In this document: positions 1-64,000 of the stretch, piece by piece | Layout: the number at the start of each line of letters is the position of its first letter | Numbering within the stretch: the stretch's first letter is position 1 | From: Marinibacterium profundimaris | GTDB taxonomy: Bacteria; Pseudomonadota; Alphaproteobacteria; Rhodobacterales; Rhodobacteraceae | Assembly: GCF_002210095.1 (NCBI RefSeq) | Contig: NZ_AQQR01000002.1 | Coordinates: 496,001 to 560,000 of the forward strand | DNA length: 64,000 nt | Direction: 5' to 3' | The notes under the pieces: generated by a model | What the model was told of the DNA's origin: nothing | Seen by the model: only the letters and a program-made list of their open reading frames with translations | Database searches by the model: none | Translations under genes and position numbers: made by a program

Positions 1-1
1 C

Positions 2-304
2 GGCGTCATGGCCCGGCAGGAGGGCGTGCTGATCATGTCCTGCGATGTCGATTTCGGATCCTCGGGCGCGCCCATCTTCTCGTTTGCCGGTGGCGCGCCG
101 CGGATCGTGTCGGTGGTCTCGGCCAAGGCCGAGCTGGACGGGCAGAAGGTGGCCCTGGGCACCTCGCTGGACGAACCGCTGGGTATCCTGAAGGCGGAAC
201 TGGCGGCCGGCAAGGGCTATGGGCTGGACCCGGCGCCGCTGACGAACCGGATCCGCGTCGGCGAAGGCCGCAACACCACCGGGGCCAAGTTCATCCGGCC
301 TTGA
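2..304 (+). CDS. Trypsin-like serine peptidase, C-terminal part (5' end outside window)
   Basis: The frame is open from the window edge to TGA at 302-304, leaving about 100 residues. Residues 14-24 of the visible part read CDVDFGSSGAP, the position of the GDSGGP motif of S1 peptidases; the second Ser of GSSG is the expected nucleophile. The catalytic His and Asp would lie upstream and are not visible. Rhodobacterales carry secreted or periplasmic trypsin-like proteins with this variant, so an exported protease is the best reading. A 7-bp inverted repeat (335-341 with 361-367) lies downstream but has no T-run. The family call rests on one motif and its flanks. Confidence 0.7.
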   Translation, partial: GVMARQEGVLIMSCDVDFGSSGAPIFSFAGGAPRIVSVVSAKAELDGQKVALGTSLDEPLGILKAELAAGKGYGLDPAPLTNRIRVGEGRNTTGAKFIRP

Positions 305-369
305 CCCGCCGCGGCCACCGCATCGGCGTGAACAGGGGCGCGCGGTGTCATCCTCCTGCGGCGCCCCCT

Positions 370-398
370 CTTGAAACGCCCCTTGCCTCATCCCATCT
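370..398 (+). promoter_or_regulatory. Candidate sigma-32 (RpoH) heat-shock promoter of the hsp20 gene
   Basis: CTTGAAA (370-376) and TCCCATCT (391-398) are separated by 14 bases. The E. coli sigma-32 consensus is CTTGAAA, 11-16 bases, CCCCATnT, so the match is complete at -35 and one base off at -10. Transcription would start near 405 and give a 5' leader of about 90 nt carrying the thermometer described next. Found by eye. Confidence 0.7.
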
Positions 399-430
399 GA
401 GGCTTATCGGGACGCCGCAAGCCGGGCCCC

Positions 431-498
431 GCATGACCGCCCGTCCGAGATCGGAGGGCACCTATCGTGAATTGCTCTGAAACTGAGGATGACGACCC
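431..498 (+). promoter_or_regulatory. ROSE-like RNA thermometer in the hsp20 5' leader
   Basis: Two hairpins can form before the start codon. The first pairs GCCC (439-442) and TCCG (444-447) with CGGA (52-55 of the 400s block, i.e. 452-455) and GGGC (456-459), loop AGAT. The second pairs TCGT (465-468) with ACGA (492-495) and TTGCTC (472-477) with GAGGAT (485-490), loop 478-484. In the second, the Shine-Dalgarno GAGGA is sequestered and TTGC places a G opposite a G, which is the U(U/C)GCU hallmark of ROSE elements. ROSE elements melt at heat-shock temperature and are known in front of small heat-shock genes of alphaproteobacteria. Confidence 0.7.
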
Positions 499-975
499 AT
501 GCGCAACAGCTTTGACCTTGCCCCGCTCTATCGTGCCACTGTCGGCTTCGACAGGATCGCCGACATGATGGACCGCGTTATGGCGAACGACGTAAGTTCG
601 CAGACCTATCCGCCCTACAATATCGAGAAGACCGCCGACGATGCCTATCGCATCTCGGTCGCCGTGGCGGGCTTTGCCCCCGGTGACCTGTCGGTCGAGG
701 TCAAGGACGGCGCCGTCGTGGTGTCTGGCCGCAAATCGGATGAGCAGGGCGAACGCACCTTCCTGCACCGTGGCATCGCCACCCGCGCCTTCGAACGCCG
801 CTTCCAGCTGGCCGATCATGTGCGCGTGACCGGTGCCTCTCATGCCGACGGCATGCTGCATATCGACCTGCAGCGCGAAGTGCCCGAGGCCCTGAAACCC
901 CGCCGGATCGAGATCGCGACCGATGCATCGGGCGCCGTCGAGACCGACGTGGTCGACGCCAAGGCCGTCAACTGA
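499..975 (+). CDS. Small heat-shock protein, Hsp20/IbpA family
   Basis: An ATP-independent holdase that binds unfolding proteins in the cytoplasm and hands them to DnaK/ClpB. The 158 residues fit the class A sHsps of alphaproteobacteria. The alpha-crystallin domain spans about residues 38-128 with the DGMLHIDL strand at 117-124, and the C-terminal I-x-I anchor needed for oligomers is IEI at 137-139. The ATG at 499 sits 8 bases after GAGGA, which lies in the thermometer stem. The gene stands alone between an RpoH-like promoter and a strong terminator, so control at transcription (sigma-32) and translation (ROSE) is inferred. Confidence 0.92.
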   Translation: MRNSFDLAPLYRATVGFDRIADMMDRVMANDVSSQTYPPYNIEKTADDAYRISVAVAGFAPGDLSVEVKDGAVVVSGRKSDEQGERTFLHRGIATRAFERRFQLADHVRVTGASHADGMLHIDLQREVPEALKPRRIEIATDASGAVETDVVDAKAVN

Positions 976-1006
976 GCCTTACCTCGTAAAGACCCAAGAT
1001 GACGAC

Positions 1007-1032
1007 GGGCCCGGGAGAGATCCCGGGCCTTT
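1007..1032 (+). terminator. Rho-independent terminator after hsp20
   Basis: GGCCCGGGA (1008-1016) pairs perfectly with TCCCGGGCC (1021-1029) around a GAGA tetraloop, followed by TTTGTT. It ends the hsp20 transcript 32 bases after the stop codon. Confidence 0.8.
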
Positions 1033-1112
1033 GTTCGTCCACGCATGCGGATGGGACAGGCCGGCCGCCGGTATCCGCCCCGCTGCGGGCGGAGCGCAGA
1101 CGGAAAGACCAG

Positions 1113-1146
1113 CGCCGGAGTATTTGGATCCAAGAAGAAGACAGGG
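1113..1146 (+). repeat. Intergenic repeat, GGAGTATTT...CAAGAAGAAG family, copy 1
   Basis: CGCCGGAGTATTTGGATC followed by CAAGAAGAAGACAGGG. It is nearly identical to the reverse complement of the copy at 20411-20450. Seven related copies occur in the window, all between genes. The general form is a CCTCC/GGAGG-type hairpin, TATTT, a short spacer, then CAAAGATGAAG or CAAGAAGAAG. Confidence 0.7.
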
Positions 1147-1184
1147 CCGGGCGCCCGGACCGCACCGGTGTCGCGGTCCGCACG

Positions 1185-1212
1185 AAAAAGGGGCGCCCCG
1201 ACGGAGCGCCCC
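1185..1212 (-). terminator. Rho-independent terminator of the phytase-esterase-like gene
   Basis: GGGGCGC (1190-1196) pairs with GCGCCCC (1206-1212). On the minus strand the hairpin is followed by TTTTT (complement of 1185-1189). It lies 24 bases beyond the stop codon of the leftward gene. Confidence 0.75.
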
Positions 1213-1235
1213 GGTACTGGTTACCGTTCGGAGGG

Positions 1236-3398
1236 TCAGTTGGCCTGAACCGTCCAGAACATCGTCTCGCCCGAATGGTCGTCGACACCGTCGTTGTCGG
1301 TCGAGATATACAGCGTGCCGTCGGGGCCGATCGCCAGGCCTTCGACCTTGTCCAGCACGTAGCCGCCTGTCGAGGTCAGGTCGGGCAGCAGGTCGCGGAC
1401 CAGTTCCTTTTCGACCACCGGCAGGTCACCGCCCAGCTCGCCCGGCTCGACGCCGTCCAGCGAGACCCGGGTGATCCACTTGGTCTTTGCCAGGTCGCCC
1501 AGCTGGTTGTCGCGCTCGATCAGGTAGAAGGCGCCGTCGTGGAACACGATCTCCGACAGGCCGACCCAGCCGTAATCCGGCTTTTCGGTCGGGTAGTAGA
1601 CGCCCGTCCAGCCGCCGGTGCCCGGCGTGTAGGCCAGCAGCTTCACGTGCTGCGGCTGGTCGTCCTTCCATTCGCGCTGCACGGCGACCCAGATGGTGCC
1701 GTCGGCATCGACGGTCACGCCTTCGAGGCCCGAGTTCGTCGCGTTGGCGGTCAGGCTTTCGGGCACGACCACCTCTTCGAGGATGGCGCCGCTTGCGTCC
1801 ACGTGCACGATCTTGTTCACGCGGCTGCCGTCGGCGCGGCCTTCGTTGGCCAGCCAGAAGCCGCCCTCACCGTCCAGCGCGATGCCTTCGAGGTCGAGCG
1901 CCGGGGCCGGAGCGCCATCCATCGTGACCACCATCTTGTCGGTGATCCGGGCGGGCGTCTCGCTGGCGTCGATGGTCAGGATCGCAGGCTGGCCGAGGTA
2001 GAAGCTGTCGGTCACGCCGTAGATCATGCCGTCTTCGCCCATGACCATGCCCGACAGCGCGCCCCAGCCGATCAGCTCTTCGCTGCCGGCCGAGGTGATG
2101 TGCGGATAGGCGGCCGGTGCGTCCTGGTATTCGAAGAGCATCACGTGCGACCGCGCGGCGCCGTCCTCGAACAGGTCGTTCTCGTTGGCCGAGACCAGCA
2201 GGTTGCGGTCGGGGATGGTGACATAGCCTTCCGGCCCGATGCCCGAGGGCAGCAGCTGGGTCAGGACCGGGTTCGCCGGGTCGGTCACGTCGTAGACGCC
2301 CACGGCAGAGCCGCGCTCGGACCCGACAAAGACGAAGGGCGTGCCGCCGAAGGTGTCGAAGGTCACCGACTCGGGCTCCACGCCCTTGTTTTCCGAACGG
2401 CCTTCCGGGTAGTGGCCGATCTCGATCAGCGCATGTTCGAACGACGCGCCGGATTCATAGACCACGTCGCCGGTCTTCGAGAAGATCGTCCAGCCGCGGC
2501 TGCCGCCCTTCCAATCGCCTTCGTTGGCGGTGGCGAAATGGTCGTCGTCGATCCAGATGACCGAATCCGGTTCACGCGGCACGTCGCGAAGCGAGCCGGT
2601 GAAGTCCAGCGCGTCATCCTCGACCACGTCGATCCCGTCGAGATCCACGGTGCCGGCGGAAAAGTGGCTGATCACCTCGCCGTCCTTCGACACGACGACA
2701 AGGTAGTTGTTCTCCTGCAGGGTCACGACCGTCTCGCCGAGCCCGTTGATGGAGACATATTCGGGTTCCGGATCCTCGGGCGTGTCACCGCCCAGCCCGG
2801 TCAGATCGACCTTCTGCAGGCTGTCGCAGTCCAGAGCGCCATCGGCCACGCCGACCAGAACCAGGAATCCGGCGGGCATCTGCGGCAGGCCGCCGTCGCC
2901 CAGGTCCTCGTCACGCTCGTTCTCGATCGCCACGGCCACGAAGGAACCGTCCTTGGCCGAGGCCAGCGAATCCGGCTGGCCGCCAAGGTCGCAGGAGCCG
3001 GTCTCTTGCCCGGTCGCGGTGTCGAACGCGGCGATGCGGCCCGAGGGTTCGACATAGCTTTCCGAGGTGTTGATGCCCACGAAGGCGGTCGAGCCGATGA
3101 CCGTCACGCTCGTCGGTTCGCCGCCCAGATCGATGTTGCCGCCGGGCTGCGGGTTGGCCGGATCGGTGATGTCGATCATGCCAAGGGCGCCCAGCGGGCT
3201 GTCGGTGTAGACCAGCGTCATGCCGTCCGCGGTGGCGGCGATGATCTCGGCCGAAGTCTCGCGCGCGGTGTCCTCGCCCTCGGCCATGTTCGACGCGACC
3301 GGGAACGATGCGATGCGGTTGAAGTTCATGTCCTGCGCCAGACCGGCACCGGCCGTGATGGCCAGGACAGAGGTCAGCGTTGCAAGCTTCATCGTCAT
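1236..3398 (-). CDS. Secreted beta-propeller protein with esterase-like phytase domain
   Basis: An exported 720-residue protein. MTMKLATLTSVLAITAGAGLAQD is a Sec signal peptide with cleavage near residue 21; the ATG at 3398 is preferred over upstream starts because GGGGA precedes it by 6 bases. Residues about 25-400 form a WD/choice-of-anchor-like propeller with repeated ITDPANPQPGG and VTDPANPVL motifs. Residues about 430-720 match the esterase-like activity of phytase family (PF13449-like), with LDLEGIALD, GLEGVTVD and KVEGLAIGPDG. Substrate unknown; such proteins are often linked to phosphate or phosphoester metabolism, but no pho gene is adjacent. It is a single-gene unit with its own terminator. 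Confidence 0.85.
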   Translation of the reverse strand: MTMKLATLTSVLAITAGAGLAQDMNFNRIASFPVASNMAEGEDTARETSAEIIAATADGMTLVYTDSPLGALGMIDITDPANPQPGGNIDLGGEPTSVTVIGSTAFVGINTSESYVEPSGRIAAFDTATGQETGSCDLGGQPDSLASAKDGSFVAVAIENERDEDLGDGGLPQMPAGFLVLVGVADGALDCDSLQKVDLTGLGGDTPEDPEPEYVSINGLGETVVTLQENNYLVVVSKDGEVISHFSAGTVDLDGIDVVEDDALDFTGSLRDVPREPDSVIWIDDDHFATANEGDWKGGSRGWTIFSKTGDVVYESGASFEHALIEIGHYPEGRSENKGVEPESVTFDTFGGTPFVFVGSERGSAVGVYDVTDPANPVLTQLLPSGIGPEGYVTIPDRNLLVSANENDLFEDGAARSHVMLFEYQDAPAAYPHITSAGSEELIGWGALSGMVMGEDGMIYGVTDSFYLGQPAILTIDASETPARITDKMVVTMDGAPAPALDLEGIALDGEGGFWLANEGRADGSRVNKIVHVDASGAILEEVVVPESLTANATNSGLEGVTVDADGTIWVAVQREWKDDQPQHVKLLAYTPGTGGWTGVYYPTEKPDYGWVGLSEIVFHDGAFYLIERDNQLGDLAKTKWITRVSLDGVEPGELGGDLPVVEKELVRDLLPDLTSTGGYVLDKVEGLAIGPDGTLYISTDNDGVDDHSGETMFWTVQAN

Positions 3399-3577
3399 GA
3401 GATTTCCCCATTGGTTCATTCGATGTCGGGGGTAGACGACCGAAGGTAACAAGGGTGTGACGCATTTGTTGCGTGAACGTAAATTTCACGGGCCGTCGCT
3501 GAGGCTGATAGCGTCCGGCCTCTTGCTCTCGGGGGGGCTGTCATGGCACCCACGCGACAATTCAGCCAGGGCATCGC

Positions 3578-4744
3578 ATGCGCAAACTCTATCTTCATAT
3601 CGGCCATTCCAAGACGGGGTCGAGCTTTCTGCAGGCCAGCTTTGCCAATTCGGTGGACGTGCTGGCCGCCCATGGCATCGATTATCCCGGCGACCCGTCC
3701 GAGGCGGCGACGGGGTGGAAGATCTCGTCGGGCAATGGCCAGGCCCTGCTGACCGATCCGCCCGAGGCATTCTCGGTCACGCGGGACCGTGTCTTTTTCA
3801 GCGCCGAGCGTCTGTTCCGCGCCTTCGCGGTGGAGCCGGACTGGTCCGGGCGGCTGGCTGCCTTCTGCGCGCATCACGACATCGGCGAGGTCGAGGTGCT
3901 GATGTTCCTGCGCGACCCGATCCCCCATGCGGAAAGCAGCTATCAACAGATGGTCAAGCGCGGCGGCGCGACCGAGAGCGTGGAAGCGACATTCGCCAAT
4001 TACGCCTATCCCGAGCTGGTGCGCGATGCGCTGAAACGCGATTACGGCGCGGTGCCGGTGACCTGGCACCTGTTCAACTACGATCGCCACAAGACCGAGC
4101 TGATCGAGATCACCGAGCGTTTCCTGGATCTGCCCGCCGGCAGTCTGGTGCGCGGCGGCGACCGGCCGGTTAACCGGTCGATGACGGCGTCGGAACTGAC
4201 GGTGCTGCGCGGGCTGAACGCCCATGATCCGCGCGCGGCGAGCGCGCTGGCCGATGCGCTCTGCAACGAGGTGCCGGATGTGGATTCTGAAACGGTGTTC
4301 CCCGCGCGCCCGGTGCAGCGCGAGATGCTGCGGCGGCTGTCGCGCGCGATGGCCGAGGTCGATGCGATGCTGGACGAAGGCGAGCGCTATGGCACCGAGC
4401 TTTGCCAGCCCGCGCGCGAGCCCCGGCGCCACGTCTTCACGCCGCAGCAGATCGAGATCCTGACCGGAGTGCTGGGCCGGCGTGTCAGCGGAGTGACGCT
4501 GCAGATGCAGATGGAGCGGGTGCGCCGGCTGATCAATGTGGCGCAGCTTCAGATCCACAGGGAGCGGATCGCCGAAGCCGAGGACAGCCTGATGCGGGCG
4601 CAGGCCACGCTGCAGGGGCTGGACCCCGAGGCGCATCCCGACGTGGCGGGGCTGACGCGCATGGTCAACAAGCTGCGCGCCGGCCTGGCCGCGCGTCCGA
4701 AGATTGACGACCAGGCCGCGGCACAGCCGCAGGTCGAAGACTGA
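3578..4744 (+). CDS. Sulfotransferase-family protein
   Basis: A 388-residue cytoplasmic protein. HIGHSKTGSSFLQ at residues 7-19 matches the 5'-phosphosulfate loop of PAPS-dependent sulfotransferases, and FLRDPIPHAESS at 110-121 matches the 3'-phosphate motif (R-D-P...S). The first 230 residues form the sulfotransferase fold; the last 120 are helical and charged, possibly a coiled coil. Carbohydrate or lipid sulfation is the likely reaction; the acceptor cannot be read from sequence. It stands alone, followed by a terminator. A second, different sulfotransferase lies at 16080. Confidence 0.75.
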   Translation: MRKLYLHIGHSKTGSSFLQASFANSVDVLAAHGIDYPGDPSEAATGWKISSGNGQALLTDPPEAFSVTRDRVFFSAERLFRAFAVEPDWSGRLAAFCAHHDIGEVEVLMFLRDPIPHAESSYQQMVKRGGATESVEATFANYAYPELVRDALKRDYGAVPVTWHLFNYDRHKTELIEITERFLDLPAGSLVRGGDRPVNRSMTASELTVLRGLNAHDPRAASALADALCNEVPDVDSETVFPARPVQREMLRRLSRAMAEVDAMLDEGERYGTELCQPAREPRRHVFTPQQIEILTGVLGRRVSGVTLQMQMERVRRLINVAQLQIHRERIAEAEDSLMRAQATLQGLDPEAHPDVAGLTRMVNKLRAGLAARPKIDDQAAAQPQVED

Positions 4745-4773
4745 GCGGACTTCCCCGTCCCCGTCCTGCGCGG

Positions 4774-4809
4774 GCCAGCCTGGCCTGACGGCCGCTGGCA
4801 CGGCTTTTT
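4774..4809 (+). terminator. Terminator after the sulfotransferase gene
   Basis: GCCAGC (4774-4779) and GGCC (4782-4785) pair with GGCC (4790-4793) and GCTGGC (4794-4799) around loop TGAC. A second short stem and TTTTT (4805-4809) follow. The rest of the gap to 4979 shows no convincing gene. Confidence 0.55.
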
Positions 4810-4978
4810 CACGCCTCGGCGCGCTTCTGGATCTTCGCGGCGATGATGGTTGCGGGCTGGTTCCTGTTAGGTTCTTGTCCCGACAATGGGCTTGGCCTTG
4901 CTGCGCCGCACCCTGCGCCATGTAATCCGTGACCGGAGCCCCGTGACCGGCCGCACCGCGAAACGCGGGGGCGAAGGA

Positions 4979-5992
4979 TCAGGCCGGCTCGCTCTTGCGC
5001 TCCCGCCGTGCGGCGGTCGAGGCGGCCACGGCATTGGTCTGGCGTGCCGGTCTGCCAGAGCCGGATCCGACCGACGGCGTGCCGCCGGTCAGGGCCGGCA
5101 GGGTCACGTAGCGCGGGCGGACCTTCGAACGCTCCAGGATCGTGACGTGCAACTGCTCCGTCAGCATGGATTCGAACTGCAGTGCCGCCCAGGTGTCGTT
5201 CAGGGCCGAAAGAGAGGACGGAAGGCGGATGCTGCCGACCAGCAGCTTCATCTCGGACGAGCCGGCCACCACCGAGAGCAGCGCACGGCTTTCGTCGTCG
5301 CCGCAGACGAAACGGCAGCCCCGCAGGCCCAGCACCGTGATTGTACCGGGGATCACGTAGGGGCCGATGTGTATTTCGGCCATGACCTGGCAGGACCGGC
5401 GGCTGTAGCGCACCGTGTGATACCATTTCAGCAGCATGTGCCCGATCTTCAGGATCACCCCGAAGGCGGCGATGATGACCGGCAGCATCGACAGTCGCGC
5501 ATAATCTGCAAATGTTTCCCCGTTCGCGGACATGCCGAACCCGGCCGGAGAGGGCTTTCCGCCAAAGCCACCATCGCCCTCGGCGCCGTTCGCCGTCACC
5601 TCGACGCAGATGGAGGCGCTGCGGGTGTCGATCAGGTCCAGTGTCTCGACCAGCAAGTCGGGCCGGGTCATCCGGGCGGTCGAAGAGAAATTGCGCAGCT
5701 CTTCGACCGAGGCTTTCATCAGCCGGTCGATGTCGGGCCGGTCGATCCGGCCCTGCCAGCTGCGCAGGCGGCCCCAGTTGAGGTCCCTCAGCGCGGCGGC
5801 GATGTCGCGGGGCGCATCTTCGCTGACCCGCGGCAGGCGGCGGGCGACGCGGCGGGTCAGGTTCGCCAGCTTCTGCCAGTCGAACGGGGCGCCGCAATGC
5901 AGATCCACGCCCTGGGCGCGCACGCCCGGGCCAGAAGGCACAAGCAGCAGCAGGGACAGCACGAGGCAGAGGAAGGCGAGAGGCGCTTTCAT
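4979..5992 (-). CDS. Membrane protein with periplasmic helical domain and PilZ-like C-terminus (paralogue A)
   Basis: Function unknown. From ATG 5992 (an in-frame ATG at 6013 is an alternative) it has 337 residues: signal peptide 1-26, a helical periplasmic region about 30-165 opening with Cys33 and DWQKLANL, a membrane segment at about 167-190, then a cytoplasmic domain. That domain starts RYSRRSC, continues to LGLRGCRFVCG and LLVGSIRLP, and resembles PilZ (an R-x3-R start, then a strand where D-x-S-x2-G is expected). The second c-di-GMP motif is not intact. Cys33 and Cys129 could form a disulfide. It lies just downstream of, and is clearly homologous to, the gene at 6125-7162. Confidence 0.7.
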   Translation of the reverse strand: MKAPLAFLCLVLSLLLLVPSGPGVRAQGVDLHCGAPFDWQKLANLTRRVARRLPRVSEDAPRDIAAALRDLNWGRLRSWQGRIDRPDIDRLMKASVEELRNFSSTARMTRPDLLVETLDLIDTRSASICVEVTANGAEGDGGFGGKPSPAGFGMSANGETFADYARLSMLPVIIAAFGVILKIGHMLLKWYHTVRYSRRSCQVMAEIHIGPYVIPGTITVLGLRGCRFVCGDDESRALLSVVAGSSEMKLLVGSIRLPSSLSALNDTWAALQFESMLTEQLHVTILERSKVRPRYVTLPALTGGTPSVGSGSGRPARQTNAVAASTAARRERKSEPA

Positions 5993-6124
5993 GCGACGGA
6001 GCCTAGCAGCCACTTGCGACCAAAGTCTTAACCCGATCTTTCAAATCCTAACGGCCCGGCTGCGCCACCGCGATCGGCGCGTCCGGCGGGGGCCTGCCGG
6101 CCGGCACCGGCCGTCCGCGCCCTA

Positions 6125-7162
6125 TCAGCTGTTGTCCGGCCGGGACGCCGACAGGTGCTGCGCGGCATCGAGGCCGGGCGCGTCCGCGGCCTCCGGTTCG
6201 ATGAACCGCGCGGGGGCGGGGGCGTCGCCGGGGCGGCGCTGGACATTGCTCTTCAACCGGCTTTGCAGGCTGTAATGCGTCGGGACCGAGGACATCGCCA
6301 GAAACGCGTCCTGCATATCGTCGGGCAGGGGCAGCTGGAATTCGATCGCCGCGTTCTCGCGCCGCAGGCCCGAGACATGGCAGGGCACGAGGATCCGCCC
6401 GGCGAGCAGCACCGTCTCGTCGCTCTCCGCGATGTCGCCCAGCAGCGCCCGGTCCTCCGGGCTGTTCGGCACGAAGCGGCAGTTGTAGCGGCCCAGGATG
6501 ACCACGTGGCCGCCCAGCCGGTAGGTGCCGATGATCAGCGTCGCCACGATCCGGCAGGTCTTGCGGCGGTGGCGGAATGTCTGGGTCCAGCCGATCAGCC
6601 GGGTGATGAGCACCAGCGTCGCCGCCGCCATCGCCGCCACGGCGGGCAGCAGCGCCAGCCGGGCGTAATCGGACACCTGGAACTGCGCGGGCAGCGGCTG
6701 GTCACTGTCAGCGAGACCGAGGAACGTTGCGATGATCTCGAAGGGGGAGGTCATCTCAGGCAGGTTGAAATCGATGCTGCCGCAATATTCCTTCATCGTC
6801 TTGTCGATCTCGTCGAGATCCATCGCGAGGATCCAGGGTCTCGCCAGGTCGCCGGACCGGCCGAACCGCTGCAACTGGTCCAGCACCGCCTCGACCCTCA
6901 GGCGCGTCGTCCTCGACTGGATGCGCGAGATTTCCTCGAAGAGCCGGGTGCGGTCGAGCTGGTCCAGCTGCCTGGCGACCTGCGCGCGCAGGTCATCCGG
7001 CGGCTGCATCCTGGCGCGGGCGGCGACGCGGGCAAGATCGGACAGCGCCTGCCAGTCCGAGGGCAGGCCGCAGTCCTGGGCCTGCGCCGTCCGAGGCCAT
7101 GGCACGGGCCCGCACAGCAGAAGCGCGAAGGCCAGCGCGGCGATGATCCGTCTTCTCCGCAT
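6125..7162 (-). CDS. Membrane protein with periplasmic helical domain and PilZ-like C-terminus (paralogue B)
   Basis: Function unknown; 345 residues with the same plan as its neighbour. Signal peptide to about residue 28, Cys31 then LPSDWQALSDL, helical periplasmic part with Cys127, membrane segment about 168-190, then FRHRRKTCRIVATLIIG, ILGRYNCRFV and LLAGRILVP. The PilZ R-x3-R position reads R-x3-K and the D-x-S-x2-G position is GRYNC, so cyclic-di-GMP binding is doubtful. The order (this gene first, then 5992-4979, gap 132 bases) suggests one transcript and a duplication. A sensor reading envelope state into the cytoplasm is conceivable but unproven. Confidence 0.7.
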   Translation of the reverse strand: MRRRRIIAALAFALLLCGPVPWPRTAQAQDCGLPSDWQALSDLARVAARARMQPPDDLRAQVARQLDQLDRTRLFEEISRIQSRTTRLRVEAVLDQLQRFGRSGDLARPWILAMDLDEIDKTMKEYCGSIDFNLPEMTSPFEIIATFLGLADSDQPLPAQFQVSDYARLALLPAVAAMAAATLVLITRLIGWTQTFRHRRKTCRIVATLIIGTYRLGGHVVILGRYNCRFVPNSPEDRALLGDIAESDETVLLAGRILVPCHVSGLRRENAAIEFQLPLPDDMQDAFLAMSSVPTHYSLQSRLKSNVQRRPGDAPAPARFIEPEAADAPGLDAAQHLSASRPDNS

Positions 7163-7198
7163 GGGCGGAAAATAGGGCCGATTCGCCTACGGGCGGTT

Positions 7199-7225
7199 AA
7201 CGGCGCCGCGCGGGACGGCGCCGTT
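7199..7225 (-). terminator. Terminator after the succinate-semialdehyde dehydrogenase gene
   Basis: AACGGCGCCG (7199-7208) pairs perfectly with CGGCGCCGTT (7216-7225), 7-base loop. It lies 14 bases beyond the stop of the leftward gene at 7240; the T-run is short (TT). Confidence 0.55.
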
Positions 7226-7239
7226 CGGGGTGGGGTGGC

Positions 7240-8709
7240 TCAGACGGACATGCAGACGTATTTCAGCTCGAGGAAATCATCCAGGCCGTAATGGCTGCCC
7301 TCGCGGCCGAGACCGGATTGCTTGACGCCGCCGAAGGGCGCGACCTCGGTCGAGATGATGCCGGTGTTGATGCCGACGATCCCGTATTCCAGCGCTTCGG
7401 CGACCTTGTACACGCGGCTCAGGTCCTTGGCGTAGAAGTAGGACGCCAGGCCGAAGATCGTGTCGTTGGCCATGGCGATCACGTCGTCCTCGGTCTCGAA
7501 CTTGAAGAGCGGGGCGAGAGGGCCGAAGGTCTCGTCGGTGGCAAAGGCCATGTCCTGCGTGGCGCCGGTGACGATGGTCGGCTGGAAGAAATTGCCCTCC
7601 ATCTCGGCGCCGCCCAGGATCACCTTGCCGCCCTTGGAGGTCGCGTCGGCGATATGCTCGCGCACCTTGTCGCCGGCCTCGGGGTTGATCAGCGGGCCGA
7701 GGTCGGTGCCCTCTTCGAGCCCGTCGCCGACCTTCATCTGTTCCACGCGGGCCTTCAGCTTGGCGGCAAAGGCATCATAGACGCCGGCCTGCACGTAGAT
7801 CCGGTTGGCGCAGACGCAGGTCTGGCCGTTGTTGCGGAACTTGCAGAGGATCGCGCCTTCGACGGCGGCATCCAGGTCGGCGTCGTCGAAAACGATGAAG
7901 GGCGCGTTGCCGCCCAGCTCCATCGAGCATTTCAGCACCTGGTCGGCGGCCTGTTTCAGCAGGATGCGCCCCACCTCGGTCGAGCCGGTGAAGGTCAGCT
8001 TGCGGATGCCGGGGTTCTCGCAGAATTCCTTGCCGACCGCGCTGGACGAGGAAGAGGTGACCACGTTGAACACACCCGCCGGGATGCCGGCGCGCTCGGC
8101 CAGCACGGCCAGAGCCGTGGCCGACAGCGGCGTTTCCGCGGCGGGACGCGCGACAAAGGCGCAGCCGGCGGCCAGCGCGGGGCCGGCCTTGCGGGTGATC
8201 ATGGCGTTGGGAAAGTTCCACGGTGTGATCGACGCGGCGACGCCGATGGGCTGCTTCATCACCGTGATGCGCTTGTCGCGCTGGTGGCCGGGGATGGTGT
8301 CGCCGTAGACGCGCTTGGCCTCTTCGCCGAAGAACTCGATAAAGCTGGCGCCATAGGCGATCTCGCCCTTGGCCTCGGCCAGCGGCTTGCCCTGTTCGGC
8401 GGTCAGGATGGTGCCCAGGTCGTCCTGGTTTTCCATCATCAGGTCGAACCACTTGCGCATGATCTGCGCGCGCTCCTTGCCGGTCATCGCGGCCCATTCC
8501 TTCTGGGCGGCGACGGCCTTGTCGATGGCCTGCCCCACCTGGGCGCGGCTGAGATCGGCGACCTGGGCGATGACATCGCCGCGCGCCGGATTGCTGACGT
8601 CGAAGGTGCCGTCATCGCCGTCGATCCATTCGCCCCCGACATAGGCCTTGGGGGCAAGAAGGCTGGGATCCTTCAGAAGCGATTGCAGATTGGTCATTGT
8701 ATCGAGCAT
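7240..8709 (-). CDS. gabD: NAD(P)-dependent succinate-semialdehyde dehydrogenase
   Basis: Oxidises succinate semialdehyde to succinate, the last step of GABA breakdown, in the cytoplasm. The 489 residues match the family. Landmarks: PWNFP at 163-167, FTGSTEVG near 240, catalytic Glu264 in ELGGNAP and catalytic Cys298 in NGQTC. Residue 188 is Arg in RPAAETP where many aldehyde dehydrogenases have Lys (KPA), a position that touches the cofactor. ATG 8709 is chosen because GGGGAG precedes it by 6 bases; a much longer upstream frame is chance antisense reading. No GABA aminotransferase is adjacent, so a related semialdehyde substrate is possible. Confidence 0.88.
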   Translation of the reverse strand: MLDTMTNLQSLLKDPSLLAPKAYVGGEWIDGDDGTFDVSNPARGDVIAQVADLSRAQVGQAIDKAVAAQKEWAAMTGKERAQIMRKWFDLMMENQDDLGTILTAEQGKPLAEAKGEIAYGASFIEFFGEEAKRVYGDTIPGHQRDKRITVMKQPIGVAASITPWNFPNAMITRKAGPALAAGCAFVARPAAETPLSATALAVLAERAGIPAGVFNVVTSSSSSAVGKEFCENPGIRKLTFTGSTEVGRILLKQAADQVLKCSMELGGNAPFIVFDDADLDAAVEGAILCKFRNNGQTCVCANRIYVQAGVYDAFAAKLKARVEQMKVGDGLEEGTDLGPLINPEAGDKVREHIADATSKGGKVILGGAEMEGNFFQPTIVTGATQDMAFATDETFGPLAPLFKFETEDDVIAMANDTIFGLASYFYAKDLSRVYKVAEALEYGIVGINTGIISTEVAPFGGVKQSGLGREGSHYGLDDFLELKYVCMSV

Positions 8710-8790
8710 GGTGGTCTCCCCGGGGGGTTGATTTTGCGCGCAGGAAACGCCCTCGGGCCGGGTTTGTCCAGTGCCGCGAGGGAGGCTGAC

Positions 8791-9582
8791 ATGGATCTCA
8801 GCGAAGCTTACGCCAACGGGCCCCATATTCCGGGCGGGTCCGACTATCCGGCGCGATGGGCGCGCGCGGCAGAGGCCTTCCGGTCGGAAATGGGCCCGCG
8901 GGCCGAGATCGGCCTGGCCTACGGAACCGGAACGCGGCAGGCGTTCGACCTGTTCCATCCCGACGGCGCGGCGTCGCGCGGCACGGTGATCTTCGTGCAT
9001 GGCGGGTACTGGCGGTCGCTGGCGCGGTCCGACTGGTCCTGGCTGGCGGCGGGGCCGCTGGGGCGCGGCTGGACGGTGGCGATGCCGGGGTATGACCTGT
9101 GCCCGGCCGTGCGGATCACCGACATCACCCGCCAGGTCGCCGCCGCCGTTCAGGCCGTGGCCGACCGAACCTCCGGGCCGATCGCCCTGACCGGCCATTC
9201 TGCGGGCGGTCATCTTGTTGCGCGGATGCTGGACCCCGAGCTCTTGCCCGAGGCGGTGGCAGGGCGGCTGGTCTCGGTGCAGCCGATCTCGCCGCTGGCG
9301 GACCTGGCGCCGCTGATGCAGACCAACCTGAACGACGACCTGCATCTGGACCCGGCCGAGGCGGTGGCCGAAAGCCCGATCCACATGACAGACCGGCGCG
9401 ACGTGCCGGTTTCGGTCCTGGTGGGCGGGGCGGAGCGGCCGGCCTTCCTGGACCAGACGCTGTGGCTGGCCGAGGCCTGGGGCGTGGAGCGGATCGTGGC
9501 CAAGGGGCGGCACCATTTCGACGTGATCGACGCGCTTGCGGATCCGGGGTCGGCGCTGGTCGCGCGGCTCTGCGTGGAATAA
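8791..9582 (+). CDS. Alpha/beta hydrolase, kynurenine-formamidase-like
   Basis: A cytoplasmic 263-residue esterase/amidase. It has the HGGYW oxyanion motif at 70-74 and the nucleophile elbow GHSAGG at 135-140 (Ser137); the catalytic His is probably in GRHHFDV near residue 243. HGGxW plus GHSAGG is typical of arylformamidase-like hydrolases (AFMID/BNA7 type), but no other kynurenine gene is near, so the substrate is open. ATG 8791 follows GGAGG by 5 bases. It diverges from gabD, with only 81 bases between the starts. Confidence 0.75.
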   Translation: MDLSEAYANGPHIPGGSDYPARWARAAEAFRSEMGPRAEIGLAYGTGTRQAFDLFHPDGAASRGTVIFVHGGYWRSLARSDWSWLAAGPLGRGWTVAMPGYDLCPAVRITDITRQVAAAVQAVADRTSGPIALTGHSAGGHLVARMLDPELLPEAVAGRLVSVQPISPLADLAPLMQTNLNDDLHLDPAEAVAESPIHMTDRRDVPVSVLVGGAERPAFLDQTLWLAEAWGVERIVAKGRHHFDVIDALADPGSALVARLCVE

Positions 9583-9605
9583 GGCGGCAAGCCCGGGGCT
9601 GCGCC

Positions 9606-9626
9606 AGAAAATTCGACGAATTTTCT
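9606..9626. repeat. Perfect AT-rich palindrome between the hydrolase and creatinase genes
   Basis: AGAAAATTCG (9606-9615), a central A, then CGAATTTTCT (9617-9626): a perfect 10-bp inverted repeat in a GC-rich gap. It may act as a terminator stem for the hydrolase gene, as the 3' arm carries TTTT, or as a protein site. Confidence 0.6.
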
Positions 9627-9767
9627 CGGCCGGATGCGACGCCGGGGTCCTTGATCCTTCTGCCGGAACACGGCACCGTCCGCGCAGGGGCCGGGCGATG
9701 GCGTCGCCCGGATCAGACCCCGATCCGTCCTGAACGCCGGGACCTTGTCTGGCAAGGAACACCGACC

Positions 9768-10985
9768 ATGACGCCCACTCCGATCCGCCCCGAAACCTAC
9801 CGCTTTCACAACGGTCAGAAGGCAGCCCTGCCCTTTGAGCCTCAAGAATACGACCAGCGGCTCGCCAAGCTGCGCGAGCGGATGGAAACGCTGGGCGTCG
9901 ACACCGCGCTCTTCACCTCGATGCAGAACGTGGCCTATTACTCGGGCTTTCTGTATTGCAGCTTCGGCCGGCCCTATGGGCTTGTCGTCACCGCCGATCA
10001 GTCCGTCACCATCAGCGCGGGCATCGACGCCGGCCAGCCCTGGCGGCGCAGCCATGGCGACACCCTCACCTATACCGACTGGAGCCGGGACAATTTCTGG
10101 CGCGCGGTCAAATCCGTCGTCGGCGAGGGCGCGGTGCTGGGCTGCGAAAGCGATCACCTCACCCTTATCCAGCGCGACCGGCTGGAGGATTTCCTGCAGC
10201 CGCTCACCATGCTCGACTTGTCGCTGGAGGCGATGGAACAGCGCATGCACAAGACCGATGCCGAGATCGCCCTGATCCGCGAAGGCGCCCAGGTGGCCGA
10301 CGTGGGTGGCTTTGCGATCCGCGATGTAATCCGCGAGGGCACGCGCGAGATCGACGTGGCCATGGCCGGGCGCGACGCGATGGAGCTTGAGATCGCGAAA
10401 CGGTTCCCCGAGGCCGAGTACCGCGACACCTGGGTCTGGTTCCAGTCGGATCTGAACACCGATGGCGCGCACAACCCGGTCACGTCGCGCGCCCTGCAGC
10501 GCGGGGATATCCTGTCGCTCAACGCCTTCCCGATGATCTCGGGCTACTACACGGCGCTGGAACGCACGCTGTTCCTGGGCGATGTCGATCCCGCAAGCCG
10601 AAAGATCTGGGAGGCCAATGTCGCCACCCATGAATACGGCATGTCTCTGCTGAAGCCCGGCGCGTCCTGTGGCGAGATCACGCAGCAGATCAACGCCTTC
10701 CTCTCCGAGCGCGACCTGCTGCAATACCGTACCTTCGGTTACGGCCATTCCTTCGGCGTGCTCAGCCACTACTACGGGCGCGAGGCCGGGCTGGAGCTGC
10801 GCGAGGATATCGACACGGTGCTGGAACCCGGCATGGTGATCTCGATGGAGCCGATGCTGACCATTCCCCATGGCCAGCCCGGCGCCGGCGGATACCGAGA
10901 GCACGACATTCTGGTGATCAACGAAACCGGCGCCGAGAACATCACCGGCTTCCCCTATGGGCCCGAGTTCAACGTCGTCGGATAG
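9768..10985 (+). CDS. Creatinase (creatine amidinohydrolase)
   Basis: Hydrolyses creatine to sarcosine and urea. The 405 residues match the length and sequence of the Pseudomonas enzyme as I remember it: FLYCSFGRPYGLVVT at about 61-75, GQPWRR at 89-94, NTDGAHNPVT at 230-239 with catalytic His235, ALERTLFLG with Glu265, and TFGYGHSFGVLSHYYGREAG followed by VLEPGMVISMEPM. The fold is the M24 pita-bread fold without metal. Roseobacters also use an M24 homologue as a DMSP lyase (DddP), but these motifs fit creatinase better. ATG 9768 follows AAGGAA. No sarcosine oxidase or creatininase gene is in the window. Confidence 0.9.
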   Translation: MTPTPIRPETYRFHNGQKAALPFEPQEYDQRLAKLRERMETLGVDTALFTSMQNVAYYSGFLYCSFGRPYGLVVTADQSVTISAGIDAGQPWRRSHGDTLTYTDWSRDNFWRAVKSVVGEGAVLGCESDHLTLIQRDRLEDFLQPLTMLDLSLEAMEQRMHKTDAEIALIREGAQVADVGGFAIRDVIREGTREIDVAMAGRDAMELEIAKRFPEAEYRDTWVWFQSDLNTDGAHNPVTSRALQRGDILSLNAFPMISGYYTALERTLFLGDVDPASRKIWEANVATHEYGMSLLKPGASCGEITQQINAFLSERDLLQYRTFGYGHSFGVLSHYYGREAGLELREDIDTVLEPGMVISMEPMLTIPHGQPGAGGYREHDILVINETGAENITGFPYGPEFNVVG

Positions 10986-11029
10986 AGGCGCAAGGCGCGG
11001 AGGCTGGTCTCCGTTCGGCCGACCCACAC

Positions 11030-11058
11030 AAACGCCGCGGATCATGTCCGCGGCGTTT
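11030..11058. terminator. Bidirectional terminator between creatinase and the HxlR gene
   Basis: AAACGCCGCGGA (11030-11041) pairs perfectly with TCCGCGGCGTTT (11047-11058), 5-base loop TCATG. It serves the two converging genes ending at 10985 and 11101. Confidence 0.75.
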
Positions 11059-11100
11059 GCTGTCCACGGCTTCGGGGCGCGTTGCCGGATGGCGAAGACC

Positions 11101-11484
11101 CTAGGCCGCCGCGCCAGACGTGGGATCGGCCCGGGCGTCGTACTCCGCCCGGCTCTCGCGGATCCCGCCCTGATGCGTCACGGCCCAGTCGTTCAGCGCG
11201 CCGATCGCGGCATGCAGCGACAGCCCCCGTTCGGTCAGCGCGTATTCCACCTGCGGCGGCGCGGTCGGCAGCACCTCCCGCGTGACAAGCCCGTCGCGTT
11301 CCAGATGCCGGAGCGTCACCGACAGCATCCTCTGCGACACCCCGTCGATCACCCGCTTCAGCGCGTTGAACCGGCAGGGCCCCTTCGACAGCTCCAGGAT
11401 CACCAGAACCGACCAGGCATCGCCGACACGGTCGAGAACGTCGCGGACGGGGCAGGCGAAGTTCCGGGTGCGGCGGGCAGGCAT
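11101..11484 (-). CDS. HxlR-family transcriptional regulator
   Basis: A 127-residue winged-helix DNA-binding protein. CPVRDVLDRVGDAWSVLVI at residues 11-29 is the HxlR start, with the conserved Cys11 that senses electrophiles or oxidants in many members. RFNALKRVIDGVSQRMLSVTLRHLERDGLV is the recognition helix and wing region. It diverges from an NAD(P)-binding oxidoreductase gene, the usual arrangement for HxlR regulators and their targets, and the intergenic region holds a clear palindrome. Autorepression and repression of the neighbour are inferred. Confidence 0.85.
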   Translation of the reverse strand: MPARRTRNFACPVRDVLDRVGDAWSVLVILELSKGPCRFNALKRVIDGVSQRMLSVTLRHLERDGLVTREVLPTAPPQVEYALTERGLSLHAAIGALNDWAVTHQGGIRESRAEYDARADPTSGAAA

Positions 11485-11495
11485 GGTTCCTCCAA

Positions 11496-11505
11496 GGTAA
11501 CTATG
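11496..11505. promoter_or_regulatory. Possible second HxlR half-operator
   Basis: GGTAACTATG lies 12 bases before the hxlR-type start codon and matches, with one base missing, the half-site GGTTACTATGC of the palindrome at 11551. Confidence 0.35.
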
Positions 11506-11550
11506 AGACGGCGCAATGCGTATTCCGGGGGCCGGGCGGACCCTCTAGAT

Positions 11551-11567
11551 GGTTACGCATAGTAACC
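11551..11567. promoter_or_regulatory. Candidate HxlR operator
   Basis: GGTTAC-GCATA-GTAACC is a perfect 6-bp inverted repeat with a 5-bp spacer, 24 bases before the oxidoreductase start. HxlR-type proteins bind such GTAC/GTAAC inverted repeats. Confidence 0.6.
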
Positions 11568-11590
11568 TGATTGGGAAAAGGAGCCAAGTC

Positions 11591-12217
11591 ATGAAGCTTC
11601 TCGTCATCGGAGCCTCCGGCATGATCGGCAGCCGTGTCACCGAAGAGGCCCTGGGCCGTGGCCACGAGGTCATCGCCGCCGTGCGCTCGCCCGAGGCCCT
11701 GCCCGCGAAAGACGGCCTGACCCCGCTGAAGCTGGAGGTTACCGACGGAGCCGCCGTGGCCGCAGCGGCGAAGGACGCCGACGTGATCGTCGGCACGGTC
11801 AGCCCGCGCAGCACGGGCAACCCGGCGCAGGAGATGGAAGACATCATGAAGGGCTACGTCGCCGGCGCCACAGGGGCGGGCAAACCGATCGTGGTCGTCG
11901 GCGGGGCCGGCACGCTGAACCTGCCCGACGGCACCCCCGTCGCCGACGTGGTGCCCGAGGCCTATGCCGCGGAGGCCAAGGCCATGCGGGCCGCCTATGC
12001 GCTGCTGGACGCCTCGGACGCGGCATACAGTTTCATCGCGCCCCCGGGCGAGATCGCCCCGGGCGAAAAGACCGGCAAGTTCCGGCTGGGTGGCCGCGAA
12101 TACCTGACCGACGCCGAGGGCAACAGCCGCATCAGCGCCGAGGATTTCGCGATCGCGCTGGTGGACGAGGCCGAGGCGCCGAAACACGGGCGCGCGATCT
12201 TCACCGTCGCCTACTGA
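11591..12217 (+). CDS. NAD(P)-binding oxidoreductase, atypical short-chain/NmrA-like
   Basis: A 208-residue Rossmann protein with GASGMIG at 7-13. Similar proteins act as quinone or flavin reductases or as redox sensors (SDR atypical subgroup 5, YwnB-like). There is no Tyr-x3-Lys pair as in classical SDRs. ATG 11591 follows AAGGAG-like sequence (AAAAGGAG at 11576-11583). Control by the divergent HxlR protein is likely, which would make it part of a response to quinones or aldehydes. Confidence 0.8.
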   Translation: MKLLVIGASGMIGSRVTEEALGRGHEVIAAVRSPEALPAKDGLTPLKLEVTDGAAVAAAAKDADVIVGTVSPRSTGNPAQEMEDIMKGYVAGATGAGKPIVVVGGAGTLNLPDGTPVADVVPEAYAAEAKAMRAAYALLDASDAAYSFIAPPGEIAPGEKTGKFRLGGREYLTDAEGNSRISAEDFAIALVDEAEAPKHGRAIFTVAY

Positions 12218-12259
12218 GGCGCCGTCCTGCCGGGGCCGGACAGTCCCGTGCCCCGGATG

Positions 12260-12298
12260 AAAAGGCGGTCCGCGCATCCCCATGCGCGGGCCGCTTTT
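12260..12298. terminator. Bidirectional terminator
   Basis: AAAAGGCGG (12260-12268) and CCGCGCAT (12270-12277) pair with ATGCGCGG (12282-12289) and CCGCTTTT (12291-12298), loop CCCC. It lies between the convergent genes ending at 12217 and 12331, with A- and T-runs on both sides. Confidence 0.75.
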
Positions 12299-12330
12299 GC
12301 GGCTTGGTGGACCGGGCTGCGCTGCCCGGC

Positions 12331-12888
12331 TTAGCGGCCGAAATCGGCCAGGCTCTTGAAATCCATGGATTTCAGAAGGTCGAGCATCATGTCGATGTCA
12401 TCGCCCTTGGCCTGGACCAGGATACGCTTGTCGATCAGCCCGGTGATCTCGCTGTCCTGCACCATGAACTTCTCGCGGCCCACGCGCTCGATCTTGGCGC
12501 CCATCGCGCCGGCATTGCCAAGGGCCGCGGCCATCCCGGCAACCATCGGATTGTCGGCCATCAGCGTGATCGTGAACGACCCGCTGTCGCTGCTGTAATC
12601 CGCTTCGGCCCCGGTGCCGCCGCCCATCATGGCCAGCCCGGCACCCATTTCGGTGTTGACCTCGCGGGTCCAGCCGTCGGGCGCCTCGGGCAGGAAGCCG
12701 GTCAGCGCGTCGGCCTTCATCGAGGCCATGAGCTGTTTGGCGTAATCCAGCTCCTCCATCGCATAGCCGATATCGCCCTCCTCGTAGGAGGTGATGGCGT
12801 TTTGCAGCGCATCGGTGACGTCGTCGGCATGAGCGGGCAGGGCGGCGGACAGGGACAGGACGGAAACGGCAAGGAATGAACGGCGCAT
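12331..12888 (-). CDS. Conserved hypothetical periplasmic protein
   Basis: Not recognised. The 185 residues start with a clear signal peptide (MRRSFLAVSVLSLSAALPAHA, cleaved near 21). The mature part has a helical start (YEEGDIGYAMEELDYAKQL), a Gly/Ala/Met-rich centre (GLAMMGGGTGAEADYS) and a C-terminal half of alternating strands ending DLLKSMDFKSLADFGR. No catalytic motif or cysteine is visible. A single gene with its own terminator. Confidence 0.7.
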   Translation of the reverse strand: MRRSFLAVSVLSLSAALPAHADDVTDALQNAITSYEEGDIGYAMEELDYAKQLMASMKADALTGFLPEAPDGWTREVNTEMGAGLAMMGGGTGAEADYSSDSGSFTITLMADNPMVAGMAAALGNAGAMGAKIERVGREKFMVQDSEITGLIDKRILVQAKGDDIDMMLDLLKSMDFKSLADFGR

Positions 12889-13335
12889 ATGGGTTGGCCT
12901 CCGGAAATTCTGGAAATGGTGACTTCAACTCTGCGCCCTGGGGCGCCTGTTCTTCGTACCGCCCTGGACCAATGGGGGAATGCGTAATTTTGCCCACGTG
13001 CCTCATCTTTTGCACCCGGCGGGGTCGACCGCCATCGCCACCGGCCAGACAAATTTCATATTGCACACAAGGTTTTATCGCCACTTGTCCGGCAGCTATC
13101 AGGGCGCCCACGATCCCGGCACCGAATTTTGCCGCAGTCAGGCAGAAGATCGTGCCGCGCGTCCGCTGTTGCGGCCCGGTGGGCCCCCGTCCTAGTCTGG
13201 GCCAAGAGCGCCGGGCCGTCCGGGCCGGCGCGCAGAAAGACAGGCTGTGCTGCCCATGATCCGAACCCTCTTCCCGACGCCCCGTCCCGCCACCCCCGGC
13301 AGGACCTTCGGGCCGGGCGCCTGGGGGGAAGGCCC
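12889..13335. other. Gene-free intergenic stretch (447 bp)
   Basis: This gap separates two divergent transcripts. Its middle (about 13045-13080) is AT-richer than its flanks and could hold promoters, but I find no convincing -35/-10 pair, repeat or RNA. Short open frames here lack ribosome sites and protein-like composition. Confidence 0.4.
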
Positions 13336-13602
13336 ATGATCAGCCTGTTGCGCATGCTGATCCCGCTTCTGATCATCCTCAGCCTGGTGTATGCCGTGGC
13401 CGCCTTCCGGGCCCGCGCGCGCGCCCGCGACCGGCTGGAGGAGGAATGGGAGGAAGAGGGCATGACCGGCGACCGCGACGCCTTTATCGAGGACGGGCTG
13501 GAGGATTACGCGGGCTCGTTCCGGCGCAAGATGCTTCTGGCGATTTACGTCGTTCCCCTTTGCCTCATCGCGCTCATGGTCTATCTGACAAACTACAGTT
13601 GA
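13336..13602 (+). CDS. Small two-helix membrane protein
   Basis: Not recognised; 88 residues. Membrane segment 1 covers about residues 3-23 (LLRMLIPLLIILSLVYAVAAF). A basic/acidic cytoplasmic stretch follows (RARARARDRLEEEWEEEGMTG), and segment 2 covers about 66-84 (MLLAIYVVPLCLIALMVYL). ATG 13336 follows GGGGGGAAGG. The next gene starts 9 bases after the stop, so the two form an operon and may act together in the inner membrane. Confidence 0.7.
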   Translation: MISLLRMLIPLLIILSLVYAVAAFRARARARDRLEEEWEEEGMTGDRDAFIEDGLEDYAGSFRRKMLLAIYVVPLCLIALMVYLTNYS

Positions 13603-13611
13603 GAGGCAGAG

Positions 13612-14256
13612 ATGACGTATATCAAGTGGGCGATTATCATCGTGTTCTGGGGTCTGATCGCCTCGGTCCTGTTCTACACGCTGCCGCGGCATGACGTGGT
13701 GCGCATCGTCAGCACCGATGTGCGGCGCGTGGATTTCGGCGACAATTCGATCTTCTGGTCCAACGCCGGAGTGGGCGAAGCCGAGGGGACCGCGTCGCGG
13801 GACGTCTTTTTCATCTCGGCCGTGCGGCCGAACGGGAAGACCCGGGTCTATCGCAACGAGGACACCGGCTGGATCTGGCCGCCCTATTTCAAGCTGAATT
13901 CCTCCAACGTGCAGGCCGAGGCCAGCGACCTGCAATCGAACTCGGCCGATCCCAGATGGGTGTCGGTCCGGTACTACGGCTGGCGGGTCGAGATCTTTTC
14001 GATCTACCCGAACGCCGTGTCGATGAAGGCGGTCGACAGCCCGGACTACAAGGTGGTCAACTACTTCAACATCATCTTTCTCGCGGGCCTGGCCATCCTG
14101 GCCTACGTCATCCACCGCCGGTTCAAGAGATTTCGCGAAAAACGCTTTGACCCGTTGATCGAGGACGTGACGGACCGGTTCGAGGCCGCAAGCGACGAGC
14201 GCGCTGGCCGGACGGGACGATTCCGCCGCTGGCTGGCGGACTGGAAACAGACCTGA
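13612..14256 (+). CDS. DUF1523-family membrane protein
   Basis: A 214-residue protein with an N-terminal membrane anchor (about 5-24), a globular outer domain (PRHDVVRIVSTDVRRVDFG through YGWRVEIFSIYPNAVSMKAV), a second membrane segment at about 143-165 (NIIFLAGLAILAYVIHRRF) and a basic cytoplasmic tail. This layout and the HDVVRIVxTDVRR start match DUF1523, widespread in Rhodobacterales and of unknown function. Co-transcribed with the small membrane protein upstream. Confidence 0.75.
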   Translation: MTYIKWAIIIVFWGLIASVLFYTLPRHDVVRIVSTDVRRVDFGDNSIFWSNAGVGEAEGTASRDVFFISAVRPNGKTRVYRNEDTGWIWPPYFKLNSSNVQAEASDLQSNSADPRWVSVRYYGWRVEIFSIYPNAVSMKAVDSPDYKVVNYFNIIFLAGLAILAYVIHRRFKRFREKRFDPLIEDVTDRFEAASDERAGRTGRFRRWLADWKQT

Positions 14257-14295
14257 CCCCGCAGCCGACGCCGCGCCGGGACAGCAGGATGGACG

Positions 14296-14322
14296 GGCCT
14301 CGCCACATGGCGGGGCCTTTTT
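14296..14322 (+). terminator. Terminator after the DUF1523 gene
   Basis: GGCCTCGCC (14296-14304) pairs with GGCGGGGCC (14309-14317, one T-G pair), loop ACAT, followed by TTTTT. Confidence 0.8.
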
Positions 14323-14356
14323 CGTTGCCGGCACGTCCCTGGCGCGGGGCGCAAGG

Positions 14357-15934
14357 TCAGTCCGAGAACAGGTGGGGCGTCCGCGCGATCTCAAGCGCCT
14401 GGTCATGGCCGATGGACAGAAAGGGCGCGATCTGGTCGGCATTGGCCTCTTCGCTCGCGCGCTCGTTCAGCTGGTGGTAATCCGAGAACCCGGCATCGCG
14501 CAGGTTGTCGGTCTCCTGCGCGACATCGTTGCGGATCGTCGGCAGCAGGCGCTCCAGCGTGGCGCCGCTGGTCAGCTCTCCGGCCAGGCCGACGCGCTTG
14601 GCATGGCCCACCAGGTATTCGTCCGAGAATTCGCACTCGATCTCCAGCACCTTGGTGGTGGACCGGTCGGCGTAGAAATCGTGCAGCAGCTCTATGTTCG
14701 AGGGATCGAGGCAGATGATCAGCCGGTCGCTTTCGAAATAGTCGAAAAGCATCCGCATCATCGCCCGCCGGTGCCGCGCGCGTTTCTCCAGCGAGGACTG
14801 GATTCCGCCGAGATAGGGCAGGGGCGTGTCCTCTTCGTTGAACAGGTAATCCACCGCCGGCAGGTTCGTCACCTGGCGCATGCTCTCGACGATCCGCTTG
14901 GCGACATGCCATTTCTTGCAGACGACGACCATCAGCTCGCGCTCGCGGCCCACGCTGGCCTCGGCCTCCCAGAACCGGGGCGCAAAGCGGCGGCCGATGC
15001 GGCCGCGCCCGGTGAGGAACCTGAACAGGTTGCGGCCCTCGTCCGAAATCCGGAAGTCGATCCCCTGGGTGGCATAGAGCAGGCCGAGCCGCGCGCGCAG
15101 CTCGGTCGCCTCGGGGCTGATCTTGCGGGCGAACAGGCTGTCCTGCGACAGAAGCAGGTCGTAATGGTCGTTGTAGAAGACCACGGGCATCCCGTAGTCG
15201 GTGAACATCAGGAAGGTCAGGGTGCGGTTGCGGATCTCGGTCTCGGGCACGAGGTGGCGGACCATGGTCTGAAAGAACGTCTCGTCCGGGATCCAGGTGG
15301 TGCGGAAGAAGCGCATCACGTCGGGCCGCTGGCTGGCGAACTCCAGGATCAGCTCAAGGGTACGACGGCGCAGGCACCACCACTGGCTGCCGATCTGCAT
15401 CTGAAGGTCCGCCGGCACCTTGCGCGTAAGACCCAGCCGCTTCTGCCACGTGTAGGAGGTGTAGAACCACCATTTGCGTGTGCGCTCGTTGAAGTAGTGG
15501 CGGTAGATCAGCCGCTCTTCCTTGAACCCGGTCTTGATCCAGTCGCTGGTGAAGAAATCGAAGCTTTCGATATAGTCGCAGTCTTCGGTGTCGAGGAAAT
15601 CATGCACGTATTCCGAGGTCTTGATCGCCATGCAATCGCCCGACACCATGTAGAAATGCGTGGCGCGCGGGAAGCTTTCCAGCGCCGCCTCGACCGCGTT
15701 GAGCGTGGCCTGCACGAGCGACCATTCCCCCCAGCCGCAGCGCAGCCGCTTTGCGGCGAAACAGACCGAAGGGTTGTCGCCGAGCGCCTCCTGGATGGCC
15801 CTGTAAGGGCCGGGGCCTGCGCTGGCGTCGAAATGGATCGAGATGTAATCGCCCGTTGCCGTCAGCCGGTTGGCCTGACGGATGATGGCTTCGGGGTCCT
15901 TGTGGCACAGAAGGATGTAGGCGATCTTGGCCAT
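14357..15934 (-). CDS. Core-2/I-branching-type glycosyltransferase with DUF5928-like C-terminal domain
   Basis: A 525-residue cytoplasmic glycosyltransferase. The first 280 residues match the beta-1,6-N-acetylglucosaminyltransferase/xylosyltransferase fold (PF02485, GT14): MAKIAYILLCHKDP, IHFDAS, GDCMAIK, SQWWCLRRRT and WIPDETFFQTM. The rest, roughly 290-525, corresponds to the domain I know as DUF5928, which accompanies this family in Rhodobacterales. Sugar donor and acceptor are unknown; surface polysaccharide is the usual assumption. It diverges from a sulfotransferase gene across an AT-rich region with a palindrome, so shared control is plausible. Confidence 0.82.
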   Translation of the reverse strand: MAKIAYILLCHKDPEAIIRQANRLTATGDYISIHFDASAGPGPYRAIQEALGDNPSVCFAAKRLRCGWGEWSLVQATLNAVEAALESFPRATHFYMVSGDCMAIKTSEYVHDFLDTEDCDYIESFDFFTSDWIKTGFKEERLIYRHYFNERTRKWWFYTSYTWQKRLGLTRKVPADLQMQIGSQWWCLRRRTLELILEFASQRPDVMRFFRTTWIPDETFFQTMVRHLVPETEIRNRTLTFLMFTDYGMPVVFYNDHYDLLLSQDSLFARKISPEATELRARLGLLYATQGIDFRISDEGRNLFRFLTGRGRIGRRFAPRFWEAEASVGRERELMVVVCKKWHVAKRIVESMRQVTNLPAVDYLFNEEDTPLPYLGGIQSSLEKRARHRRAMMRMLFDYFESDRLIICLDPSNIELLHDFYADRSTTKVLEIECEFSDEYLVGHAKRVGLAGELTSGATLERLLPTIRNDVAQETDNLRDAGFSDYHQLNERASEEANADQIAPFLSIGHDQALEIARTPHLFSD

Positions 15935-16003
15935 TCACGGGCCTTGCTTGGGGCTCTGGACTGCTCTTGGGCTACCCTGATAATGATAACGGCCCATTGA
16001 ATA

Positions 16004-16016
16004 AACAAACTTTGTT
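16004..16016. promoter_or_regulatory. Palindrome in the glycosyltransferase/sulfotransferase divergent promoter
   Basis: AACAAA-C-TTTGTT is a perfect 13-bp palindrome in an unusually AT-rich 145-bp region between the two start codons. It is a candidate shared operator; no regulator family is recognised. Confidence 0.4.
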
Positions 16017-16079
16017 GGTTTTTTGGTGGTTTGATAGCGGCGCGGCAGAACCCGCCGGGTGAAGAAGAGGGCAGGGCAG

Positions 16080-16898
16080 ATGGGGTTTCCGGGAACCTGG
16101 ATGACGGAGAGCGAGAGCATGGTGTACCGCGTGGTGCCCAAATGCGCCTGCTCGACCATCGGCCAGATCATGTATTATTCGGATCACGGGCGGTTCTTCG
16201 ACGGCGATATCCACGATGCCCAGGACGGGCTGCACAAGTGGGCACATGATGCCAGCCAGGGGCCGATCACCCGGGCGGTGACGCAGCATTCGGCCTATGC
16301 CTTCACCTTCGTGCGCAATCCCTATGCGCGGATCCTGTCGTCGTTCTTCGACAAGATCTGCGGCATCCAGCGCAACGGCAAACGCTATCGCGGCAACCTG
16401 GTGCCGATGCTGATCCAGAAATACGGGATCGAGGTCGGCGGCGACGACGGCAAGCAGGAGTTCGACCAGATCCGGTCGTTCCGCCGCTTCCTGCTGTTTG
16501 CGCGCGATTCGATCCGCTGGCGCCGGCCGATGGACCCGGACATCCACTGGTCCTCGACCTCGGGCCATGTCTCGACCTTCATCACCAATGGCGGGCGCTA
16601 CGACGATATCTTCTGGACCGAGGCCTTCAACGACGGGATGCAGAGGGTTCTGGACCGGACCGAGACGCCGCATCAGGTGGACCTGACCACCATCCCGCGC
16701 TTCAACGAAAGCGAGGGCCACGGCCCGAAACGGGCGCATCCGGTCGAAGACTATTTCGACGACCTGGCGATGCACCTGGTCTACGAGATCTATCACCGCG
16801 ATTTCGCCCTGTTCCGCTATGACCGCGACAACCCGGGCAACAAGATGCCGGTGGGCGAGATCGACCTCGACGAGGTGCACGCGAAACTGTCGGACTGA
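16080..16898 (+). CDS. Sulfotransferase family 2 protein
   Basis: A 272-residue PAPS-dependent sulfotransferase of the Golgi carbohydrate type (PF03567). YRVVPKCACSTIGQIMYY at about residues 15-32 is the 5'-phosphosulfate loop (K-x-x-C-S/T). FTFVRNPYARILSSFFDKI at about 81-99 is the 3'-phosphate site (R-N-P-x-x-R...S). Carbohydrate sulfation is likely. The ATG at 16080 is preferred; GTG at 16059 is a possible earlier start. Divergent from the DUF5928-type glycosyltransferase, which fits a pair making a sulfated glycan. Confidence 0.82.
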   Translation: MGFPGTWMTESESMVYRVVPKCACSTIGQIMYYSDHGRFFDGDIHDAQDGLHKWAHDASQGPITRAVTQHSAYAFTFVRNPYARILSSFFDKICGIQRNGKRYRGNLVPMLIQKYGIEVGGDDGKQEFDQIRSFRRFLLFARDSIRWRRPMDPDIHWSSTSGHVSTFITNGGRYDDIFWTEAFNDGMQRVLDRTETPHQVDLTTIPRFNESEGHGPKRAHPVEDYFDDLAMHLVYEIYHRDFALFRYDRDNPGNKMPVGEIDLDEVHAKLSD

Positions 16899-16914
16899 CG
16901 CCGAGACGACGGCC

Positions 16915-16993
16915 CCGCCCCGGTCGCGCCCCACCCCTGAGAGGGCGCGGCGGCCGACAGCGTATCGTGGCCCACCCCGCGCGACCGGGGCGG
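16915..16993. repeat. Long-range 15-bp inverted repeat before smpB
   Basis: CCGCCCCGGTCGCGC (16915-16929) has its exact reverse complement at 16979-16993, with 49 bases between. It fills most of the gap between the sulfotransferase stop and smpB. It could be a stem ending the first transcript, or a leader structure of smpB. Confidence 0.55.
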
Positions 16994-17034
16994 AGCCTTG
17001 ATGTTGGTCCCACAAAGCCCTAGATCGGCTCTCC

Positions 17035-17511
17035 ATGGCCAAGCAGAAATCAGATCCCAACTACAAGGTGATCGCCGAGAACCGGCGGGCGCGCTTCGAT
17101 TACGCGATCGACAGGGATGTCGAATGCGGGATCCAGCTGCAGGGGTCCGAGGTGAAATCGCTGCGCCAGCACGGCGGCAACATCGCCGAAAGCTATGCGG
17201 CGGTCGAGAATGGCGAGCTTTGGCTGGTGAACAGCTACATCGCGCCCTACGAACAGGCCAAGATGTTCCCGCACGAGGAACGGCGCCGCCGCAAGCTGCT
17301 GGTCTCGCGCAAGGAACTGTCCGACCTCTGGAGCGCGACCCAGCGCAAGGGCATGACGCTGGTGCCGCTGGTGATGTATTTCAACCATCGCGGGATCGCC
17401 AAGATCAAGCTGGGCGTCGCCAAGGGCAAGCAGAACCACGACAAGCGCGAAACCGCGGCCAAGCGCGACTGGAACCGCCAGAAGCAGCGGCTTCTGAAGG
17501 ACAACGCCTGA
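17035..17511 (+). CDS. smpB: SsrA-binding protein SmpB
   Basis: Binds tmRNA and brings it with alanyl-tRNA to stalled ribosomes for trans-translation. The 158 residues match the family: [29 protein letters not shown] is the beta-barrel start, [15 protein letters not shown] the tmRNA-binding part, and the basic tail ([26 protein letters not shown]) enters the mRNA channel. No tmRNA gene is in the window. Good full-length gene. Confidence 0.97.
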
Positions 17512-17639
17512 TCCACCGGCAAGCCGCGCCTCTGCCCCCCCGGGGCCGGGTCCGCGGCCGCCCCGGCCCTGCCGTGATGACTTGCCTCTCCGTCCGGCAA
17601 TCGGTACGGAAATCGAGGACCCGTTTCAGGAGGGAAGAC

Positions 17640-18494
17640 ATGCAGGACGATCCCAGGACGCTCGTGTCGACGGAATGGCTGGCCGCGCACCTGAAGGATC
17701 CGGATCTGCGGATCATCGATGCGTCGTGGTACCTGCCGGCGATGGAGCGCGATGCGAAGGCCGAATACGAGGCCGGGCACATCCCAGGCGCCCGCTTCTT
17801 CGATATAGACGAGATCTCGGACCACCGTTCGGACCTGCCGCACATGGTGCCGCCGGTCGAGAAGTTCATGTCCCGCCTGCGCGCCATGGGCGTGGGCGAC
17901 GGCCACCAGGTGGTGGTCTATGACGGGCACGGCATCTTCTCGGCACCGCGCGTCTGGTGGCTGTTCCGGTTCATGGGGCAGATGGACGTCGCCGTGCTGG
18001 ACGGCGGATTTGCCAAGTGGAAGGCCGAGGGCCGCGAGATCGAGGATCTGCCCCCCGTCATCCGCGACCGCCACATGACGGTGCGCGTGCAGAACAACCT
18101 GATCCGCGACGTGACCCAGGTCTCGGCCGCGTCCAAGCTGGGCGATCACACGATCATCGACGCCCGCTCGCCCGAACGGTTCCGCGGCGACGCGCCCGAA
18201 CCGCGCGAGGGGCTGCGCGCCGGCCATATCCCCGGGTCGGTCAACGTGCCCTGGTCGCAGGTGCTGAACGCTGATGGCACCATGAAGGAGCCCGATGCCC
18301 TGCGCGAGACCTTCACCGCCGCCGGGGCCGACCTGTCCAAACCCGTGATCACCTCCTGCGGGTCGGGGGTCAGCGCCTGTATCCTCGGGCTCGCGCTGGA
18401 ACGACTCGGGAAAACCGACTACGCAATCTACGACGGCTCATGGTCCGAATGGGGCCTGTCGCCGACGCTGCCCATCGCCACGGGAGACGCCTGA
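17640..18494 (+). CDS. sseA: 3-mercaptopyruvate sulfurtransferase
   Basis: A tandem-rhodanese enzyme (284 residues) that moves sulfur from 3-mercaptopyruvate to an acceptor through a cysteine persulfide. The inactive N-terminal rhodanese domain covers about 10-135. The active domain carries Cys240 in CGSGVSAC, the loop that separates mercaptopyruvate from thiosulfate enzymes (CGSGVTAC-type). Also visible: GHIPGARFFD and GHIPGSVNVPW. ATG 17640 follows AGGAGG. The stop TGA overlaps the ATG of the next gene by one base, so translation is coupled to the aminotransferase that could supply its substrate. Confidence 0.92.
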   Translation: MQDDPRTLVSTEWLAAHLKDPDLRIIDASWYLPAMERDAKAEYEAGHIPGARFFDIDEISDHRSDLPHMVPPVEKFMSRLRAMGVGDGHQVVVYDGHGIFSAPRVWWLFRFMGQMDVAVLDGGFAKWKAEGREIEDLPPVIRDRHMTVRVQNNLIRDVTQVSAASKLGDHTIIDARSPERFRGDAPEPREGLRAGHIPGSVNVPWSQVLNADGTMKEPDALRETFTAAGADLSKPVITSCGSGVSACILGLALERLGKTDYAIYDGSWSEWGLSPTLPIATGDA

Positions 18495-19678
18495 TGTTCG
18501 AAACGCTCAAGCCGCAGCCAGCCGACAAGATCCTGTCGCTCATGGCCGCCTACCGCGAGGATCCGCGGGCCGACAAGATCGACCTTGGCGTCGGCGTCTA
18601 CAAGAACCCCGAGGGCGTGACCCCGGTGATGCGCGCCGTGAAGGCCGCGGAACAGCAACTCTGGCAGGAACAGACGACCAAGGCCTACACCGGCCTCGCC
18701 GGCGATCCGGCCTATGCCGATGCGCTGATCTCGCTGATCTTCGCCGGCAGCGTCGAGCGTGATCACATCGCCGCCGTCGCCACCCCCGGCGGCACGGGCG
18801 CCGTGCGCCAGGCGTTCGAGCTGATCAAGCTGGCCAACCCCTCGGTCCGGGTCTTCGTGTCCGATCCGACCTGGCCGAACCATATCTCGATGCTGAAGCA
18901 TGTCGGGCTGGAAATGGTGCCCTACCGCTATTTCGACGAGGAAACCTGCGGCGTCGATGTCGAGGGGATGCTGGCCGACCTGAAGGGCGCGCGGAAGGGC
19001 GACGTGGTGCTGCTGCACGGGTGCTGTCACAACCCGACCGGCGCCAACCCGAATTCCGCCGACTGGAAGGCCATCGTCGCGATCCTGCAGGAGACCGGCG
19101 CGACGCCGATGATCGACCTCGCCTACCAGGGCTTCGGCGACGGGCTCGAGGACGATGCGGCGGCCACCCGGCTGATCGCCTCGTCGGTGCCCGAATGCCT
19201 GATCGCGGCGAGCTGCTCGAAGAACTTCGGCGTCTACCGCGAACGGGCCGGCCTGCTGATGGCCGTCTCGCAGGAGGCGGGGCAGGTCGCCGTGACTCAG
19301 GGCACCCTGGCGCACCTGAACCGGCAAAACTTCTCCTTCCCGCCCGATCACGGCGCGCGGCTGGTGACGATGATCCTGACCGACGACGCCCTGCGCGCCG
19401 ATTGGAAGGCCGAGCTGGAAGAGATGCGCAGCGGCATGCTGAAGCTGCGCGAGCAGCTGGCGACCGAGCTGCGCCGCCTGACCGGATCCGACCGCTATGC
19501 CTTTATCGCGCAGCACCGGGGCATGTTCTCGCGCCTTGGCCTGCCGCCCGAGATCGTCGAGCGCTTGCGTGCCGACCATGCGATCTACATGGTGGGGGAC
19601 AGCCGGCTGAACATCGCCGGGCTGAACGCCAACACCGTGCCGATCCTGGCCAATGCGATTGCCGAAACGGCCGGCTGA
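18494..19678 (+). CDS. Aromatic/aspartate aminotransferase (class I)
   Basis: A PLP enzyme of 394 residues in the AspC/TyrB family that swaps amino groups between aspartate or aromatic amino acids and 2-oxoglutarate. Landmarks: DLGVGVYKNPEG near 30, YTGLAGD near 65, HNPTGANP near 179, the PLP lysine K243 in SCSKNFGVYRERAG, and the substrate-binding Arg in SRLNIAGLN. Start and sseA stop share one base (TGATG). AspC-type enzymes also transaminate cysteine to 3-mercaptopyruvate, so the overlap suggests a cysteine-to-sulfane-sulfur path. tyrB and aspC cannot be told apart by eye. Confidence 0.9.
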   Translation: MFETLKPQPADKILSLMAAYREDPRADKIDLGVGVYKNPEGVTPVMRAVKAAEQQLWQEQTTKAYTGLAGDPAYADALISLIFAGSVERDHIAAVATPGGTGAVRQAFELIKLANPSVRVFVSDPTWPNHISMLKHVGLEMVPYRYFDEETCGVDVEGMLADLKGARKGDVVLLHGCCHNPTGANPNSADWKAIVAILQETGATPMIDLAYQGFGDGLEDDAAATRLIASSVPECLIAASCSKNFGVYRERAGLLMAVSQEAGQVAVTQGTLAHLNRQNFSFPPDHGARLVTMILTDDALRADWKAELEEMRSGMLKLREQLATELRRLTGSDRYAFIAQHRGMFSRLGLPPEIVERLRADHAIYMVGDSRLNIAGLNANTVPILANAIAETAG

Positions 19679-19694
19679 CAGAAGGACATCTTCC

Positions 19695-20294
19695 ATGCGA
19701 TACGCGGCGACCGGACTGACCCTGCTGCTCTGGCCGCTGGCCGCATGGGCACAGCCCTCCTTCGATTGCGCGAAGGCGGAAAGCTCGGCCGAAGAGGCCG
19801 TCTGTGCCTCGCCTGCGCTGTCGGAGATGGACGTGGAGGTGTCGCGGCTCTTCGCGCTGGCGCTGAACGGGCCCAACATCACGCCGGACGGCCAGGACGA
19901 ACTGCGCGCCTACCAGCGCGGCTGGGTCAAGGGCCGCGACGAGTGCTGGAAGGCCGACGACCTCGGCACCTGCGTCCGCGACGAGTACGCGATCCGCATT
20001 GACGAGCTGCGCCGCGAATATGCCGACGCACGGGCCGAAGACGGCCCGTCCATGGGCCCCTACGCCTATGTCTGCGACGGCATGGACGCGCCCCTGAGCG
20101 CAACCTTCGTGAATGCCGGCGATCCCGTGGTGGTGCTTCGGTGGCTGGAGAACGTCCGTGTCCTGCCGATCGCCATGTCCGGCTCCGGCTCGCGCTACGC
20201 CTCTGACGACATGGTCTTCTGGATCAAGGGCTCCGACGCCACCTGGACGCAGGACGGCACCGATCACGCCTGCCAGGAAGACGACATCGGCTGA
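19695..20294 (+). CDS. Periplasmic lysozyme-inhibitor-like fusion (LprI N-terminal plus MliC domain)
   Basis: A secreted 199-residue protein. Signal peptide 1-19 (ending AAWA). Residues about 20-105 match the LprI/DUF1311 domain (FDCAKAESSAEEAVCASPALSEMDVEVSRLF... QRGWVKGRDECWK), with paired cysteines. Residues about 115-198 match MliC/PliC inhibitors of c-type lysozyme (YVCDGMDAPLSATFVNAG, PIAMSGSGSRYASDDMVFWIKGS, final Cys). The conserved SGxRY loop of MliC that enters the lysozyme active site is SGSRY here. It follows the aminotransferase by 16 bases and may share its transcript. Confidence 0.75.
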   Translation: MRYAATGLTLLLWPLAAWAQPSFDCAKAESSAEEAVCASPALSEMDVEVSRLFALALNGPNITPDGQDELRAYQRGWVKGRDECWKADDLGTCVRDEYAIRIDELRREYADARAEDGPSMGPYAYVCDGMDAPLSATFVNAGDPVVVLRWLENVRVLPIAMSGSGSRYASDDMVFWIKGSDATWTQDGTDHACQEDDIG

Positions 20295-20410
20295 GGGAGG
20301 CTCCGGCCCCGCGCCGCCGCCGCGCTCCCACCCGCCCGATCGTCGCACCCGGCCGCAATCACACCGCGGCCCACCCCCGCTTGGCGCCGGCGCGGGACCA
20401 CGGGCGCGGC

Positions 20411-20450
20411 CCCCTGTCTTCTTCTTGGAGACAAATACTCCAGACCGCCC
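20411..20450 (-). repeat. Intergenic repeat, GGAGTATTT...AAGAAGAAG family, copy 2
   Basis: Reverse-orientation copy: CCCCTGTCTTCTTCTTGGAG then ACAAATACTCC. It matches copy 1 (1113-1146, reverse complement) at nearly every base from CCCTGTCTTCTTCTTGGA onward. Confidence 0.7.
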
Positions 20451-20532
20451 TGTCCACCCCCTGACATCGGCCCGGAAAAGGGCACCCTTTGCCCGTCTGC
20501 CGCAGGCGCCGCGCCCGGGCCCATGGCACGGC

Positions 20533-20568
20533 CCCCCCTATCTTCACCTTTGGCCAAATACTCCGCCG
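20533..20568 (-). repeat. Intergenic repeat, GGAGTATTT family, copy 3
   Basis: Reverse-orientation copy: CCCCTATCTTCACCTTTGG then CCAAATACTCCGCCG. It carries the CAAAGGTGAAG variant of the tail. Confidence 0.65.
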
Positions 20569-20615
20569 CTCCGCCGCCCGCCCCGCACCACGCTTCAGAA
20601 CAGGGCACCAGGACA

Positions 20616-20646
20616 GAAAAAGCCCGGGCGCACGAGACGCCCGGGC
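20616..20646 (-). terminator. Terminator of the glnK-amtB operon
   Basis: GCCCGGGCG (20622-20630) pairs perfectly with CGCCCGGGC (20638-20646), 7-base loop; on the minus strand it is followed by TTTTT. It lies 28 bases after the amtB stop. Confidence 0.85.
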
Positions 20647-20673
20647 CAGGTTTCAGGCTGATTGGAAGGAGGT

Positions 20674-22026
20674 TCAGCCCTTGGAGAACTCCGGATAGGC
20701 TTCCATGCCCAGCTCGGCCATATCGAGCCCGTTGATCTCTTCCTCTTCGCTGACGCGGATGCCCACGATGGCGTTGAGGATGAACCAGACGATGCCCGAG
20801 ACGACGAAGACGAAGACGCCGACGATGATGATCGGGATCAGCTGACCCATCAGGGTCGCGTCCGAGTTCGTCAGCAGCACGGCCAGCGTGCCCCAGATGC
20901 CTGCGAACAGGTGCACCGGAATGGCGCCGACCACGTCGTCGATCTTCAGCTTGTCCAGCATCGGCACGGCGAAGACCACGATCACACCGCCGATGGCGCC
21001 GATGATCGTCGCGGCACCCAGCGTCGGCGTCAGCGGTTCCGCGGTGATCGACACCAGGCCGGCCAGCGCACCGTTGAGAACCATGGTCAGATCGACCTTG
21101 CCGTACATCACCTGCGTCAGGATCAGCGCGGCGATCGCGCCACCCGCGGCTGCGGTGTTGGTGTTGGCGAAGATGCGCGACACGTCCGACACGTCACCCA
21201 CGGTGCCCATCGCCAGCTGCGAACCGCCGTTGAAGCCGAACCAGCCGAGCCACAGGATGAACGTCCCCAGCGTCGCGAGCGGCAGGTTGGAGCCCAGCAT
21301 CGGGGTCACACGGCCGGCCGAGTACTTGCCCAGACGGGGGCCGAGGATCAGCGCACCGGCGAGAGCCGCCCAGCCACCGACCGAGTGCACGACGGTCGAA
21401 CCGGCGAAGTCGAGGAAACCGTACTGGCTGTCGAGGAAGCCGCCGCCCCATTTCCAGGACGCCTGGATCGGGTAGATCAGCGCGGTCAGGATGATGACGA
21501 AGATCAGGAAGGGCCACAGCTTGATGCGTTCGGCAAGCGTACCGGACACGATCGACGCGGTGGTGGCGCAGAACATCAGCTGGAAGAAGAAGTCCGAGCC
21601 GGTCGAGGCATAGCCGTAATCGTCGGCGGCGTCGCGGGTGACGCCCACGCCTTCCAGGACGGCAACGCCGAAGGCGCCAAGGTAGCCGCCGGTCTCATCG
21701 GTCCCGATGGACCAGTTGCCGAGCGGGTACATCAGGTTGTAGCCGATCAGGTAATAGAAGATCGCCGCCAGGCCGAACAGCGCGACGTTCTTGGTCAGCT
21801 GCATGGTCACGTTCTTCGAACGCACCAGGCCGGCTTCGAGCATGGCAAAGCCCGCGGCCATCCAGAACACCAGGAAGCCGCCGATCAGGAACAGCAGCGA
21901 GTTGAAGATGAAGACGGAGTCCGTCGAGGCCGCCACGCCGGCGGGCAGCTCCGCGTCCTGCGCGAAGGCCAGCGCAGGCACGGTTGCAGCTGCCAGGGCG
22001 ACCGGAAGGGTCTTGTGAAGTTTCAT
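20674..22026 (-). CDS. amtB: Ammonium transporter AmtB
   Basis: An inner-membrane ammonium channel of 450 residues with about 11 transmembrane helices after a signal peptide (MKLHKTLPVALAAATVPALAFAQ). Amt landmarks: FWMAAGFAMLEAGLVRSKN near the start, the pore histidines in TVVHSVGGWAAL and IPVHLFAGIWG, and GWFGFNGGSQLA. ATG 22026 follows AAGAGGAAC. It is the second gene after glnK (28-base gap); GlnK would block the pore when nitrogen is sufficient. Expression under nitrogen limitation is expected, though I could not find a convincing NtrC or sigma-54 site. Confidence 0.95.
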   Translation of the reverse strand: MKLHKTLPVALAAATVPALAFAQDAELPAGVAASTDSVFIFNSLLFLIGGFLVFWMAAGFAMLEAGLVRSKNVTMQLTKNVALFGLAAIFYYLIGYNLMYPLGNWSIGTDETGGYLGAFGVAVLEGVGVTRDAADDYGYASTGSDFFFQLMFCATTASIVSGTLAERIKLWPFLIFVIILTALIYPIQASWKWGGGFLDSQYGFLDFAGSTVVHSVGGWAALAGALILGPRLGKYSAGRVTPMLGSNLPLATLGTFILWLGWFGFNGGSQLAMGTVGDVSDVSRIFANTNTAAAGGAIAALILTQVMYGKVDLTMVLNGALAGLVSITAEPLTPTLGAATIIGAIGGVIVVFAVPMLDKLKIDDVVGAIPVHLFAGIWGTLAVLLTNSDATLMGQLIPIIIVGVFVFVVSGIVWFILNAIVGIRVSEEEEINGLDMAELGMEAYPEFSKG

Positions 22027-22054
22027 GTTCCTCTTTCCTTGCTTGATCGCGGTC

Positions 22055-22450
<396 letters not shown>

Positions 22451-22656
22451 TCACCGCGCGAAGGGAACCTGAGCAGGGCCAGATCCCCTGATTTCGAACG
22501 GCTTTGCAATGGGCAGATGCTCAAAAATTAATCGCGAACAGAGAATCGATTAAAAAGTAATCAAAATGTAAACGTGTGTCCCCGTGGCATCCGCGTTACA
22601 AGGGGGCCAAACAAAGGTAGACTGCACAGAAAACCGCAGGCCGAGCAGAGCAAACA

Positions 22657-24927
22657 ATGAGTGATTCATCCCGGCGCCGCCCCCCCGTGGTGGCCGAGAA
22701 GCGATACGGCGCCACGACGCCCGCCCGCCCGAAGCGCAAGACGACGAAGGCCAGCGCCGCCAAACCCGGCCGCGCGACCGGGTCCAAGTCGACCAAGCGG
22801 AGCTCGGGGCGCAAGACCTCGGGGCGCGGCGGCTCCGGCGGGTCGGGACCGCGGCGTGGGCCTCTGGGCATGCTGCGCGCCCTCTTCGGTTTCATTCTCG
22901 GGCTGGTCTGGGGCCTGACCTGTCGGCTCGGCCTGATCATGGTGCTGCTGGTCGGGGCCGCCGTCTTCTATGTCTATTCCACCCTGCCCAGCTATACCGA
23001 GCTGCTGGACGGTCGCGCCCGCGGCTCTGTCACGATGCTCGACGACCGCGGAGAGGTCTTTGCCTGGCGTGGCGACCAGTTCGGCGGCGTGGTCACGGCC
23101 GATACCGTCTCGCCGCATCTCAAGAACGCCATCATCGCCACCGAGGACCGCCGCTTCTACCGGCATTTCGGGGTCTCGCCCCGGGGCGTGGCCAGCGCCG
23201 TGCGGATCAACCTGCGCGAGGGGCGCGGGCCGCTGGATGGACACGGTGGCTCGACCATCACCCAGCAGACCGCGAAGCTGATCTGCCTGGGCGTGCCCTA
23301 CGATCCCGAGGAATGGGAGAGCGAGGCCGCCTATGAAAACGACTGCCGCCGCACCACGCTCTGGCGCAAGGTCAAAGAGGCCGTCTATGCCATGGCGATG
23401 GAGGCCAAGTACGGCAAGGACGCCGTGCTGGCGATCTACATGAACCGCGTCTACCTGGGCGAGGGCACGCGCGGCTTCGAAGCGGCGAGCCAGCGCTACT
23501 TCGGCAAGGGCGCGGCGCGGGTGAACCCGGCCGAGGCGGCCATGCTGGCCGGCCTGCTGGTGGCGCCCACGCGCTATGCCCCCACCAACAACCTGCAGCG
23601 CGCCCGCGACCGCGCGGCGGTGATCGTCGGCCTGATGGAAGAGCAAAGCTATCTCTCTGCCGAGGAGGCGCAGGCGGCGCTGGCGAACCCGGCCGAGCTG
23701 TCCGAGGCCGCGGCCGAGACCGCCGGCGGGTATTTCGCCGACTGGGTGATGTCGTCGGGCCCCGAGTATTTCACCCGCAACACGACCGAGGACGTGATCA
23801 TCCGCACCACGCTCGACCGCCGCATCCAGCGCGCGGCCGAGGAGGCGCTGGATTACGTGTTCGAGGAGAAGGTCCGCGAAGGGTCCAAGGCCCAGGCGGC
23901 GATCGTGGTGATGTCGGCCGACGGCGCGGTCCGGGCCATGGTCGGCGGGCGGAAGAAGCAGTTCGCCGGCGCCTTCAACCGCGCCACCCAGGCGCTGCGG
24001 CAGACCGGTTCCAGCTTCAAGCCCTTCGTCTACGCCACCGCGCTCGAGCTTGGGCATTCGCCGAACGACACCGTGATCGACGAACCCTGGTGCATGGACA
24101 TTCCCGGCTCCGGCCAGTGGTGCCCGAAGAACTACACCAACAAGCATTACGGCCGGGTGACCCTGACCCGGGCGCTGGAGGATTCGCTGAACGTTCCGGC
24201 GGTGAAGGTGTCCGAGGCCGTGGGCCGCGAGCTGGTGCGCAAGGTGGCCTCGGACTTCGGGATCGAGAGCGACCTGGCCGACGGGCCGGCGCTGGCGCTG
24301 GGGGCGTCGGAATCCACGCTGATCGAGATGACGGGCGCCTATGCGGGCATCCTGAACGGCGGCTCCTCGGTGACGCCCTACGGGCTCACGCAGCTGCAGC
24401 TGCTGGGCGAGGACGAGCCGTTGATGGGCGCCGGGGGCGGCATCGGTGAACGGGTGATCCGCACCGAGGCGGCCGAGCAGCTGATCTGGATGATGGAGAA
24501 GGTCGTCTCGGAAGGGACGGGCAGCCGGGCGCGGCTGCCGGACCGGCAGGCGGCGGGCAAGACGGGCACCACCCAGGCCGCGCGCGACGCCTGGTTCCTG
24601 GGCTTCACGGCGGATTACGTGGCCGGCGTCTGGATGGGCTACGACGACAACACGCCGCTGTCGGGCGTGACCGGCGGCGGGCTGCCGGCCGAGATCTGGC
24701 AGGAGGTGATGATCCGCGTCCACGAGGGCCTGCCGGTGCACGAGCTGCCGATGCGGCCGCCGATGAACGGGCCCGCGGCGGTCGACTCGCCGGGCGTCAC
24801 GGCCCAGGCCAATCCGGACGCCGGCACGGGCGGCGGCCAGGCCAGGCAGCAGCCCCAGCGCCAGGAGCGCGGCGGCGGGCTCGGCGCGGCGGTGGACCGG
24901 GTTCTGAAGGACCTGTTCGGCGGCTGA
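22657..24927 (+). CDS. Bifunctional penicillin-binding protein 1A (class A PBP)
   Basis: A 756-residue inner-membrane peptidoglycan synthase. A long Lys/Arg/Ser-rich cytoplasmic tail (1-70) precedes the anchor (about 88-108). Then comes the GT51 transglycosylase domain with catalytic Glu163 in ATEDRRFYRHFGV and GGSTITQQTAK, and the transpeptidase domain with SSFK at 452-455, SLN in EDSLNVPAVK, and KTGT near 635. The C-terminus is Gln/Gly-rich. Size and tail fit mrcA/ponA-type proteins of Rhodobacterales. The upstream region is AT-rich and likely holds its promoter and that of glnK. Confidence 0.93.
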   Translation: MSDSSRRRPPVVAEKRYGATTPARPKRKTTKASAAKPGRATGSKSTKRSSGRKTSGRGGSGGSGPRRGPLGMLRALFGFILGLVWGLTCRLGLIMVLLVGAAVFYVYSTLPSYTELLDGRARGSVTMLDDRGEVFAWRGDQFGGVVTADTVSPHLKNAIIATEDRRFYRHFGVSPRGVASAVRINLREGRGPLDGHGGSTITQQTAKLICLGVPYDPEEWESEAAYENDCRRTTLWRKVKEAVYAMAMEAKYGKDAVLAIYMNRVYLGEGTRGFEAASQRYFGKGAARVNPAEAAMLAGLLVAPTRYAPTNNLQRARDRAAVIVGLMEEQSYLSAEEAQAALANPAELSEAAAETAGGYFADWVMSSGPEYFTRNTTEDVIIRTTLDRRIQRAAEEALDYVFEEKVREGSKAQAAIVVMSADGAVRAMVGGRKKQFAGAFNRATQALRQTGSSFKPFVYATALELGHSPNDTVIDEPWCMDIPGSGQWCPKNYTNKHYGRVTLTRALEDSLNVPAVKVSEAVGRELVRKVASDFGIESDLADGPALALGASESTLIEMTGAYAGILNGGSSVTPYGLTQLQLLGEDEPLMGAGGGIGERVIRTEAAEQLIWMMEKVVSEGTGSRARLPDRQAAGKTGTTQAARDAWFLGFTADYVAGVWMGYDDNTPLSGVTGGGLPAEIWQEVMIRVHEGLPVHELPMRPPMNGPAAVDSPGVTAQANPDAGTGGGQARQQPQRQERGGGLGAAVDRVLKDLFGG

Positions 24928-24937
24928 GGCGATCCCG

Positions 24938-25000
24938 TGTCCCACGCGTGGGACACATTGCGCCCTTTGAAATATCAAGGGGTTACAGCGCCGGATTTAC
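24938..25000 (+). repeat. 63-bp intergenic element with TGTCCC palindrome, copy 1
   Basis: TGTCCCACGCGTGGGACA (24938-24955), 18 bases, ATCAA (24974-24978), 3 bases, GTTACAG (24982-24988), 6 bases, ATTTAC (24995-25000). The copy at 63310-63372 has the same blocks with identical spacing, in the opposite orientation. It lies just after the PBP1A stop. Confidence 0.65.
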
Positions 25001-25056
25001 CATTTGTAAGGATTTGCGCTCTGCTCTCCTCCCCCTTGGCGGGGTGGGGGCAGGCC

Positions 25057-25081
25057 GCGCGCCCGGCGTAGCCGGGCGCGC
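25057..25081. terminator. Strong GC hairpin between PBP1A and mlaC
   Basis: GCGCGCCCGGC (25057-25067) pairs perfectly with GCCGGGCGCGC (25071-25081), loop GTA. It lacks a T-run, so its terminator role for the convergent genes is uncertain. Confidence 0.4.
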
Positions 25082-25177
25082 CCCCGGCCGGCACGCAGGT
25101 GCCGGAAAACCTCTGGTCGGAACGATCGTCGGGGGAGGCCCTGCCAGGGGCCGAAGCGCCGGGTCGACACCCGGAAG

Positions 25178-25200
25178 GCCGGACCGCCGCGCGGTCCGGC
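25178..25200. terminator. GC hairpin just beyond the mlaC stop
   Basis: GCCGGACCGC (25178-25187) pairs perfectly with GCGGTCCGGC (25191-25200), loop CGC, 10 bases past the mlaC stop codon. No T-run is visible. Confidence 0.45.
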
Positions 25201-25210
25201 GGGCGCCGGA

Positions 25211-25819
25211 TCAGGACATGCCTTCCAGCGCGGTGATCATCTTGTTCACGTTGCCGCCGTTGCGGTCGAGCAGCGCGCCGATCTCGGTGCGCTCGGTCAG
25301 CAGCAGGTTCACACCCTCGATGAAGAGGTTGTAGAACTTGTCGCTGCCCGACCGGTCGGAGACCAGCAGAGACATCTCGAAGGGCGCCTCGCCGCGCAGC
25401 TTGACCGTCGAACGCACCTCGTAGCCGTTCTTGATCGCGCGAGCCGAGGTGACCTCGACCGAGCCGCCGATGAATTCCCGGAAGCGCCGCCCGTACTTGT
25501 TGGCGATGTAGCCCGAGAAGGCGTTGGTGAAGCGCTGCATTTCGGCCGCGCTGACGGTGCGCGCATCCGGGCCAAGCGCGTAGCGCGCCATAATCGGCAC
25601 GTCGGCGTAGCGCGTGAACAGCCTTTCGAAATCGCGGATCATCGCCGCCTCGGACTGGCCCGAGGCGATGACGCGGTTGATCTCGTCCACCACCTGCCGG
25701 ACCAGCGCCGTGGCACCGTTCTGGGTCAGAGCCAGCGCGGGGCTCGTGGTGAGCGCGGCGAACGCGGTGGCAAGCGAGCCCTGCAGGCAGAAGCGGCGGG
25801 TAACTGGACTATTGAGCAT
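25211..25819 (-). CDS. mlaC: Phospholipid-binding protein MlaC
   Basis: A periplasmic lipid shuttle between the MlaA outer-membrane complex and the inner-membrane MlaFEDB transporter (202 residues). TRRFCLQGSLATAFAALTTSPALA looks like a twin-arginine signal, though Sec export cannot be excluded. The mature domain fits MlaC/Ttg2D: YADVPIMARYALGPDAR, FTNAFSGYIANKYGRRF, GYEVRSTVKLRGEAPFEMSLLV and KFYNLFIEGVNLLLTERTEIGALL. The start ATG 25819 lies 11 bases inside the 3' end of mlaA, so translation is coupled. mlaFEDB is not in the window. Confidence 0.9.
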   Translation of the reverse strand: MLNSPVTRRFCLQGSLATAFAALTTSPALALTQNGATALVRQVVDEINRVIASGQSEAAMIRDFERLFTRYADVPIMARYALGPDARTVSAAEMQRFTNAFSGYIANKYGRRFREFIGGSVEVTSARAIKNGYEVRSTVKLRGEAPFEMSLLVSDRSGSDKFYNLFIEGVNLLLTERTEIGALLDRNGGNVNKMITALEGMS

Positions 25820-26723
25820 AGGGGTCCTCGTAGGGATCGAAATACGGATCCGAATATGGGTCTGCCGCGGCAACAGTGGAAGGGGCCGCGCCAGCCGCAG
25901 ACGGATCAGCATAGGGGTCGTCATACGGATCGGCGTAGGGATCGAACGCTTCCTCGCTGCCACTTGTTCCCAGTTCGAACCGGCGGTTCTGCAGATAGAT
26001 CACCCGCGCGGTGGCGTAACTGTCTGTACTTTCATAGAGAACAGAGTCGATCGTACCGGCATAGCGGCCCCGGTCCGACAGCAGCTCGCCGCCCTTGGAA
26101 TACAGCGTCGCATCGCCCAGCGGGTTGTCGCCGATGAACGAGAACGGGTTCAGCCAGATGTCGACCATGATGCCCACGGTGTCGCGTTCGGTCGACGGGC
26201 CGTAGAACGGGAGTTCGAGATAGGCGCCTTCCTTGGCGCCCCAGACATGCAACGTCTGCCCGAAATCCTTGTCGACCACCGGCACGCCGAATTCCGACGC
26301 CGGATCCGACAGGCCGAAGCCGCCGATGGTGGAGTTCATCAGGAACCGCGCCAGCGCCCAGCCGAAATTCTCGAAATCCCCCTGCAGCAGCGCGTTGATC
26401 ATCACCTTGGGCATGCCGAGGTTGTCCGAGAAATAGCCGATGCTGTCCTCGATCGGGTCCGGAACGACGGCGCTGAACCCGACCCCGGCGGGCCGGAAGG
26501 CATAGCGGTCAAAGCCCTTGTTGAACTGGTGCACCGCGCGGTTCTGTTTCTCGTAGGGGTCGTACACGCCCGTCTCGGCGATCTGGCCGGCGGGCGGGGT
26601 GCTGCAGGCCGCCAGAAGCGGCAGAAGCAGGACGGCACACCAGCGCGCGAGGCGGGGCGCATGGGGCTGGACGGGAGGATGTTCTTGCAAGGGGGACCTC
26701 TGACGAACGTGTTTCAAAGCCAC
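25809..26723 (-). CDS. mlaA: Outer-membrane lipoprotein MlaA (VacJ) with DPY-repeat tail
   Basis: Removes misplaced phospholipids from the outer leaflet of the outer membrane. Lipobox LLAAC near residue 40; YDPYEKQNRAVHQFNKGFDRY is the family start, then PMxNINALLQGDF-like MPKVMINALLQGDFENFG and FGQTLHVWGAKEGAYLELPFYGPST. The last 45 residues are unusual: two runs of DPY units (DPYADPYDDPYADP, then DPYSDPYFDPYEDPYAQ). The frame opens with GTG at 26723; TTG 26690, 6 bases after AGAGG, may be the real start. Overlaps mlaC by 11 bases. Confidence 0.9.
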   Translation of the reverse strand: MALKHVRQRSPLQEHPPVQPHAPRLARWCAVLLLPLLAACSTPPAGQIAETGVYDPYEKQNRAVHQFNKGFDRYAFRPAGVGFSAVVPDPIEDSIGYFSDNLGMPKVMINALLQGDFENFGWALARFLMNSTIGGFGLSDPASEFGVPVVDKDFGQTLHVWGAKEGAYLELPFYGPSTERDTVGIMVDIWLNPFSFIGDNPLGDATLYSKGGELLSDRGRYAGTIDSVLYESTDSYATARVIYLQNRRFELGTSGSEEAFDPYADPYDDPYADPSAAGAAPSTVAAADPYSDPYFDPYEDPYAQ

Positions 26724-26780
26724 ATAAGACGAAATGCCGCGACGCCAAACCTGACGTGGCTGTGCGGTGCAGATATGCCA

Positions 26781-26793
26781 CCATCAATGATGG
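26781..26793. promoter_or_regulatory. Palindrome in the mlaA/type I secretion divergent promoter
   Basis: CCATCA-A-TGATGG, a perfect 13-bp palindrome about 60 bases from the mlaA start and 130 from the ABC start, inside an AT-rich 200-bp region. A possible operator; regulator unknown. Confidence 0.35.
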
Positions 26794-26923
26794 CGACATA
26801 CGTGATAATGAGCCGTTTTGAAACTCTTCGTCAGACATTTCCGCTTTACTGTGGTGAAATCGGCCTTATGCACGACGGCACGCCCTTTATGTTAGATCCT
26901 TTTACCGAACGGCCTTTGCTGAG

Positions 26924-28657
26924 ATGACCCAAAAACCGATCCGCCCCGGTCTCGAAGAACTGCGCGCCGCCCGGCGGGAAAGCCGCGGTCTCTACTGGAT
27001 GGTGGGAATATTCAGCTTTTTTGCGAACCTTTTGATGCTGACGGGGCCGCTTTACATGCTCCAGGTCTATGACCGGGTGCTGGGCTCCCGGTCCGAGGAG
27101 ACGCTGATCGCGCTATCCCTTCTGGTTGTATTTCTCTACGGCACAATGGGGGTGCTGGATTACAGCCGGGGCCGGATCATGGCCCGCGCCGGTGCGCGGT
27201 TCCAGAATCGCCTGGACCGCCGCGTATTCGACGCGATGGTGCGGCGCTCTGCCGTGATGCCGGATTCGAAATCGCAGACCGGGCTGGCCGATCTGGAATC
27301 GGTGCAGCGGATGATCGGCGCGCCGGTGCTGATGGCGACATTCGACATTCCGTGGACGCCGATCTTCCTGGCCGGGATCATGCTGTTCCACCCCTGGCTC
27401 GGCTATCTCGCGCTTGGCGGCGGCGGCATCCTGATCCTGATCACCTTCCTGAACCAGTGGTTCTCGCGCGGGCCGCAGGCTGCTGCGTCGATGGCCGGGC
27501 AAAGATCGCAGATCATGTCCGAGGAGATCCGCAACGAGGCCGAGATGGTCACCGCCATGGGCATGCGCGACGCCGCCTTCAAGCGCTGGCAGCAGTCCCG
27601 GGACGAGGCCCTGTCGGGCAGCGTCGGCGCCGCCGACATCAGCGGCACCTTCACCTCGATGACCAAGACGCTGCGGCTGTTCCTGCAATCGGCGATGCTG
27701 GGCCTTGGCGCCTATCTCGTGCTGCAGAACGAACTGACGCCGGGTGCGATGATCGCGGGGTCGATCCTGCTGGGCCGCGCGCTGGCCCCGATCGAGCTGG
27801 CCATCGGCCAGTGGCAGATCGTGCAGCGCGGCATGCGCGGCTGGGCCAACCTGGCCGAACTGCTGCGCGACACCCCGCCCGAAAGCACGCGGACCAAGCT
27901 GCCGACGCCCAAGGCGCAGATGTCGGTGCGCGCCGTGACCGTTCTGCCCCCGGGCGAGAAGCGCGCGACGCTCAAGAACCTCAGCTTCGATGTGAATCCG
28001 GGCGAGGCGATCGGCATCATCGGCCCGTCGGGCGCGGGGAAATCGACGCTGGCGCGGACACTTACCGGGGTCTGGGCGCCGGCGGGCGGCACCGTGCGGC
28101 TGGACGGCGCGGGCATCGACCAGTACGGCCCCGACGACCTGGGCCGGCACATCGGCTACCTGCCGCAGCGCGTGCAGCTGTTCGAGGGCACGATCGCCCA
28201 GAACATCGCGCGGCTGAGCGAGACCCCCGATCCCGCCAAGGTGGTCGAGGCGGCCAAGAAATCCGCCGCCCACGACATGATCGTGCAGTTGCCCGAAGGC
28301 TATGACACGCGGGTCCGGGCCGGCGGCGGCCGGCTCTCGGGCGGGCAGATGCAGCGGATCGGCCTGGCGCGGGCGCTCTATGACAACCCGGTGATCCTGA
28401 TCCTGGACGAGCCGAACTCGAACCTCGACAACGAGGGATCGCAGGCGCTGAACCACGCGATCCGGGTGATGAAGGAACAGGGCCGCGCGGCGCTGATCAT
28501 GGCGCACCGGCCGGCGGCGATCCAGGAATGCGACAAGCTGCTGGTTCTGGATCAGGGCATGCGGGCGGCCTTTGGTCCCAAGGACGAGGTGCTGCGCTCG
28601 ATGGTCTCCAACCACGCGGAAATCGGCAAGACGGCCGCAATGGGAGGCGTACAATGA
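26924..28657 (+). CDS. Type I secretion system permease/ATPase (PrtD/HlyB-like)
   Basis: The inner-membrane ABC exporter of a type I secretion system (577 residues). Six-helix membrane domain about 20-300; nucleotide-binding domain with Walker [10 protein letters not shown] near 366, signature LSGGQ near 471 and Walker [14 protein letters not shown] near 490. There is no N-terminal C39 peptidase domain, so it fits the PrtD group that exports RTX proteases and similar proteins with a C-terminal signal. ATGA overlap with the adaptor gene. No RTX substrate or TolC gene lies nearby. Confidence 0.92.
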
Positions 28658-29955
28658 GCGACAAGCGATATTCGGCGGGCCTGCCGCTGACACTCGGGCT
28701 GATCGCGCTGCTGGTGCTGGTGGGCGGGTTCGGCACCTGGGCGGTGCTGTCCAACATCGCCGGGGCGGTCGTCGTCTCCGGCCGGATCGAGGTCGATCGC
28801 AACCGCCAGGTCGTGCAGCACCTGGAAGGCGGCGTGGTCGAGAAGATCTTTGTCGACGAGGGGGACGAAGTCGTCGCCGGCGAAGTGCTGATCCGGCTCG
28901 ATGACGAGAACGTGCGCCCGAACCTGGCGATCACCGAGAACCAGCTTTACGAACTCATGGCCCGCCGTGGCCGGCTTGAGGCCGAGCAGGACGGGCTTGA
29001 CGAGATCACCTTCGACCCGGAGCTGATCGAGGTGTCGAAGACCCGGCCGCAGGTCAAAGCCCAGATGGACGGCCAGATCCGCCAGTTCCAGGCCCAGAAC
29101 GAGACGATCGAGCGCGAGATCGAGCAGCTGGAGAAGCGGCGCTCGCAGACCGCAAGCCAGATCGAGGGCATCGACGCGCAGCGCGCGGCGCTGAGCGTGC
29201 AGCTGGAGCTGATCCAGAAGCGGCTTGAGGACCTGCGCCCCGCGGTGGACCAGGGCCTGGTGCAGGCCGGCGTCTTCCTCGACCTGCAGCGCGAGGCGGC
29301 GCGGCTGGACGGGCAGGTCGGCGACCTGACCGCGCAGCGCGCCCAGTCCGAGGGCCGCATCACCGAAATCGACATCGAGATCCTGAAGCTTGGCAGCCAG
29401 CGCCGCGAAGAGGCGACGACCCAGCTGCGCGAGCTGCAATACCAGGAGGTCGGCCTGGCCGAGGAGGCGCGGTCGCTGCGCGACAAGCTCGCGCGGCTCG
29501 AGATCACGGCGCCGGTGTCGGGCATCGTCTACGGGATGCAGGTGCACACGCCGCGCTCGGTCATCCGGGGCGGCGACCCGGTGCTGTACCTTGTGCCGCA
29601 GGACCGTCCGCTGGTGATCGCGGCGCGGGTGCAGCCGGTGCATATCGACCAGGTCCACACCGGACAGGAGGTGATCCTGCGCTTTCCCGCCTTCAACCAG
29701 CGCCAGACGCCCGAGCTGAACGGCGTGGTCACGCTGGTCTCGGCCGATGCCTTCGACGACGAGAACAGCCAGATGAGCTTCTACCGCGCCGAGATCCAGC
29801 TGAGCGAGGGCGAGCAGGCGAAGCTGCCCGGCGGCACGGTGCTGATCCCCGGCATGCCGGTGGAGGCCTTCATCCGGACCGAGGACCGCTCGCCCATGGC
29901 GTATCTGGTCAAGCCGCTGGCGGATTACTTCACCAAGGCCTTCCGCGAGACCTGA
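28654..29955 (+). CDS. Type I secretion periplasmic adaptor (HlyD/PrtE family)
   Basis: The membrane fusion protein linking the ABC exporter to an outer-membrane TolC channel (433 residues). One N-terminal membrane helix (about 12-33), an anti-parallel split biotinyl-lipoyl domain ([21 protein letters not shown] near 48 and [18 protein letters not shown] near 280), a long coiled coil between them, and a C-terminal beta domain ([16 protein letters not shown]). Starts inside the stop of the ABC gene (ATGA), so stoichiometry is coupled. Followed by a strong terminator. Confidence 0.92.
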
Positions 29956-29983
29956 CGCGGAACCGCAGCCTTGCAGGAACAGG

Positions 29984-30011
29984 AAAGGGGTCGCCTGCGC
30001 GACCCCTTTTT
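29984..30011. terminator. Terminator between the adaptor gene and the lytic transglycosylase gene
   Basis: AAAGGGGTCGC (29984-29994) pairs with GCGACCCCTTT (29999-30009), loop CTGC, followed by TT. It can serve both convergent genes. Confidence 0.85.
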
Positions 30012-30044
30012 GCATCGTTCTGTCGGAATGGGCCCGCGCCGGCG

Positions 30045-31376
30045 TCAGCGCAGGCGGGTCAGCAGGCTGATCGAGGGATAGCCGTCCGGCACAAGGCCCG
30101 CGGCCTGCTGGTAGGCGCGCACCGCGCGGATCGTATCCGGCCCGACGCGCCCGTCGATCCCCCGGGTCGAGAACCCGGCCGCGGTCAGGCGCTCCTGCAT
30201 CTCCTTGCGTTCCGAGAAGGTCAGCGTGCGGTCGCCCCGGGGCCAGGCGCCCTGGATCGCGGGGCCACCGGCGAGACGGTCGCTGAGGTGGCCGACGCCC
30301 AGCACATAGGCATCCGCCGCGTTGTAGCGCGAGATGACCGAGAAGTTCTTGAACACCATGAAGGCCGGCCCGTTGCCCCCCGCCGGCAGCAGGATCGAGG
30401 CGCGGCCATGGCTGTCGGGCACCGCGCGCCCGTCCAGCCCGGTGACCCCGATCCGCGCCCAGGTGGCGGGGGTGCGGGTGATGTCGCGGTCGGCGAGCGT
30501 AAAGTCGAAGTTGCGCGGCAGGCGAACCTCGACCCCCCAGGGCTTGCCGGTTTCCCAGCCGAAGCGCGACAGGTAGGCGGCAGTCGAGGCCAGCGCGTCG
30601 GTCGGATCGTCCGACCAGATGTCGCGCCGCCCGTCGCCGGTGAAATCCACCGCGTAGTCCAGGTAGGATGTCGGCATGAACTGGGTGTGGCCCATCGCCC
30701 CGGCCCAGGAGCCTGTCATCGCCTGCGCCGTAGTGTCGCCCGATTGCAGGATCTTCAGCGCCGCGATCAGCTGGTCTTCGAAGAAGGGGCCGCGCCGGCC
30801 GTCGAAGGCCAGCGTCGCCATGGACGAGATCACGTGGCTGGAGCCGCGATGTGTGCCATAGGCGCTTTCCAGCCCCCAGACGGCGGCGACGACCTCCTTC
30901 TCGACCCCGTAGCGCCGTTCGATCGCGTCGAGCGCGGCGCCGTGCTGGGCCATGGCCGCGCGGCCGTTGCGGATGCGGGCGTCGGAGGCGGCGCTGTCGA
31001 GGTAGTCCCAGATCGGGCGCGAGAACTCGGCCTGGTTGCGGTCGCGCTTGATCGCGTCGTCATCGTAGTGGACCGAGGCGAAGGCCCTGTCGAAGGTCGC
31101 CCGCGAGATCCCCTGCGCCTGCGCCCGGTCGCGGAAGGCCGCGATCCAGAGGGTGAAGCGGGTGTTGTCGGTGCCCTGATCCCGCGCCTCGGGCAGTCGC
31201 GTCTTGGCCCGGGTTTCGGGCTTCAGCGATTCGTGGACGGCCACCGACGCGGCCCGCGCCGAGACGCTGGCGGCGTTGGGCCGTTCCTCGGGCCTGGGCG
31301 TTCGGTCTGGTGGGCTCGCCATTGCGGAGGTGGACAATAGAAGAAGGACGGTTCCGGCCTGTAGGGAAATTCGCAT
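30045..31376 (-). CDS. Lytic murein transglycosylase, MltB family, with peptidoglycan-binding domain
   Basis: Cleaves peptidoglycan glycan strands in the periplasm with a 1,6-anhydro product (443 residues). Signal peptide about 1-20. SLT_2 domain about 70-360 with catalytic Glu170 in WGLESAYGTHRG, plus FFEDQLIAALKILQSG and SWAGAMGHTQFMPTSY. A PG_binding_1 domain at about 375-443 (ERLTAAGFSTRGIDGRVGPDTIRAVRAYQ). MltB is usually a lipoprotein, but no lipobox is seen here, so this one is probably soluble. Confidence 0.92.
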   Translation of the reverse strand: MRISLQAGTVLLLLSTSAMASPPDRTPRPEERPNAASVSARAASVAVHESLKPETRAKTRLPEARDQGTDNTRFTLWIAAFRDRAQAQGISRATFDRAFASVHYDDDAIKRDRNQAEFSRPIWDYLDSAASDARIRNGRAAMAQHGAALDAIERRYGVEKEVVAAVWGLESAYGTHRGSSHVISSMATLAFDGRRGPFFEDQLIAALKILQSGDTTAQAMTGSWAGAMGHTQFMPTSYLDYAVDFTGDGRRDIWSDDPTDALASTAAYLSRFGWETGKPWGVEVRLPRNFDFTLADRDITRTPATWARIGVTGLDGRAVPDSHGRASILLPAGGNGPAFMVFKNFSVISRYNAADAYVLGVGHLSDRLAGGPAIQGAWPRGDRTLTFSERKEMQERLTAAGFSTRGIDGRVGPDTIRAVRAYQQAAGLVPDGYPSISLLTRLR

Positions 31377-31511
31377 GGTTCTTTGACCTGTTTTCTGCTC
31401 ACCCCGAGTGTAGCGCGAAAGCCGTTTTCAAGAAAGGATTGGCTGGGGGTGCGCAAGGCCACGCCACTGGCGCATCCGCTCGTGGGCGGGCAGGCGTGGC
31501 TTGCGCCCTGA

Positions 31512-31529
31512 TGTCCCATATCCGGGACA
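31512..31529. repeat. TGTCCC-N6-GGGACA palindrome
   Basis: TGTCCC-ATATCC-GGGACA. It shares the outer hexamers with the 63-bp elements at 24938 and 63310 but not their flanking blocks. Its inverted partner is at 31633. Confidence 0.5.
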
Positions 31530-31632
31530 CAAGGGGCGCCGGGCCTTGGCGCGGCAAGACCCTGTCATGTCAATGCTCTGTTCGGGGCGTGGCGTGCGGG
31601 CACCGCTGCGCATGGCCCAAAGAGACGGCGTG

Positions 31633-31650
31633 TGTCCCGGATATGAGACA
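31633..31650. repeat. TGTCCC-N6-GAGACA palindrome, inverted partner
   Basis: TGTCCC-GGATAT-GAGACA is the reverse complement of the site at 31512 except for one base. The two are 103 bases apart. Confidence 0.5.
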
Positions 31651-31683
31651 CACGCCTGTCGCTTGTGGCGATGCGATCCCCGG

Positions 31684-33951
31684 TCACTTCCGCCGGCGGG
31701 TGACCTTGCGCTTGCCCTTGTCGCTTTTTGTCCGGCCGGCCGGAGAGGTCCGGCGGCGCGACATGCCGCGCCCGCCGCGGGCCTGGCGCGGGGCGCTGGC
31801 CATGGCCTTGTCGTCCAGCGACAGCAGTTCCAGTTCCAGCCCGCCGGTCACCGGCTCGGCCTCGACCAGCCGGACCGTGGCGCGCTGGCCAAGCGCGATG
31901 GTCATGCCGGTGTCCGACCCCATCAGGGTGCCCGCCTCGCGGTCGAAATGGAAGTACTCGTTGCCCAGCGACCGGATTGGCACCAGCCCGTCGGCGCCGC
32001 TGTCGTCAAGCTTCACGAAGACGCCGAAGCGGGCGATGCCGTTGATCCGGCCCTCCATCTCGTCGCCCACGCGTTCCGACAGATAGGCGGCGAGGTAGCG
32101 GTCCGTCGTGTCACGCTCGGCCATCATCGAGCGGCGCTCGGTGTCCGAGATATGTTCGGCGGTCTTGGCCATGTGCTCGATGTCGGATTCGGACAGGCCG
32201 TCCTTGCCCCAGCGGTGCGCGGTGATCAGGGCGCGGTGCACCACCAGGTCGGAATAGCGCCGGATCGGTGAGGTGAAATGCGCGTAGTTCTTCAGCGCCA
32301 GGCCGAAATGGCCAAAGTTCTCGGGGCCGTAATAGGCCTGGCTCATGGACCGCAGGGTGGCGATGTTGATCAGCTCGGCCTCGTCGGTGCCGGCCGCCTG
32401 GGCCAGCAGGCGGTTGAGCTGCGAGGTCTTCAGTACCTGCCCCTTGGCCAGCGCGAAGCCCGAGGCCTGGGCGGTGTTGCGCAGGGCCTCAAGCTTGTCC
32501 TGGTCGGGTTCCTCGTGGACGCGGAACAGCAGCGGCGTGCGCTTGGCCAGCAGGGTTTCGGCGGCGGCGACATTGGCGAGGATCATGCATTCCTCGATCA
32601 CCTTGTGCGCGGTCAGACGGTCGCGGAACTTCACCGATTTCACGCGGCCGTCCTCGGTCAGCTCGATCTTGCGTTCCGGCAGGTCGAGGTCCAGCGGCTG
32701 GCGGCGGTCACGCGCGGCGTTGAGCGCGTCATAGGCGGCGAAGAGCGGTTTGAGCACCGGCTCCAGCAGCGGGGCGGCCTTGTCCGAGGGGTGGCCGTCG
32801 ATGGCGGATTGCGCGTCCTCGTAGGACAGCGACGCGGCGGAGCGCATCAGGCCCCGGACGAAGCGGTGCGAGATCTTGTTGCCGTCGCGGTCAAGCGTCA
32901 TCGCCACCGCGATGCAGGGGCGCGGCACGCCTTCGTGCAGGGAACACAGGTCCCCGGACAGGCGGTCGGGCAGCATGGGCACGACGCGGTCGGGGAAATA
33001 GGTGGAATTGCCGCGCTTCTTCGCTTCCTTGTCCAGCTCGGAGCCGGGCAGGACATAGGCGGCGACATCGGCGATGGCGACCCAGATGATGTGGCCGCCC
33101 TCGTTTTCGGGGTTCGGGTCCGGTTCGGCATAGACGGCGTCGTCATGGTCGCGGGCGTCGGAGGGGTCGATGGTGATCAGCGGCATGTCCCGCAGATCCT
33201 CGCGGCCCTTCAGCCCCATGGGCTTGGCGGCGTCGGCCTCGTCCAGCACCTTGTCGGGGAAGGCGTCGGGGATGCCGTGCTGGTGGATCGCGATGAGCGA
33301 GACCGCCTTCGGCCCGGAGGGGTCGCCGAGCCGCGACAGGATGCGCGCGCGGGGCAGGCCCATGCGGCCCTTTGGGCCGGATTGCTCGGCCTCGACCAGC
33401 TCGCCGTCCTTGGCACCATGGCGGGCGTCCTCGGGGACGGACCATTCCAGCGTGGCGGCCTTGTCGATCGGCGTGATGCGGCCGCCTTCGGGCGTCTTGC
33501 GGAAGATGCCGAGGACGCGGCGGGCCGAGGAGCGGCCGATCTTGCGGATCAGGCGGGCCTCGTAATTGTGGTCCTCTTCATGCACCACGGTCAGCCGCGC
33601 GAGGATGCGGTCGCCGGCGCCAAGCGCGGGGTCCGAGGCGCGGGGCAGGACGATGACGGCGGGCTCCACCCCCTCGCCGTGCCATTCCAGCGGCTTGGCA
33701 AAGAGGTCGCCCTGGTCGTTGGGCGGCAACACTTCCAGCACCGAGACCGGCGGCAGGCGGTCGGGATCGGTATAGGTGCGCTTGCGCTTCTCGAGATGGC
33801 CCTCGGCGGCGAGCTCCTTCAGGAGCTGCTTCAGGTCGATGCGCGCGGCCCCCTTGATCCCGAAGGCCTTGGCGATGTCGCGTTTCGTATTCTGGGTGGG
33901 GTGGGCCGCGATCCAGTCGAGAATCTCGGCCTTGGTGGGCATCTTGCTCAT
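31684..33951 (-). CDS. rnr: Ribonuclease R
   Basis: A 3'-5' exoribonuclease of the RNB family that degrades structured RNA and works in rRNA quality control and with tmRNA (755 residues). An N-terminal winged-helix part (about 1-70), cold-shock domains, RNB catalytic centre TIDPSDARDHDDAVYAE with the four Asp residues, later HFTSPIRRYSDLVVHR, an S1 domain (DEMEGRINGIARFGVFVKLDDSGADGLVP) and a Lys/Arg-rich tail. Start ATG 33951 gives MSKMPTKAEILDWI; the longer upstream frame runs into the repeat region. Confidence 0.95.
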   Translation of the reverse strand: MSKMPTKAEILDWIAAHPTQNTKRDIAKAFGIKGAARIDLKQLLKELAAEGHLEKRKRTYTDPDRLPPVSVLEVLPPNDQGDLFAKPLEWHGEGVEPAVIVLPRASDPALGAGDRILARLTVVHEEDHNYEARLIRKIGRSSARRVLGIFRKTPEGGRITPIDKAATLEWSVPEDARHGAKDGELVEAEQSGPKGRMGLPRARILSRLGDPSGPKAVSLIAIHQHGIPDAFPDKVLDEADAAKPMGLKGREDLRDMPLITIDPSDARDHDDAVYAEPDPNPENEGGHIIWVAIADVAAYVLPGSELDKEAKKRGNSTYFPDRVVPMLPDRLSGDLCSLHEGVPRPCIAVAMTLDRDGNKISHRFVRGLMRSAASLSYEDAQSAIDGHPSDKAAPLLEPVLKPLFAAYDALNAARDRRQPLDLDLPERKIELTEDGRVKSVKFRDRLTAHKVIEECMILANVAAAETLLAKRTPLLFRVHEEPDQDKLEALRNTAQASGFALAKGQVLKTSQLNRLLAQAAGTDEAELINIATLRSMSQAYYGPENFGHFGLALKNYAHFTSPIRRYSDLVVHRALITAHRWGKDGLSESDIEHMAKTAEHISDTERRSMMAERDTTDRYLAAYLSERVGDEMEGRINGIARFGVFVKLDDSGADGLVPIRSLGNEYFHFDREAGTLMGSDTGMTIALGQRATVRLVEAEPVTGGLELELLSLDDKAMASAPRQARGGRGMSRRRTSPAGRTKSDKGKRKVTRRRK

Positions 33952-34009
33952 GATCGCGACGTAGCACGCGTTGGGGTCGGCGTCATTGGCAAATGCAGCG
34001 GACAGGGGT

Positions 34010-34096
34010 GTAGGGTGGGTTTCCAACCCACCGGTGCCGGACGGTGGGGGATTTTTCGGACAAACGGCAGGGCGGTGGGTTGAAAACCCACCCTAC
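34010..34096. repeat. REPIN-like inverted pair of REP hairpins
   Basis: Two 23-bp arms (34010-34032 and 34074-34096) are reverse complements with one mismatch. Each arm is itself a hairpin: GGTGGGTT-TCC-AACCCACC on the left and GGTGGGTT-GAA-AACCCACC on the right, with TAGG/CCTA at the outer edges. The spacer is 41 bp. This is the layout of REPINs, non-autonomous elements mobilised by RAYT transposases. The right arm contains the stop codon (TAG, 34095-34093) of the gene next door. Confidence 0.75.
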
Positions 34097-34665
34097 GGAA
34101 GGTCCGACCCTTCGTCGACATCGGCCAGCGTATCGACAAGCGCCACGCGGCGGTCCGGAAGGGTGCGCAGCGTATCGGCCAGTGCATGTTCGGTGGACCA
34201 GCGGACGCCGGCGAAGAGCCCCGGCGGCAGGGGCCGGGCCGAGCGGCCGATAAGCCAGTATCCGCCGTCCGGGGCGGGGCCGAAGACCATGTCGTTGCTG
34301 CGCAGCGCGCGAAAGGCGCGGGCCACATGGGCGCGGGTGATCCCGGGGATGTCGGCGCCGACCAGGCAGACGGGGCCGGGTGCGGCGCGCAGCTGGCGCG
34401 CCATACGGGCGCCAAGATCGCCCCGGCCCTGGGCGCGGCGGGGCAGATCGGCGGGCCAGGCGCGGGCGCGCAGCCCCTCGGCATCCGGCGCCACGGCAAG
34501 CACGATATCCCACCGGGGATCGCGCAGGCGGCGCAGCAGGCGCGCGACCTGGTGCCGGAACCACCAGGTGGCCGGAACGCGGCCGATGTCGCGCGCCAGC
34601 CGGGTCTTCACCCGCCCCGGACGGGGAAGTTTGACCATGACGACCAGCGTCCGGCGGGTGCCCAT
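34093..34665 (-). CDS. TIGR04282-family glycosyltransferase-like protein
   Basis: A 190-residue nucleotide-sugar-transferase-fold protein (DUF2064/TIGR04282). LVVMVKLPRPGRVKTRLARDIG is the family start (K-x-P-x-P-G-x-V-K-T-R-L), followed by VCLVGADIPGI and FGPAPDGGYWLIG. It was linked to arsenosugar synthesis in some organisms; its role here is unknown. The start codon overlaps the dapE stop (TGATG). The stop codon and the last base pairs lie in a REP hairpin, so the C-terminus may have been altered by the insertion; the family usually runs somewhat longer. Confidence 0.8.
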   Translation of the reverse strand: MGTRRTLVVMVKLPRPGRVKTRLARDIGRVPATWWFRHQVARLLRRLRDPRWDIVLAVAPDAEGLRARAWPADLPRRAQGRGDLGARMARQLRAAPGPVCLVGADIPGITRAHVARAFRALRSNDMVFGPAPDGGYWLIGRSARPLPPGLFAGVRWSTEHALADTLRTLPDRRVALVDTLADVDEGSDLP

Positions 34666-35804
34666 CAGGCGAAGTAGTCGGTCAGGATCCGGGCATAGAT
34701 CGCCTTCAGCTGGTGGATCTGCTCCAGCTCCACGCGCTCGTCCACCTGATGCATCGTCTGGCCGACCAGCCCGAATTCCACCACCGGGCAGTGATCCTTG
34801 ATGAACCGCGCGTCCGATGTGCCGCCCGTCGTCGACAGTTCGGGCGTCACGCCGGTTTCGGCCTGCACTGCCGCGCCGATCAGGTCCGACAGGGGGCCGG
34901 GCGGTGTCAGGAACGCCTCGCCCGAGACCTTGATCTTCACGTCGATCTTCACGCCGAAGGCCTCGGCCACCGAGGCCGCCTCGGACCTCAGCCAGTCCGA
35001 CAGCGTGTCGCCGGAATGGGTGTCGTTGAAGCGGATGTTCACCGTGCCCCGGCATTGCGCCGGAATCACGTTGGTCGCCGGGTTGCCGGTGTCGATGGTC
35101 ACCACCGCCAGCGTCGAGGGGTCGAAATGGTCGGTCCCCCGGTCCAGCTCGTGGCTGGCCAGCCGGTCCATCAGCCGCGCCATCGCCGGCAGCGGGTTCT
35201 TCGCGCGGTGGGGATAGGCGGAATGGCCCTGCACCCCGGTCACCGTGAACCAGGCCGACATCGACCCGCGCCGGCCGATCTTCATCATCTCGCCCATGCG
35301 CTCGGGGCAGGTGGGTTCGCCGACAAGGCAGACGGACATGCGTTCGCCTTCCGCCTCCATATGATCCAGAAGGGCGGCCGTCCCATCGACCGCGTCGCCT
35401 TCCTCGTCGCCGGTGATCGTCAGGATCACGGCGCCATCGGGGGGCGTTTCGGTCACGAAATCCACCGCCGCCGCGACGAAGGTCGCGACGCCGGATTTCA
35501 TGTCGGTCGCGCCCCGGCCGTAAAGCCAGCCGTCGCGTTCCTCGGCGGCGAAGGGCGGCACGGTCCAGGCGGCCTCGTCGCCCACGGGGACCACGTCGGT
35601 ATGGCCGTTGAAGCCGAAGCTGCGGGCATGGCCCTTGTCGCCCCAGCGCGCAAATAGGTTCGACACGCCGTTCCGGTCCACCCGGGTGCAGGCGAAGCCC
35701 GCCGCCTCCAGCACCGAGGCGAGGTGGGTCAGCGCGCCGCCCTCCTCCGGTGTCACCGAGGGGCAGCGGATCAGGGTGGCTGTCAGCGCGGCGGGGTCGG
35801 TCAT
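34665..35804 (-). CDS. dapE: Succinyl-diaminopimelate desuccinylase
   Basis: Converts N-succinyl-LL-diaminopimelate to LL-diaminopimelate and succinate in lysine and peptidoglycan precursor synthesis. The 379 residues match M20 family Dap[13 protein letters not shown] (first zinc His), [11 protein letters not shown] (bridging Asp), [12 protein letters not shown] (catalytic Glu), VGEPT, and [15 protein letters not shown] 35804 gives [23 protein letters not shown], the standard DapE start. The partner enzyme DapD is 2.3 kb to the right, also leftward but in another transcript. Confidence 0.95.
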
Positions 35805-36306
35805 TGCGGCATCCTTCGGGGTGAAACGGGCACAGGTCTGGCCCCTGTTTTGTGACGGAAAAGCTGCAGTGCCAAGGGAGCGGCGGAAAATTCCTGCGTG
35901 TGCCCGCGAAAAACTGTGGTAGACCATAGGGTAATCAAAAAGCCCCCATGGCAGGGGTCATTCCGGGGTGCGAGCAGTGCCCTCCGACAATCCAGACAGC
36001 GCGCCCTTCGGGGTGTGCAAGCGTCGTGCCCGTGCGCTGCCGCGCCGGGGGCGGGCGTCCTGCCGTGACATGACAGGCAAGAGGCAGACATGGACGCGGA
36101 GACTCCGCTTGGCACAGGCATGACGGCATCCGCTCGGCGGAGGACGCCCCGCAGCCTCAGCCGCGGCCTGCGGATCCGGCGCGCCTGCGGCGCCCCCTGC
36201 CTTGCCCTGCCCGGCAAGGGCGCGCACCTCCGCCTGTTGCCTGTTTCGACATCACCCGAGGCGCGCCCGACCCGTGGCGCGCCCCTATCGGAGGCCGTGT
36301 AAGCCC
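35805..36306. other. Gene-poor intergenic stretch (502 bp)
   Basis: Between dapE (leftward) and the Hint-like gene (rightward). It holds the dapE promoter region, a leftward terminator-like hairpin at 35937-35957, and a GC-rich Arg-rich frame (36090-36302) that I do not accept as a gene. No RNA gene family is recognised. Confidence 0.45.
35937..35957 (-). terminator. Orphan leftward terminator-like hairpin upstream of dapE
   Basis: CCCC (35944-35947) pairs with GGGG (35954-35957), 6-base loop; read leftward it is followed by GCTTTTT. No coding gene ends here, so it may close a small RNA or be chance. Confidence 0.3.
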
Positions 36307-37407
36307 ATGTGGATTGCCCTCTCGGACCCCGCCAACGGATCCCATTTCCATCCCTCCGGCCTTGGCGCGCGGCCCGATGCCCCACAGGCCATCGAAACCG
36401 GGCCGGATGCGCTCTTGCCGCGCGGGTCGCTGGTGATCGAGACGCGGCTGCCGTCGATCAGCCGGCCGCAGCCGCTGCTGACCTACGACCGGGGCGGTTA
36501 CGTGCCGATGCACCTGTCGCTGCAGGCGCTGCCGGGCGGCGGGCTGGTCTTCGTGCTCGACCAGGACGGAGAGATGCTGCACGGCGCGATCAGCGCGGCC
36601 GAGACGGGGCGGGCGGATATCCTGCGGGTGACCTATTCCTGGGACGCGCCGGCGCGCTGGGGGCGGCTGTCGCTGGAGCGGCCCGAGGGAAACGTGGTGC
36701 AGATGGTCGACGTGGCGCAGCCGAAGCCGCTGCCGGTGTCGGACATCCGGGCGCTGACCGCCGGGCAGGGACCGACCCGGGCCGCGCCCGAGGTTCTGTT
36801 CGTCGCCGTCTCGACCGAGATCGAGCCGGTGGGGCCGATGCCGTCGCTGACGCCCGCGACCCCGGTGGCGACACCGACCGGCTACCGCCCGGCGGGAGAG
36901 CTGCGGCGCGGCGACGTGGTGCGCTGCGCCAACGGGCAGGACGTGCCGGTGCTGCAGCGGATCGAACGGGTGGTGCCGGCGGCGGGCTCGTTCCGTCCGC
37001 TGGTGCTGCGGGCGCCCTATTTCGACCTGGCCGCGGATATCGAGATCGCCTCGTTCCAGCGCGTCGTGCTGCGCGGATCGGTGGTGGAATACATGTTCGG
37101 CACCGAGGCGGTGCTGGTCCCGGCCGCGCATCTTGCCGGTGTGAGCGCGGCGGCTGTAATGGCGCCGGGGCGGGCGCCGCTGGTGCGCTATGTGCAGCTG
37201 CTGCTGCCGGGGCACGAGGCGCTGGTGGCGGCGGGGACCTGCGTGGAAAGCCTGTTCATCGGACGGGTCCGGCGCAACGCCGAGCGGCTCTCGGCAAGCC
37301 TGCTGGCCGGTTACGATCGGTCGCGCCTGCCGGAACACGCCCGGCCCGTGCACCGGGTGCTGCCGGCCTACGAGGCGACGGTGCTGGCCGAAACCCGCGC
37401 GGCCTGA
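36307..37407 (+). CDS. Hint-domain-like protein with lost splice cysteine
   Basis: A 366-residue protein. Residues about 1-175 form a beta-rich region without a known family. Residues about 180-345 follow the Hint domain of Rhodobacterales secreted proteins: LTPATPVATPTGYRPAGELRRGDVV..., later LRAPYFDLAADIEIASFQRVVLRG, MFGTEAVLVPAAHL, VRYVQLLLPGHEALVAAG and CVESLFIG. The usual first residues are CFTPGT or GFxxGT; the Cys nucleophile is absent here, so self-processing is unlikely. Start ATG 36307 has GGAGG about 12 bases before it. Confidence 0.65.
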   Translation: MWIALSDPANGSHFHPSGLGARPDAPQAIETGPDALLPRGSLVIETRLPSISRPQPLLTYDRGGYVPMHLSLQALPGGGLVFVLDQDGEMLHGAISAAETGRADILRVTYSWDAPARWGRLSLERPEGNVVQMVDVAQPKPLPVSDIRALTAGQGPTRAAPEVLFVAVSTEIEPVGPMPSLTPATPVATPTGYRPAGELRRGDVVRCANGQDVPVLQRIERVVPAAGSFRPLVLRAPYFDLAADIEIASFQRVVLRGSVVEYMFGTEAVLVPAAHLAGVSAAAVMAPGRAPLVRYVQLLLPGHEALVAAGTCVESLFIGRVRRNAERLSASLLAGYDRSRLPEHARPVHRVLPAYEATVLAETRAA

Positions 37408-37434
37408 CCCGGCGGCCGGGGGGCGGAACGCGAA

Positions 37435-37458
37435 ACGCCCGGCGCAAGGGCCGGGCGT
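37435..37458. terminator. Terminator between the Hint-like gene and the leftward dapD operon
   Basis: ACGCCCGGC (37435-37443) pairs perfectly with GCCGGGCGT (37450-37458), 6-base loop; a TTTT lies 7 bases later on the plus strand and the minus side has TTT. The two operons converge here. Confidence 0.55.
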
Positions 37459-37497
37459 GACGGGGTTTTCGGGATGGGGCCGGTTTGGCGGGGGCGC

Positions 37498-37857
37498 CTA
37501 ATGCGCCGTGCCGCTGCCCGGCGCATCCATCTGTTCGTTGCCGAAGAAGGGCGTCATCTGCGCCACGATCACGGCGTTTTCCTCCAGCGCGCGGATCATC
37601 AGCGCGCGTTCCTCGTCGTCGATCTCGTGGCCCTGTTCCTCGCGCTCTTCCAGCGTGCCGTAGCCGGTCACGTCCAGCGGCGCGGTGTCGGCCTGCTTGA
37701 GGATCGCCACGGTTTCCCGCACGGCCTCGGCCTCGTCCACGCCGGAGGCAAAGCACATCAGCGCCGCCCCGGTCGCGCCCTCGGGCAGCCCGTCGCCGTC
37801 CTTGCGGCCGAGCTGCACGAGAAGCGTATAGACCTTGTGGCGGTCGCCGCGCGCCAT
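37498..37857 (-). CDS. Conserved hypothetical protein, last gene of the dapD operon
   Basis: Not recognised; 119 residues, no signal peptide or membrane segment. It starts MARGDRHKVYTLLVQLGRKDGDGLPEG, has an alpha/beta centre (ASGVDEAEAVRETVAILKQADTAPLDVTGYGT) and an acidic helical end (IDDEERALMIRALEENAVIVAQMTPFF). Four bases separate it from the GlsB-type gene upstream, so it is co-transcribed with dapD. Confidence 0.7.
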   Translation of the reverse strand: MARGDRHKVYTLLVQLGRKDGDGLPEGATGAALMCFASGVDEAEAVRETVAILKQADTAPLDVTGYGTLEEREEQGHEIDDEERALMIRALEENAVIVAQMTPFFGNEQMDAPGSGTAH

Positions 37858-37861
37858 GGGA

Positions 37862-38110
37862 TCAGCCCCGGATGGCGCGGACCACCGCGATCAGGATGAT
37901 GGCGCCGATCACGCCGACGATCCCCTGGGCGATCCAGGTCGGCGCGGCGAAGATGCCCAGCAGCCCCAGCAGGAAGTTGGCGACCAGCGCGCCGACGATG
38001 CCGAGGATGATGTTCATGAAGATGCCGGTGTTGGCATTCATGATCGAACTTCCGATCCAGCCGGCCAGTCCGCCGACGATAATGGCTGCGAGCCACCCCA
38101 ATCCTTGCAT
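37862..38110 (-). CDS. GlsB/YeaQ/YmgE-family membrane protein
   Basis: An 82-residue inner-membrane protein with three hydrophobic helices and the family's glycine pattern (GWLAAIIVGGLAGWIGSSIM, GIFMNIILGIVGALVANFLLGLLG, GIVGVIGAIILIAVVRAIRG). Members are stress-induced (transglycosylase-associated protein family) with no known activity. It begins 2 bases after the dapD stop, an unusual partner for a lysine gene. Confidence 0.88.
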   Translation of the reverse strand: MQGLGWLAAIIVGGLAGWIGSSIMNANTGIFMNIILGIVGALVANFLLGLLGIFAAPTWIAQGIVGVIGAIILIAVVRAIRG

Positions 38111-38112
38111 GT

Positions 38113-38940
38113 TCAGTCCCTCAAGAGCTCATTGATACCAGTCTTGGAACGCGTCTTCTCGTCGACTCGTTTCACGATGACTGCACAATAAAGGTTAACA
38201 CCACCGGTGGAGGGAAGGGTACCGGCAACAACGACCGAGTACGGGGGGACCTCGCCATAGGTGACTTCGCCGGTCGCCCGGTCGACGATCTTGGTCGACT
38301 GGCCCAGGAAGACGCCCATGCCCAGGACCGAACCTTCGCGGACGATCACGCCCTCGACCACCTCGGAACGCGCGCCGATGAAGCAATTGTCCTCGATGAT
38401 GGTCGGGCCGGCCTGCATGGGCTCCAGCACGCCGCCGATGCCGACGCCGCCGGACAGGTGCACACCCTTGCCGATCTGCGCGCAGGAGCCGACTGTGGCC
38501 CAGGTGTCGACCATGGTGCCTTCGTCGACATAGGCGCCGAGGTTCACGAAGGAGGGCATCAGCACCACGCCTGGCGCGATATAGGCGGATTTGCGGACCA
38601 CGCAGTTCGGCACCGCGCGGAAGCCGGCGGATTTCCACTCCGTCTCGGTCCAGCCGGCGAACTTGCTGTCCACCTTGTCCCACCAGCCGCTGCCCTGCGG
38701 GCCGCCGGACTGGAGTTCCATGTCCTTGATGCGGAAGCCCAGCAGCACGGCCTTCTTGGCCCACTGGTTCACGTGCCACGACCCGTCGTCCTGCTTTTCG
38801 GCGACGCGCAGCTTGCCGCTGTCGAGCGCGTCGAGCGTGCTTTCGATGGCGTCGCGCTGTTCGCCACGGGTGGCGGACGAGATGGTGTCGCGGGCCGACC
38901 AGGCGTCTTCGATGGCGGCTTCGAGCTGTGCGTTGGACAT
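38113..38940 (-). CDS. dapD: 2,3,4,5-tetrahydropyridine-2,6-dicarboxylate N-succinyltransferase
   Basis: Transfers succinyl from succinyl-CoA in the lysine/diaminopimelate pathway (275 residues, family length). N-terminal helical domain ([21 protein letters not shown]), then the left-handed beta-helix of hexapeptide repeats ([56 protein letters not shown] shortened here in reading) and [23 protein letters not shown]. First gene of a three-gene leftward operon. Confidence 0.96.
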
Positions 38941-39169
38941 GGATCGGCTCTCCGGTGTGGTCGTGTGTCCTGCCGCCTATAGCGGTGGGCGGGCCGGCAG
39001 ACAATGTGAAAGGCGGCGGCGAAGACAGGCGGAAAAGGGCCGTCAGCAGCCGCTTATGCGGGCCCAAAGCAGCGCCTGTCGGATCGAAAAGGCCCGGCGG
39101 GCAGGGCAGGTCAGGCTCACCGCGCCGCGATCCCGCGCCGCGTTTCGCAACTGCTACAGGAGCCATCCC

Positions 39170-39427
39170 ATGAAACATCTCGCCCTGACGCTCGCCCTCC
39201 TGGCCGCCCCGCTGGCCGCCCATGCCATGCCCCAGGTGGGCGATGTCGTCGGCACCAACCCCGACGACGCCTCTGCCGCGCTGCTGGCCGCCGGCTGCAC
39301 CGTGCAGGAGTTCGAGGCCGAGGACGGCATGATCGAGGCCAAGTGCCTGGACGAGGCGAAGGCGCATTGGGAAGTCTATATCGACCCGGCCTCCGGCGCG
39401 GTCACGAAGATCAAGGCGGATGACTGA
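39170..39427 (+). CDS. Small periplasmic PepSY-like protein
   Basis: An 85-residue exported protein: signal peptide MKHLALTLALLAAPLAAHA, then a single PepSY-like alpha/beta unit (DDASAALLAAGCTVQEFEAEDGMIEAKC... WEVYIDPASGAVTKIKADD). Two cysteines could pair. Such units often accompany membrane cytochromes. ATG 39170 follows CAGGAG. It overlaps the cytochrome b gene by 8 bases. Confidence 0.78.
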   Translation: MKHLALTLALLAAPLAAHAMPQVGDVVGTNPDDASAALLAAGCTVQEFEAEDGMIEAKCLDEAKAHWEVYIDPASGAVTKIKADD

Positions 39428-40061
39428 CCGGCTTGCGTTCGGGGGCGGCGGCGCGGTGGCGCCGCCCGATCCCTGGGACCCGGTGGTGCGCCTGACCCAC
39501 TGGGCCGTGGTCGCGGCGGTGGTGACGAACTACCTTGTCGTCAAGCCGGGCGGGGCGGTTCATGTCTGGGTCGGCTGGGCCCTGATGGCGGTGCTGGCGC
39601 TGCGCTTCCTCTGGGGGCTTGCCGGCCCGCGCGAGGCCCGGTTCTCGGCCTTCCCGCCCGATCCCCGCGCGACGCTGTCGCACCTGGCGGACATGGCGCG
39701 CGGCCGGGCGCGGGATTACCCGTCGCACAACCCGGCCGGCGCGATGATGGTCTACGCGCTTTGGGTGCTGCTGGTGGTCGTGGCCCTCACCGGGCTGGTG
39801 ATGACCGGCGGGCAGAGCCCGGTGACCATCGCCGAGGAAAAGGCCGCCGTTGCCGCAGGCGACTGGTCGGTTCTTGTGAAGGAGGACGCCGGGGACCATG
39901 ATGAGGACGACAGATCCGACATCCCGGAGGAGATCCACGAGGTGGCCGCCAACCTGATCGTCCTGCTTGCCCTGCTGCACGTGGCCGGGGTGGCGGTGGA
40001 AAGCCGCCTTCTGAGGCGCAGCCTTCTCCGCCCGATGATCCGCGGGAGTCGGTCTTCATGA
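39420..40061 (+). CDS. Cytochrome b561/Ni-Fe hydrogenase-type b subunit
   Basis: A four-helix inner-membrane di-haem cytochrome (213 residues, DUF4405/COG3658 type). Candidate haem ligands: His27 in RLTHW, His48 in VHVWVG, His173 in EIHEVAANL and His187 in LLHVAGV. An acidic loop (KEDAGDHDEDDRSD) sits between helices three and four. There is no hydrogenase in the window, so it probably moves electrons for a periplasmic partner or senses redox state. Overlaps the genes on both sides (8 and 4 bases). Confidence 0.82.
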   Translation: MTDRLAFGGGGAVAPPDPWDPVVRLTHWAVVAAVVTNYLVVKPGGAVHVWVGWALMAVLALRFLWGLAGPREARFSAFPPDPRATLSHLADMARGRARDYPSHNPAGAMMVYALWVLLVVVALTGLVMTGGQSPVTIAEEKAAVAAGDWSVLVKEDAGDHDEDDRSDIPEEIHEVAANLIVLLALLHVAGVAVESRLLRRSLLRPMIRGSRSS

Positions 40062-40561
40062 CCCTGCCCACGCAGGAGCGGCTGGTCACGCTGGTGCCGG
40101 CCGCCTTCCTGATGCTGCAGAGCGTCGCCGCGATCTTCTTCGTCGGCGACGTTCTGGCCGACATGCAGGCCGAACCCTTTGGCGCGCATTCGCTCGTGGA
40201 AGTGGTGGTGACCCTGGCGCTGATCTGCGGCATCGCGCTGTCGGCCTGGCACCTGCGCCAGACGCTGGAGCGGATGCGCGCCCAGGACCGCGCGCTGGCC
40301 ACCGCCCGGGGCGAACTGGCCCGCACCATAGAGCGCCAGTTCGACAGCTGGGGCCTGACCCCGGCGGAGCGGGACGTGGGCTTCCTGGCGCTCAAGGGTC
40401 TCGACGTGTCCGAGATCGCCGCCCTGCGCGGTGCGGCCCAGGGCACCGTCCGCGCGCAGCTTACTCGGATCTACGCCAAGGCCGGCGTTTCGGGCCGCGC
40501 CCAGTTCGGTGCCTGGTTCGTGGAGGACCTGCTCGACGAAGGCCTGCGCGCGGCGGAATAG
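40058..40561 (+). CDS. Membrane-anchored LuxR-type DNA-binding protein
   Basis: A 167-residue protein with two membrane helices (about 10-33 and 44-62), a helical linker (RQTLERMRAQDRALATARGEL) and a C-terminal LuxR helix-turn-helix (LTPAERDVGFLALKGLDVSEIAALRGAAQGTVRAQLTRIYAKAGV). It lacks a receiver or ligand domain, so input should come through the membrane part. Its 4-base overlap with the cytochrome b gene suggests that the cytochrome and PepSY-like protein feed it a signal. Target genes are unknown. Confidence 0.82.
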   Translation: MTLPTQERLVTLVPAAFLMLQSVAAIFFVGDVLADMQAEPFGAHSLVEVVVTLALICGIALSAWHLRQTLERMRAQDRALATARGELARTIERQFDSWGLTPAERDVGFLALKGLDVSEIAALRGAAQGTVRAQLTRIYAKAGVSGRAQFGAWFVEDLLDEGLRAAE

Positions 40562-40579
40562 CCGTCCGCGTCACCGGCC

Positions 40580-40927
40580 TCAGCCCCCGTGGGTGTCCAG
40601 GCTGTCGCCCGGCGCCTCGGCGCGGTCGGTCAGGCCGTAGTCGCGCAGGACATGGGCGACGCGCAGGCGGTAGTCGGCGAAAAGACCCGCGCGGCCCTTC
40701 GATTGGGCGCGGCGGTGGGCGGAGAGCTTGCGCCATTCTGCCACCGCCTCCTCGTCGCGGAAGAAGGACAGCGACAGGAGCTTGTCGGGGTTGGTCAGGC
40801 TCTGGAACCGTTCGACCGAGAGAAACCCGTCGATCTCTTCGACCATGGGCCGCATTTCGGCGGCGATGTCGAGATAGGCGTCCTTGCGGCCCTCGGCGGG
40901 GATGACTTCGAAGATGATGGCGATCAT
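40580..40927 (-). CDS. Antibiotic-biosynthesis monooxygenase (ABM) family protein
   Basis: A 115-residue ferredoxin-like dimeric alpha/beta-barrel protein. MIAIIFEVIPAEGRKDAYLDIAAEMRPMVEEIDGFLSVERF is the ABM start; WRKLSAHRRAQSKGR follows. Related proteins are cofactor-free monooxygenases or haem/quinone-handling proteins; the substrate is unknown. ATG 40927 follows AGGAGAG. Only 18 bases separate its end from the LuxR-type gene, so the two converge. Confidence 0.8.
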   Translation of the reverse strand: MIAIIFEVIPAEGRKDAYLDIAAEMRPMVEEIDGFLSVERFQSLTNPDKLLSLSFFRDEEAVAEWRKLSAHRRAQSKGRAGLFADYRLRVAHVLRDYGLTDRAEAPGDSLDTHGG

Positions 40928-41269
40928 GGGCTCTCCTTCTGTGCGGACGAGGCCAGAGGCAGCCGTGTCCGGACGCCGGACAGGATACCCGTTCTGTCGC
41001 GCGGCGACATGGGTTTCACGCCCCGGCGGGTCGGTTCGAGACCCCGGGCCGGATGCGCCGTGCGCCGGGTGCCGGGTGCCGGACAGCCGCCTGTCGGGCG
41101 CGGGCCAAAGATCTGTTGGGACGAAAGCGCCAGGGCATTTGAGGGGCATTTGAGTTTCCTGGCTCGGAACGATCCGCTCAATACCGCGATATTATCCAAA
41201 GGCTGCCCGGTTCTTGCCTCTTTTCGTCCCGATAAGAGCCCTGGCAGGTTTTGCGATCAAGGAAAGAGT
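40928..41269. other. Divergent intergenic region (342 bp)
   Basis: Between the ABM and LysR genes. It contains an exact tandem 11-bp repeat (41133-41154) and probably both promoters. No gene is supported. Confidence 0.45.
41133..41154. promoter_or_regulatory. Exact tandem repeat GGGCATTTGAG x2 upstream of the LysR gene
   Basis: GGGCATTTGAG occurs twice head to tail without spacer, one helical turn apart, about 115 bases before the LysR start. Such phasing fits a regulator site, but it may be a slippage product. Confidence 0.35.
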
Positions 41270-42175
41270 ATGGACCGACTGACCGAAATGGAGGCCTTTG
41301 CCACCGTCGTGGACCAGGGCGGCTTTACCGACGCGGCCAAGAAGATGGGTATATCGAAGTCGGCGGTCTCCAAGCATGTCTCGTCTCTCGAGGCGCGGCT
41401 GGGTGCGCGACTGCTGAACCGGACCACGCGCCGGGTCAGCCCGACCGAGATCGGCCTGGCCTATTACGACCGCGCGCGCCGGGTGCTGAACGACGCCGGA
41501 GAGGCGGATGCGCTTGTCACCTCGATGCAATCGGCGCCCTCGGGGCTCTTGCGGATTTCGGTTGCGACCGATTTCGGGGTCAACCACCTGTCGCCGGTGC
41601 TAAGCGAATTCCTCAACGATTTCCCGGACATCACCGTGAACATGGTGCTGAACAACCGGTATGTCGAACTGATTTCCGAAGGCTTCGACATGGCGGTGCG
41701 GATCGGCGAGCTGGAGGACAGTTCGCTGCGCGCGCGCAAGCTGACGGAGACGACGAAGCGGATGATCGGCTCGCCCTCTTACTTCCAGAAGCACGGGCGG
41801 CCGCAGAAGATCGACGAGCTGAACGAGCACAAGCTGCTGCATTATTCCAACCAGTCCTCGGGCAATGTCTGGAAGCTGACAGCGCCGTCTGGCGAGAAGC
41901 GCCAGGTGCGGACGGCAGGCTGGCTGTCGGTCAATGACGGGCAGTCGCTGCTGAATGCGGCGATTTCGGGGCTGGGGATCGCCTACCTGCCCAGCTACCT
42001 CTACGCGGATGCGATGAAGAAGGGGCTGGTCGAGGATGCGCTGCCCTCGCTGCCGGTCGAGACGCAGGGGATCTATGCGGTCTATCCGCCGGGGCGCTTC
42101 ACCCAGCCCAAGGTGCGTGCCTTCATCGATTTCCTGGTGCAGGAATTCGCCGAGAAGGGGCCGACCAACTGGTAA
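41270..42175 (+). CDS. LysR-family transcriptional regulator
   Basis: A 301-residue regulator with the N-terminal helix-turn-helix (MDRLTEMEAFATVVDQGGFTDAAKKMGISKSAVSKHVSSLEARLGARLLNRTTR) and a C-terminal LysR substrate domain (about 90-295) of the CrgA/PP-type (GLLRISVATDFGVNHLSPVLSEFL). It diverges from the ABM-family gene, the common LysR arrangement, so that gene is the first candidate target. ATG 41270 follows AAGGAAAG. Confidence 0.9.
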   Translation: MDRLTEMEAFATVVDQGGFTDAAKKMGISKSAVSKHVSSLEARLGARLLNRTTRRVSPTEIGLAYYDRARRVLNDAGEADALVTSMQSAPSGLLRISVATDFGVNHLSPVLSEFLNDFPDITVNMVLNNRYVELISEGFDMAVRIGELEDSSLRARKLTETTKRMIGSPSYFQKHGRPQKIDELNEHKLLHYSNQSSGNVWKLTAPSGEKRQVRTAGWLSVNDGQSLLNAAISGLGIAYLPSYLYADAMKKGLVEDALPSLPVETQGIYAVYPPGRFTQPKVRAFIDFLVQEFAEKGPTNW

Positions 42176-42333
42176 GGCCCTGATCCTGAAGGGCAACCTG
42201 ACCGTTCAGGGGGCGCCGTTGGCCCCGGAAGACGGCGCCGCCCGGGGTGGTGCGCGCGCCGCGCCGGCCCATCGTCTTGCGATTCGCAGGCCGCGCGGCT
42301 AGGCAGAGGGCGCAATCATGCAGGGGGCGCCAG

Positions 42334-43110
42334 GTGCGGTATCTCTTCAGCCGGCTGGTCAAGCTGCTTGCAGTGGTCACAAAGATCCTCTGCACGATCC
42401 ATCTGCGGCTTTTCCCGGAGGCGCGGTTCACCATTCCCGCCTATGCGCCGCCGCTGATCCGGCCGCGCGGCGGCGACCGGAAGATCCCGCGCAAGGTCTA
42501 CCAGATCAGCTATGGGCACCGGGTGTCCTGCGGGATCTACCTGACCTGGGTGTTCAACCGCCTGATGGCGGCGGATCATGAATTTCACCTGCATATCGAC
42601 AAGACCACCGCCCGCGACTGGATCAACGAGAATTACCCCGGCGAGATCGCCGAGACCTTCAACCGGCTGCAGATCGGCGCCGCGCAGGCGGATTACTGGC
42701 GTGTGCTGGTGCTGCTGAAGGAAGGCGGGATCTACCTGGATACGGATGCCAATTTCGTCTGGCCGCCGTCCTGGGCGATTGGGCCACAGGACGAGGAGAT
42801 GTTCCTGGAGATGCGCGACGGCGAGATCACGAACTATTTCCTCGCAGGCGCGCCGGGCAACCGGTTCTTCGAAGGGTTCGAAAAGACGATCCGCCAGAAC
42901 ATCCACGAGAACAAGCACGACAATATCTACGTGATGACCGGGCCCAAGGCGATGCTGCCGGCGCTGGAACAGGGCGGGTATCGGTCCGAAAGCTTTCGCA
43001 TCGTCGCCCATCACGGGCAGTTCACCAACGAAGCCCTGCAATACCCCGATCGCGACCACAAGAAATGGTGGCGCGAGCAGCAGGACAAGGCGATCGTCCG
43101 CGAGGACTAG
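42334..43110 (+). CDS. OCH1/DXD-type glycosyltransferase
   Basis: A 258-residue transferase of the PF04488 group. Landmarks: IPRKVYQISYGHRVS (I-P-K-x-I/V-x-Q family start) at 51-65, AAQADYWRVLVLLKEGGIYLDTDANF with the metal-binding DxD at 136-138, and a C-terminal TGPKAMLPA. The start is probably GTG 42334, 6 bases or more after AGGGGG; upstream frame is GC-rich filler. It probably adds a sugar to a surface polysaccharide. The 3' end is only 6 bases from a converging gene. Confidence 0.8.
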   Translation: MRYLFSRLVKLLAVVTKILCTIHLRLFPEARFTIPAYAPPLIRPRGGDRKIPRKVYQISYGHRVSCGIYLTWVFNRLMAADHEFHLHIDKTTARDWINENYPGEIAETFNRLQIGAAQADYWRVLVLLKEGGIYLDTDANFVWPPSWAIGPQDEEMFLEMRDGEITNYFLAGAPGNRFFEGFEKTIRQNIHENKHDNIYVMTGPKAMLPALEQGGYRSESFRIVAHHGQFTNEALQYPDRDHKKWWREQQDKAIVRED

Positions 43111-43116
43111 GACATT

Positions 43117-44034
43117 TCAGGGATTCTCGGGCCGCTCCGGTGGCCGCAGCGGGCCGGGCGGCGCGAGCAGGACAGCCTCGATCCGGCGGTTCAGGCTGCG
43201 CGCGGCCGGGTCCAGCGGCGCGGCGCGCGGGGCGAGGGCGCCGAGGGAATGCGCCTCGACCCGGGCCGGATCCACGCCGTGGTCGTCGATCAGGCGCATG
43301 CGCAGGGCCTCGGCCTCGGCCATGTCCGTGGCGGTGTCCCCGGCATCCGGGGTGGCGGAATGGGCGACGATGGCCAGGCGCACGTCGGGGCGCTGTTTCA
43401 GCACCGAAGAGAGCACGTCCAGCGCGGGGATCGGGGTTTCGGAGGCCGCCGGGGTGATCGTGTCGAGCACGAGACGGCCGGTTTCGATCAGGGTGCGGGC
43501 CTGGTCTTCGGCCGAAACGGGCGCGGTGCGGGTGACCTCGGTCACCTGCAGCCAGGCGCCGCCGCGCCCGGCGCTGACCAGCAGGGCAAGCGCGTCACCG
43601 TCCGCGTTCATGGCCGAGACATAGCGGTAATCGGCAAGATCCACGAACATGTCGGGCGCGGGCACCACGTCGATGGCGAAGCGGAAGTCGAACCCGCCGC
43701 AGACGCGATCCTGGCAGCTGTAGACCGGCACATAGCCCTCGGCCTCGGCCTGGGCGATCAGCGGGTCGATGATCTGCTGGCTGCTCGGGCCTTCGTCCAC
43801 GCGCCAGGTGCGGCGGGTGATCGTGCCGGTGATGGTCAGCGTCTCCATCCCGTCGGGCGTCCAGGGGCCGGTGGGCAGGGCATGGGCCGCCTCGGACACC
43901 CGCTCGGACAGGGGGCGGGTGGTAAAGGCGATGTCGGGCTCGAAGGCCAGCGCCGGACCGGCAGCCAGCCAGACTGCGAGCGCGGCCGGAAGGCACCGGC
44001 GCAGGGCAGAACGGGGCGTGCGGGGAGGGTTCAT
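43117..44034 (-). CDS. OmpA-family protein with DUF4892-like N-terminal part
   Basis: An exported 305-residue protein. Signal peptide to about residue 30 (AVWLAAGPALA). The middle (GYVPVYSCQDRVCGGFDFRFAIDVVPAPDMFVDLADYRYVSA) resembles DUF4892. The C-terminal OmpA-like domain (LKQRPDVRLAIVAHSATPD... LRMRLIDDHGVDPARVEAHSLGALAPRA... SLNRRIEAVLL) would bind peptidoglycan; the usual HTD is HSA here, so the diaminopimelate-contacting Asp is missing, while NRRIE is kept. Last gene of a four-gene overlapping chain. Confidence 0.78.
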   Translation of the reverse strand: MNPPRTPRSALRRCLPAALAVWLAAGPALAFEPDIAFTTRPLSERVSEAAHALPTGPWTPDGMETLTITGTITRRTWRVDEGPSSQQIIDPLIAQAEAEGYVPVYSCQDRVCGGFDFRFAIDVVPAPDMFVDLADYRYVSAMNADGDALALLVSAGRGGAWLQVTEVTRTAPVSAEDQARTLIETGRLVLDTITPAASETPIPALDVLSSVLKQRPDVRLAIVAHSATPDAGDTATDMAEAEALRMRLIDDHGVDPARVEAHSLGALAPRAAPLDPAARSLNRRIEAVLLAPPGPLRPPERPENP

Positions 44035-44597
44035 CGGGCCTGCGCGTGGTAGTCGTCGTTGGGCTGCATGGCGGTGGCCGAGGCAACGCGGTTCGTCATG
44101 TTGAAGAAGGCCGCCACGTTGGCGATGTCCCAGATGTCACGGTCCGAGAATCCTTCGTCGCGCAGCTTCTGCCGGTCGTCCTCGCCGATCGTGGCGCTGG
44201 CGGTGGTCACCAGCGCGGCGAAATCCAGCATCGCGCGCTGGCGCGGATCCAGCGGCGCGGCGCGGTAGTTCATCACCATGTATTCGCCCAGCTTCGGATC
44301 GCCCGACAGCGCGCGCACCGCCGCGCCATGGGCGACCTGGCAATACCAGCAGCGGTTGATGGAAGAGACGACCACCGCGATCATCTCGCGTTCAAGCTTG
44401 GTCAGGGCGCTGTCGCCCAGCATCAGGTCGTTGTAGAGCGCGGTGAAGACGTTGAGCTTGTCGATGTCGAAGGCATGGGCCTTCAGCACGTTGGGCACCA
44501 TGCCCAGCTTGTCCTGGCAGATGTCGAAATAGCGCTGCGTGGCCTCGGGCAGCGGATCGACGGCGGGCAGGTTCAGGGCGGTGATCTGGTCGGTCAT
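44031..44597 (-). CDS. Peroxidase-related (AhpD/carboxymuconolactone decarboxylase-like) protein
   Basis: A 188-residue all-helical protein. CWYCQVAHG at residues 83-91 is the AhpD core (C-x-x-C...H), which supports thiol-dependent hydroperoxide reduction. The flanks (YFDICQDKLGMVPNVLKAHAFDI; FAALVTTASATIGEDDRQKLRDEGFSDRDIWDIANVAAFFNMTNRVA) fit the uncharacterised peroxidase-related subfamily. ATGA overlaps on both sides tie it to the GNAT gene before and the OmpA-like gene after. Confidence 0.88.
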   Translation of the reverse strand: MTDQITALNLPAVDPLPEATQRYFDICQDKLGMVPNVLKAHAFDIDKLNVFTALYNDLMLGDSALTKLEREMIAVVVSSINRCWYCQVAHGAAVRALSGDPKLGEYMVMNYRAAPLDPRQRAMLDFAALVTTASATIGEDDRQKLRDEGFSDRDIWDIANVAAFFNMTNRVASATAMQPNDDYHAQAR

Positions 44598-45361
44598 GAT
44601 GGGGCTCCCTCCGGTTTGCGGCGGTAATGGTAATCGGTCACCGGGGTCATGGACAGCGAGGCGTAAAGACTGTTCGCCGCGGTATTGGCCCGGGTGCACA
44701 GCACCGCCAGCGTGTCGGCGCCATGATCGCGGGCCCAGAAGGCGGCGCCGCGCATCATCCAGTCGGCCAGCCCCTGACGGCGCTGTTCGGGCACGATTTC
44801 AAGGGCATGCAGCATGGCGACGCCGTCGTGGATGGCGACATAGGCGACACCCGCGGGGCGCTGGTTCAGCCGGCCAAAGAGCGCGGTCTTGGGCCCCTTC
44901 GCGCGTTCCATCACCGCGATGCGGCCGGGGCCGATGCCGCCCTCGGCCCAGATCTCGCGCATGATCGCCAGCGGCTCCCAGATGTCGAAGACGGTGATGC
45001 GCGGCAGCGGCTTGTCGCAAAGCTGTGCGGGCGGGCAGACCCAGGCACGGACCGGGTCGTGCACGACGTAGCCGCGCGCGTCGAGCTGCGCGTCGAGGTC
45101 TTCCTCGCCCGGGCGGATCATGAAAAGCGGCGGCTGGCCCATGGCCTGCATGGCGGTTTCGGCGGTGGCCAACTCGTCGGCCGTAAACGGCCGCCTCGAA
45201 GGTACTTCCCTGACAGGCCGCCTCGTTCCGTCGCGCAGGGTGGCGGCCGAGACACGCTGCCCCCCGCCCTGTCCGTCGCGCAGGGTCCAGGGGCCGTCGT
45301 CGAAGATCCGCGCCGGTGGCCAGGTTCCGTCGATCGCCGCCAGCACCCTTTCGGGTGTCAT
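44594..45361 (-). CDS. GNAT-family N-acetyltransferase
   Basis: A 255-residue acyl-CoA transferase. The C-terminal GNAT fold carries the acetyl-CoA loop in ALEIVPEQRRQGLADWMMRGAAFWARDHG (R/Q-x-x-G-x-A type) followed by TRANTAANSLYASLSM. The N-terminal 120 residues (MTPERVLAAIDGTWPPARIFDDGPWTLRDGQGGGQRVSAA) are typical of a Rhodobacterales subfamily of unknown substrate. Start and stop each overlap a neighbour by 4 bases. Confidence 0.85.
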   Translation of the reverse strand: MTPERVLAAIDGTWPPARIFDDGPWTLRDGQGGGQRVSAATLRDGTRRPVREVPSRRPFTADELATAETAMQAMGQPPLFMIRPGEEDLDAQLDARGYVVHDPVRAWVCPPAQLCDKPLPRITVFDIWEPLAIMREIWAEGGIGPGRIAVMERAKGPKTALFGRLNQRPAGVAYVAIHDGVAMLHALEIVPEQRRQGLADWMMRGAAFWARDHGADTLAVLCTRANTAANSLYASLSMTPVTDYHYRRKPEGAPS

Positions 45362-46080
45362 GTGCCGAGATCCCGCGCCAGCCGGGTCATCGCCGCGTTG
45401 ATCTGGCGCCCCTCGGCCCCGCGCACCACGATATTGGCACCGAAGGCCCCGTCCTTCTGGAACGGGTAGCAGCCGATCGAGAGATCCGGGTAATCGGTCG
45501 CCAGCTCGGCCAGGGGGCCGGCGATCTCGCCCTCGGGGCGGTGCACGGTCAGGGTCTGGCTGAGCAGCGGCGCGCCGCCGGTCAGCTTGGGCAGGACCGA
45601 GGCGACCATTGCCTCGAACACCGCCGGGACGCCGGCCATCACGTGCACGTTGCCCAGGGTGAAACCCGGCGCGACAGAGACGGGGTTGTCGATCAGCTCC
45701 GCGCCCTCGGGGATGCGGGCCATGCGCAGGCGGGCGGCGTTCATCTCGACCCCGCGGCTTTCGTAATGCGCCGCAAGCAGCGCGCGCGCATCCTCGCGCA
45801 CGTCGATCGTGGTGTCGAAGGCCGCGGCGATGCAATCGGCGGTGATGTCGTCATGGGTCGGCCCGATGCCGCCCGAGGTGAAAACATGGGTATAGCCGCC
45901 GGACAGTGCCTTGACCGCCGCGATGATCGCATCGGCATTGTCGCTGACCACCCGGACCTCCTGCAGGTCGATGCCAAGGCGCGAGAGTTCGCCCGCCAGG
46001 TGATACATGTTCGCGTCCCGGGTCCGGCCCGACAGGATCTCGTCCCCGATGACGAGCATTGCGGCGGTTGGGTTGGCCAT
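45358..46080 (-). CDS. CinA-like/MoaB-type molybdopterin-binding-fold protein
   Basis: A 240-residue protein with the MoCF-binding fold of CinA N-termini: MLVIGDEILSGRTRDANMYHLAGELSRLGIDLQEVRVVSDN, then FTSGGIGPTHDDITADCIAAAF. It lacks the C-terminal deamidase domain of full CinA, so it belongs to the short competence/damage-inducible-like group, perhaps a nucleotide pyrophosphatase. ATG 46080 follows AAGGAGA. First gene of a chain with GNAT, AhpD-like and OmpA-like genes, all joined by 4-base overlaps. Confidence 0.85.
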   Translation of the reverse strand: MANPTAAMLVIGDEILSGRTRDANMYHLAGELSRLGIDLQEVRVVSDNADAIIAAVKALSGGYTHVFTSGGIGPTHDDITADCIAAAFDTTIDVREDARALLAAHYESRGVEMNAARLRMARIPEGAELIDNPVSVAPGFTLGNVHVMAGVPAVFEAMVASVLPKLTGGAPLLSQTLTVHRPEGEIAGPLAELATDYPDLSIGCYPFQKDGAFGANIVVRGAEGRQINAAMTRLARDLGT

Positions 46081-46126
46081 CTGGGTCTCCTTGCAGGGGG
46101 TTGGGAGGAGGTATAGGGCGAGCCTC

Positions 46127-46846
46127 ATGCGCTTTCCATCCCCCCTTGTGCCGGCCCGGCTGATCCGCCGCTACAAACGCTTCCTTGCCGATTGCAGGCT
46201 GGAGGACGGGCGCGAGGTGACCGCGCATTGTGCCAACCCGGGATCGATGATGGGGCTGGCCGAGCCGGGGATGAAGATCTGGCTGGAGCCGAACGACGAC
46301 CCGAAGAAGAAGCTGAAATGGGGCTGGCGGCTGGTCGATCACGAGAACGGGCATTTCACCGGTGTCGACACCTCGGTCCCGAACCGTGCGCTGCGCGCCG
46401 CGCTGGAGGCGCGCGAGGTGCCGGGGCTGGCCGCGTACGACGTGGTGCGGGCGGAGGTGAAATACGGGCAGGCCAGCCGGATCGACTTTCTCTTGCAGGG
46501 AGAGGGGCTGCGGGACGCCTGGGTCGAGGTGAAATCCGTCACCCTGTCCCGCGCGCCCGGCCGGGCCGAGTTTCCCGACAGCGTGACCGCGCGCGGCACA
46601 AAGCATCTGCACGAGCTGACGGCCATGGTGGAGGCCGGGCACCGGGCGGTGATGCTGTTCCTGGTGCAGCGCACCGATGCCGCCTGTTTCGCCCCCGCCG
46701 CGGATATCGACCCGGTCTATGCCGCCGCATTGGCCCAAGCCGAGTCGGCCGGGGTCGAGGTGCTGATGCACGGCACGCGGATCACGCCCGAGGGGGTGAC
46801 CCTGGGGCCGGAATTGCCGCGCTGCGGCACGAGCGGGTGCGTTTGA
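46127..46846 (+). CDS. sfsA: DNA/RNA nuclease SfsA
   Basis: A 239-residue protein of the sugar-fermentation-stimulation family. MRFPSPLVPARLIRRYKRFLADC starts the OB-fold part; CANPGSMMGLAEPG is the family motif; the PD-(D/E)xK nuclease core is visible as ASRIDFLL followed by WVEVKSVTL. E. coli SfsA has DNA/RNA-binding and nuclease activity; its cellular role is unclear. It diverges from the CinA-like gene, with 46 bases between start codons. Confidence 0.93.
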   Translation: MRFPSPLVPARLIRRYKRFLADCRLEDGREVTAHCANPGSMMGLAEPGMKIWLEPNDDPKKKLKWGWRLVDHENGHFTGVDTSVPNRALRAALEAREVPGLAAYDVVRAEVKYGQASRIDFLLQGEGLRDAWVEVKSVTLSRAPGRAEFPDSVTARGTKHLHELTAMVEAGHRAVMLFLVQRTDAACFAPAADIDPVYAAALAQAESAGVEVLMHGTRITPEGVTLGPELPRCGTSGCV

Positions 46847-46847
46847 A

Positions 46848-46866
46848 TGTCATATGTGCTATGACA
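46848..46866. promoter_or_regulatory. 19-bp palindrome upstream of map
   Basis: TGTCATA-TGTGC-TATGACA is a perfect 7-bp inverted repeat directly after the sfsA stop, in an AT-rich stretch. A half-like TGACATGATG recurs at about 46926-46935. Candidate operator for map; no regulator family is assigned. Confidence 0.45.
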
Positions 46867-47024
46867 TGGGTATCAACCAAAATTTACCGGATTTGCCGGG
46901 CTCTTGCGTCTGGCGACGGTGCGTGTGACATGATGATACGATGCGCGGTGACGCAGAAATGCCGCACCCTCTGGCATCGCCTGCCCTGAACCCATATTAT
47001 TGCATCCAAGATGGAGAGGTTGTT

Positions 47025-47834
47025 TTGGACACGACGCGCGGCAGACTGACGAAGGACGGGATCCGGATTTACGAGCCGGCCGATTTCGCTGGCATGCATG
47101 CGGCCGGAGCGGTCGCGGCGCGGATCCTTGACGAGATCGCGCCGCTGGTCTTTCCGGGCCAGACGACCGAGGCGATCGATGCCCGGATTACCGAACTGGT
47201 GGAAGAGTCGGGCTCGACCTCGGCCACGATCGGCTACAAGGGCTACCAGCATGCCAGCTGCATCTCGGTCAATCACGTGGTCTGTCACGGGATCCCCGGG
47301 CCGAAGTTGCTGAAGGACGGGGACATCCTGAACGTGGATGTCACCGTCATCGTCGACGGCTGGTACGGCGACACGAGCCGGATGTACGTGGCCGGCAAGC
47401 TGCCCCGCAAGGCGGAGCGGCTGATCGAGGTGACTCATGACGCGCTGATGAAGGGGATCGAGGTGGTTCGTCCCGGCGCGACCTTCGGCGACATCGGCTA
47501 TGCGATCCAGACCTTCGTGGAAGGCCACCGCATGAGCGTGGTGCGCGATTTCTGCGGCCACGGGCTGGGCCGCGTGTTCCACGCGCCGCCAAACGTGCTG
47601 CATTACGGGCGCCCGGGCACCGGAGCCGTTCTGGAAGAAGGCATGTTCTTCACCATCGAGCCGATGGTGAACCTTGGCCGGCCCGAGACCAAGACGCTGG
47701 CCGACGACTGGACCGCCGTGACGCGGGACAAGTCGCTTTCGGCGCAGTTCGAACATTCGGTGGGCGTGACGGCGGACGGGGTGGAGATCTTTACCCTGTC
47801 GCCGGCCGGGAAGTTTCATCCCACCTACGGGTGA
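47025..47834 (+). CDS. map: Type I methionine aminopeptidase
   Basis: Removes the initiator methionine from new proteins; dinuclear metal enzyme of the M24 fold. Landmarks: GYKGYQHASCISVNHVVCHGIPG, the two metal Asp in LNVDVTVIVDGWYGDTSRM, His in FCGHGLGRVFH, Glu in FFTIEPMV and Glu in QFEHSVGV. The frame is open from ATG 46941, but the first 28 residues are foreign to the family; TTG 47025, shortly after GGAGAGG, gives a normal 269-residue enzyme. A TTG start on an essential gene is notable. Confidence 0.9.
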   Translation: MDTTRGRLTKDGIRIYEPADFAGMHAAGAVAARILDEIAPLVFPGQTTEAIDARITELVEESGSTSATIGYKGYQHASCISVNHVVCHGIPGPKLLKDGDILNVDVTVIVDGWYGDTSRMYVAGKLPRKAERLIEVTHDALMKGIEVVRPGATFGDIGYAIQTFVEGHRMSVVRDFCGHGLGRVFHAPPNVLHYGRPGTGAVLEEGMFFTIEPMVNLGRPETKTLADDWTAVTRDKSLSAQFEHSVGVTADGVEIFTLSPAGKFHPTYG

Positions 47835-47881
47835 CGATGTTGCGCGCTGATCCGCCGGATGTGACGGCGGAGAGGTCGGGA

Positions 47882-47924
47882 TGCCTCCGGCGGGAGGTAT
47901 TTTTGCAAAGATGAAGATGGGGCG
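47882..47924 (+). repeat. Intergenic hairpin repeat, copy 4
   Basis: GCCTCCGGCGGGAGGTATTT then TTGCAAAGATGAAGATGGGG. CCTCC pairs with GGAGG, followed by TATTTTT, so it looks like a terminator, 50 bases after the map stop. Confidence 0.7.
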
Positions 47925-48002
47925 GGGCTATAGGGGCCTTGTCCTTTTTTCGTTTGCACCGGGACGCGTTTGATCTGCTGGCGCGGCGGCGGAGGGGGTG
48001 GG

Positions 48003-48044
48003 AGCCTCCGGCGGGAGGTATTTGGGCCAAGAAGAACGAGGGGC
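48003..48044 (+). repeat. Intergenic hairpin repeat, copy 5
   Basis: GCCTCCGGCGGGAGGTATTT then GGGCCAAGAAGAACGAGGGG. Same core as copy 4, 121 bases away in direct orientation, with the AAGAAGAA tail. Confidence 0.7.
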
Positions 48045-48185
48045 GGCGGCCTGCTGTGTCGGGCTGTGTTGCCGGGGACGCACGAGATGGATCCGGCGCG
48101 CGGCTGCCGGGGAAGAGGAAAGCGGTTTTCCCCGGGTTGGGGGCGCGTTAGAAGGCGGTGACGCGCTATCCGGAGCCGAACACCC

Positions 48186-49706
48186 ATGTCCACGCCGAAA
48201 CCCGTCGTTCTGTGCATCCTCGATGGCTGGGGTCTTTCTGAAGAGACCGAGGCCAACGCGCCGCTGCTGGCCCGGACCCCGAATATCGACCGGCTGATGG
48301 AGACCTGTCCCCATGCGACCCTGGTCACCCATGGGCCCGACGTGGGCTTGCCCAGCGGGCAGATGGGCAATTCCGAGGTCGGGCACATGAACATCGGCGC
48401 CGGCCGGGTCGTGGCGATGGACCTGGGCCAGATCGAGCTGGCGATCGAGGACGGCAGCTTCTTCGAAAACAAGGGCATCACCGATTTCATCGAGGGGCTG
48501 ATGGAAAGCGGGGGCACGGCGCATCTGATGGGCGTGGTCTCGGACGGGGGGGTGCACGGGCATCTCGATCATCTGCTGGCGGCGGCGAAGGCCACCACCG
48601 ATGCCGGGGTCCCGACGCTGATCCACGCGATCACCGACGGCCGCGACGTGGCGCCGAAATCGGCCGATGGCTTCATCGCCCAGCTGCAGGAGCGCCTGCC
48701 CGAGGGCGCGCAGGTGGCGACCGTCATCGGGCGCTATTTCGCCATGGATCGCGACACCCGCTGGGACCGGGTGGCCAAGGCCTATCACGCCATCGTCGGC
48801 GGCGAGGCCGAGCAGGGCGCGGCCAGTGCAGCCGAGGCCGTTGCGGAGGCCTATGCGCGCGGCGAGACGGACGAGTTCATCGCGCCCACCGTCATCGGCG
48901 ATTACGACGGGTTCGGCGACCGCGACGGGCTGTTCTGCCTGAACTTCCGCGCTGATCGCGCGCGCGAGATCCTGGCCGCCATCGGCCAGCCCGAGTTCGA
49001 CGGGTTCGACACCGGGCCGCGGCCGAAGCTGGCCGCGATGCTGGGGATGGTGGAATATTCCGACGCCCACAACGAATTCATGACCACCGCCTATCCCAAG
49101 GCGAAGATCGTCAACACGCTGGGCGAATGGGTGGCGAAACACGGCAAGAGCCAGTTCCGCCTTGCCGAGACCGAGAAGTACCCCCATGTCACCTTCTTCC
49201 TCAACGGCGGGGTCGAGACCCCGGCCGAGGGCGAGGACCGCTTTATGCCGAAATCGCCCGACGTGGCGACATACGACCTGCAGCCCGAGATGTCGGCCGG
49301 CGAGGTCACGGATCAGTTCGTCGAGGCGATCCAGGAAGGCTATGACCTGATCGTCACCAATTTTGCCAATCCCGACATGGTCGGCCATACCGGCGACCTG
49401 GACGCGGCGATAAAGGCCTGCGAGGCGGTGGACGAAGGGCTGGGCCGGGTGCTGGAGGCGCTGGAGACGGCCGGGGGCGCGATGGTCGTCATCGCCGATC
49501 ACGGCAATTGTGAATGCATGGTCGATCCCGAGACCGGCGGGCCGCATACCGCGCATACGACGAACCCGGTGCCGGTGATCCTGGTCGGCGGGCCCGAGGG
49601 GGCCAGCCTGCGCGACGGGCGGCTGGCCGACGTGGCGCCGACGCTGCTGGCGCTGATGGACCTGCCGCAGCCCGCCGAGATGACCGGGAAGAGCCTGATC
49701 GCATGA
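48186..49706 (+). CDS. gpmI: 2,3-bisphosphoglycerate-independent phosphoglycerate mutase
   Basis: Interconverts 3- and 2-phosphoglycerate in glycolysis using two Mn ions and a phosphoserine intermediate (506 residues). VVLCILDGWG near residue 8 holds the first metal Asp; the nucleophile Ser63 lies in GNSEVGHMN; later LNFRADRAR, FANPDMVGHTGD and IADHGNCE supply ligands. Its stop overlaps the EnvC-like start (ATGA). The gpmI-envC-ctpA order is common in alphaproteobacteria. Confidence 0.96.
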   Translation: MSTPKPVVLCILDGWGLSEETEANAPLLARTPNIDRLMETCPHATLVTHGPDVGLPSGQMGNSEVGHMNIGAGRVVAMDLGQIELAIEDGSFFENKGITDFIEGLMESGGTAHLMGVVSDGGVHGHLDHLLAAAKATTDAGVPTLIHAITDGRDVAPKSADGFIAQLQERLPEGAQVATVIGRYFAMDRDTRWDRVAKAYHAIVGGEAEQGAASAAEAVAEAYARGETDEFIAPTVIGDYDGFGDRDGLFCLNFRADRAREILAAIGQPEFDGFDTGPRPKLAAMLGMVEYSDAHNEFMTTAYPKAKIVNTLGEWVAKHGKSQFRLAETEKYPHVTFFLNGGVETPAEGEDRFMPKSPDVATYDLQPEMSAGEVTDQFVEAIQEGYDLIVTNFANPDMVGHTGDLDAAIKACEAVDEGLGRVLEALETAGGAMVVIADHGNCECMVDPETGGPHTAHTTNPVPVILVGGPEGASLRDGRLADVAPTLLALMDLPQPAEMTGKSLIA

Positions 49707-50848
49707 TCCGGCCGGGCGCTGTCCTGCTGGGTCTGGCGCTTGCCGTTCTGCCCCTGGCGTCACAGGCGCAGCAGGCCGATCCGGCCGAGGCCGCGCGGGC
49801 GGCTGCGCGGATGATCGAGCAGGCGACGCTGTCGATGCAGGGCGCCACCACGGCGCAGGACCGGGTCGCGGCGCTGACCGAGGCCGTGCAGGCCTATGAG
49901 GCCGGGCTGGCCGCCATGCGTGACGGGTTGCGCCGCGCCGCCCTGCAGGAGGCGAACCTGACCGCGCGGCTCGCCGCCCGCGAGGATGACGTGGCGCAAT
50001 TGCTGGGCGTGTTGCAGAGCATCGGCACGGCGCCGCCGCCGGTCCTGATGCTGCATCCCTCGGGCGCTCTGGGCGCGGCGCGGTCGGGCATGATCATGGC
50101 CGACGTGGCACCGGGACTCGAGGCGCAGGCGCAGGCCCTGCGCGAGGACCTGGAAGAGGTGCGCACTCTGCGCATCCTGCAGGAAAACGCGGCGCGGCAG
50201 CTGTCCGAAGGGCTGGCCGGGATCCAGCAGGCCCGCGCGGCGCTGAGCCAGGCGATCGCCGACCGCACCGACCTGCCGCGCCGTTTCACCGCCGATCCGG
50301 TCCGCACCGCGATCCTGATCGGTTCGACCGAGACGCTGGACGGCTTTGCCAGCGGCCTCTCGGAAATGACCGAGGGAGATATCCCGCGCAGCAATGCCGA
50401 TATCACCGGGCTGAAGGGGGAACTGCCCCTGCCGGTGCAGGGCCTGCTGCTGCACCGCGCCGGGGCGGCCGATGCCGCCGGGGTCACGCGGGAGGGAATC
50501 CTTGTCGCCACCCGGCCCCGCGCCTTGGTCGTCAGCCCCACGGCGGCGACGATTCGCTACCTCGGGCCGCTGCTCGACCTTGGCAACGTCGCGATTCTCG
50601 AACCGCAGGCGGACACGCTGTTCGTGCTGTCGGGGCTGGACCAGGTCTTTGGCGAGGCCGGGCAGGTGCTTCCGCCGGGCACGCCCGTGGGACTCATGGG
50701 CGGGTCGGACCCCGAGACGGGAGAGATCGTGTCAAGAGGTGGTGAGGGGTCTGGAAACGAGCGGACAGAAACGCTCTATATAGAGGTCAGGGAAAACGGG
50801 CAGCCGGTAGACCCCGAGTCGTGGTTCCGGACCGAACAGGATGGATAG
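49703..50848 (+). CDS. EnvC-like murein hydrolase activator
   Basis: A periplasmic 381-residue protein: signal peptide (ALAVLPLASQAQQ), coiled coil about 25-200, and a C-terminal M23/LytM-like domain (LPVQGLLLHRAG... GILVATRPRALVVSPTAATIRYLGPLLDLGNVAILEP... GTPVGLMGG... LYIEVRENGQPVDPESWF). The zinc-binding H-x-H and H-x3-D of active M23 enzymes are not seen, as in EnvC, so it should activate amidases during division rather than cut peptidoglycan. Coupled to gpmI; ctpA starts 3 bases after its stop. Confidence 0.9.
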   Translation: MIRPGAVLLGLALAVLPLASQAQQADPAEAARAAARMIEQATLSMQGATTAQDRVAALTEAVQAYEAGLAAMRDGLRRAALQEANLTARLAAREDDVAQLLGVLQSIGTAPPPVLMLHPSGALGAARSGMIMADVAPGLEAQAQALREDLEEVRTLRILQENAARQLSEGLAGIQQARAALSQAIADRTDLPRRFTADPVRTAILIGSTETLDGFASGLSEMTEGDIPRSNADITGLKGELPLPVQGLLLHRAGAADAAGVTREGILVATRPRALVVSPTAATIRYLGPLLDLGNVAILEPQADTLFVLSGLDQVFGEAGQVLPPGTPVGLMGGSDPETGEIVSRGGEGSGNERTETLYIEVRENGQPVDPESWFRTEQDG

Positions 50849-50851
50849 GAC

Positions 50852-52189
50852 ATGAAAAAGGTACTCATGGTCGCGATCGGCGGGACGCTCGCCGGGATCG
50901 TCGCCACGACACAGGTGGCCGGGCCGCTTCTGGCGCAGGAAGGCGAACGCAATGCCAGCGTCTACGAGCAGCTCGACCTGTTCGGAGACATCTTCGAACG
51001 GATCCGCGCGCAATATGTCGAAGAGGTCGAGCCGGGCGAGCTGATCGAAGCCGCCATCGACGGCATGCTGACCTCGCTCGACCCGCATTCAAGCTATCTT
51101 TCGCCCGATGACGCCGACGCGATGCGCGTGCAGACGCGCGGCGAATTCGGCGGGCTTGGCATCGAAGTCACGCAGGAAGAGGGCTTCGTCAAGGTCGTGT
51201 CGCCCATCGACGGGACCCCTGCGGACGAGGCCGGGATCGAGGCGGGCGATTTCATCACCCATGTCGACGGCGAAAGCGTGCTGGGCCTGACGCTTGACTC
51301 AGCTGTCGACCTGATGCGCGGCCCGGTGGGGTCGGAAATCATCATCACCGTGGTGCGCGAGGGCGTGGACGAGCCGTTCGACGTGTCGATCATCCGCGAC
51401 ACGATCACTCTGACCGCCGTGCGCACAAGGACCGAAGGCGAAAGCATCGTTCTGCGGGTCACGACCTTCAACGATCAGACCTACCCGAACCTCGAAGCCG
51501 GCCTGGCCGAGCAGATCGAGGCCGCCGGCGGGATGGACAACATCAACGGCGTGGTGCTGGACCTGCGCAACAACCCCGGCGGTCTGCTGACGCAGGCGAT
51601 CCGGGTGTCGGACGCCTTCCTCGACAAGGGCGAGATCGTGTCGACCCGGGGCCGCAACCCCGAGGACGGCGAGCGCTTCAACGCAGAACCCGGCGACCTG
51701 ATCGACGGCAAGCCGATCGTGGTGCTGATCAACGGCGGCTCCGCCTCGGCGTCGGAAATCGTCGCCGGCGCGCTGCAGGATCATCACCGCGCGATCGTGG
51801 TGGGGACCAAGAGCTTCGGCAAGGGCTCGGTCCAGACGGTGATGCCGCTGCGCTCGGACGGGGCGATGCGCCTGACCACGGCGCGCTATTACACGCCGTC
51901 GGGCCGGTCGATCCAGGCGCTTGGCGTTTCGCCGGATATCGTGGTGGAACAGCCGCGCCGCAACCCGAATGCCGAGGAGGAAGAGGAAGGCGCGACCCCG
52001 CTGACCCGGTCCGAGGCCGACCTGCGCGGGCGCCTGTCCAATGACAGCCTGACCGAGGACGAGATCCGCCAGATCGAGGAAGACCGCGCCAAGGCCGAGG
52101 CCGCCGCGGAACGCCGGCAGGAGGATTACCAGCTGGCCTATGCCATCGACATCCTCAAGGGCCTGTCGGCGCTGGGGCCGCAGGACTGA
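50852..52189 (+). CDS. ctpA: Carboxy-terminal processing peptidase (S41)
   Basis: A periplasmic Ser/Lys protease of 445 residues. N-terminal export signal or anchor (about 1-28), PDZ domain about 95-180 (GLGIEVTQEEGFVKVVSPIDGTPADEAGIEAGD), S41 core with NGGSASASEIVAG (Ser) and GTKSFGKGSVQT (Lys), and an acidic/helical tail. CtpA processes or degrades peptidoglycan hydrolases and other exported proteins, which fits its place after an EnvC-type gene. It ends the operon at a strong terminator. Confidence 0.94.
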   Translation: MKKVLMVAIGGTLAGIVATTQVAGPLLAQEGERNASVYEQLDLFGDIFERIRAQYVEEVEPGELIEAAIDGMLTSLDPHSSYLSPDDADAMRVQTRGEFGGLGIEVTQEEGFVKVVSPIDGTPADEAGIEAGDFITHVDGESVLGLTLDSAVDLMRGPVGSEIIITVVREGVDEPFDVSIIRDTITLTAVRTRTEGESIVLRVTTFNDQTYPNLEAGLAEQIEAAGGMDNINGVVLDLRNNPGGLLTQAIRVSDAFLDKGEIVSTRGRNPEDGERFNAEPGDLIDGKPIVVLINGGSASASEIVAGALQDHHRAIVVGTKSFGKGSVQTVMPLRSDGAMRLTTARYYTPSGRSIQALGVSPDIVVEQPRRNPNAEEEEEGATPLTRSEADLRGRLSNDSLTEDEIRQIEEDRAKAEAAAERRQEDYQLAYAIDILKGLSALGPQD

Positions 52190-52225
52190 CAGACCGGGGC
52201 ACGACCCCGGAGCGAAATGAAAGAG

Positions 52226-52255
52226 GGCCGCGCGGAGAGATCCGGGCGGCCTTTT
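52226..52255 (+). terminator. Terminator of the gpmI-envC-ctpA operon
   Basis: The 11-base arms at 52226-52236 and 52241-52251 pair with one mismatch around a GAGA loop, followed by TTTT. Confidence 0.8.
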
Positions 52256-52412
52256 CCTGTGGGTCGCTGCGCGGTCCCGGGCCCGTCGCCGCATCCGCAA
52301 ACCGCCCGCCGCGGCCCTCCGGCCCGCCTGAGGGCGGCTTTGGCGCCTGCTGTCGGAAGAGCAGCGGAATTACCGCTGTTCCCGGCAGAATCCGCGGGCT
52401 ATGGCATGCCTC

Positions 52413-52754
52413 ATGACCGATACCTTGCCCCCCTGCCCCGAATGCGCGTCGATCTATGTCTATGAGGTCGACGCCCTGTTGAACTGCCCCGAATGCGGGC
52501 ATGAATGGAAAGCCGATGAACGGGCCGGCACAGCGCCGGAGGTGCGCGACAGCGTCGGCAATGTCCTTGTGGATGGCGACACTGTCACCGTCATCAAGGA
52601 CCTGAAGGTCAAGGGCTCTTCGACGGTGGTCAAGGTCGGGACCAAGGTTCGCGGAATTCGGCTGGTCGACGGCGATCACGACATAGATTGCAAGGTGCCG
52701 GGAATTGGCCAGATGGGCCTGAAATCCCAATTCGTGAAAAAGGTCTCGGGATAG
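52413..52754 (+). CDS. PhnA/YjdM-type zinc-ribbon protein
   Basis: A 113-residue protein. Zinc ribbon CPECASIYVYEVDALLNCPECGHEW (two C-x2-C pairs) followed by the PhnA beta domain (DSVGNVLVDGDTVTVIKDLKVKGSSTVVKVGTKVRGIRLVDGDHDIDCKVPGIGQMGLKSQFVKK shortened in reading). Once tied to phosphonate use, YjdM-type proteins have no proven activity. ATG 52413 is the family start. Confidence 0.9.
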   Translation: MTDTLPPCPECASIYVYEVDALLNCPECGHEWKADERAGTAPEVRDSVGNVLVDGDTVTVIKDLKVKGSSTVVKVGTKVRGIRLVDGDHDIDCKVPGIGQMGLKSQFVKKVSG

Positions 52755-52880
52755 CCTCAGGGCACTGACGCCGGGAACAGGGTCCGGGCCGCCCCTTGCG
52801 GGCGTGGGCCCGGCATCACGACACGGCAGTCCGCCTCCGGGCGGGCGCGCGAATGTCATCGCACCCGGTGCGCCGCAGGC

Positions 52881-53258
52881 TCAGCCGGTTTCCAGGCAAT
52901 GCCGCCGGAAGGCGCGTTTGAGCATGTCGAGCTCGGCGCGCAGCAGCTCGATCTCGACCCGGATGTCATCGGCCGCCGGAGCGCCCGCGATCAGCGAGAA
53001 GCTGGCCAGTTTCTCTCCGCTCTCGCCGTCGCTGATGACGAAGGTCTGCACGCCGTCGGCCACCGCCTCGGACGGGATCGGCACGCGCAGGGTCCAGCTG
53101 CCCTGTTCGGGGTCCAGCTCGGTCAGCTCCACCCCCTCGACCGGACGGTCGAGCCAGGTCACCGCAACGGCGGGTTCGGTCCCGGCGGGCAGTGTCGGGG
53201 TGTCGGTCAGGATGCCTTGCCAGATGCCGCCCCGCAGGCGCGTTTCGGTCAGTTCCAT
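52881..53258 (-). CDS. Conserved hypothetical protein
   Basis: Not recognised; 125 residues. Mostly beta (MELTETRLRGGIWQGILTDTP, AVAVTWLDRPVEGVELTEL, GSWTLRVPIPSEAVADGVQTFVISD) with a C-terminal helix (IRVEIELLRAELDMLKRAFRRHCL) that could be a coiled coil. No signal peptide. Together with the DUF6478-type gene upstream (37-base gap) it forms a leftward pair; the shared context suggests co-function. Confidence 0.7.
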   Translation of the reverse strand: MELTETRLRGGIWQGILTDTPTLPAGTEPAVAVTWLDRPVEGVELTELDPEQGSWTLRVPIPSEAVADGVQTFVISDGESGEKLASFSLIAGAPAADDIRVEIELLRAELDMLKRAFRRHCLETG

Positions 53259-53295
53259 GTCATGCCCTCCGGGCTGTGGATGGGGGCCGGCCGGG

Positions 53296-54057
53296 TCACA
53301 GCGCGGCCCGCGGCAGCCGCGCGAAGGTCAGGTCGCGCAGCACCACCTGGTTCATCTCGGGGCCTTCGAAGATCAGGTCGACCCAGGCGTGTTCCACCCG
53401 TTTCTCGTTCAGTTTGGAATAGGCGAGGTCGAATTCCACCATCGCCTCGGACCGGTCGGGCGATATCTCCCGCACGATCTGTTCGGTGTTCGGGCCGTGC
53501 TGCACGTTGAGCCGGGCAAAGATCTCAAGCGGTTTCTCGACCTCGACGATGGTGGTCATCCGGATCAGGTGGTCGCGCGTCAGCCCCTGCACCGCCGCCT
53601 CGGGCAGGTCGACCACCAGCGACAGGAACGACCCGTCGAAGCGGAACACGTCCATGCGCAGGCCGAAGGGAGCGAGATCCTCTTCGCGCAGGTTGCGGAT
53701 CTGGCGCAGCGTCAGCTCGGAGGTGGCGCAATCGTGGAACAGGGTCAGCCCCTCGCCCAGGCTGGCGCGGCTTTCGGCGGCAGCGAGGCCAGGCCGGCCC
53801 AGCGGGCCGCGCCAGGCCTCGGGGCGCCAGGCCCAGTCGGTGCCGGGCGGGCGGTGAAAGGCATTGGTGCCGATCGCAGGCAGCGCCAGCCGCCCGTCGG
53901 CCACGTGGATCAGCCGGTCCAGGTGGTGGCGCAGCTGCCGCGCCTCGGTCCGCTGGTCGCGCAGCTCGGACAGGCTGGCGGTCTGCGCCGCGCGCGCCAG
54001 GCGGCGCCAGCGGCGCATCGCCCGCCGGAAGTTGACGCGATCGAGTATCCTGCCCAT
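53296..54057 (-). CDS. DUF6478-type conserved protein
   Basis: A 253-residue cytoplasmic protein of unknown function that I match to DUF6478, a Rhodobacterales family. Basic start (MGRILDRVNFRRAMRRWRRLARAA), then RPEAWRGPLGRPGLAAAESRASLGEGLTLFHDCATSELTLRQIRN, and a beta-rich end (FLSLVVDLPEAAVQGLTRDHLIRM... VEHAWVDLIFEGPEMNQVVLRDLTFARLPRA). ATG 54057 is chosen; the longer upstream frame is Thr/Arg-rich and unlike protein. Confidence 0.72.
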   Translation of the reverse strand: MGRILDRVNFRRAMRRWRRLARAAQTASLSELRDQRTEARQLRHHLDRLIHVADGRLALPAIGTNAFHRPPGTDWAWRPEAWRGPLGRPGLAAAESRASLGEGLTLFHDCATSELTLRQIRNLREEDLAPFGLRMDVFRFDGSFLSLVVDLPEAAVQGLTRDHLIRMTTIVEVEKPLEIFARLNVQHGPNTEQIVREISPDRSEAMVEFDLAYSKLNEKRVEHAWVDLIFEGPEMNQVVLRDLTFARLPRAAL

Positions 54058-54289
54058 CCGCTGCCTCTGCCCATCCGTCCCTGTGCCTGTCCGTCGGGTG
54101 CCCTTCGGCACCCGACACATCCAGGCGCGCCCCGGGCCTGTTCACGACATTGTCCCCGGCGCCCACGTCACGCGTGCCGTCAGGCGCATCGCCTCGCCCG
54201 GGCGTCCATGCACCTGATTTCCCCGCCTTTCTATCGAAGCGGGGAGGGTTCTGTAATCCGGCATAGCCGAGATCGTTAAATTTTTGGCC

Positions 54290-54925
54290 CTAATTGTCCG
54301 CCGATGCCGCACCCGCAACGGAAAGCCGCCGGCTTGCGGCATTGGTGCGGCGGGCCAGCTGTCCCAGCAGGTTGGCCCCGGTGGAGCCCAGGGCCCGGCT
54401 GTCCTCGGGCGCGAAGAGGCCCAGCACGACAAGCTGGTCGTTGACGACGAAGGCGCCGCGCCAGTGGATCTCGTCCAGGCCCGGCAGAGGCGGCACACCT
54501 GCGGCGCGGACCATGGGCACGGCGCCGCTCCGCGCCTCGGCCACGGCATTGTCCGGATAGGCGTCGGCGATGGTGCGGGCGGTGATCGGCGTGTCGCCCC
54601 GGGTCCAGGGCGTGGTGGTCACGGTCATCACCGCCGGGCTTTGCCCCGACAGCGTGGCAAAGGCGGTCTGCGGCGACAGCCGGCTGCACAACGCCAGCAT
54701 GGCAAAGCCATCCCGTCCCGAGGCGTCGATCGTGGTGGGGTCGATGCAGAAGCCCGTGGGCGCCGTCAGCGCCACCCGGCCGTCGCCCAGCACGGTGGAG
54801 GTCACCGCCGCCTGGCCACCGGAGGCCGGCACATCCAGCGCCAGTCCTCCGTCTTCGGTGCAGCCGGCCAGGATCATCATCAGACCCAGGCCGGCCACGA
54901 GGCCCTTACAGGTCCATGTAGTCAT
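54290..54925 (-). CDS. Hypothetical lipoprotein overlapping ilvD
   Basis: A 211-residue exported lipoprotein: MTTWTCKGLVAGLGLMMILAGC with lipobox LAGC at about 19-22. The mature part (LTAPTGFCIDPTTIDASGRDGFAMLALCSRL... DELHW-like GLDEIHWRGAFVVNDQLVVLGLFAPEDS) has three to four cysteines. Not assigned to a family. Its first 20 bases overlap the 3' end of ilvD, so it is read from the ilvD transcript, an unexpected link between branched-chain amino-acid synthesis and an envelope lipoprotein. Confidence 0.75.
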   Translation of the reverse strand: MTTWTCKGLVAGLGLMMILAGCTEDGGLALDVPASGGQAAVTSTVLGDGRVALTAPTGFCIDPTTIDASGRDGFAMLALCSRLSPQTAFATLSGQSPAVMTVTTTPWTRGDTPITARTIADAYPDNAVAEARSGAVPMVRAAGVPPLPGLDEIHWRGAFVVNDQLVVLGLFAPEDSRALGSTGANLLGQLARRTNAASRRLSVAGAASADN

Positions 54926-56669
54926 GCGTTTCCGCCTGCGCGCCGGGGTGGGTCACCGCGCCCTTGTAGGTCGCACCCACAAGCTGCGCGTATTTCCACA
55001 GGGCGCCGGAGGCGTAGTTGGTCGGGCGGGCGCCTGGCCAGGCCTCTTTCCGCTTGGCCAGTTCCTCGTCCGACAGATCGACCGACAGTTCGCCGCTGAC
55101 GGCGTCGATGGTGATCACGTCGCCGGTCTTCAGCAGTGCGATCGGGCCGCCATGGGCCGATTCCGGCCCCACGTGACCGACGCAGAAGCCCCGCGTCGCG
55201 CCCGAGAACCGCCCGTCGGTGATCAGGGCGACCTTCTTGCCCATGCCCTGGCCCGACAGGGCCGCGGTGGTGGCCAGCATCTCGCGCATGCCGGGGCCGC
55301 CCGCGGGGCCCTCGTTGCGGATGACGATGACGTCGCCTTCCTTGTAGGTGCGCGCCTTTACCGCGGCAAAGGCCTCTTCCTCGCTTTCGAAGACGCGGGC
55401 CGGGCCCACGAACCGCTGGTGCTGCGGCTCGATCCCCGCGACCTTCACGATCGCGCCTTCGGGGGCCAGGTTGCCCTTCAGGCCGACAACGCCGCCGGTC
55501 TTGGTCAGCGGCGTCTCGATCGGATAGATCACGCGGCCGTCGGCATTGCGGGTGATCTTGTCCAGCTCCTCGCCGATGGTCTCGCCGGTGGCGGTCATGC
55601 AGTCTTCGTGGATCAGGCCCGCCTTGCGCAGTTCCTTCATCACCACGGGGATGCCTCCGGCGTCGTAAAGGTCCTTGGCGACGAACTGGCCGCCCGGCTT
55701 GAGATCGACGAAATAGGGGGTGTCGCGGAAAATCTCGCAGACGTCATCGAGGAAGAAGTCGATCCCCGCCTCATGCGCGATGGCCGGCAGGTGCAGGCCC
55801 GCGTTGGTCGACCCGCCTGTGCAGGCCACGACCCGCGCGGCGTTTTCCAGCGATTTGCGGGTCACCACGTCGCGCGCGCGGATGTTCTTCTCGATCAGGT
55901 CCATGACCGCCTGGCCAGACGCCTCGGCATACTGGTCGCGGCTCTCGTAAGGCGCTGGCATGCCCGAGGAGTTCATCAGCGCCAGGCCGATCGCCTCGGA
56001 GACGCAGGCCATGGTGTTGGCGGTGAACTGGCCGCCGCAGGCGCCCGCGCTCGGGCAGGCCACGCGTTCCAGCATGTCCAGCGCGGCATCCGACATCTCG
56101 TGGTTCTGGTGGCGGCCGACGGCTTCGAACATGTCCTGCACGGTCAGGTCGCGGGTGCGGAAATCTTCCGGGATCTCGTCGACCTGCGGCGCCTTGCCCG
56201 GCAGGATCGAGCCGCCGTAGATGAAGACCGACGGGACGTTCAGTCGCACCATGGCCATCATCATCCCCGGGAGCGACTTGTCGCACCCGGCCAGGCCCAC
56301 GATCGCGTCGTAGCAATGGCCGCGCATCGTCAGCTCCACCGTGTCGGCGATCGCCTCGCGCGAGGCGAGCGAAGAGCGCATGCCCTCGTGGCCCATGGCG
56401 ATGCCGTCGGTCACGGTGATGGTGGTGAATTCGCGCGGGGTTCCGGACGCCGCCTTGACGCCCAGCTTCACGGCCTGGGCCTGGCGACTGAGCGAGATAT
56501 TGCAGGGCGCGGCTTCGTTCCAGCAGGTGGCAACACCCACCAGCGGCTGATGAATTTCTTCATCCGACAGCCCCATGGCGTACATGTACGACCGGTGCGG
56601 CGCGCGCTCCGGGCCTTCCGTAACATGACGGCTGGGCAGTTTGGACTTGTCGAACTTGCGCTTGAGCAT
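54906..56669 (-). CDS. ilvD: Dihydroxy-acid dehydratase
   Basis: An iron-sulfur enzyme of branched-chain amino-acid synthesis (587 residues), dehydrating 2,3-dihydroxyisovalerate and its methyl homologue. Cluster cysteines appear in ATCWNEAAPCN, LAGCDKSLPGM and CTGGSTNAGLH. Also seen: CPSAGACGGQFTANTMACVSEAIGLAL and GRFSGATRGFCVGHVGPE. ATG 56669 follows GGGAGG; an earlier ATG at 56702 adds an unlikely 11 residues. It diverges from the degenerate ABC gene. Confidence 0.96.
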   Translation of the reverse strand: MLKRKFDKSKLPSRHVTEGPERAPHRSYMYAMGLSDEEIHQPLVGVATCWNEAAPCNISLSRQAQAVKLGVKAASGTPREFTTITVTDGIAMGHEGMRSSLASREAIADTVELTMRGHCYDAIVGLAGCDKSLPGMMMAMVRLNVPSVFIYGGSILPGKAPQVDEIPEDFRTRDLTVQDMFEAVGRHQNHEMSDAALDMLERVACPSAGACGGQFTANTMACVSEAIGLALMNSSGMPAPYESRDQYAEASGQAVMDLIEKNIRARDVVTRKSLENAARVVACTGGSTNAGLHLPAIAHEAGIDFFLDDVCEIFRDTPYFVDLKPGGQFVAKDLYDAGGIPVVMKELRKAGLIHEDCMTATGETIGEELDKITRNADGRVIYPIETPLTKTGGVVGLKGNLAPEGAIVKVAGIEPQHQRFVGPARVFESEEEAFAAVKARTYKEGDVIVIRNEGPAGGPGMREMLATTAALSGQGMGKKVALITDGRFSGATRGFCVGHVGPESAHGGPIALLKTGDVITIDAVSGELSVDLSDEELAKRKEAWPGARPTNYASGALWKYAQLVGATYKGAVTHPGAQAETHDYMDL

Positions 56670-56907
56670 GGCGGCCTCCCCTGGCTGGTGGTCCCATGCC
56701 AATAGCTCTGCCCAGACCGGCAGACAAGGGGAAGTGGCGGCAGGCGTCCCGCGCGCGCCGATGTGCCGGAGCTTCTGTGCACCTCCGACAGTCCCTTGTG
56801 CGGAAACTTGTTTTTAACCGAACTGGGGCCTACGTTCTTGCATCCCGCCTGCTTCCCGCATGCCTTCCACCGGGCGCCCGCCGCCTCTCCAAATTTCAGG
56901 CCCCGCG

Positions 56908-59900
56908 ATGGACCGCTCGCTCTTCGCCTTCATCTGGCGCTACTCGAAACGCGATCAGCTCGTATTGCTCGGGCTGACGATCCTGTCGTTCCCGTTTCTC
57001 TACGTCTCGCTCGAACTGCCGAAGCGGATCATCAACGACGCGATCGGCTCGTCGACCTCGAACATCACGGTCCTGGGCACGCAGCTTTCGCAGATCGAAT
57101 ACCTCGTGGTGCTCTGCGTCCTGTTCCTGGCGGCCGTCGTGGCCTCGGGCCTCTTCAAGATGCGGATCAACACCTACAAGGGCACCGTGTCCGAACGGAT
57201 GCTGCGGCGCCTGCGCTACCAGCTGATGAGCCGGATGATGCGCTTCCCGGCGCCCTATTTCCGCACCACGTCCCAGGGCGAACTGGTGTCGATGGTCACA
57301 GCCGAGGCCGAGCCGATGGGCGGGCTGATGGGCGACCTGATCGCGCAGCCGGTGTTCCAGGCGGGGCAGATGCTGACCATCGTGACCTTCCTGTTCATGC
57401 AGAGCGTCTGGTTCGGGCTGGCCTCGATCGCGCTGATCCCGCTGCAGGCCTGGCTGATCCCGATGCTGCAGCGCCAGATCAATCTGCTGAACAAGGACCG
57501 CATCGTCGAGATCCGGCACCTGTCGTCCGAGATCGGCGAGACGGCGGCGGGCATCTCGGACCTGCGCGCCAACGGCGGCTGGCGCTATCGCTCGGCGCTT
57601 CTGACGGATCGGCTGGGCCGGATCTTCGAGATCCGGTTCAAGATCTACCAGAAGAAGTTCTTCATGAAGTTCCTCAACAACTTCATCACCCAGCTAACGC
57701 CGTTCTTCTTCTACCTCGTCGGCGGCTACCTGGCGATCCAGGGCCAGATCAGCGTCGGCGCCCTGGTCGCCGCGCTGGCCGCCTACAAGGACATCGCCGC
57801 GCCGTGGAAGGAACTGCTGACCTACTACAACCAGGTGCAGGACATGTCGCTGCGCTGGACGGTTGTGACCGACCGCTTCGCGCCGCGCTCGATGATCGAG
57901 GACCGGCTGCTCAACGACATCCCCGAAGAGATCCCGCACCTGACGGGCGATATCGTGCTGAAGGACGTCACCGTCACCGATCAGGACGGCAACATGGTGC
58001 TTGAGGATCTCGACCTGACGATCCCCGGCAAAAGCCGGCTGGCGGTGCAGGGAGGGACCGCCGCGGAACGCGCGGCCTTCGCCGGCCTGCTCACGCGTGA
58101 GATCCTTCCGACCCGCGGCAAGGTCGAGATCGGCGGGCAGGACCTGGCCACATTGCACCAGGCGGTGATCGCGGCGCGAATCGGCTATGCCCATTCGCAG
58201 CCCTACCTTTTCGACGGCACGCTGGGGCAGAACCTGCTGATGCCCTTCGGCATGCACCCGGGCGAGTCGCAGGACCCCGACTGGCCCAAAAGCCGCGCCG
58301 GGACCGAGGCGGTGCGCTCGGGCAATTGCCCCGATCCGCTGAATTCCGAATGGCTGGACCCGGGCGTCGGCGGCTATGCCGACCGCAACGAGGTCGGGTC
58401 CTGGTGGTTCAAGCTGATCCAGGCCATCGGCCAGGACGAAGAGATATTCCGCAAGGCCCTGCAGCTGCGGATCTCGCCCGAGGTTCACCCCGAACTGACC
58501 CGCGCCATCGTCGGCATGCGCGACGCGGTGCATGACCGCATCGTCGAGGCCGGTCTGGACGACATCGTGTTCCGTTTCGATCCCGACAAGTTCAACCCGG
58601 CGATCCCGCTGGGCGGCAACCTGCTGTTCGCCGCGCCGCGCAAGCCGCTGTCGACCGAAGGCATGGCCCAGGCCCGGCTGTTCCGCGACCTGATCCAGCG
58701 CGAAGGCCTGGGCACCGAGGCGCTCAACATCGGCCAGTCTGTGATCGACACGCTGAACCGCACCTTCGGTCACGACGGGATCGACCACCCGCTGTTCCGC
58801 CGTGTCGGGCTGGACCCGGATATCTACCGGCAGCTTGTCTCGATCGTGTCCAAGCGCCGCGTGAAGGGCGATGACAAGCTGGAGGATGACGAGCACCTGA
58901 TGCTGATGACGGTGCCCTTCACCCTGACCGCCGAACAGATCGGATCGGATTTCCCGGAACGCCTGAAGCAGAAGATCGTCAAGGTCCGCAACAGCCACCG
59001 CGAAACGCTGCGCCGCATGGGCGGGGATCTCTTCGTGCCCGTCACGCCCGAAACCTACCTGCCGCGGCTGACGGTGCTGGAAAACGCGCTTTACGGCCGG
59101 ATCTCGATGCATGCCGGCGCGCGCGCGGACGAGGTCGAGGATGTCGTGGCCGAGATGCTCAGCGACGAGGGGCTGCGCTGGCGGATCGCGCGGCTGATCT
59201 TCGACCTGCAGACCGGGATCGGCGGCGCCAACCTGCCCAAGACCCTGCAGGAACGCGCGGCCTTCAGCCGGGCGGCGCTGAAGCGGCCCGACGTCCTGGT
59301 CTTTGACCGGGTGCTGGAAAGCCACGATTCCGAGGCCCGCGCCGCCGTGCGCACCAACCTCAAGGAACTGCTGCCCGACGCGACCATGATCTTCATGGAG
59401 GCGAAGTTCAAACACCCGTCGCAATACGACAAGCTGATCGTGCTGAAGGACGGCCGCATCGACGGCGAGCGCACGTTGGGCGGTGGCGACGATGCCGAGG
59501 GCAACGAGGAATTTCGCCACAAGCTGCGCGCCATCGCCGGGACCGACCTGTTCTCGCGGCTGGATGCCCGCAACCAGCGGCTGCTGGCCTTCTCGGCCAG
59601 CTGGTATCGCGCCAAGCCCGGGCAGGTGATCTTTCGCGCCGGGCAGCCGGCCGATGCCGTCTATCTCTGCGTTTCGGGCAAGGCGCAGGTGCAATGGCCC
59701 GATGCCGACCCGAAGGACAAGCCGCTGACCGTGGTCGAACCGGGCCGCGTGATCGGCGACCTGGCGATCATCGAACGCTCCGACCGGGTCACCGACCTTG
59801 TCGCACTGGAAAAATCCCGCTTCCTGCGCATCGGCGCCGAGGAGTTCCGCGACGTGATCGAGGCCGACTCGACCGTGGCCATGGCGCTGCTGGAAACCGT

Positions 59901-60021
59901 GGCCGGCCACCTGTCGGCGCTGGCGGGCTTCCTCGACCGCTCGGGCGTGGACATCAAGAAGATCACCGCCGAGGCCGATGGCGATGCGCTGGACGAGATC
60001 ACCCAGGACGAGGATGCCTGA
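56908..60021 (+). CDS. Degenerate ABC exporter with inserted region and cyclic-nucleotide-binding domain
   Basis: A 1037-residue membrane protein. Residues about 15-320 form a type IV ABC exporter membrane domain. An ABC domain follows, but its motifs are eroded: Walker A reads VQGGTAAERAAF (380-391), no GKS/T; the Q-loop is kept (AHSQPYLFDGTLGQNLL, 428-444); about 330 unfamiliar residues follow, including a second Q-loop-like TVLENALYG (722-730); the signature reads LPKTLQERAAFSRAAL (776-791); Walker B is VLVFD with Arg801 instead of the catalytic Glu; no switch His is evident. A CRP-like cyclic-nucleotide-binding domain covers about 890-1010 (GRVIGDLAIIERSDRVTD). ATP-driven transport is unlikely. 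It overlaps the CPBP protease gene by 8 bases. Confidence 0.78.
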   Translation: MDRSLFAFIWRYSKRDQLVLLGLTILSFPFLYVSLELPKRIINDAIGSSTSNITVLGTQLSQIEYLVVLCVLFLAAVVASGLFKMRINTYKGTVSERMLRRLRYQLMSRMMRFPAPYFRTTSQGELVSMVTAEAEPMGGLMGDLIAQPVFQAGQMLTIVTFLFMQSVWFGLASIALIPLQAWLIPMLQRQINLLNKDRIVEIRHLSSEIGETAAGISDLRANGGWRYRSALLTDRLGRIFEIRFKIYQKKFFMKFLNNFITQLTPFFFYLVGGYLAIQGQISVGALVAALAAYKDIAAPWKELLTYYNQVQDMSLRWTVVTDRFAPRSMIEDRLLNDIPEEIPHLTGDIVLKDVTVTDQDGNMVLEDLDLTIPGKSRLAVQGGTAAERAAFAGLLTREILPTRGKVEIGGQDLATLHQAVIAARIGYAHSQPYLFDGTLGQNLLMPFGMHPGESQDPDWPKSRAGTEAVRSGNCPDPLNSEWLDPGVGGYADRNEVGSWWFKLIQAIGQDEEIFRKALQLRISPEVHPELTRAIVGMRDAVHDRIVEAGLDDIVFRFDPDKFNPAIPLGGNLLFAAPRKPLSTEGMAQARLFRDLIQREGLGTEALNIGQSVIDTLNRTFGHDGIDHPLFRRVGLDPDIYRQLVSIVSKRRVKGDDKLEDDEHLMLMTVPFTLTAEQIGSDFPERLKQKIVKVRNSHRETLRRMGGDLFVPVTPETYLPRLTVLENALYGRISMHAGARADEVEDVVAEMLSDEGLRWRIARLIFDLQTGIGGANLPKTLQERAAFSRAALKRPDVLVFDRVLESHDSEARAAVRTNLKELLPDATMIFMEAKFKHPSQYDKLIVLKDGRIDGERTLGGGDDAEGNEEFRHKLRAIAGTDLFSRLDARNQRLLAFSASWYRAKPGQVIFRAGQPADAVYLCVSGKAQVQWPDADPKDKPLTVVEPGRVIGDLAIIERSDRVTDLVALEKSRFLRIGAEEFRDVIEADSTVAMALLETVAGHLSALAGFLDRSGVDIKKITAEADGDALDEITQDEDA

Positions 60022-60934
60022 TCCCGCGCGGTCTTCCGGGCCCGGCCTCGGCTGGGCCGCCCATGCGGGCTTTGTCGCGCCGGCCCGCGACCGGGCCGAG
60101 CTCTGGCGTCTGCCGCTGGGCCTTCTGGTGGTGGCGGCGACGGGGCTGGCGCTGAACGCGGTGCTGGCCGGCGCGTTGTCGGCGGTGTCGCCCGATTTCT
60201 GGCGCGGCGAGATCGCCACGGCCCGGGCGCCGGGGCAGACGCCGGCGTCGCTTCTGGTGCTGCTGACAACCTTCGCCTTCTTCGCCCTGGGCACCGGGCT
60301 GGCCGTGGTGATGGTCCACCGCCGCCCGGCGCCGACCCTTCTGGGCCCCCTGCGCGCCGCGGTCTCGCAATTCGGAGCGGTGCTGGCCATGCTGCTGCTG
60401 GTCGCACTGGCAATCGCCGTGCTGCCGCCCTGGCGTTCGGGCCTGGAGCCCGAGCCGAACCTGCCCTTCGGCACCTGGGCCGCGCTCTTGCCGCTGTCGC
60501 TGACCGCGCTGCTGATCCAGGTCGGCGCCGAAGAGGTGCTGTTCCGCGGCTATCTCCAGCAGCAGCTGGCCGCGCGGTTCGACAGCCCCTGGATCTGGAT
60601 CGGGGTGCCGTCGCTTCTGTTCGCCGCCGGCCATTACGTGCCGTCCGAGGCGGGCGAGAACGCGCTGCTGATCGCGGTCTGGGCGGCGGTCTTCGGCGTG
60701 CTGATGGCCGACCTGACCGCCCGCGCCGGCACGCTGGGCCCCGCCATCGCCGTGCACATGGCCAACAACGTCGTCGCCATCCTGCTGATTTCGGTCACCG
60801 ACGGGATGAGCGGCCTTGCGCTCTATGTCAGTGCCGGCGCCGCCGATCCCGAGCTGGTCCGCGCCTGGCTTCCGGTGGATTTCGCCACGATGGTGGTGTC
60901 CTGGCTGGCGGCCCGCCTGGCCCTGCGTCGCTGA
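60014..60934 (+). CDS. CPBP-family intramembrane metalloprotease
   Basis: A 306-residue polytopic membrane protein (about 8 helices). The CPBP (CAAX protease/bacteriocin-processing, Abi) motifs are GAEEVLFRGYLQQQLA (E-E-x3-R) and FAAGHYVPSEAG (F-x3-H), with a later HMANN. Members cleave peptides or act as immunity proteins. Start ATG 60014 overlaps the stop of the degenerate ABC gene by 8 bases, so the two are made together; cleavage or maturation of the partner or its ligand is a possible role. Confidence 0.85.
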   Translation: MPDPARSSGPGLGWAAHAGFVAPARDRAELWRLPLGLLVVAATGLALNAVLAGALSAVSPDFWRGEIATARAPGQTPASLLVLLTTFAFFALGTGLAVVMVHRRPAPTLLGPLRAAVSQFGAVLAMLLLVALAIAVLPPWRSGLEPEPNLPFGTWAALLPLSLTALLIQVGAEEVLFRGYLQQQLAARFDSPWIWIGVPSLLFAAGHYVPSEAGENALLIAVWAAVFGVLMADLTARAGTLGPAIAVHMANNVVAILLISVTDGMSGLALYVSAGAADPELVRAWLPVDFATMVVSWLAARLALRR

Positions 60935-60994
60935 TTGCAATTGCCGCGGCGACAGCATATCTCAGCCCCCGAACGCCAACCGAGGGGCGCCTGA

Positions 60995-61954
60995 ATGAAC
61001 TGGATCAACAATTTCGTCCGGCCGCGGATCAATTCGATCTTCTCGCGCCGTGAAACGCCGGAGAACCTGTGGCAGAAGTGCCCGGAATGCGGCACGATGC
61101 TGTTCCACAGGGAGCTGTCGGACAACCTCAACGTCTGCACGAACTGCAATCACCACATGGGGATCACCCCGCGTGACCGGTTCACGGACCTGTTCGACGG
61201 CGGCGTCTTCTCCGAGGTGGCCGTGCCCGAGCCCAAGGCCGACCCGCTGCACTTCCGCGACCAGAAACGCTATCCCGACCGCCTGCGCGCGGCCCAGAAG
61301 GGCACCGGCGAGAAAGAGGCGATGCTGGTCGCCACCGGCGAGATGGGGCGCACGCCGATCGTCGCCGCCGCTCAGGATTTCTCGTTCATGGCCGGGTCCA
61401 TGGGGATGTATGTCGGCAACGCCATCATCGCCGCCGCACAAGAGGCGGTGAAGCTGCGCCGGCCGCTGATCCTGTTCTCCGCCGCCGGCGGCGCGCGGAT
61501 GCAGGAAGGCATCCTGTCGCTGATGCAGATGCCGCGCACCACTGTCGCCGTGGAAATGGTGAAGGACGCGGGCCTGCCCTATATCGTCGTGCTGACCCAC
61601 CCGACCACGGGCGGGGTCACGGCCTCATATGCGATGCTGGGCGACGTCCATATCGCCGAGCCCAACGCGCTGATCTGCTTCGCCGGGCCGCGCGTGATCG
61701 AACAGACCATTCGCGAAAAGCTGCCCGATGGCTTCCAGCGGGCCGAATACCTGCTGGACCACGGCATGCTGGACCGGGTCACCCACCGGACCAAGATGAA
61801 GGACGAGCTGATCACCATCACGCGGATGCTGCTGAACATGCCGCCCGCCATCAAGGGTGACCTGCCCGCGCCCGATCCCGACACCACGCATGACACCACG
61901 TCCGGGGCCCCGGCCGAACCGGCGCCCGACAGCAAGGCCAGCCCCGCCGCATGA
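60995..61954 (+). CDS. accD: Acetyl-CoA carboxylase carboxyltransferase subunit beta
   Basis: Transfers carboxyl from biotin-BCCP to acetyl-CoA, first step of fatty acid synthesis (319 residues). Four-Cys zinc finger Cys29, Cys32, Cys48, Cys51 (CPECG...NVCTNC). Carboxyltransferase core: FSFMAGSMGMYVGNAI, SAAGGARMQEGILSLMQMPRTT and LTHPTTGGVTASYAMLGDVHIAEP. A Pro/Ala/Asp-rich tail follows. ATGA overlap with folC, a widely kept order. Confidence 0.97.
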   Translation: MNWINNFVRPRINSIFSRRETPENLWQKCPECGTMLFHRELSDNLNVCTNCNHHMGITPRDRFTDLFDGGVFSEVAVPEPKADPLHFRDQKRYPDRLRAAQKGTGEKEAMLVATGEMGRTPIVAAAQDFSFMAGSMGMYVGNAIIAAAQEAVKLRRPLILFSAAGGARMQEGILSLMQMPRTTVAVEMVKDAGLPYIVVLTHPTTGGVTASYAMLGDVHIAEPNALICFAGPRVIEQTIREKLPDGFQRAEYLLDHGMLDRVTHRTKMKDELITITRMLLNMPPAIKGDLPAPDPDTTHDTTSGAPAEPAPDSKASPAA

Positions 61955-63216
61955 CCGCGCAAGGTTCCGATCTCATCCTCGAACGGATGATGACGCTGCA
62001 CCCCAAGGTGATCGACCTCACCCTGGACCGGATGTGGCGCCTGCTTGAGGCCCTTGGCCATCCCGAACGCCGCCTGCCCCCGGTGATCCACCTGGCGGGC
62101 ACCAACGGCAAGGGCTCGACCCAGGCGATGATCCGCGCCGGTCTCGAGGGCGCGGGCAAATCCGTGCACGCCTATACTTCGCCGCACCTGGCGCGGTTCC
62201 ACGAACGCGTGCGCCTGGCCGGAGAGCTGATCTCCGAAGCCGCGCTGATCAACGCGCTGGACCGCTGCTACGAGGCCAACGGCGGGGTCGAGATCACCTA
62301 TTTCGAGATCACCACCTGCGCCGCCCTTCTCGCCTTTGCCGAGACCCCGGCGGATTACACCCTGCTCGAGGTCGGGCTGGGCGGGCGCCTGGACGCGACC
62401 AACGTGATCGACACGCCGGTCGCGACGGTCATCACCCCGGTGTCGATGGATCACGAGGCGTTCCTCGGCGACACGCTGGAGGCGATCGCGGCCGAAAAGG
62501 CCGGCATCCTCAAGCGCGGCGTGCCCTGCGCGGTGACCCGCCAGGATCCCCGCGCGCTCGAGGTCATCGAACGCGCCGCCGCGCGTGCCGGGGCGTCGCT
62601 GCTTGTGCAGGGCGAACACTGGCACGTTGGCGAGGAACACGGCCGGCTGGTCTATCAGGACGAGACCGGTCTGCTGGATCTGCCCCTGCCCGCGCTGCGC
62701 GGCCGCCACCAGCTGGACAATGCCGGCGCCACCCTGACGGTGCTGCGCCAGCTCGGCATCGGCGAGGCGGGCTGCCGGGCGGCGATGGAAAACGTCATCT
62801 GGCCCGCCCGGATGCAGCGCCTGACCGAAGGCCCGCTGGTCGAAGCGGCCGGCGATCGCGAGCTCTGGCTCGACGGCGGCCACAATCCCGCGGCCGGCGA
62901 GGCCCTAGGCGACCTGCTGGGCGGCCTGCCGCCGCGCCCGACCGTGCTGATCTCGGGCATGATGAACACCAAGGATTGCACCGGCTTCCTGCGCCCTCTT
63001 GCCTCCCGCGCCGACCGCCTGATCGCGGTGCCGGTCCCGGGCGAGGAAAACGGGCTGGATCCGGAGAGCCTTGCCGAAAGCGCGCGATCCGTGGGCCTGG
63101 CCGCCGAGGTCGCGGCCAGCACCGAGGCCGCCGTGGCGTCCGCCGGGGACGCCGAGCGGATCGTGATCTGCGGCTCGCTCTACCTGGCGGGGTCGGTGCT
63201 GAAACGGAACGGGTAA
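61951..63216 (+). CDS. folC: Bifunctional folylpolyglutamate/dihydrofolate synthase
   Basis: Adds glutamate to dihydropteroate and to folates, using ATP (421 residues). Mur-ligase-like: P-loop LAGTNGKGSTQAMI near 46, HAYTSPHLARFHERVRL, LEVGLGGRLDATN, SMDHEAFLGDTLEAIAAEKAGILK, and the C-terminal LDGGHNPAAGEALGDLL. Start overlaps the accD stop (ATGA). Followed by copy 6 of the intergenic repeat. Confidence 0.96.
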   Translation: MTAQGSDLILERMMTLHPKVIDLTLDRMWRLLEALGHPERRLPPVIHLAGTNGKGSTQAMIRAGLEGAGKSVHAYTSPHLARFHERVRLAGELISEAALINALDRCYEANGGVEITYFEITTCAALLAFAETPADYTLLEVGLGGRLDATNVIDTPVATVITPVSMDHEAFLGDTLEAIAAEKAGILKRGVPCAVTRQDPRALEVIERAAARAGASLLVQGEHWHVGEEHGRLVYQDETGLLDLPLPALRGRHQLDNAGATLTVLRQLGIGEAGCRAAMENVIWPARMQRLTEGPLVEAAGDRELWLDGGHNPAAGEALGDLLGGLPPRPTVLISGMMNTKDCTGFLRPLASRADRLIAVPVPGEENGLDPESLAESARSVGLAAEVAASTEAAVASAGDAERIVICGSLYLAGSVLKRNG

Positions 63217-63234
63217 GGGGGCGCTGCCCCCGTC

Positions 63235-63283
63235 GCCTGCGGCGACTCCCCCGCGGGTATTTGGGCAAAGATGAAGCAGGGGC
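63235..63283 (+). repeat. Intergenic hairpin repeat, copy 6
   Basis: CCCCCGCGGGTATTTGGGC then AAAGATGAAGCAGGGG, 18 bases after the folC stop. CCCGC/GCGGG forms the hairpin instead of CCTCC/GGAGG, a compensatory change that supports a structural role. Confidence 0.6.
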
Positions 63284-63309
63284 GTGGCGCGCGATTTCCT
63301 GAAGAGATC

Positions 63310-63372
63310 GTTAATACGCCCCTGTAACGTGTTGATTCTATTGGCCAGCCAAAGTGTCCCACGCGTGGGACA
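63310..63372 (-). repeat. 63-bp intergenic element with TGTCCC palindrome, copy 2
   Basis: Read leftward: TGTCCCACGCGTGGGACA (63372-63355), 18 bases, ATCAA, 3 bases, GTTACAG, 6 bases, ATTAAC (ending 63310). Same blocks and spacing as 24938-25000. It lies between the convergent folC and zapE genes, flanked by repeat copies 6 and 7. Confidence 0.65.
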
Positions 63373-63388
63373 TTGCGGCACGCCCTGG

Positions 63389-63414
63389 TTCACCTTTGGA
63401 AAAATACCCCGGCC
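63389..63414 (-). repeat. Intergenic hairpin repeat, copy 7
   Basis: TTCACCTTTGGAAAAATACC then CCGGCC: reverse-orientation copy with the CAAAGGTGAA tail, 38 bases after the zapE stop, so it points as a terminator for zapE would. Confidence 0.55.
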
Positions 63415-63451
63415 AGACGGCGCCGAAATCGCCGACAGCGAAGACGGGGGC

Positions 63452-64000
63452 TCACCGCCCCCAATCCTCCCCCATCATCTCGCGCAGGCGCGACGCGGTG
63501 CGCTCGAATTCAAAGGCCCCGTCGCCCTCCATGTAGAGCATTTCCGGCTGGGCCTGGGCCGAGCAGATCAGCCGCACCTTCGCCTCGTAGAGCGCGTCGA
63601 TCAGGGTGACGAAGCGCTTGGCCTCGTTGAAGTTGTTGCGCGACAGGCTGGGCACGTCCTCGAGCACCAGCACCTTCACCGCATCGGCCAGGGCGAGGTA
63701 GTCGGCCGGGCCCAGCATCTTGCCGCAGAGATCGTAGAACCGCGCCCGGGCGATGCCGTTGCGATAGGCCGGAAGCTCGACCTCGCGGCCCTTCACGTGC
63801 AGGACCAGCGGTTCCGCGGGCCCGCCCGACAGATCTTCCCAGACCTCGCGGATGCGGGCGCGGGTGTCGGAATTGATCGGGGTGAAATAGGTCGGCGCGC
63901 CCTGCAGGCGGTTCTGGCGGTAATCCGTGTCCGAGGCCAGCTCGTGGACGACCATGCGCTCCTTGATCAGCTCGATGAAGGGCAGGAAAAGCGCGCGGTT
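63452..64000 (-). CDS. zapE: Cell division protein ZapE (AFG1-type ATPase), C-terminal part
   Basis: The window ends inside this gene; 182 C-terminal residues are visible. ALFLPFIELIKERMVVHELASDTDYR, PLVLHVKGREVELPAYRNGIARARFYDLCGKMLGPADYLALAD and LEDVPSLSRNNFNEAKRFVTLIDALYEAKVRLICSA match AFG1/ZapE. ZapE is a P-loop ATPase at the division ring; the Walker motifs lie outside the window. Confidence 0.92.
   Translation of the reverse strand, partial: NRALFLPFIELIKERMVVHELASDTDYRQNRLQGAPTYFTPINSDTRARIREVWEDLSGGPAEPLVLHVKGREVELPAYRNGIARARFYDLCGKMLGPADYLALADAVKVLVLEDVPSLSRNNFNEAKRFVTLIDALYEAKVRLICSAQAQPEMLYMEGDGAFEFERTASRLREMMGEDWGR

Follow-up and report, generated by a model that had tools for sequence, protein, structure and literature searches.

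The window, the whole 64,000-nucleotide stretch of DNA analysed here, encodes a 1037-residue ABC-exporter homologue (the A-type protein) whose family, we consider with reasonable though far from complete confidence, supplies a conserved surface-glycan system with its membrane component, most likely an exporter or flippase. Its ATPase domain would be non-catalytic, and its ancestral control would be by cyclic nucleotides. The A-type protein may thereby help to move a protective surface polysaccharide without the usual use of ATP.

Domain architecture of the A-type protein

The features of the protein are as follows.
56908..60021, + strand: A-type ABC-exporter homologue, 1037 aa, with a predicted non-catalytic ATPase domain, a duplicated helical module and a C-terminal cNMP domain
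56908..57897, + strand: exporter-type transmembrane domain (TMD), residues 1-330, better conserved than the rest of the protein (Pfam, AF2 model, identity comparison)
57940..58257, + strand: ATPase domain (NBD), first part, residues 345-450, aligning with canonical Walker A to Q-loop (hhalign probability 99.8)
58051..58077, + strand: Walker A position, GGTAAERAA, without GK[ST], residues 382-390 (alignment)
58177..58245, + strand: Q-loop copy 1, residues 424-446, with Ser430 at the Gln position (alignment, hhalign)
58258..58998, + strand: insert, residues 451-697, modelled as largely helical (AF2 model, hhalign)
58540..58752, + strand: Q-loop/helical module, second copy, residues 545-615 (hhalign 98.7 to residues 701-771)
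58999..59475, + strand: ATPase domain, second part, residues 698-856, aligning with canonical Q-loop to C terminus (hhalign 99.9)
59008..59220, + strand: Q-loop/helical module, third copy, residues 701-771 (hhalign)
59233..59265, + strand: signature position, LPKTLQERAAF, residues 776-786 (translation, alignment)
59293..59310, + strand: Walker B position, VLVFDR, residues 796-801, with Arg at the catalytic Glu position (translation, alignment)
59545..59922, + strand: cNMP-binding (CRP effector-type) domain, approximately residues 880-1005, with an eroded phosphate-binding cassette (Pfam, AF2 model, alignment)

For the 1037-residue frame, a start at ATG 56908 rather than ATG 56860 is supported by the conservation of M1 (at least 90%) in alignment A1, which comprised 66 of 68 references (all except L128 and L135; L111 had been set aside before because it nearly duplicates L108, and L028 is fragmentary). 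Pfam matches to ABC_membrane (PF00664, residues 42-290, 1.4e-20) and cNMP_binding (PF00027, residues 902-986, 5e-16) bore out the exporter-type membrane domain and the C-terminal CRP-like domain named in the first-pass annotation, and ABC_tran was matched at residues 365-442 only, with 18.4 bits, under its cut-off of 25. The domain order, TMD then NBD, is that of type IV ABC exporters. The AF2 model has a mean pLDDT of 85, and the closest folds found were ABC exporters such as TmrAB (Foldseek to chain 6rai_B, E 6.5e-15, target TM-score 0.62, query TM-score 0.36). A relative was present in 96 of the 289 alphaproteobacterial genomes sampled, and 80 contig loci with best-segment identities of 55-77% were kept as homologues; 79 of these span residue 1 to at least residue 989, and L028 begins at a contig edge. 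Together with the window protein and its paralogue L002, the contig loci make up an 82-row set. The family tree was midpoint-rooted without L028, and the "separate" tag of L120 in it is provisional.

Mean pairwise identity in the A-type proteins was 77% for the TMD versus 56-63% for the NBD, and in the other family rows it was 53% versus 39-41%. A control exporter family, in which both simple motif patterns were matched by 21 of 30 rows, gave the opposite trend, 28% versus 43%, of which only the direction is comparable because distant paralogues are included. On these sequence grounds, selection strongly maintains the exporter fold of the membrane domain. Homologues consisting of the TMD only also occur (10 of 11 such stretches, without L191, were checked for NBD frames, using a crude distance measure), which suggests that the TMD has an activity of its own.

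A two-lobed NBD fold is present according to both the AF2 model and the hhalign comparisons of the two parts with canonical NBDs of the own-genome set. Of GK[ST], the Q-loop Gln, LSGGQ, the Walker B Asp-Glu, and the switch His, the window protein keeps only the Walker B Asp (D800, followed by R801). The position of the Walker A lysine is occupied by Arg388, and by Arg in 82 of 82 aligned rows. The first-pass annotation was thus correct in describing a Walker A without GKS/T, a signature replaced by LPKTLQERAAF, and an Arg for Glu after Walker B; its retained Q-loop stands as a region but not as a glutamine, since Gln is found in 0 of 28 A/B-type rows. None of these 28 rows keeps any of the Walker A Lys, Q-loop Gln, catalytic Glu, or switch His. 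Close homologues with intact motifs were not found (Walker A lysine in 0 of 82 rows), and because full-length relatives share the losses, these are due neither to chance nor to sequencing error; a broken gene is ruled out on the same basis. Descent from a former transporter agrees with these data: ABC exporter ancestry is supported, and the ATPase residues are missing from all close relatives aligned. The seven scored ATPase residues were found together in none of the 66 rows of A1. The other 38 rows keep the Lys in 22, the Ser/Thr in 4, the Gln in 4, the signature Ser in 17, the Asp in 7, the Glu in 17, and the His in 13; L113 retains six of the seven residues, and L094 and L120 five each. 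Given these counts, some members outside the Rhodobacterales type may still bind or hydrolyse ATP.

The insert was estimated at about 250-285 extra residues rather than the approximately 330 first proposed between Q-loop and signature. The match between module copies 2 and 3 exceeded a control of 20 column shuffles, which scored at most 2.9; copy 1 gave short matches to copies 2 and 3 (16 and 26 columns, 79.5 and 88.2), and copy 2 reached only 66.2 against canonical NBDs. As judged by these profile comparisons, the insert is a duplication of the Q-loop/helical module, which is probably present three times. Residues 447-545 and 610-700 showed no similarity to canonical NBDs (hhalign 0.3% each), and the idea that the insert holds the remains of another NBD did not hold up; a whole second NBD is ruled out as its origin, since the repeat comprises the Q-loop/helical module only. 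The second Q-loop-like stretch reported at residues 722-730 does exist but belongs to the third copy, and a further one lies at approximately 555-577.

Candidate genomic partners of the A-type gene

The genes surrounding the A-type gene in the window are listed below.
54906..56702, - strand: gene that we take to be ilvD-like, divergent, upstream of the A-type gene (locus comparison)
60014..60934, + strand: CPBP intramembrane protease, a conserved neighbour of the A-type gene (Pfam)
60995..61954, + strand: presumably accD-like gene of the CPBP-accD-folC block (locus comparison)
61951..63216, + strand: gene of the same block, assumed to be folC-like (locus comparison)

The A-type and CPBP frames overlap by 8 bases (ATG 60014; TGA 60019-60021), as had been noted, and the pair is conserved in relatives, with CPBP after the A-type gene in 77 of 80 contig loci. 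Among 149 Rhodobacteraceae genomes, 22 contained both genes, 0 the A-type gene only, 79 CPBP only, and 48 neither (Fisher P 1e-4, shared ancestry ignored); A-type and B-type genomes were sorted by hand, and the partial A-type matches of G531, G593, and G629 were excluded from A. The overlap, the adjacency, and the presence of CPBP in 22 of 22 A-type genomes would all suit the proposed two-part system in which the ABC/cNMP protein works with the protease, but that system is weakened by the distribution of CPBP itself. Of the 101 CPBP genomes, 79 are without a full A-type gene; CPBP was in the CPBP-accD-folC block in 12 of 12 loci examined without the A-type gene (hand-picked from the 79); L084 and L086 retain the A-type protein without CPBP; and CPBP did not track the glycosyltransferase (GT) operon across the Rhodobacteraceae genomes (28/8/73/40, P 0.16, shared ancestry ignored). 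The occurrence of CPBP in all A-type genomes is what would be expected if A had inserted into an existing CPBP-accD-folC block. On the basis of the 79 genomes and the 12 block loci, CPBP was rejected as a specific A-type partner, which it probably is not, with the reservation that no A-type genome lacks it; the two-part system appears very improbable.

The GT operon is a better partner candidate. Its order is GT28a-GT4a-GT4b-histidine phosphatase-GT28b-deacetylase, shortened to GT28a-GT4a-GT28b in Rhizobium and Sinorhizobium. Across the 289 class genomes, 92 contained both the ABC gene and GT28a, 4 the ABC gene only, 4 the GT only, and 189 neither (90/6/2/191 without four weak GT matches). The corresponding counts within the 149 Rhodobacteraceae genomes were 31/0/5/113 when GT matches were counted at E < 1e-100 (36 of 42, dropping G536, G548, G577, G584, G613, and G614) and 31/0/11/107 when all 42 were used; the P-values for co-occurrence were computed ignoring phylogeny. 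Of the 35 loci from outside Rhodobacteraceae (L147-L181), 25 carried two or more operon genes on the same stretch as the relative's gene. In Rhodobacteraceae the operon is unlinked from the A-type gene, and in the genome of the window all six operon labels and a methyltransferase are located on contig C7 (L196).

The S. meliloti relative appears to lie in a described polysaccharide locus. Relatives in Rhizobium and S. meliloti adjoin GT28a, GT4a, and GT28b, as does the S. meliloti cNMP gene; with the LacI gene SMb21272 as the reference point, gene counts gave SMb21269 as the presumed tag of the homologue and SMb21270 as that of the cNMP gene. Gene order and the LacI gene would place the homologue, by a position that does not in itself make it one of the nine genes concerned, within the smb21252-smb21271 interval, in which the excerpted report describes nine genes needed for the phazolicin-protecting polysaccharide (PPP); the phazolicin MIC of an smb21265 mutant was 0.18 against 1.47 μg/mL (PMC10128002, excerpts). 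Three papers mention tags smb21267-21272 and two mention PPP or smb21252/21265; the tags of this cluster are absent from the main text of PMC5539429. The first-pass statement that no such system is described therefore holds for the protein itself, of which the literature search on its layout found no description, but not for its relatives, given their apparent position in the PPP interval. Rhodobacterales differ from the S. meliloti PPP cluster, as excerpted, in having A and B copies, more operon genes, an operon unlinked from the A-type gene, and a fused cNMP domain.

The cNMP domain and cyclase neighbours

In the AF2 model, the cNMP domain has strands at 897-976, after which comes a long helix at 988-1011. 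The phosphate-binding cassette of CRP-type cNMP domains has the motif GE...R[TS]A. All 24 A-type rows have GD and keep the Arg, and none of the 24 has R[TS]A. Thirty of the 35 non-Rhodobacteraceae loci examined encode the domain in a frame of its own. Among 34 such separate frames, GE occurs in 32 and R[TS]A in 33; these 34 rows contain near-duplicates (29 distinct cassettes). Read from the alignment, the cNMP domain in the lineage of the window is fused to the transporter and its cassette is eroded. Ligand control is plausible for the family because the protein carries this domain, but with the cassette eroded it may have been lost in the A-type protein; the ligand or cyclic-nucleotide gating first suggested is qualified to the same extent. 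In L153, L155, and L169 a class III cyclase frame directly adjoins the ABC-cNMP genes, and in Rhizobium and S. meliloti one lies in the vicinity of the cluster. Cyclase-like frames were seen in only 7 of 70 stretches examined. Such cyclases are common in these bacteria, so the adjacency is perhaps partly due to chance.

Proposed role and relation to known systems

In the mechanism that we favour, the GT operon would make a surface glycan and the A-type family would be its exporter or flippase. The membrane domain would have retained the exporter fold under strong selection while the ATPase domain became non-catalytic and enlarged, with the Q-loop/helical module recurring. Outside Rhodobacteraceae, the transporter would at most loci receive the cyclic-nucleotide signal from a separate CRP-effector-type protein, which has a canonical cassette and whose gene in a few lineages adjoins that of a class III cyclase. 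The lineage to which the window belongs has this protein fused to the transporter C terminus, and its cassette has eroded. We infer that the A-type protein moves glycan, that an ion gradient or another ATPase supplies the power, and that cAMP or a similar nucleotide exerts control. A stronger version, in which these proteins are cyclic-nucleotide-gated glycan exporters throughout the class, driven by an ion gradient without ATP hydrolysis and using the ATPase domain, enlarged by copies of its Q-loop/helical module, as a regulatory hub from CRP-type sensor to channel, is tentative and rather unlikely.

Two other roles were weighed against export without ATP use. The protein might be a scaffold or regulator that transports nothing, its exporter fold serving as a membrane platform where the glycosyltransferases are held or gated and its cNMP domain providing the input, and both the loss of the four ATPase residues in 28 of 28 A/B-type rows and a cytosolic part larger by about 250 residues are consistent with this. 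The TMD, however, is the most conserved part, TMD-only homologues occur, and no other exporter genes were seen among the labelled frames of the GT operon stretches. Because of the glycan link, export or assembly is likelier than the "sensor or scaffold" of the first-pass annotation, which persists as a rival that we think doubtful. A conventional ATP-driven exporter whose nucleotide sites are unusual yet still work, perhaps through a partner subunit as in a pair of A with B in Rhodobacteraceae, would fit the TmrAB-like fold, the B paralogue in 21 of 22 A genomes, and the six residues kept by L113; as neither A nor B has the four residues, such a pair would have no consensus site, and we regard this explanation as improbable.

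If glycan export without ATP hydrolysis is correct, the family would be one of ABC exporters in which selection has shifted from motor to channel, its living members would form a series from half-kept to lost motifs, and it would illustrate a route from two genes (transporter and cNMP sensor) to one fused gene. The polysaccharide that shields S. meliloti from a peptide antibiotic, reported in the excerpted literature as uncharacterised, would also gain candidates for its transporter and for a post-translational switch.

The A-type protein shares its transmembrane fold and its TMD-then-NBD order with TmrAB, PCAT1, and MsbA (type IV, ABCB-like), but it is without catalytic motifs, repeats the Q-loop/helical module, has a TMD conserved above its NBD, and ends in a cNMP domain. 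S. meliloti MsbA2 (SMb21191) is likewise an ABC exporter; its gene has glycosyltransferase neighbours, and its presumed substrate is a polysaccharide of unknown nature. It was rejected as the homologue because its operon is a different pSymB locus (SMb21188-SMb21191, ~938 kb). None of the four genes that the excerpted sources name there is a cNMP gene (PMC3687685, PMC12239276). HetC of Nostoc PCC 7120 also fuses a cNMP-type domain to an ABC exporter; as given in the excerpts, this domain is N-terminal, unlike that of the A-type protein, a C39 peptidase is present, the domain bound ppGpp and not cAMP in the reported assays, and an ATPase residue is essential (PMC10986499). In the A-type protein and six TMD-only homologues, the membrane part matched PF00664 alone, with no match to the SbmA/BacA (SLiPT) Pfam family, from which the TMD-only homologues differ in this respect. 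SbmA/BacA transporters are not known to have an NBD. Their membrane fold, as described in the excerpted source, is related to the ABC TMD and is energised by a proton gradient, and they thereby offer a precedent for the mechanism suggested here for the A-type protein (PMC13316013).

The degenerate ATPase domain and its insert

From its sequence, the following window protein belongs to a predicted ABC-exporter family with an enlarged, non-catalytic ATPase domain (NBD) that is tied to a conserved surface-glycan operon.

56908-60021, ABC-exporter homologue, 1037 residues (frame translation)

Pfam assigned ABC_membrane and cNMP_binding domains to the protein, with a weak ABC_tran match under its cut-off; NCBIfam exporter models covered it chiefly up to around residue 445, and residues 693-852 or 746-847 were matched by further ABC models. 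By profile comparison with ten NBDs from fetched loci, residues 345-450 and 698-856 jointly constitute one canonical NBD (probabilities of 99.8 and 99.9). Residues 545-615 matched residues 701-771 (copies 2 and 3 of a Q-loop/helical module) at 98.7, with controls of at most 2.9 for 20 column shuffles and 8.4 for slices outside the repeats. Copy 2 gave weaker matches to slices containing copy 1 (57.6 and 62.5), the stretch after copy 1 (29.5), a slice overlapping copy 3 (25.6), and, weakly, the canonical NBDs (66.2), and the alignments of copy 1 with copy 2 (16 columns) and with copy 3 (26 columns) scored 79.5 and 88.2. On the basis of these matches among the copies, one duplication of the module is well supported, and it is likely that copy 1, which contains the original Q-loop, is a further copy. 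The AlphaFold2 model (mean pLDDT 85, pTM 0.71) was used to search the PDB: P-glycoproteins ranked top with poor superposition, and the best half-transporters were TmrAB (TM-score 0.62 normalized by target and 0.36 by query), a cyclic glucan transporter, PCAT1, and TM287/288.

A scan of genome contigs yielded 377 relatives, and the top 80 (55-77% identity) were retained; Arg388 occupies the Walker A Lys position in 82/82 aligned sequences, with Glu387 in 81/82. Matches at E ≤1e-30 occurred in 96 of 289 class genomes, and at E ≤1e-25 in 17 of 249 genomes of a phylum sample, just one being outside the class. Seven ATPase residues were scored in alignment A1 (66 rows: 24 A-type proteins like that of the window, 4 of its B-type paralogues from Rhodobacteraceae, and 38 others). 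Walker A Lys, Q-loop Gln, catalytic Glu, and switch His were found in none of the 28 A- and B-type rows and in 22, 4, 17, and 13 of the others, respectively. The first-pass motif statements (no GKS/T in Walker A, a replaced LSGGQ, and Arg for Glu after Walker B) stood, except that the supposedly kept Q-loop also lacks its Gln. Walker B Asp was present in 19/24 A-type rows versus 7/38 others, where Asn was commonest (25), and the most complete sets were six of seven residues (L113) and five of seven (two rows). The membrane domain (TMD) holds most of the identity in the family, the opposite of the pattern in a control exporter family (30 sequences, including distant paralogues) drawn from a second window exporter frame (26924-28657) with intact Walker A and LSGGQ. 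Transport by the family may proceed without ATP hydrolysis; SbmA, a related fold, can run on a proton gradient according to excerpts of PMC13316013.

Stand-alone TMD homologues of 323-358 residues were also observed at L003 (own genome, G000:C56:18243-19139), L136-L139, and L141. These matched PF00664 alone in Pfam (below its cut-off in L139), and no intact NBD frame lay within about 2 kb of TMD-only homologues in nine of ten stretches checked.

The cNMP domain and neighboring cyclases

In a tree of residues 1-857, the A (0.998), B (0.988), and A+B (0.967) groups were recovered, A+B lying within a larger clade (0.976) made up of 30 fused proteins; one more ABC-cNMP fusion, L097, fell outside it. 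The cNMP domain is its own frame, as a rule directly downstream of the ABC gene, in 30 of 35 loci read outside Rhodobacteraceae. In the phosphate-binding cassette, the GE and R[TS]A residues contact the nucleotide. Among 34 separate cNMP frames, GE was found in 32, R in 34, and R[TS]A in 33; the A-type fused domains have GD (24/24), R (24/24), and R[TS]A in 0/24, and the four B-type rows, including L140, have GE and lack R[TS]A. Frames resembling the Rhizobium Pop5 cyclase were found in 7 of 70 fetched stretches. L153, L155, and L169 have one immediately adjoining the ABC-cNMP genes and L177 has one farther away; the matches in L142, L161, and L172 were more distant. Pfam confirmed five of the seven, its scan covering L142, L153, L155, L169, and L177. 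The family may be gated by nucleotides, and excerpts of PMC10986499 describe, in HetC, an ABC exporter that is served by a cNMP domain.

The own-genome stretch L142 (G000:C3, 7679-10732 and 11597-13561) carries a B-type paralogue (49% identical) near a HAMP-domain class III cyclase, and the frame between them resembles a DUF3307 protein of another genome.

The glycan operon and the CPBP gene

In fetched stretches the operon, which in many cases runs divergently to the ABC gene, comprises GT28a, two GT4 genes, a histidine phosphatase, GT28b, and a putative polysaccharide deacetylase, the last labeled by eye, with no match for that protein in a Pfam scan. At least two operon genes share a stretch with the ABC gene in 25 of 35 non-Rhodobacteraceae loci, and in the own genome all six labels are on contig C7 (L196). 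Co-occurrence of the ABC family with GT28a (both/ABC only/GT only/neither) was near complete at both levels, with 92/4/4/189 in the class and 31/0/5/113 in Rhodobacteraceae. In 8 of 26 B-bearing genomes, the B paralogue and GT28a share a contig at a distance of about 17-40 kb; the single stretch of this kind that was scanned, in G388, has metabolism and transport genes in between.

Frame after the ABC gene, 8-base overlap, CPBP protease (Pfam)

The proposal of a two-part membrane system with this protease was not upheld: CPBP is present in 22/22 A-type genomes and also in 79 others, where all 12 loci read have the same CPBP-accD-folC block, and it does not follow the GT operon (both/GT only/CPBP only/neither, 28/8/73/40). 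Insertion of the A gene upstream of this existing block is the simplest account, under which the A-CPBP coupling would be positional.

Rhizobial replicons

In plasmid records, replicons of Rhizobium and Sinorhizobium carry the ABC family as well as GT28a. The S. meliloti R14 order is Yej-like importer, GT28a, GT4a, GT28b, methyltransferase, ABC, cNMP, FkbM methyltransferase, and LacI; in the ABC homologue, Walker A Lys is missing and Asn takes the place of Walker B Asp. No GT4b, phosphatase, or deacetylase labels were found in this stretch or in Rhizobium Pop5. Two frames share a split GT28a gene at L222 7286-8634 (S. meliloti R14), which may explain the absence of a listed gene there. According to excerpts of PMC10128002, the phazolicin-protecting polysaccharide (PPP), a surface polysaccharide reported as uncharacterised, needs nine genes between smb21252 and smb21271; the phazolicin MIC was 0.18 μg/mL for smb21252 and smb21265 mutants versus 1.47 μg/mL, and regulation by cAMP is noted as reported for genes potentially involved in PPP. 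Predation raises expression of seven of the nine, as stated in excerpts of PMC10315480.

Many loci (L196-L198, L211-L212, L222, and others) also have a Yej-like peptide importer gene set near the glycosyltransferase operon. In G388 an MscS-type channel gene stands between the two, and similar frames were seen in other Rhodobacteraceae.
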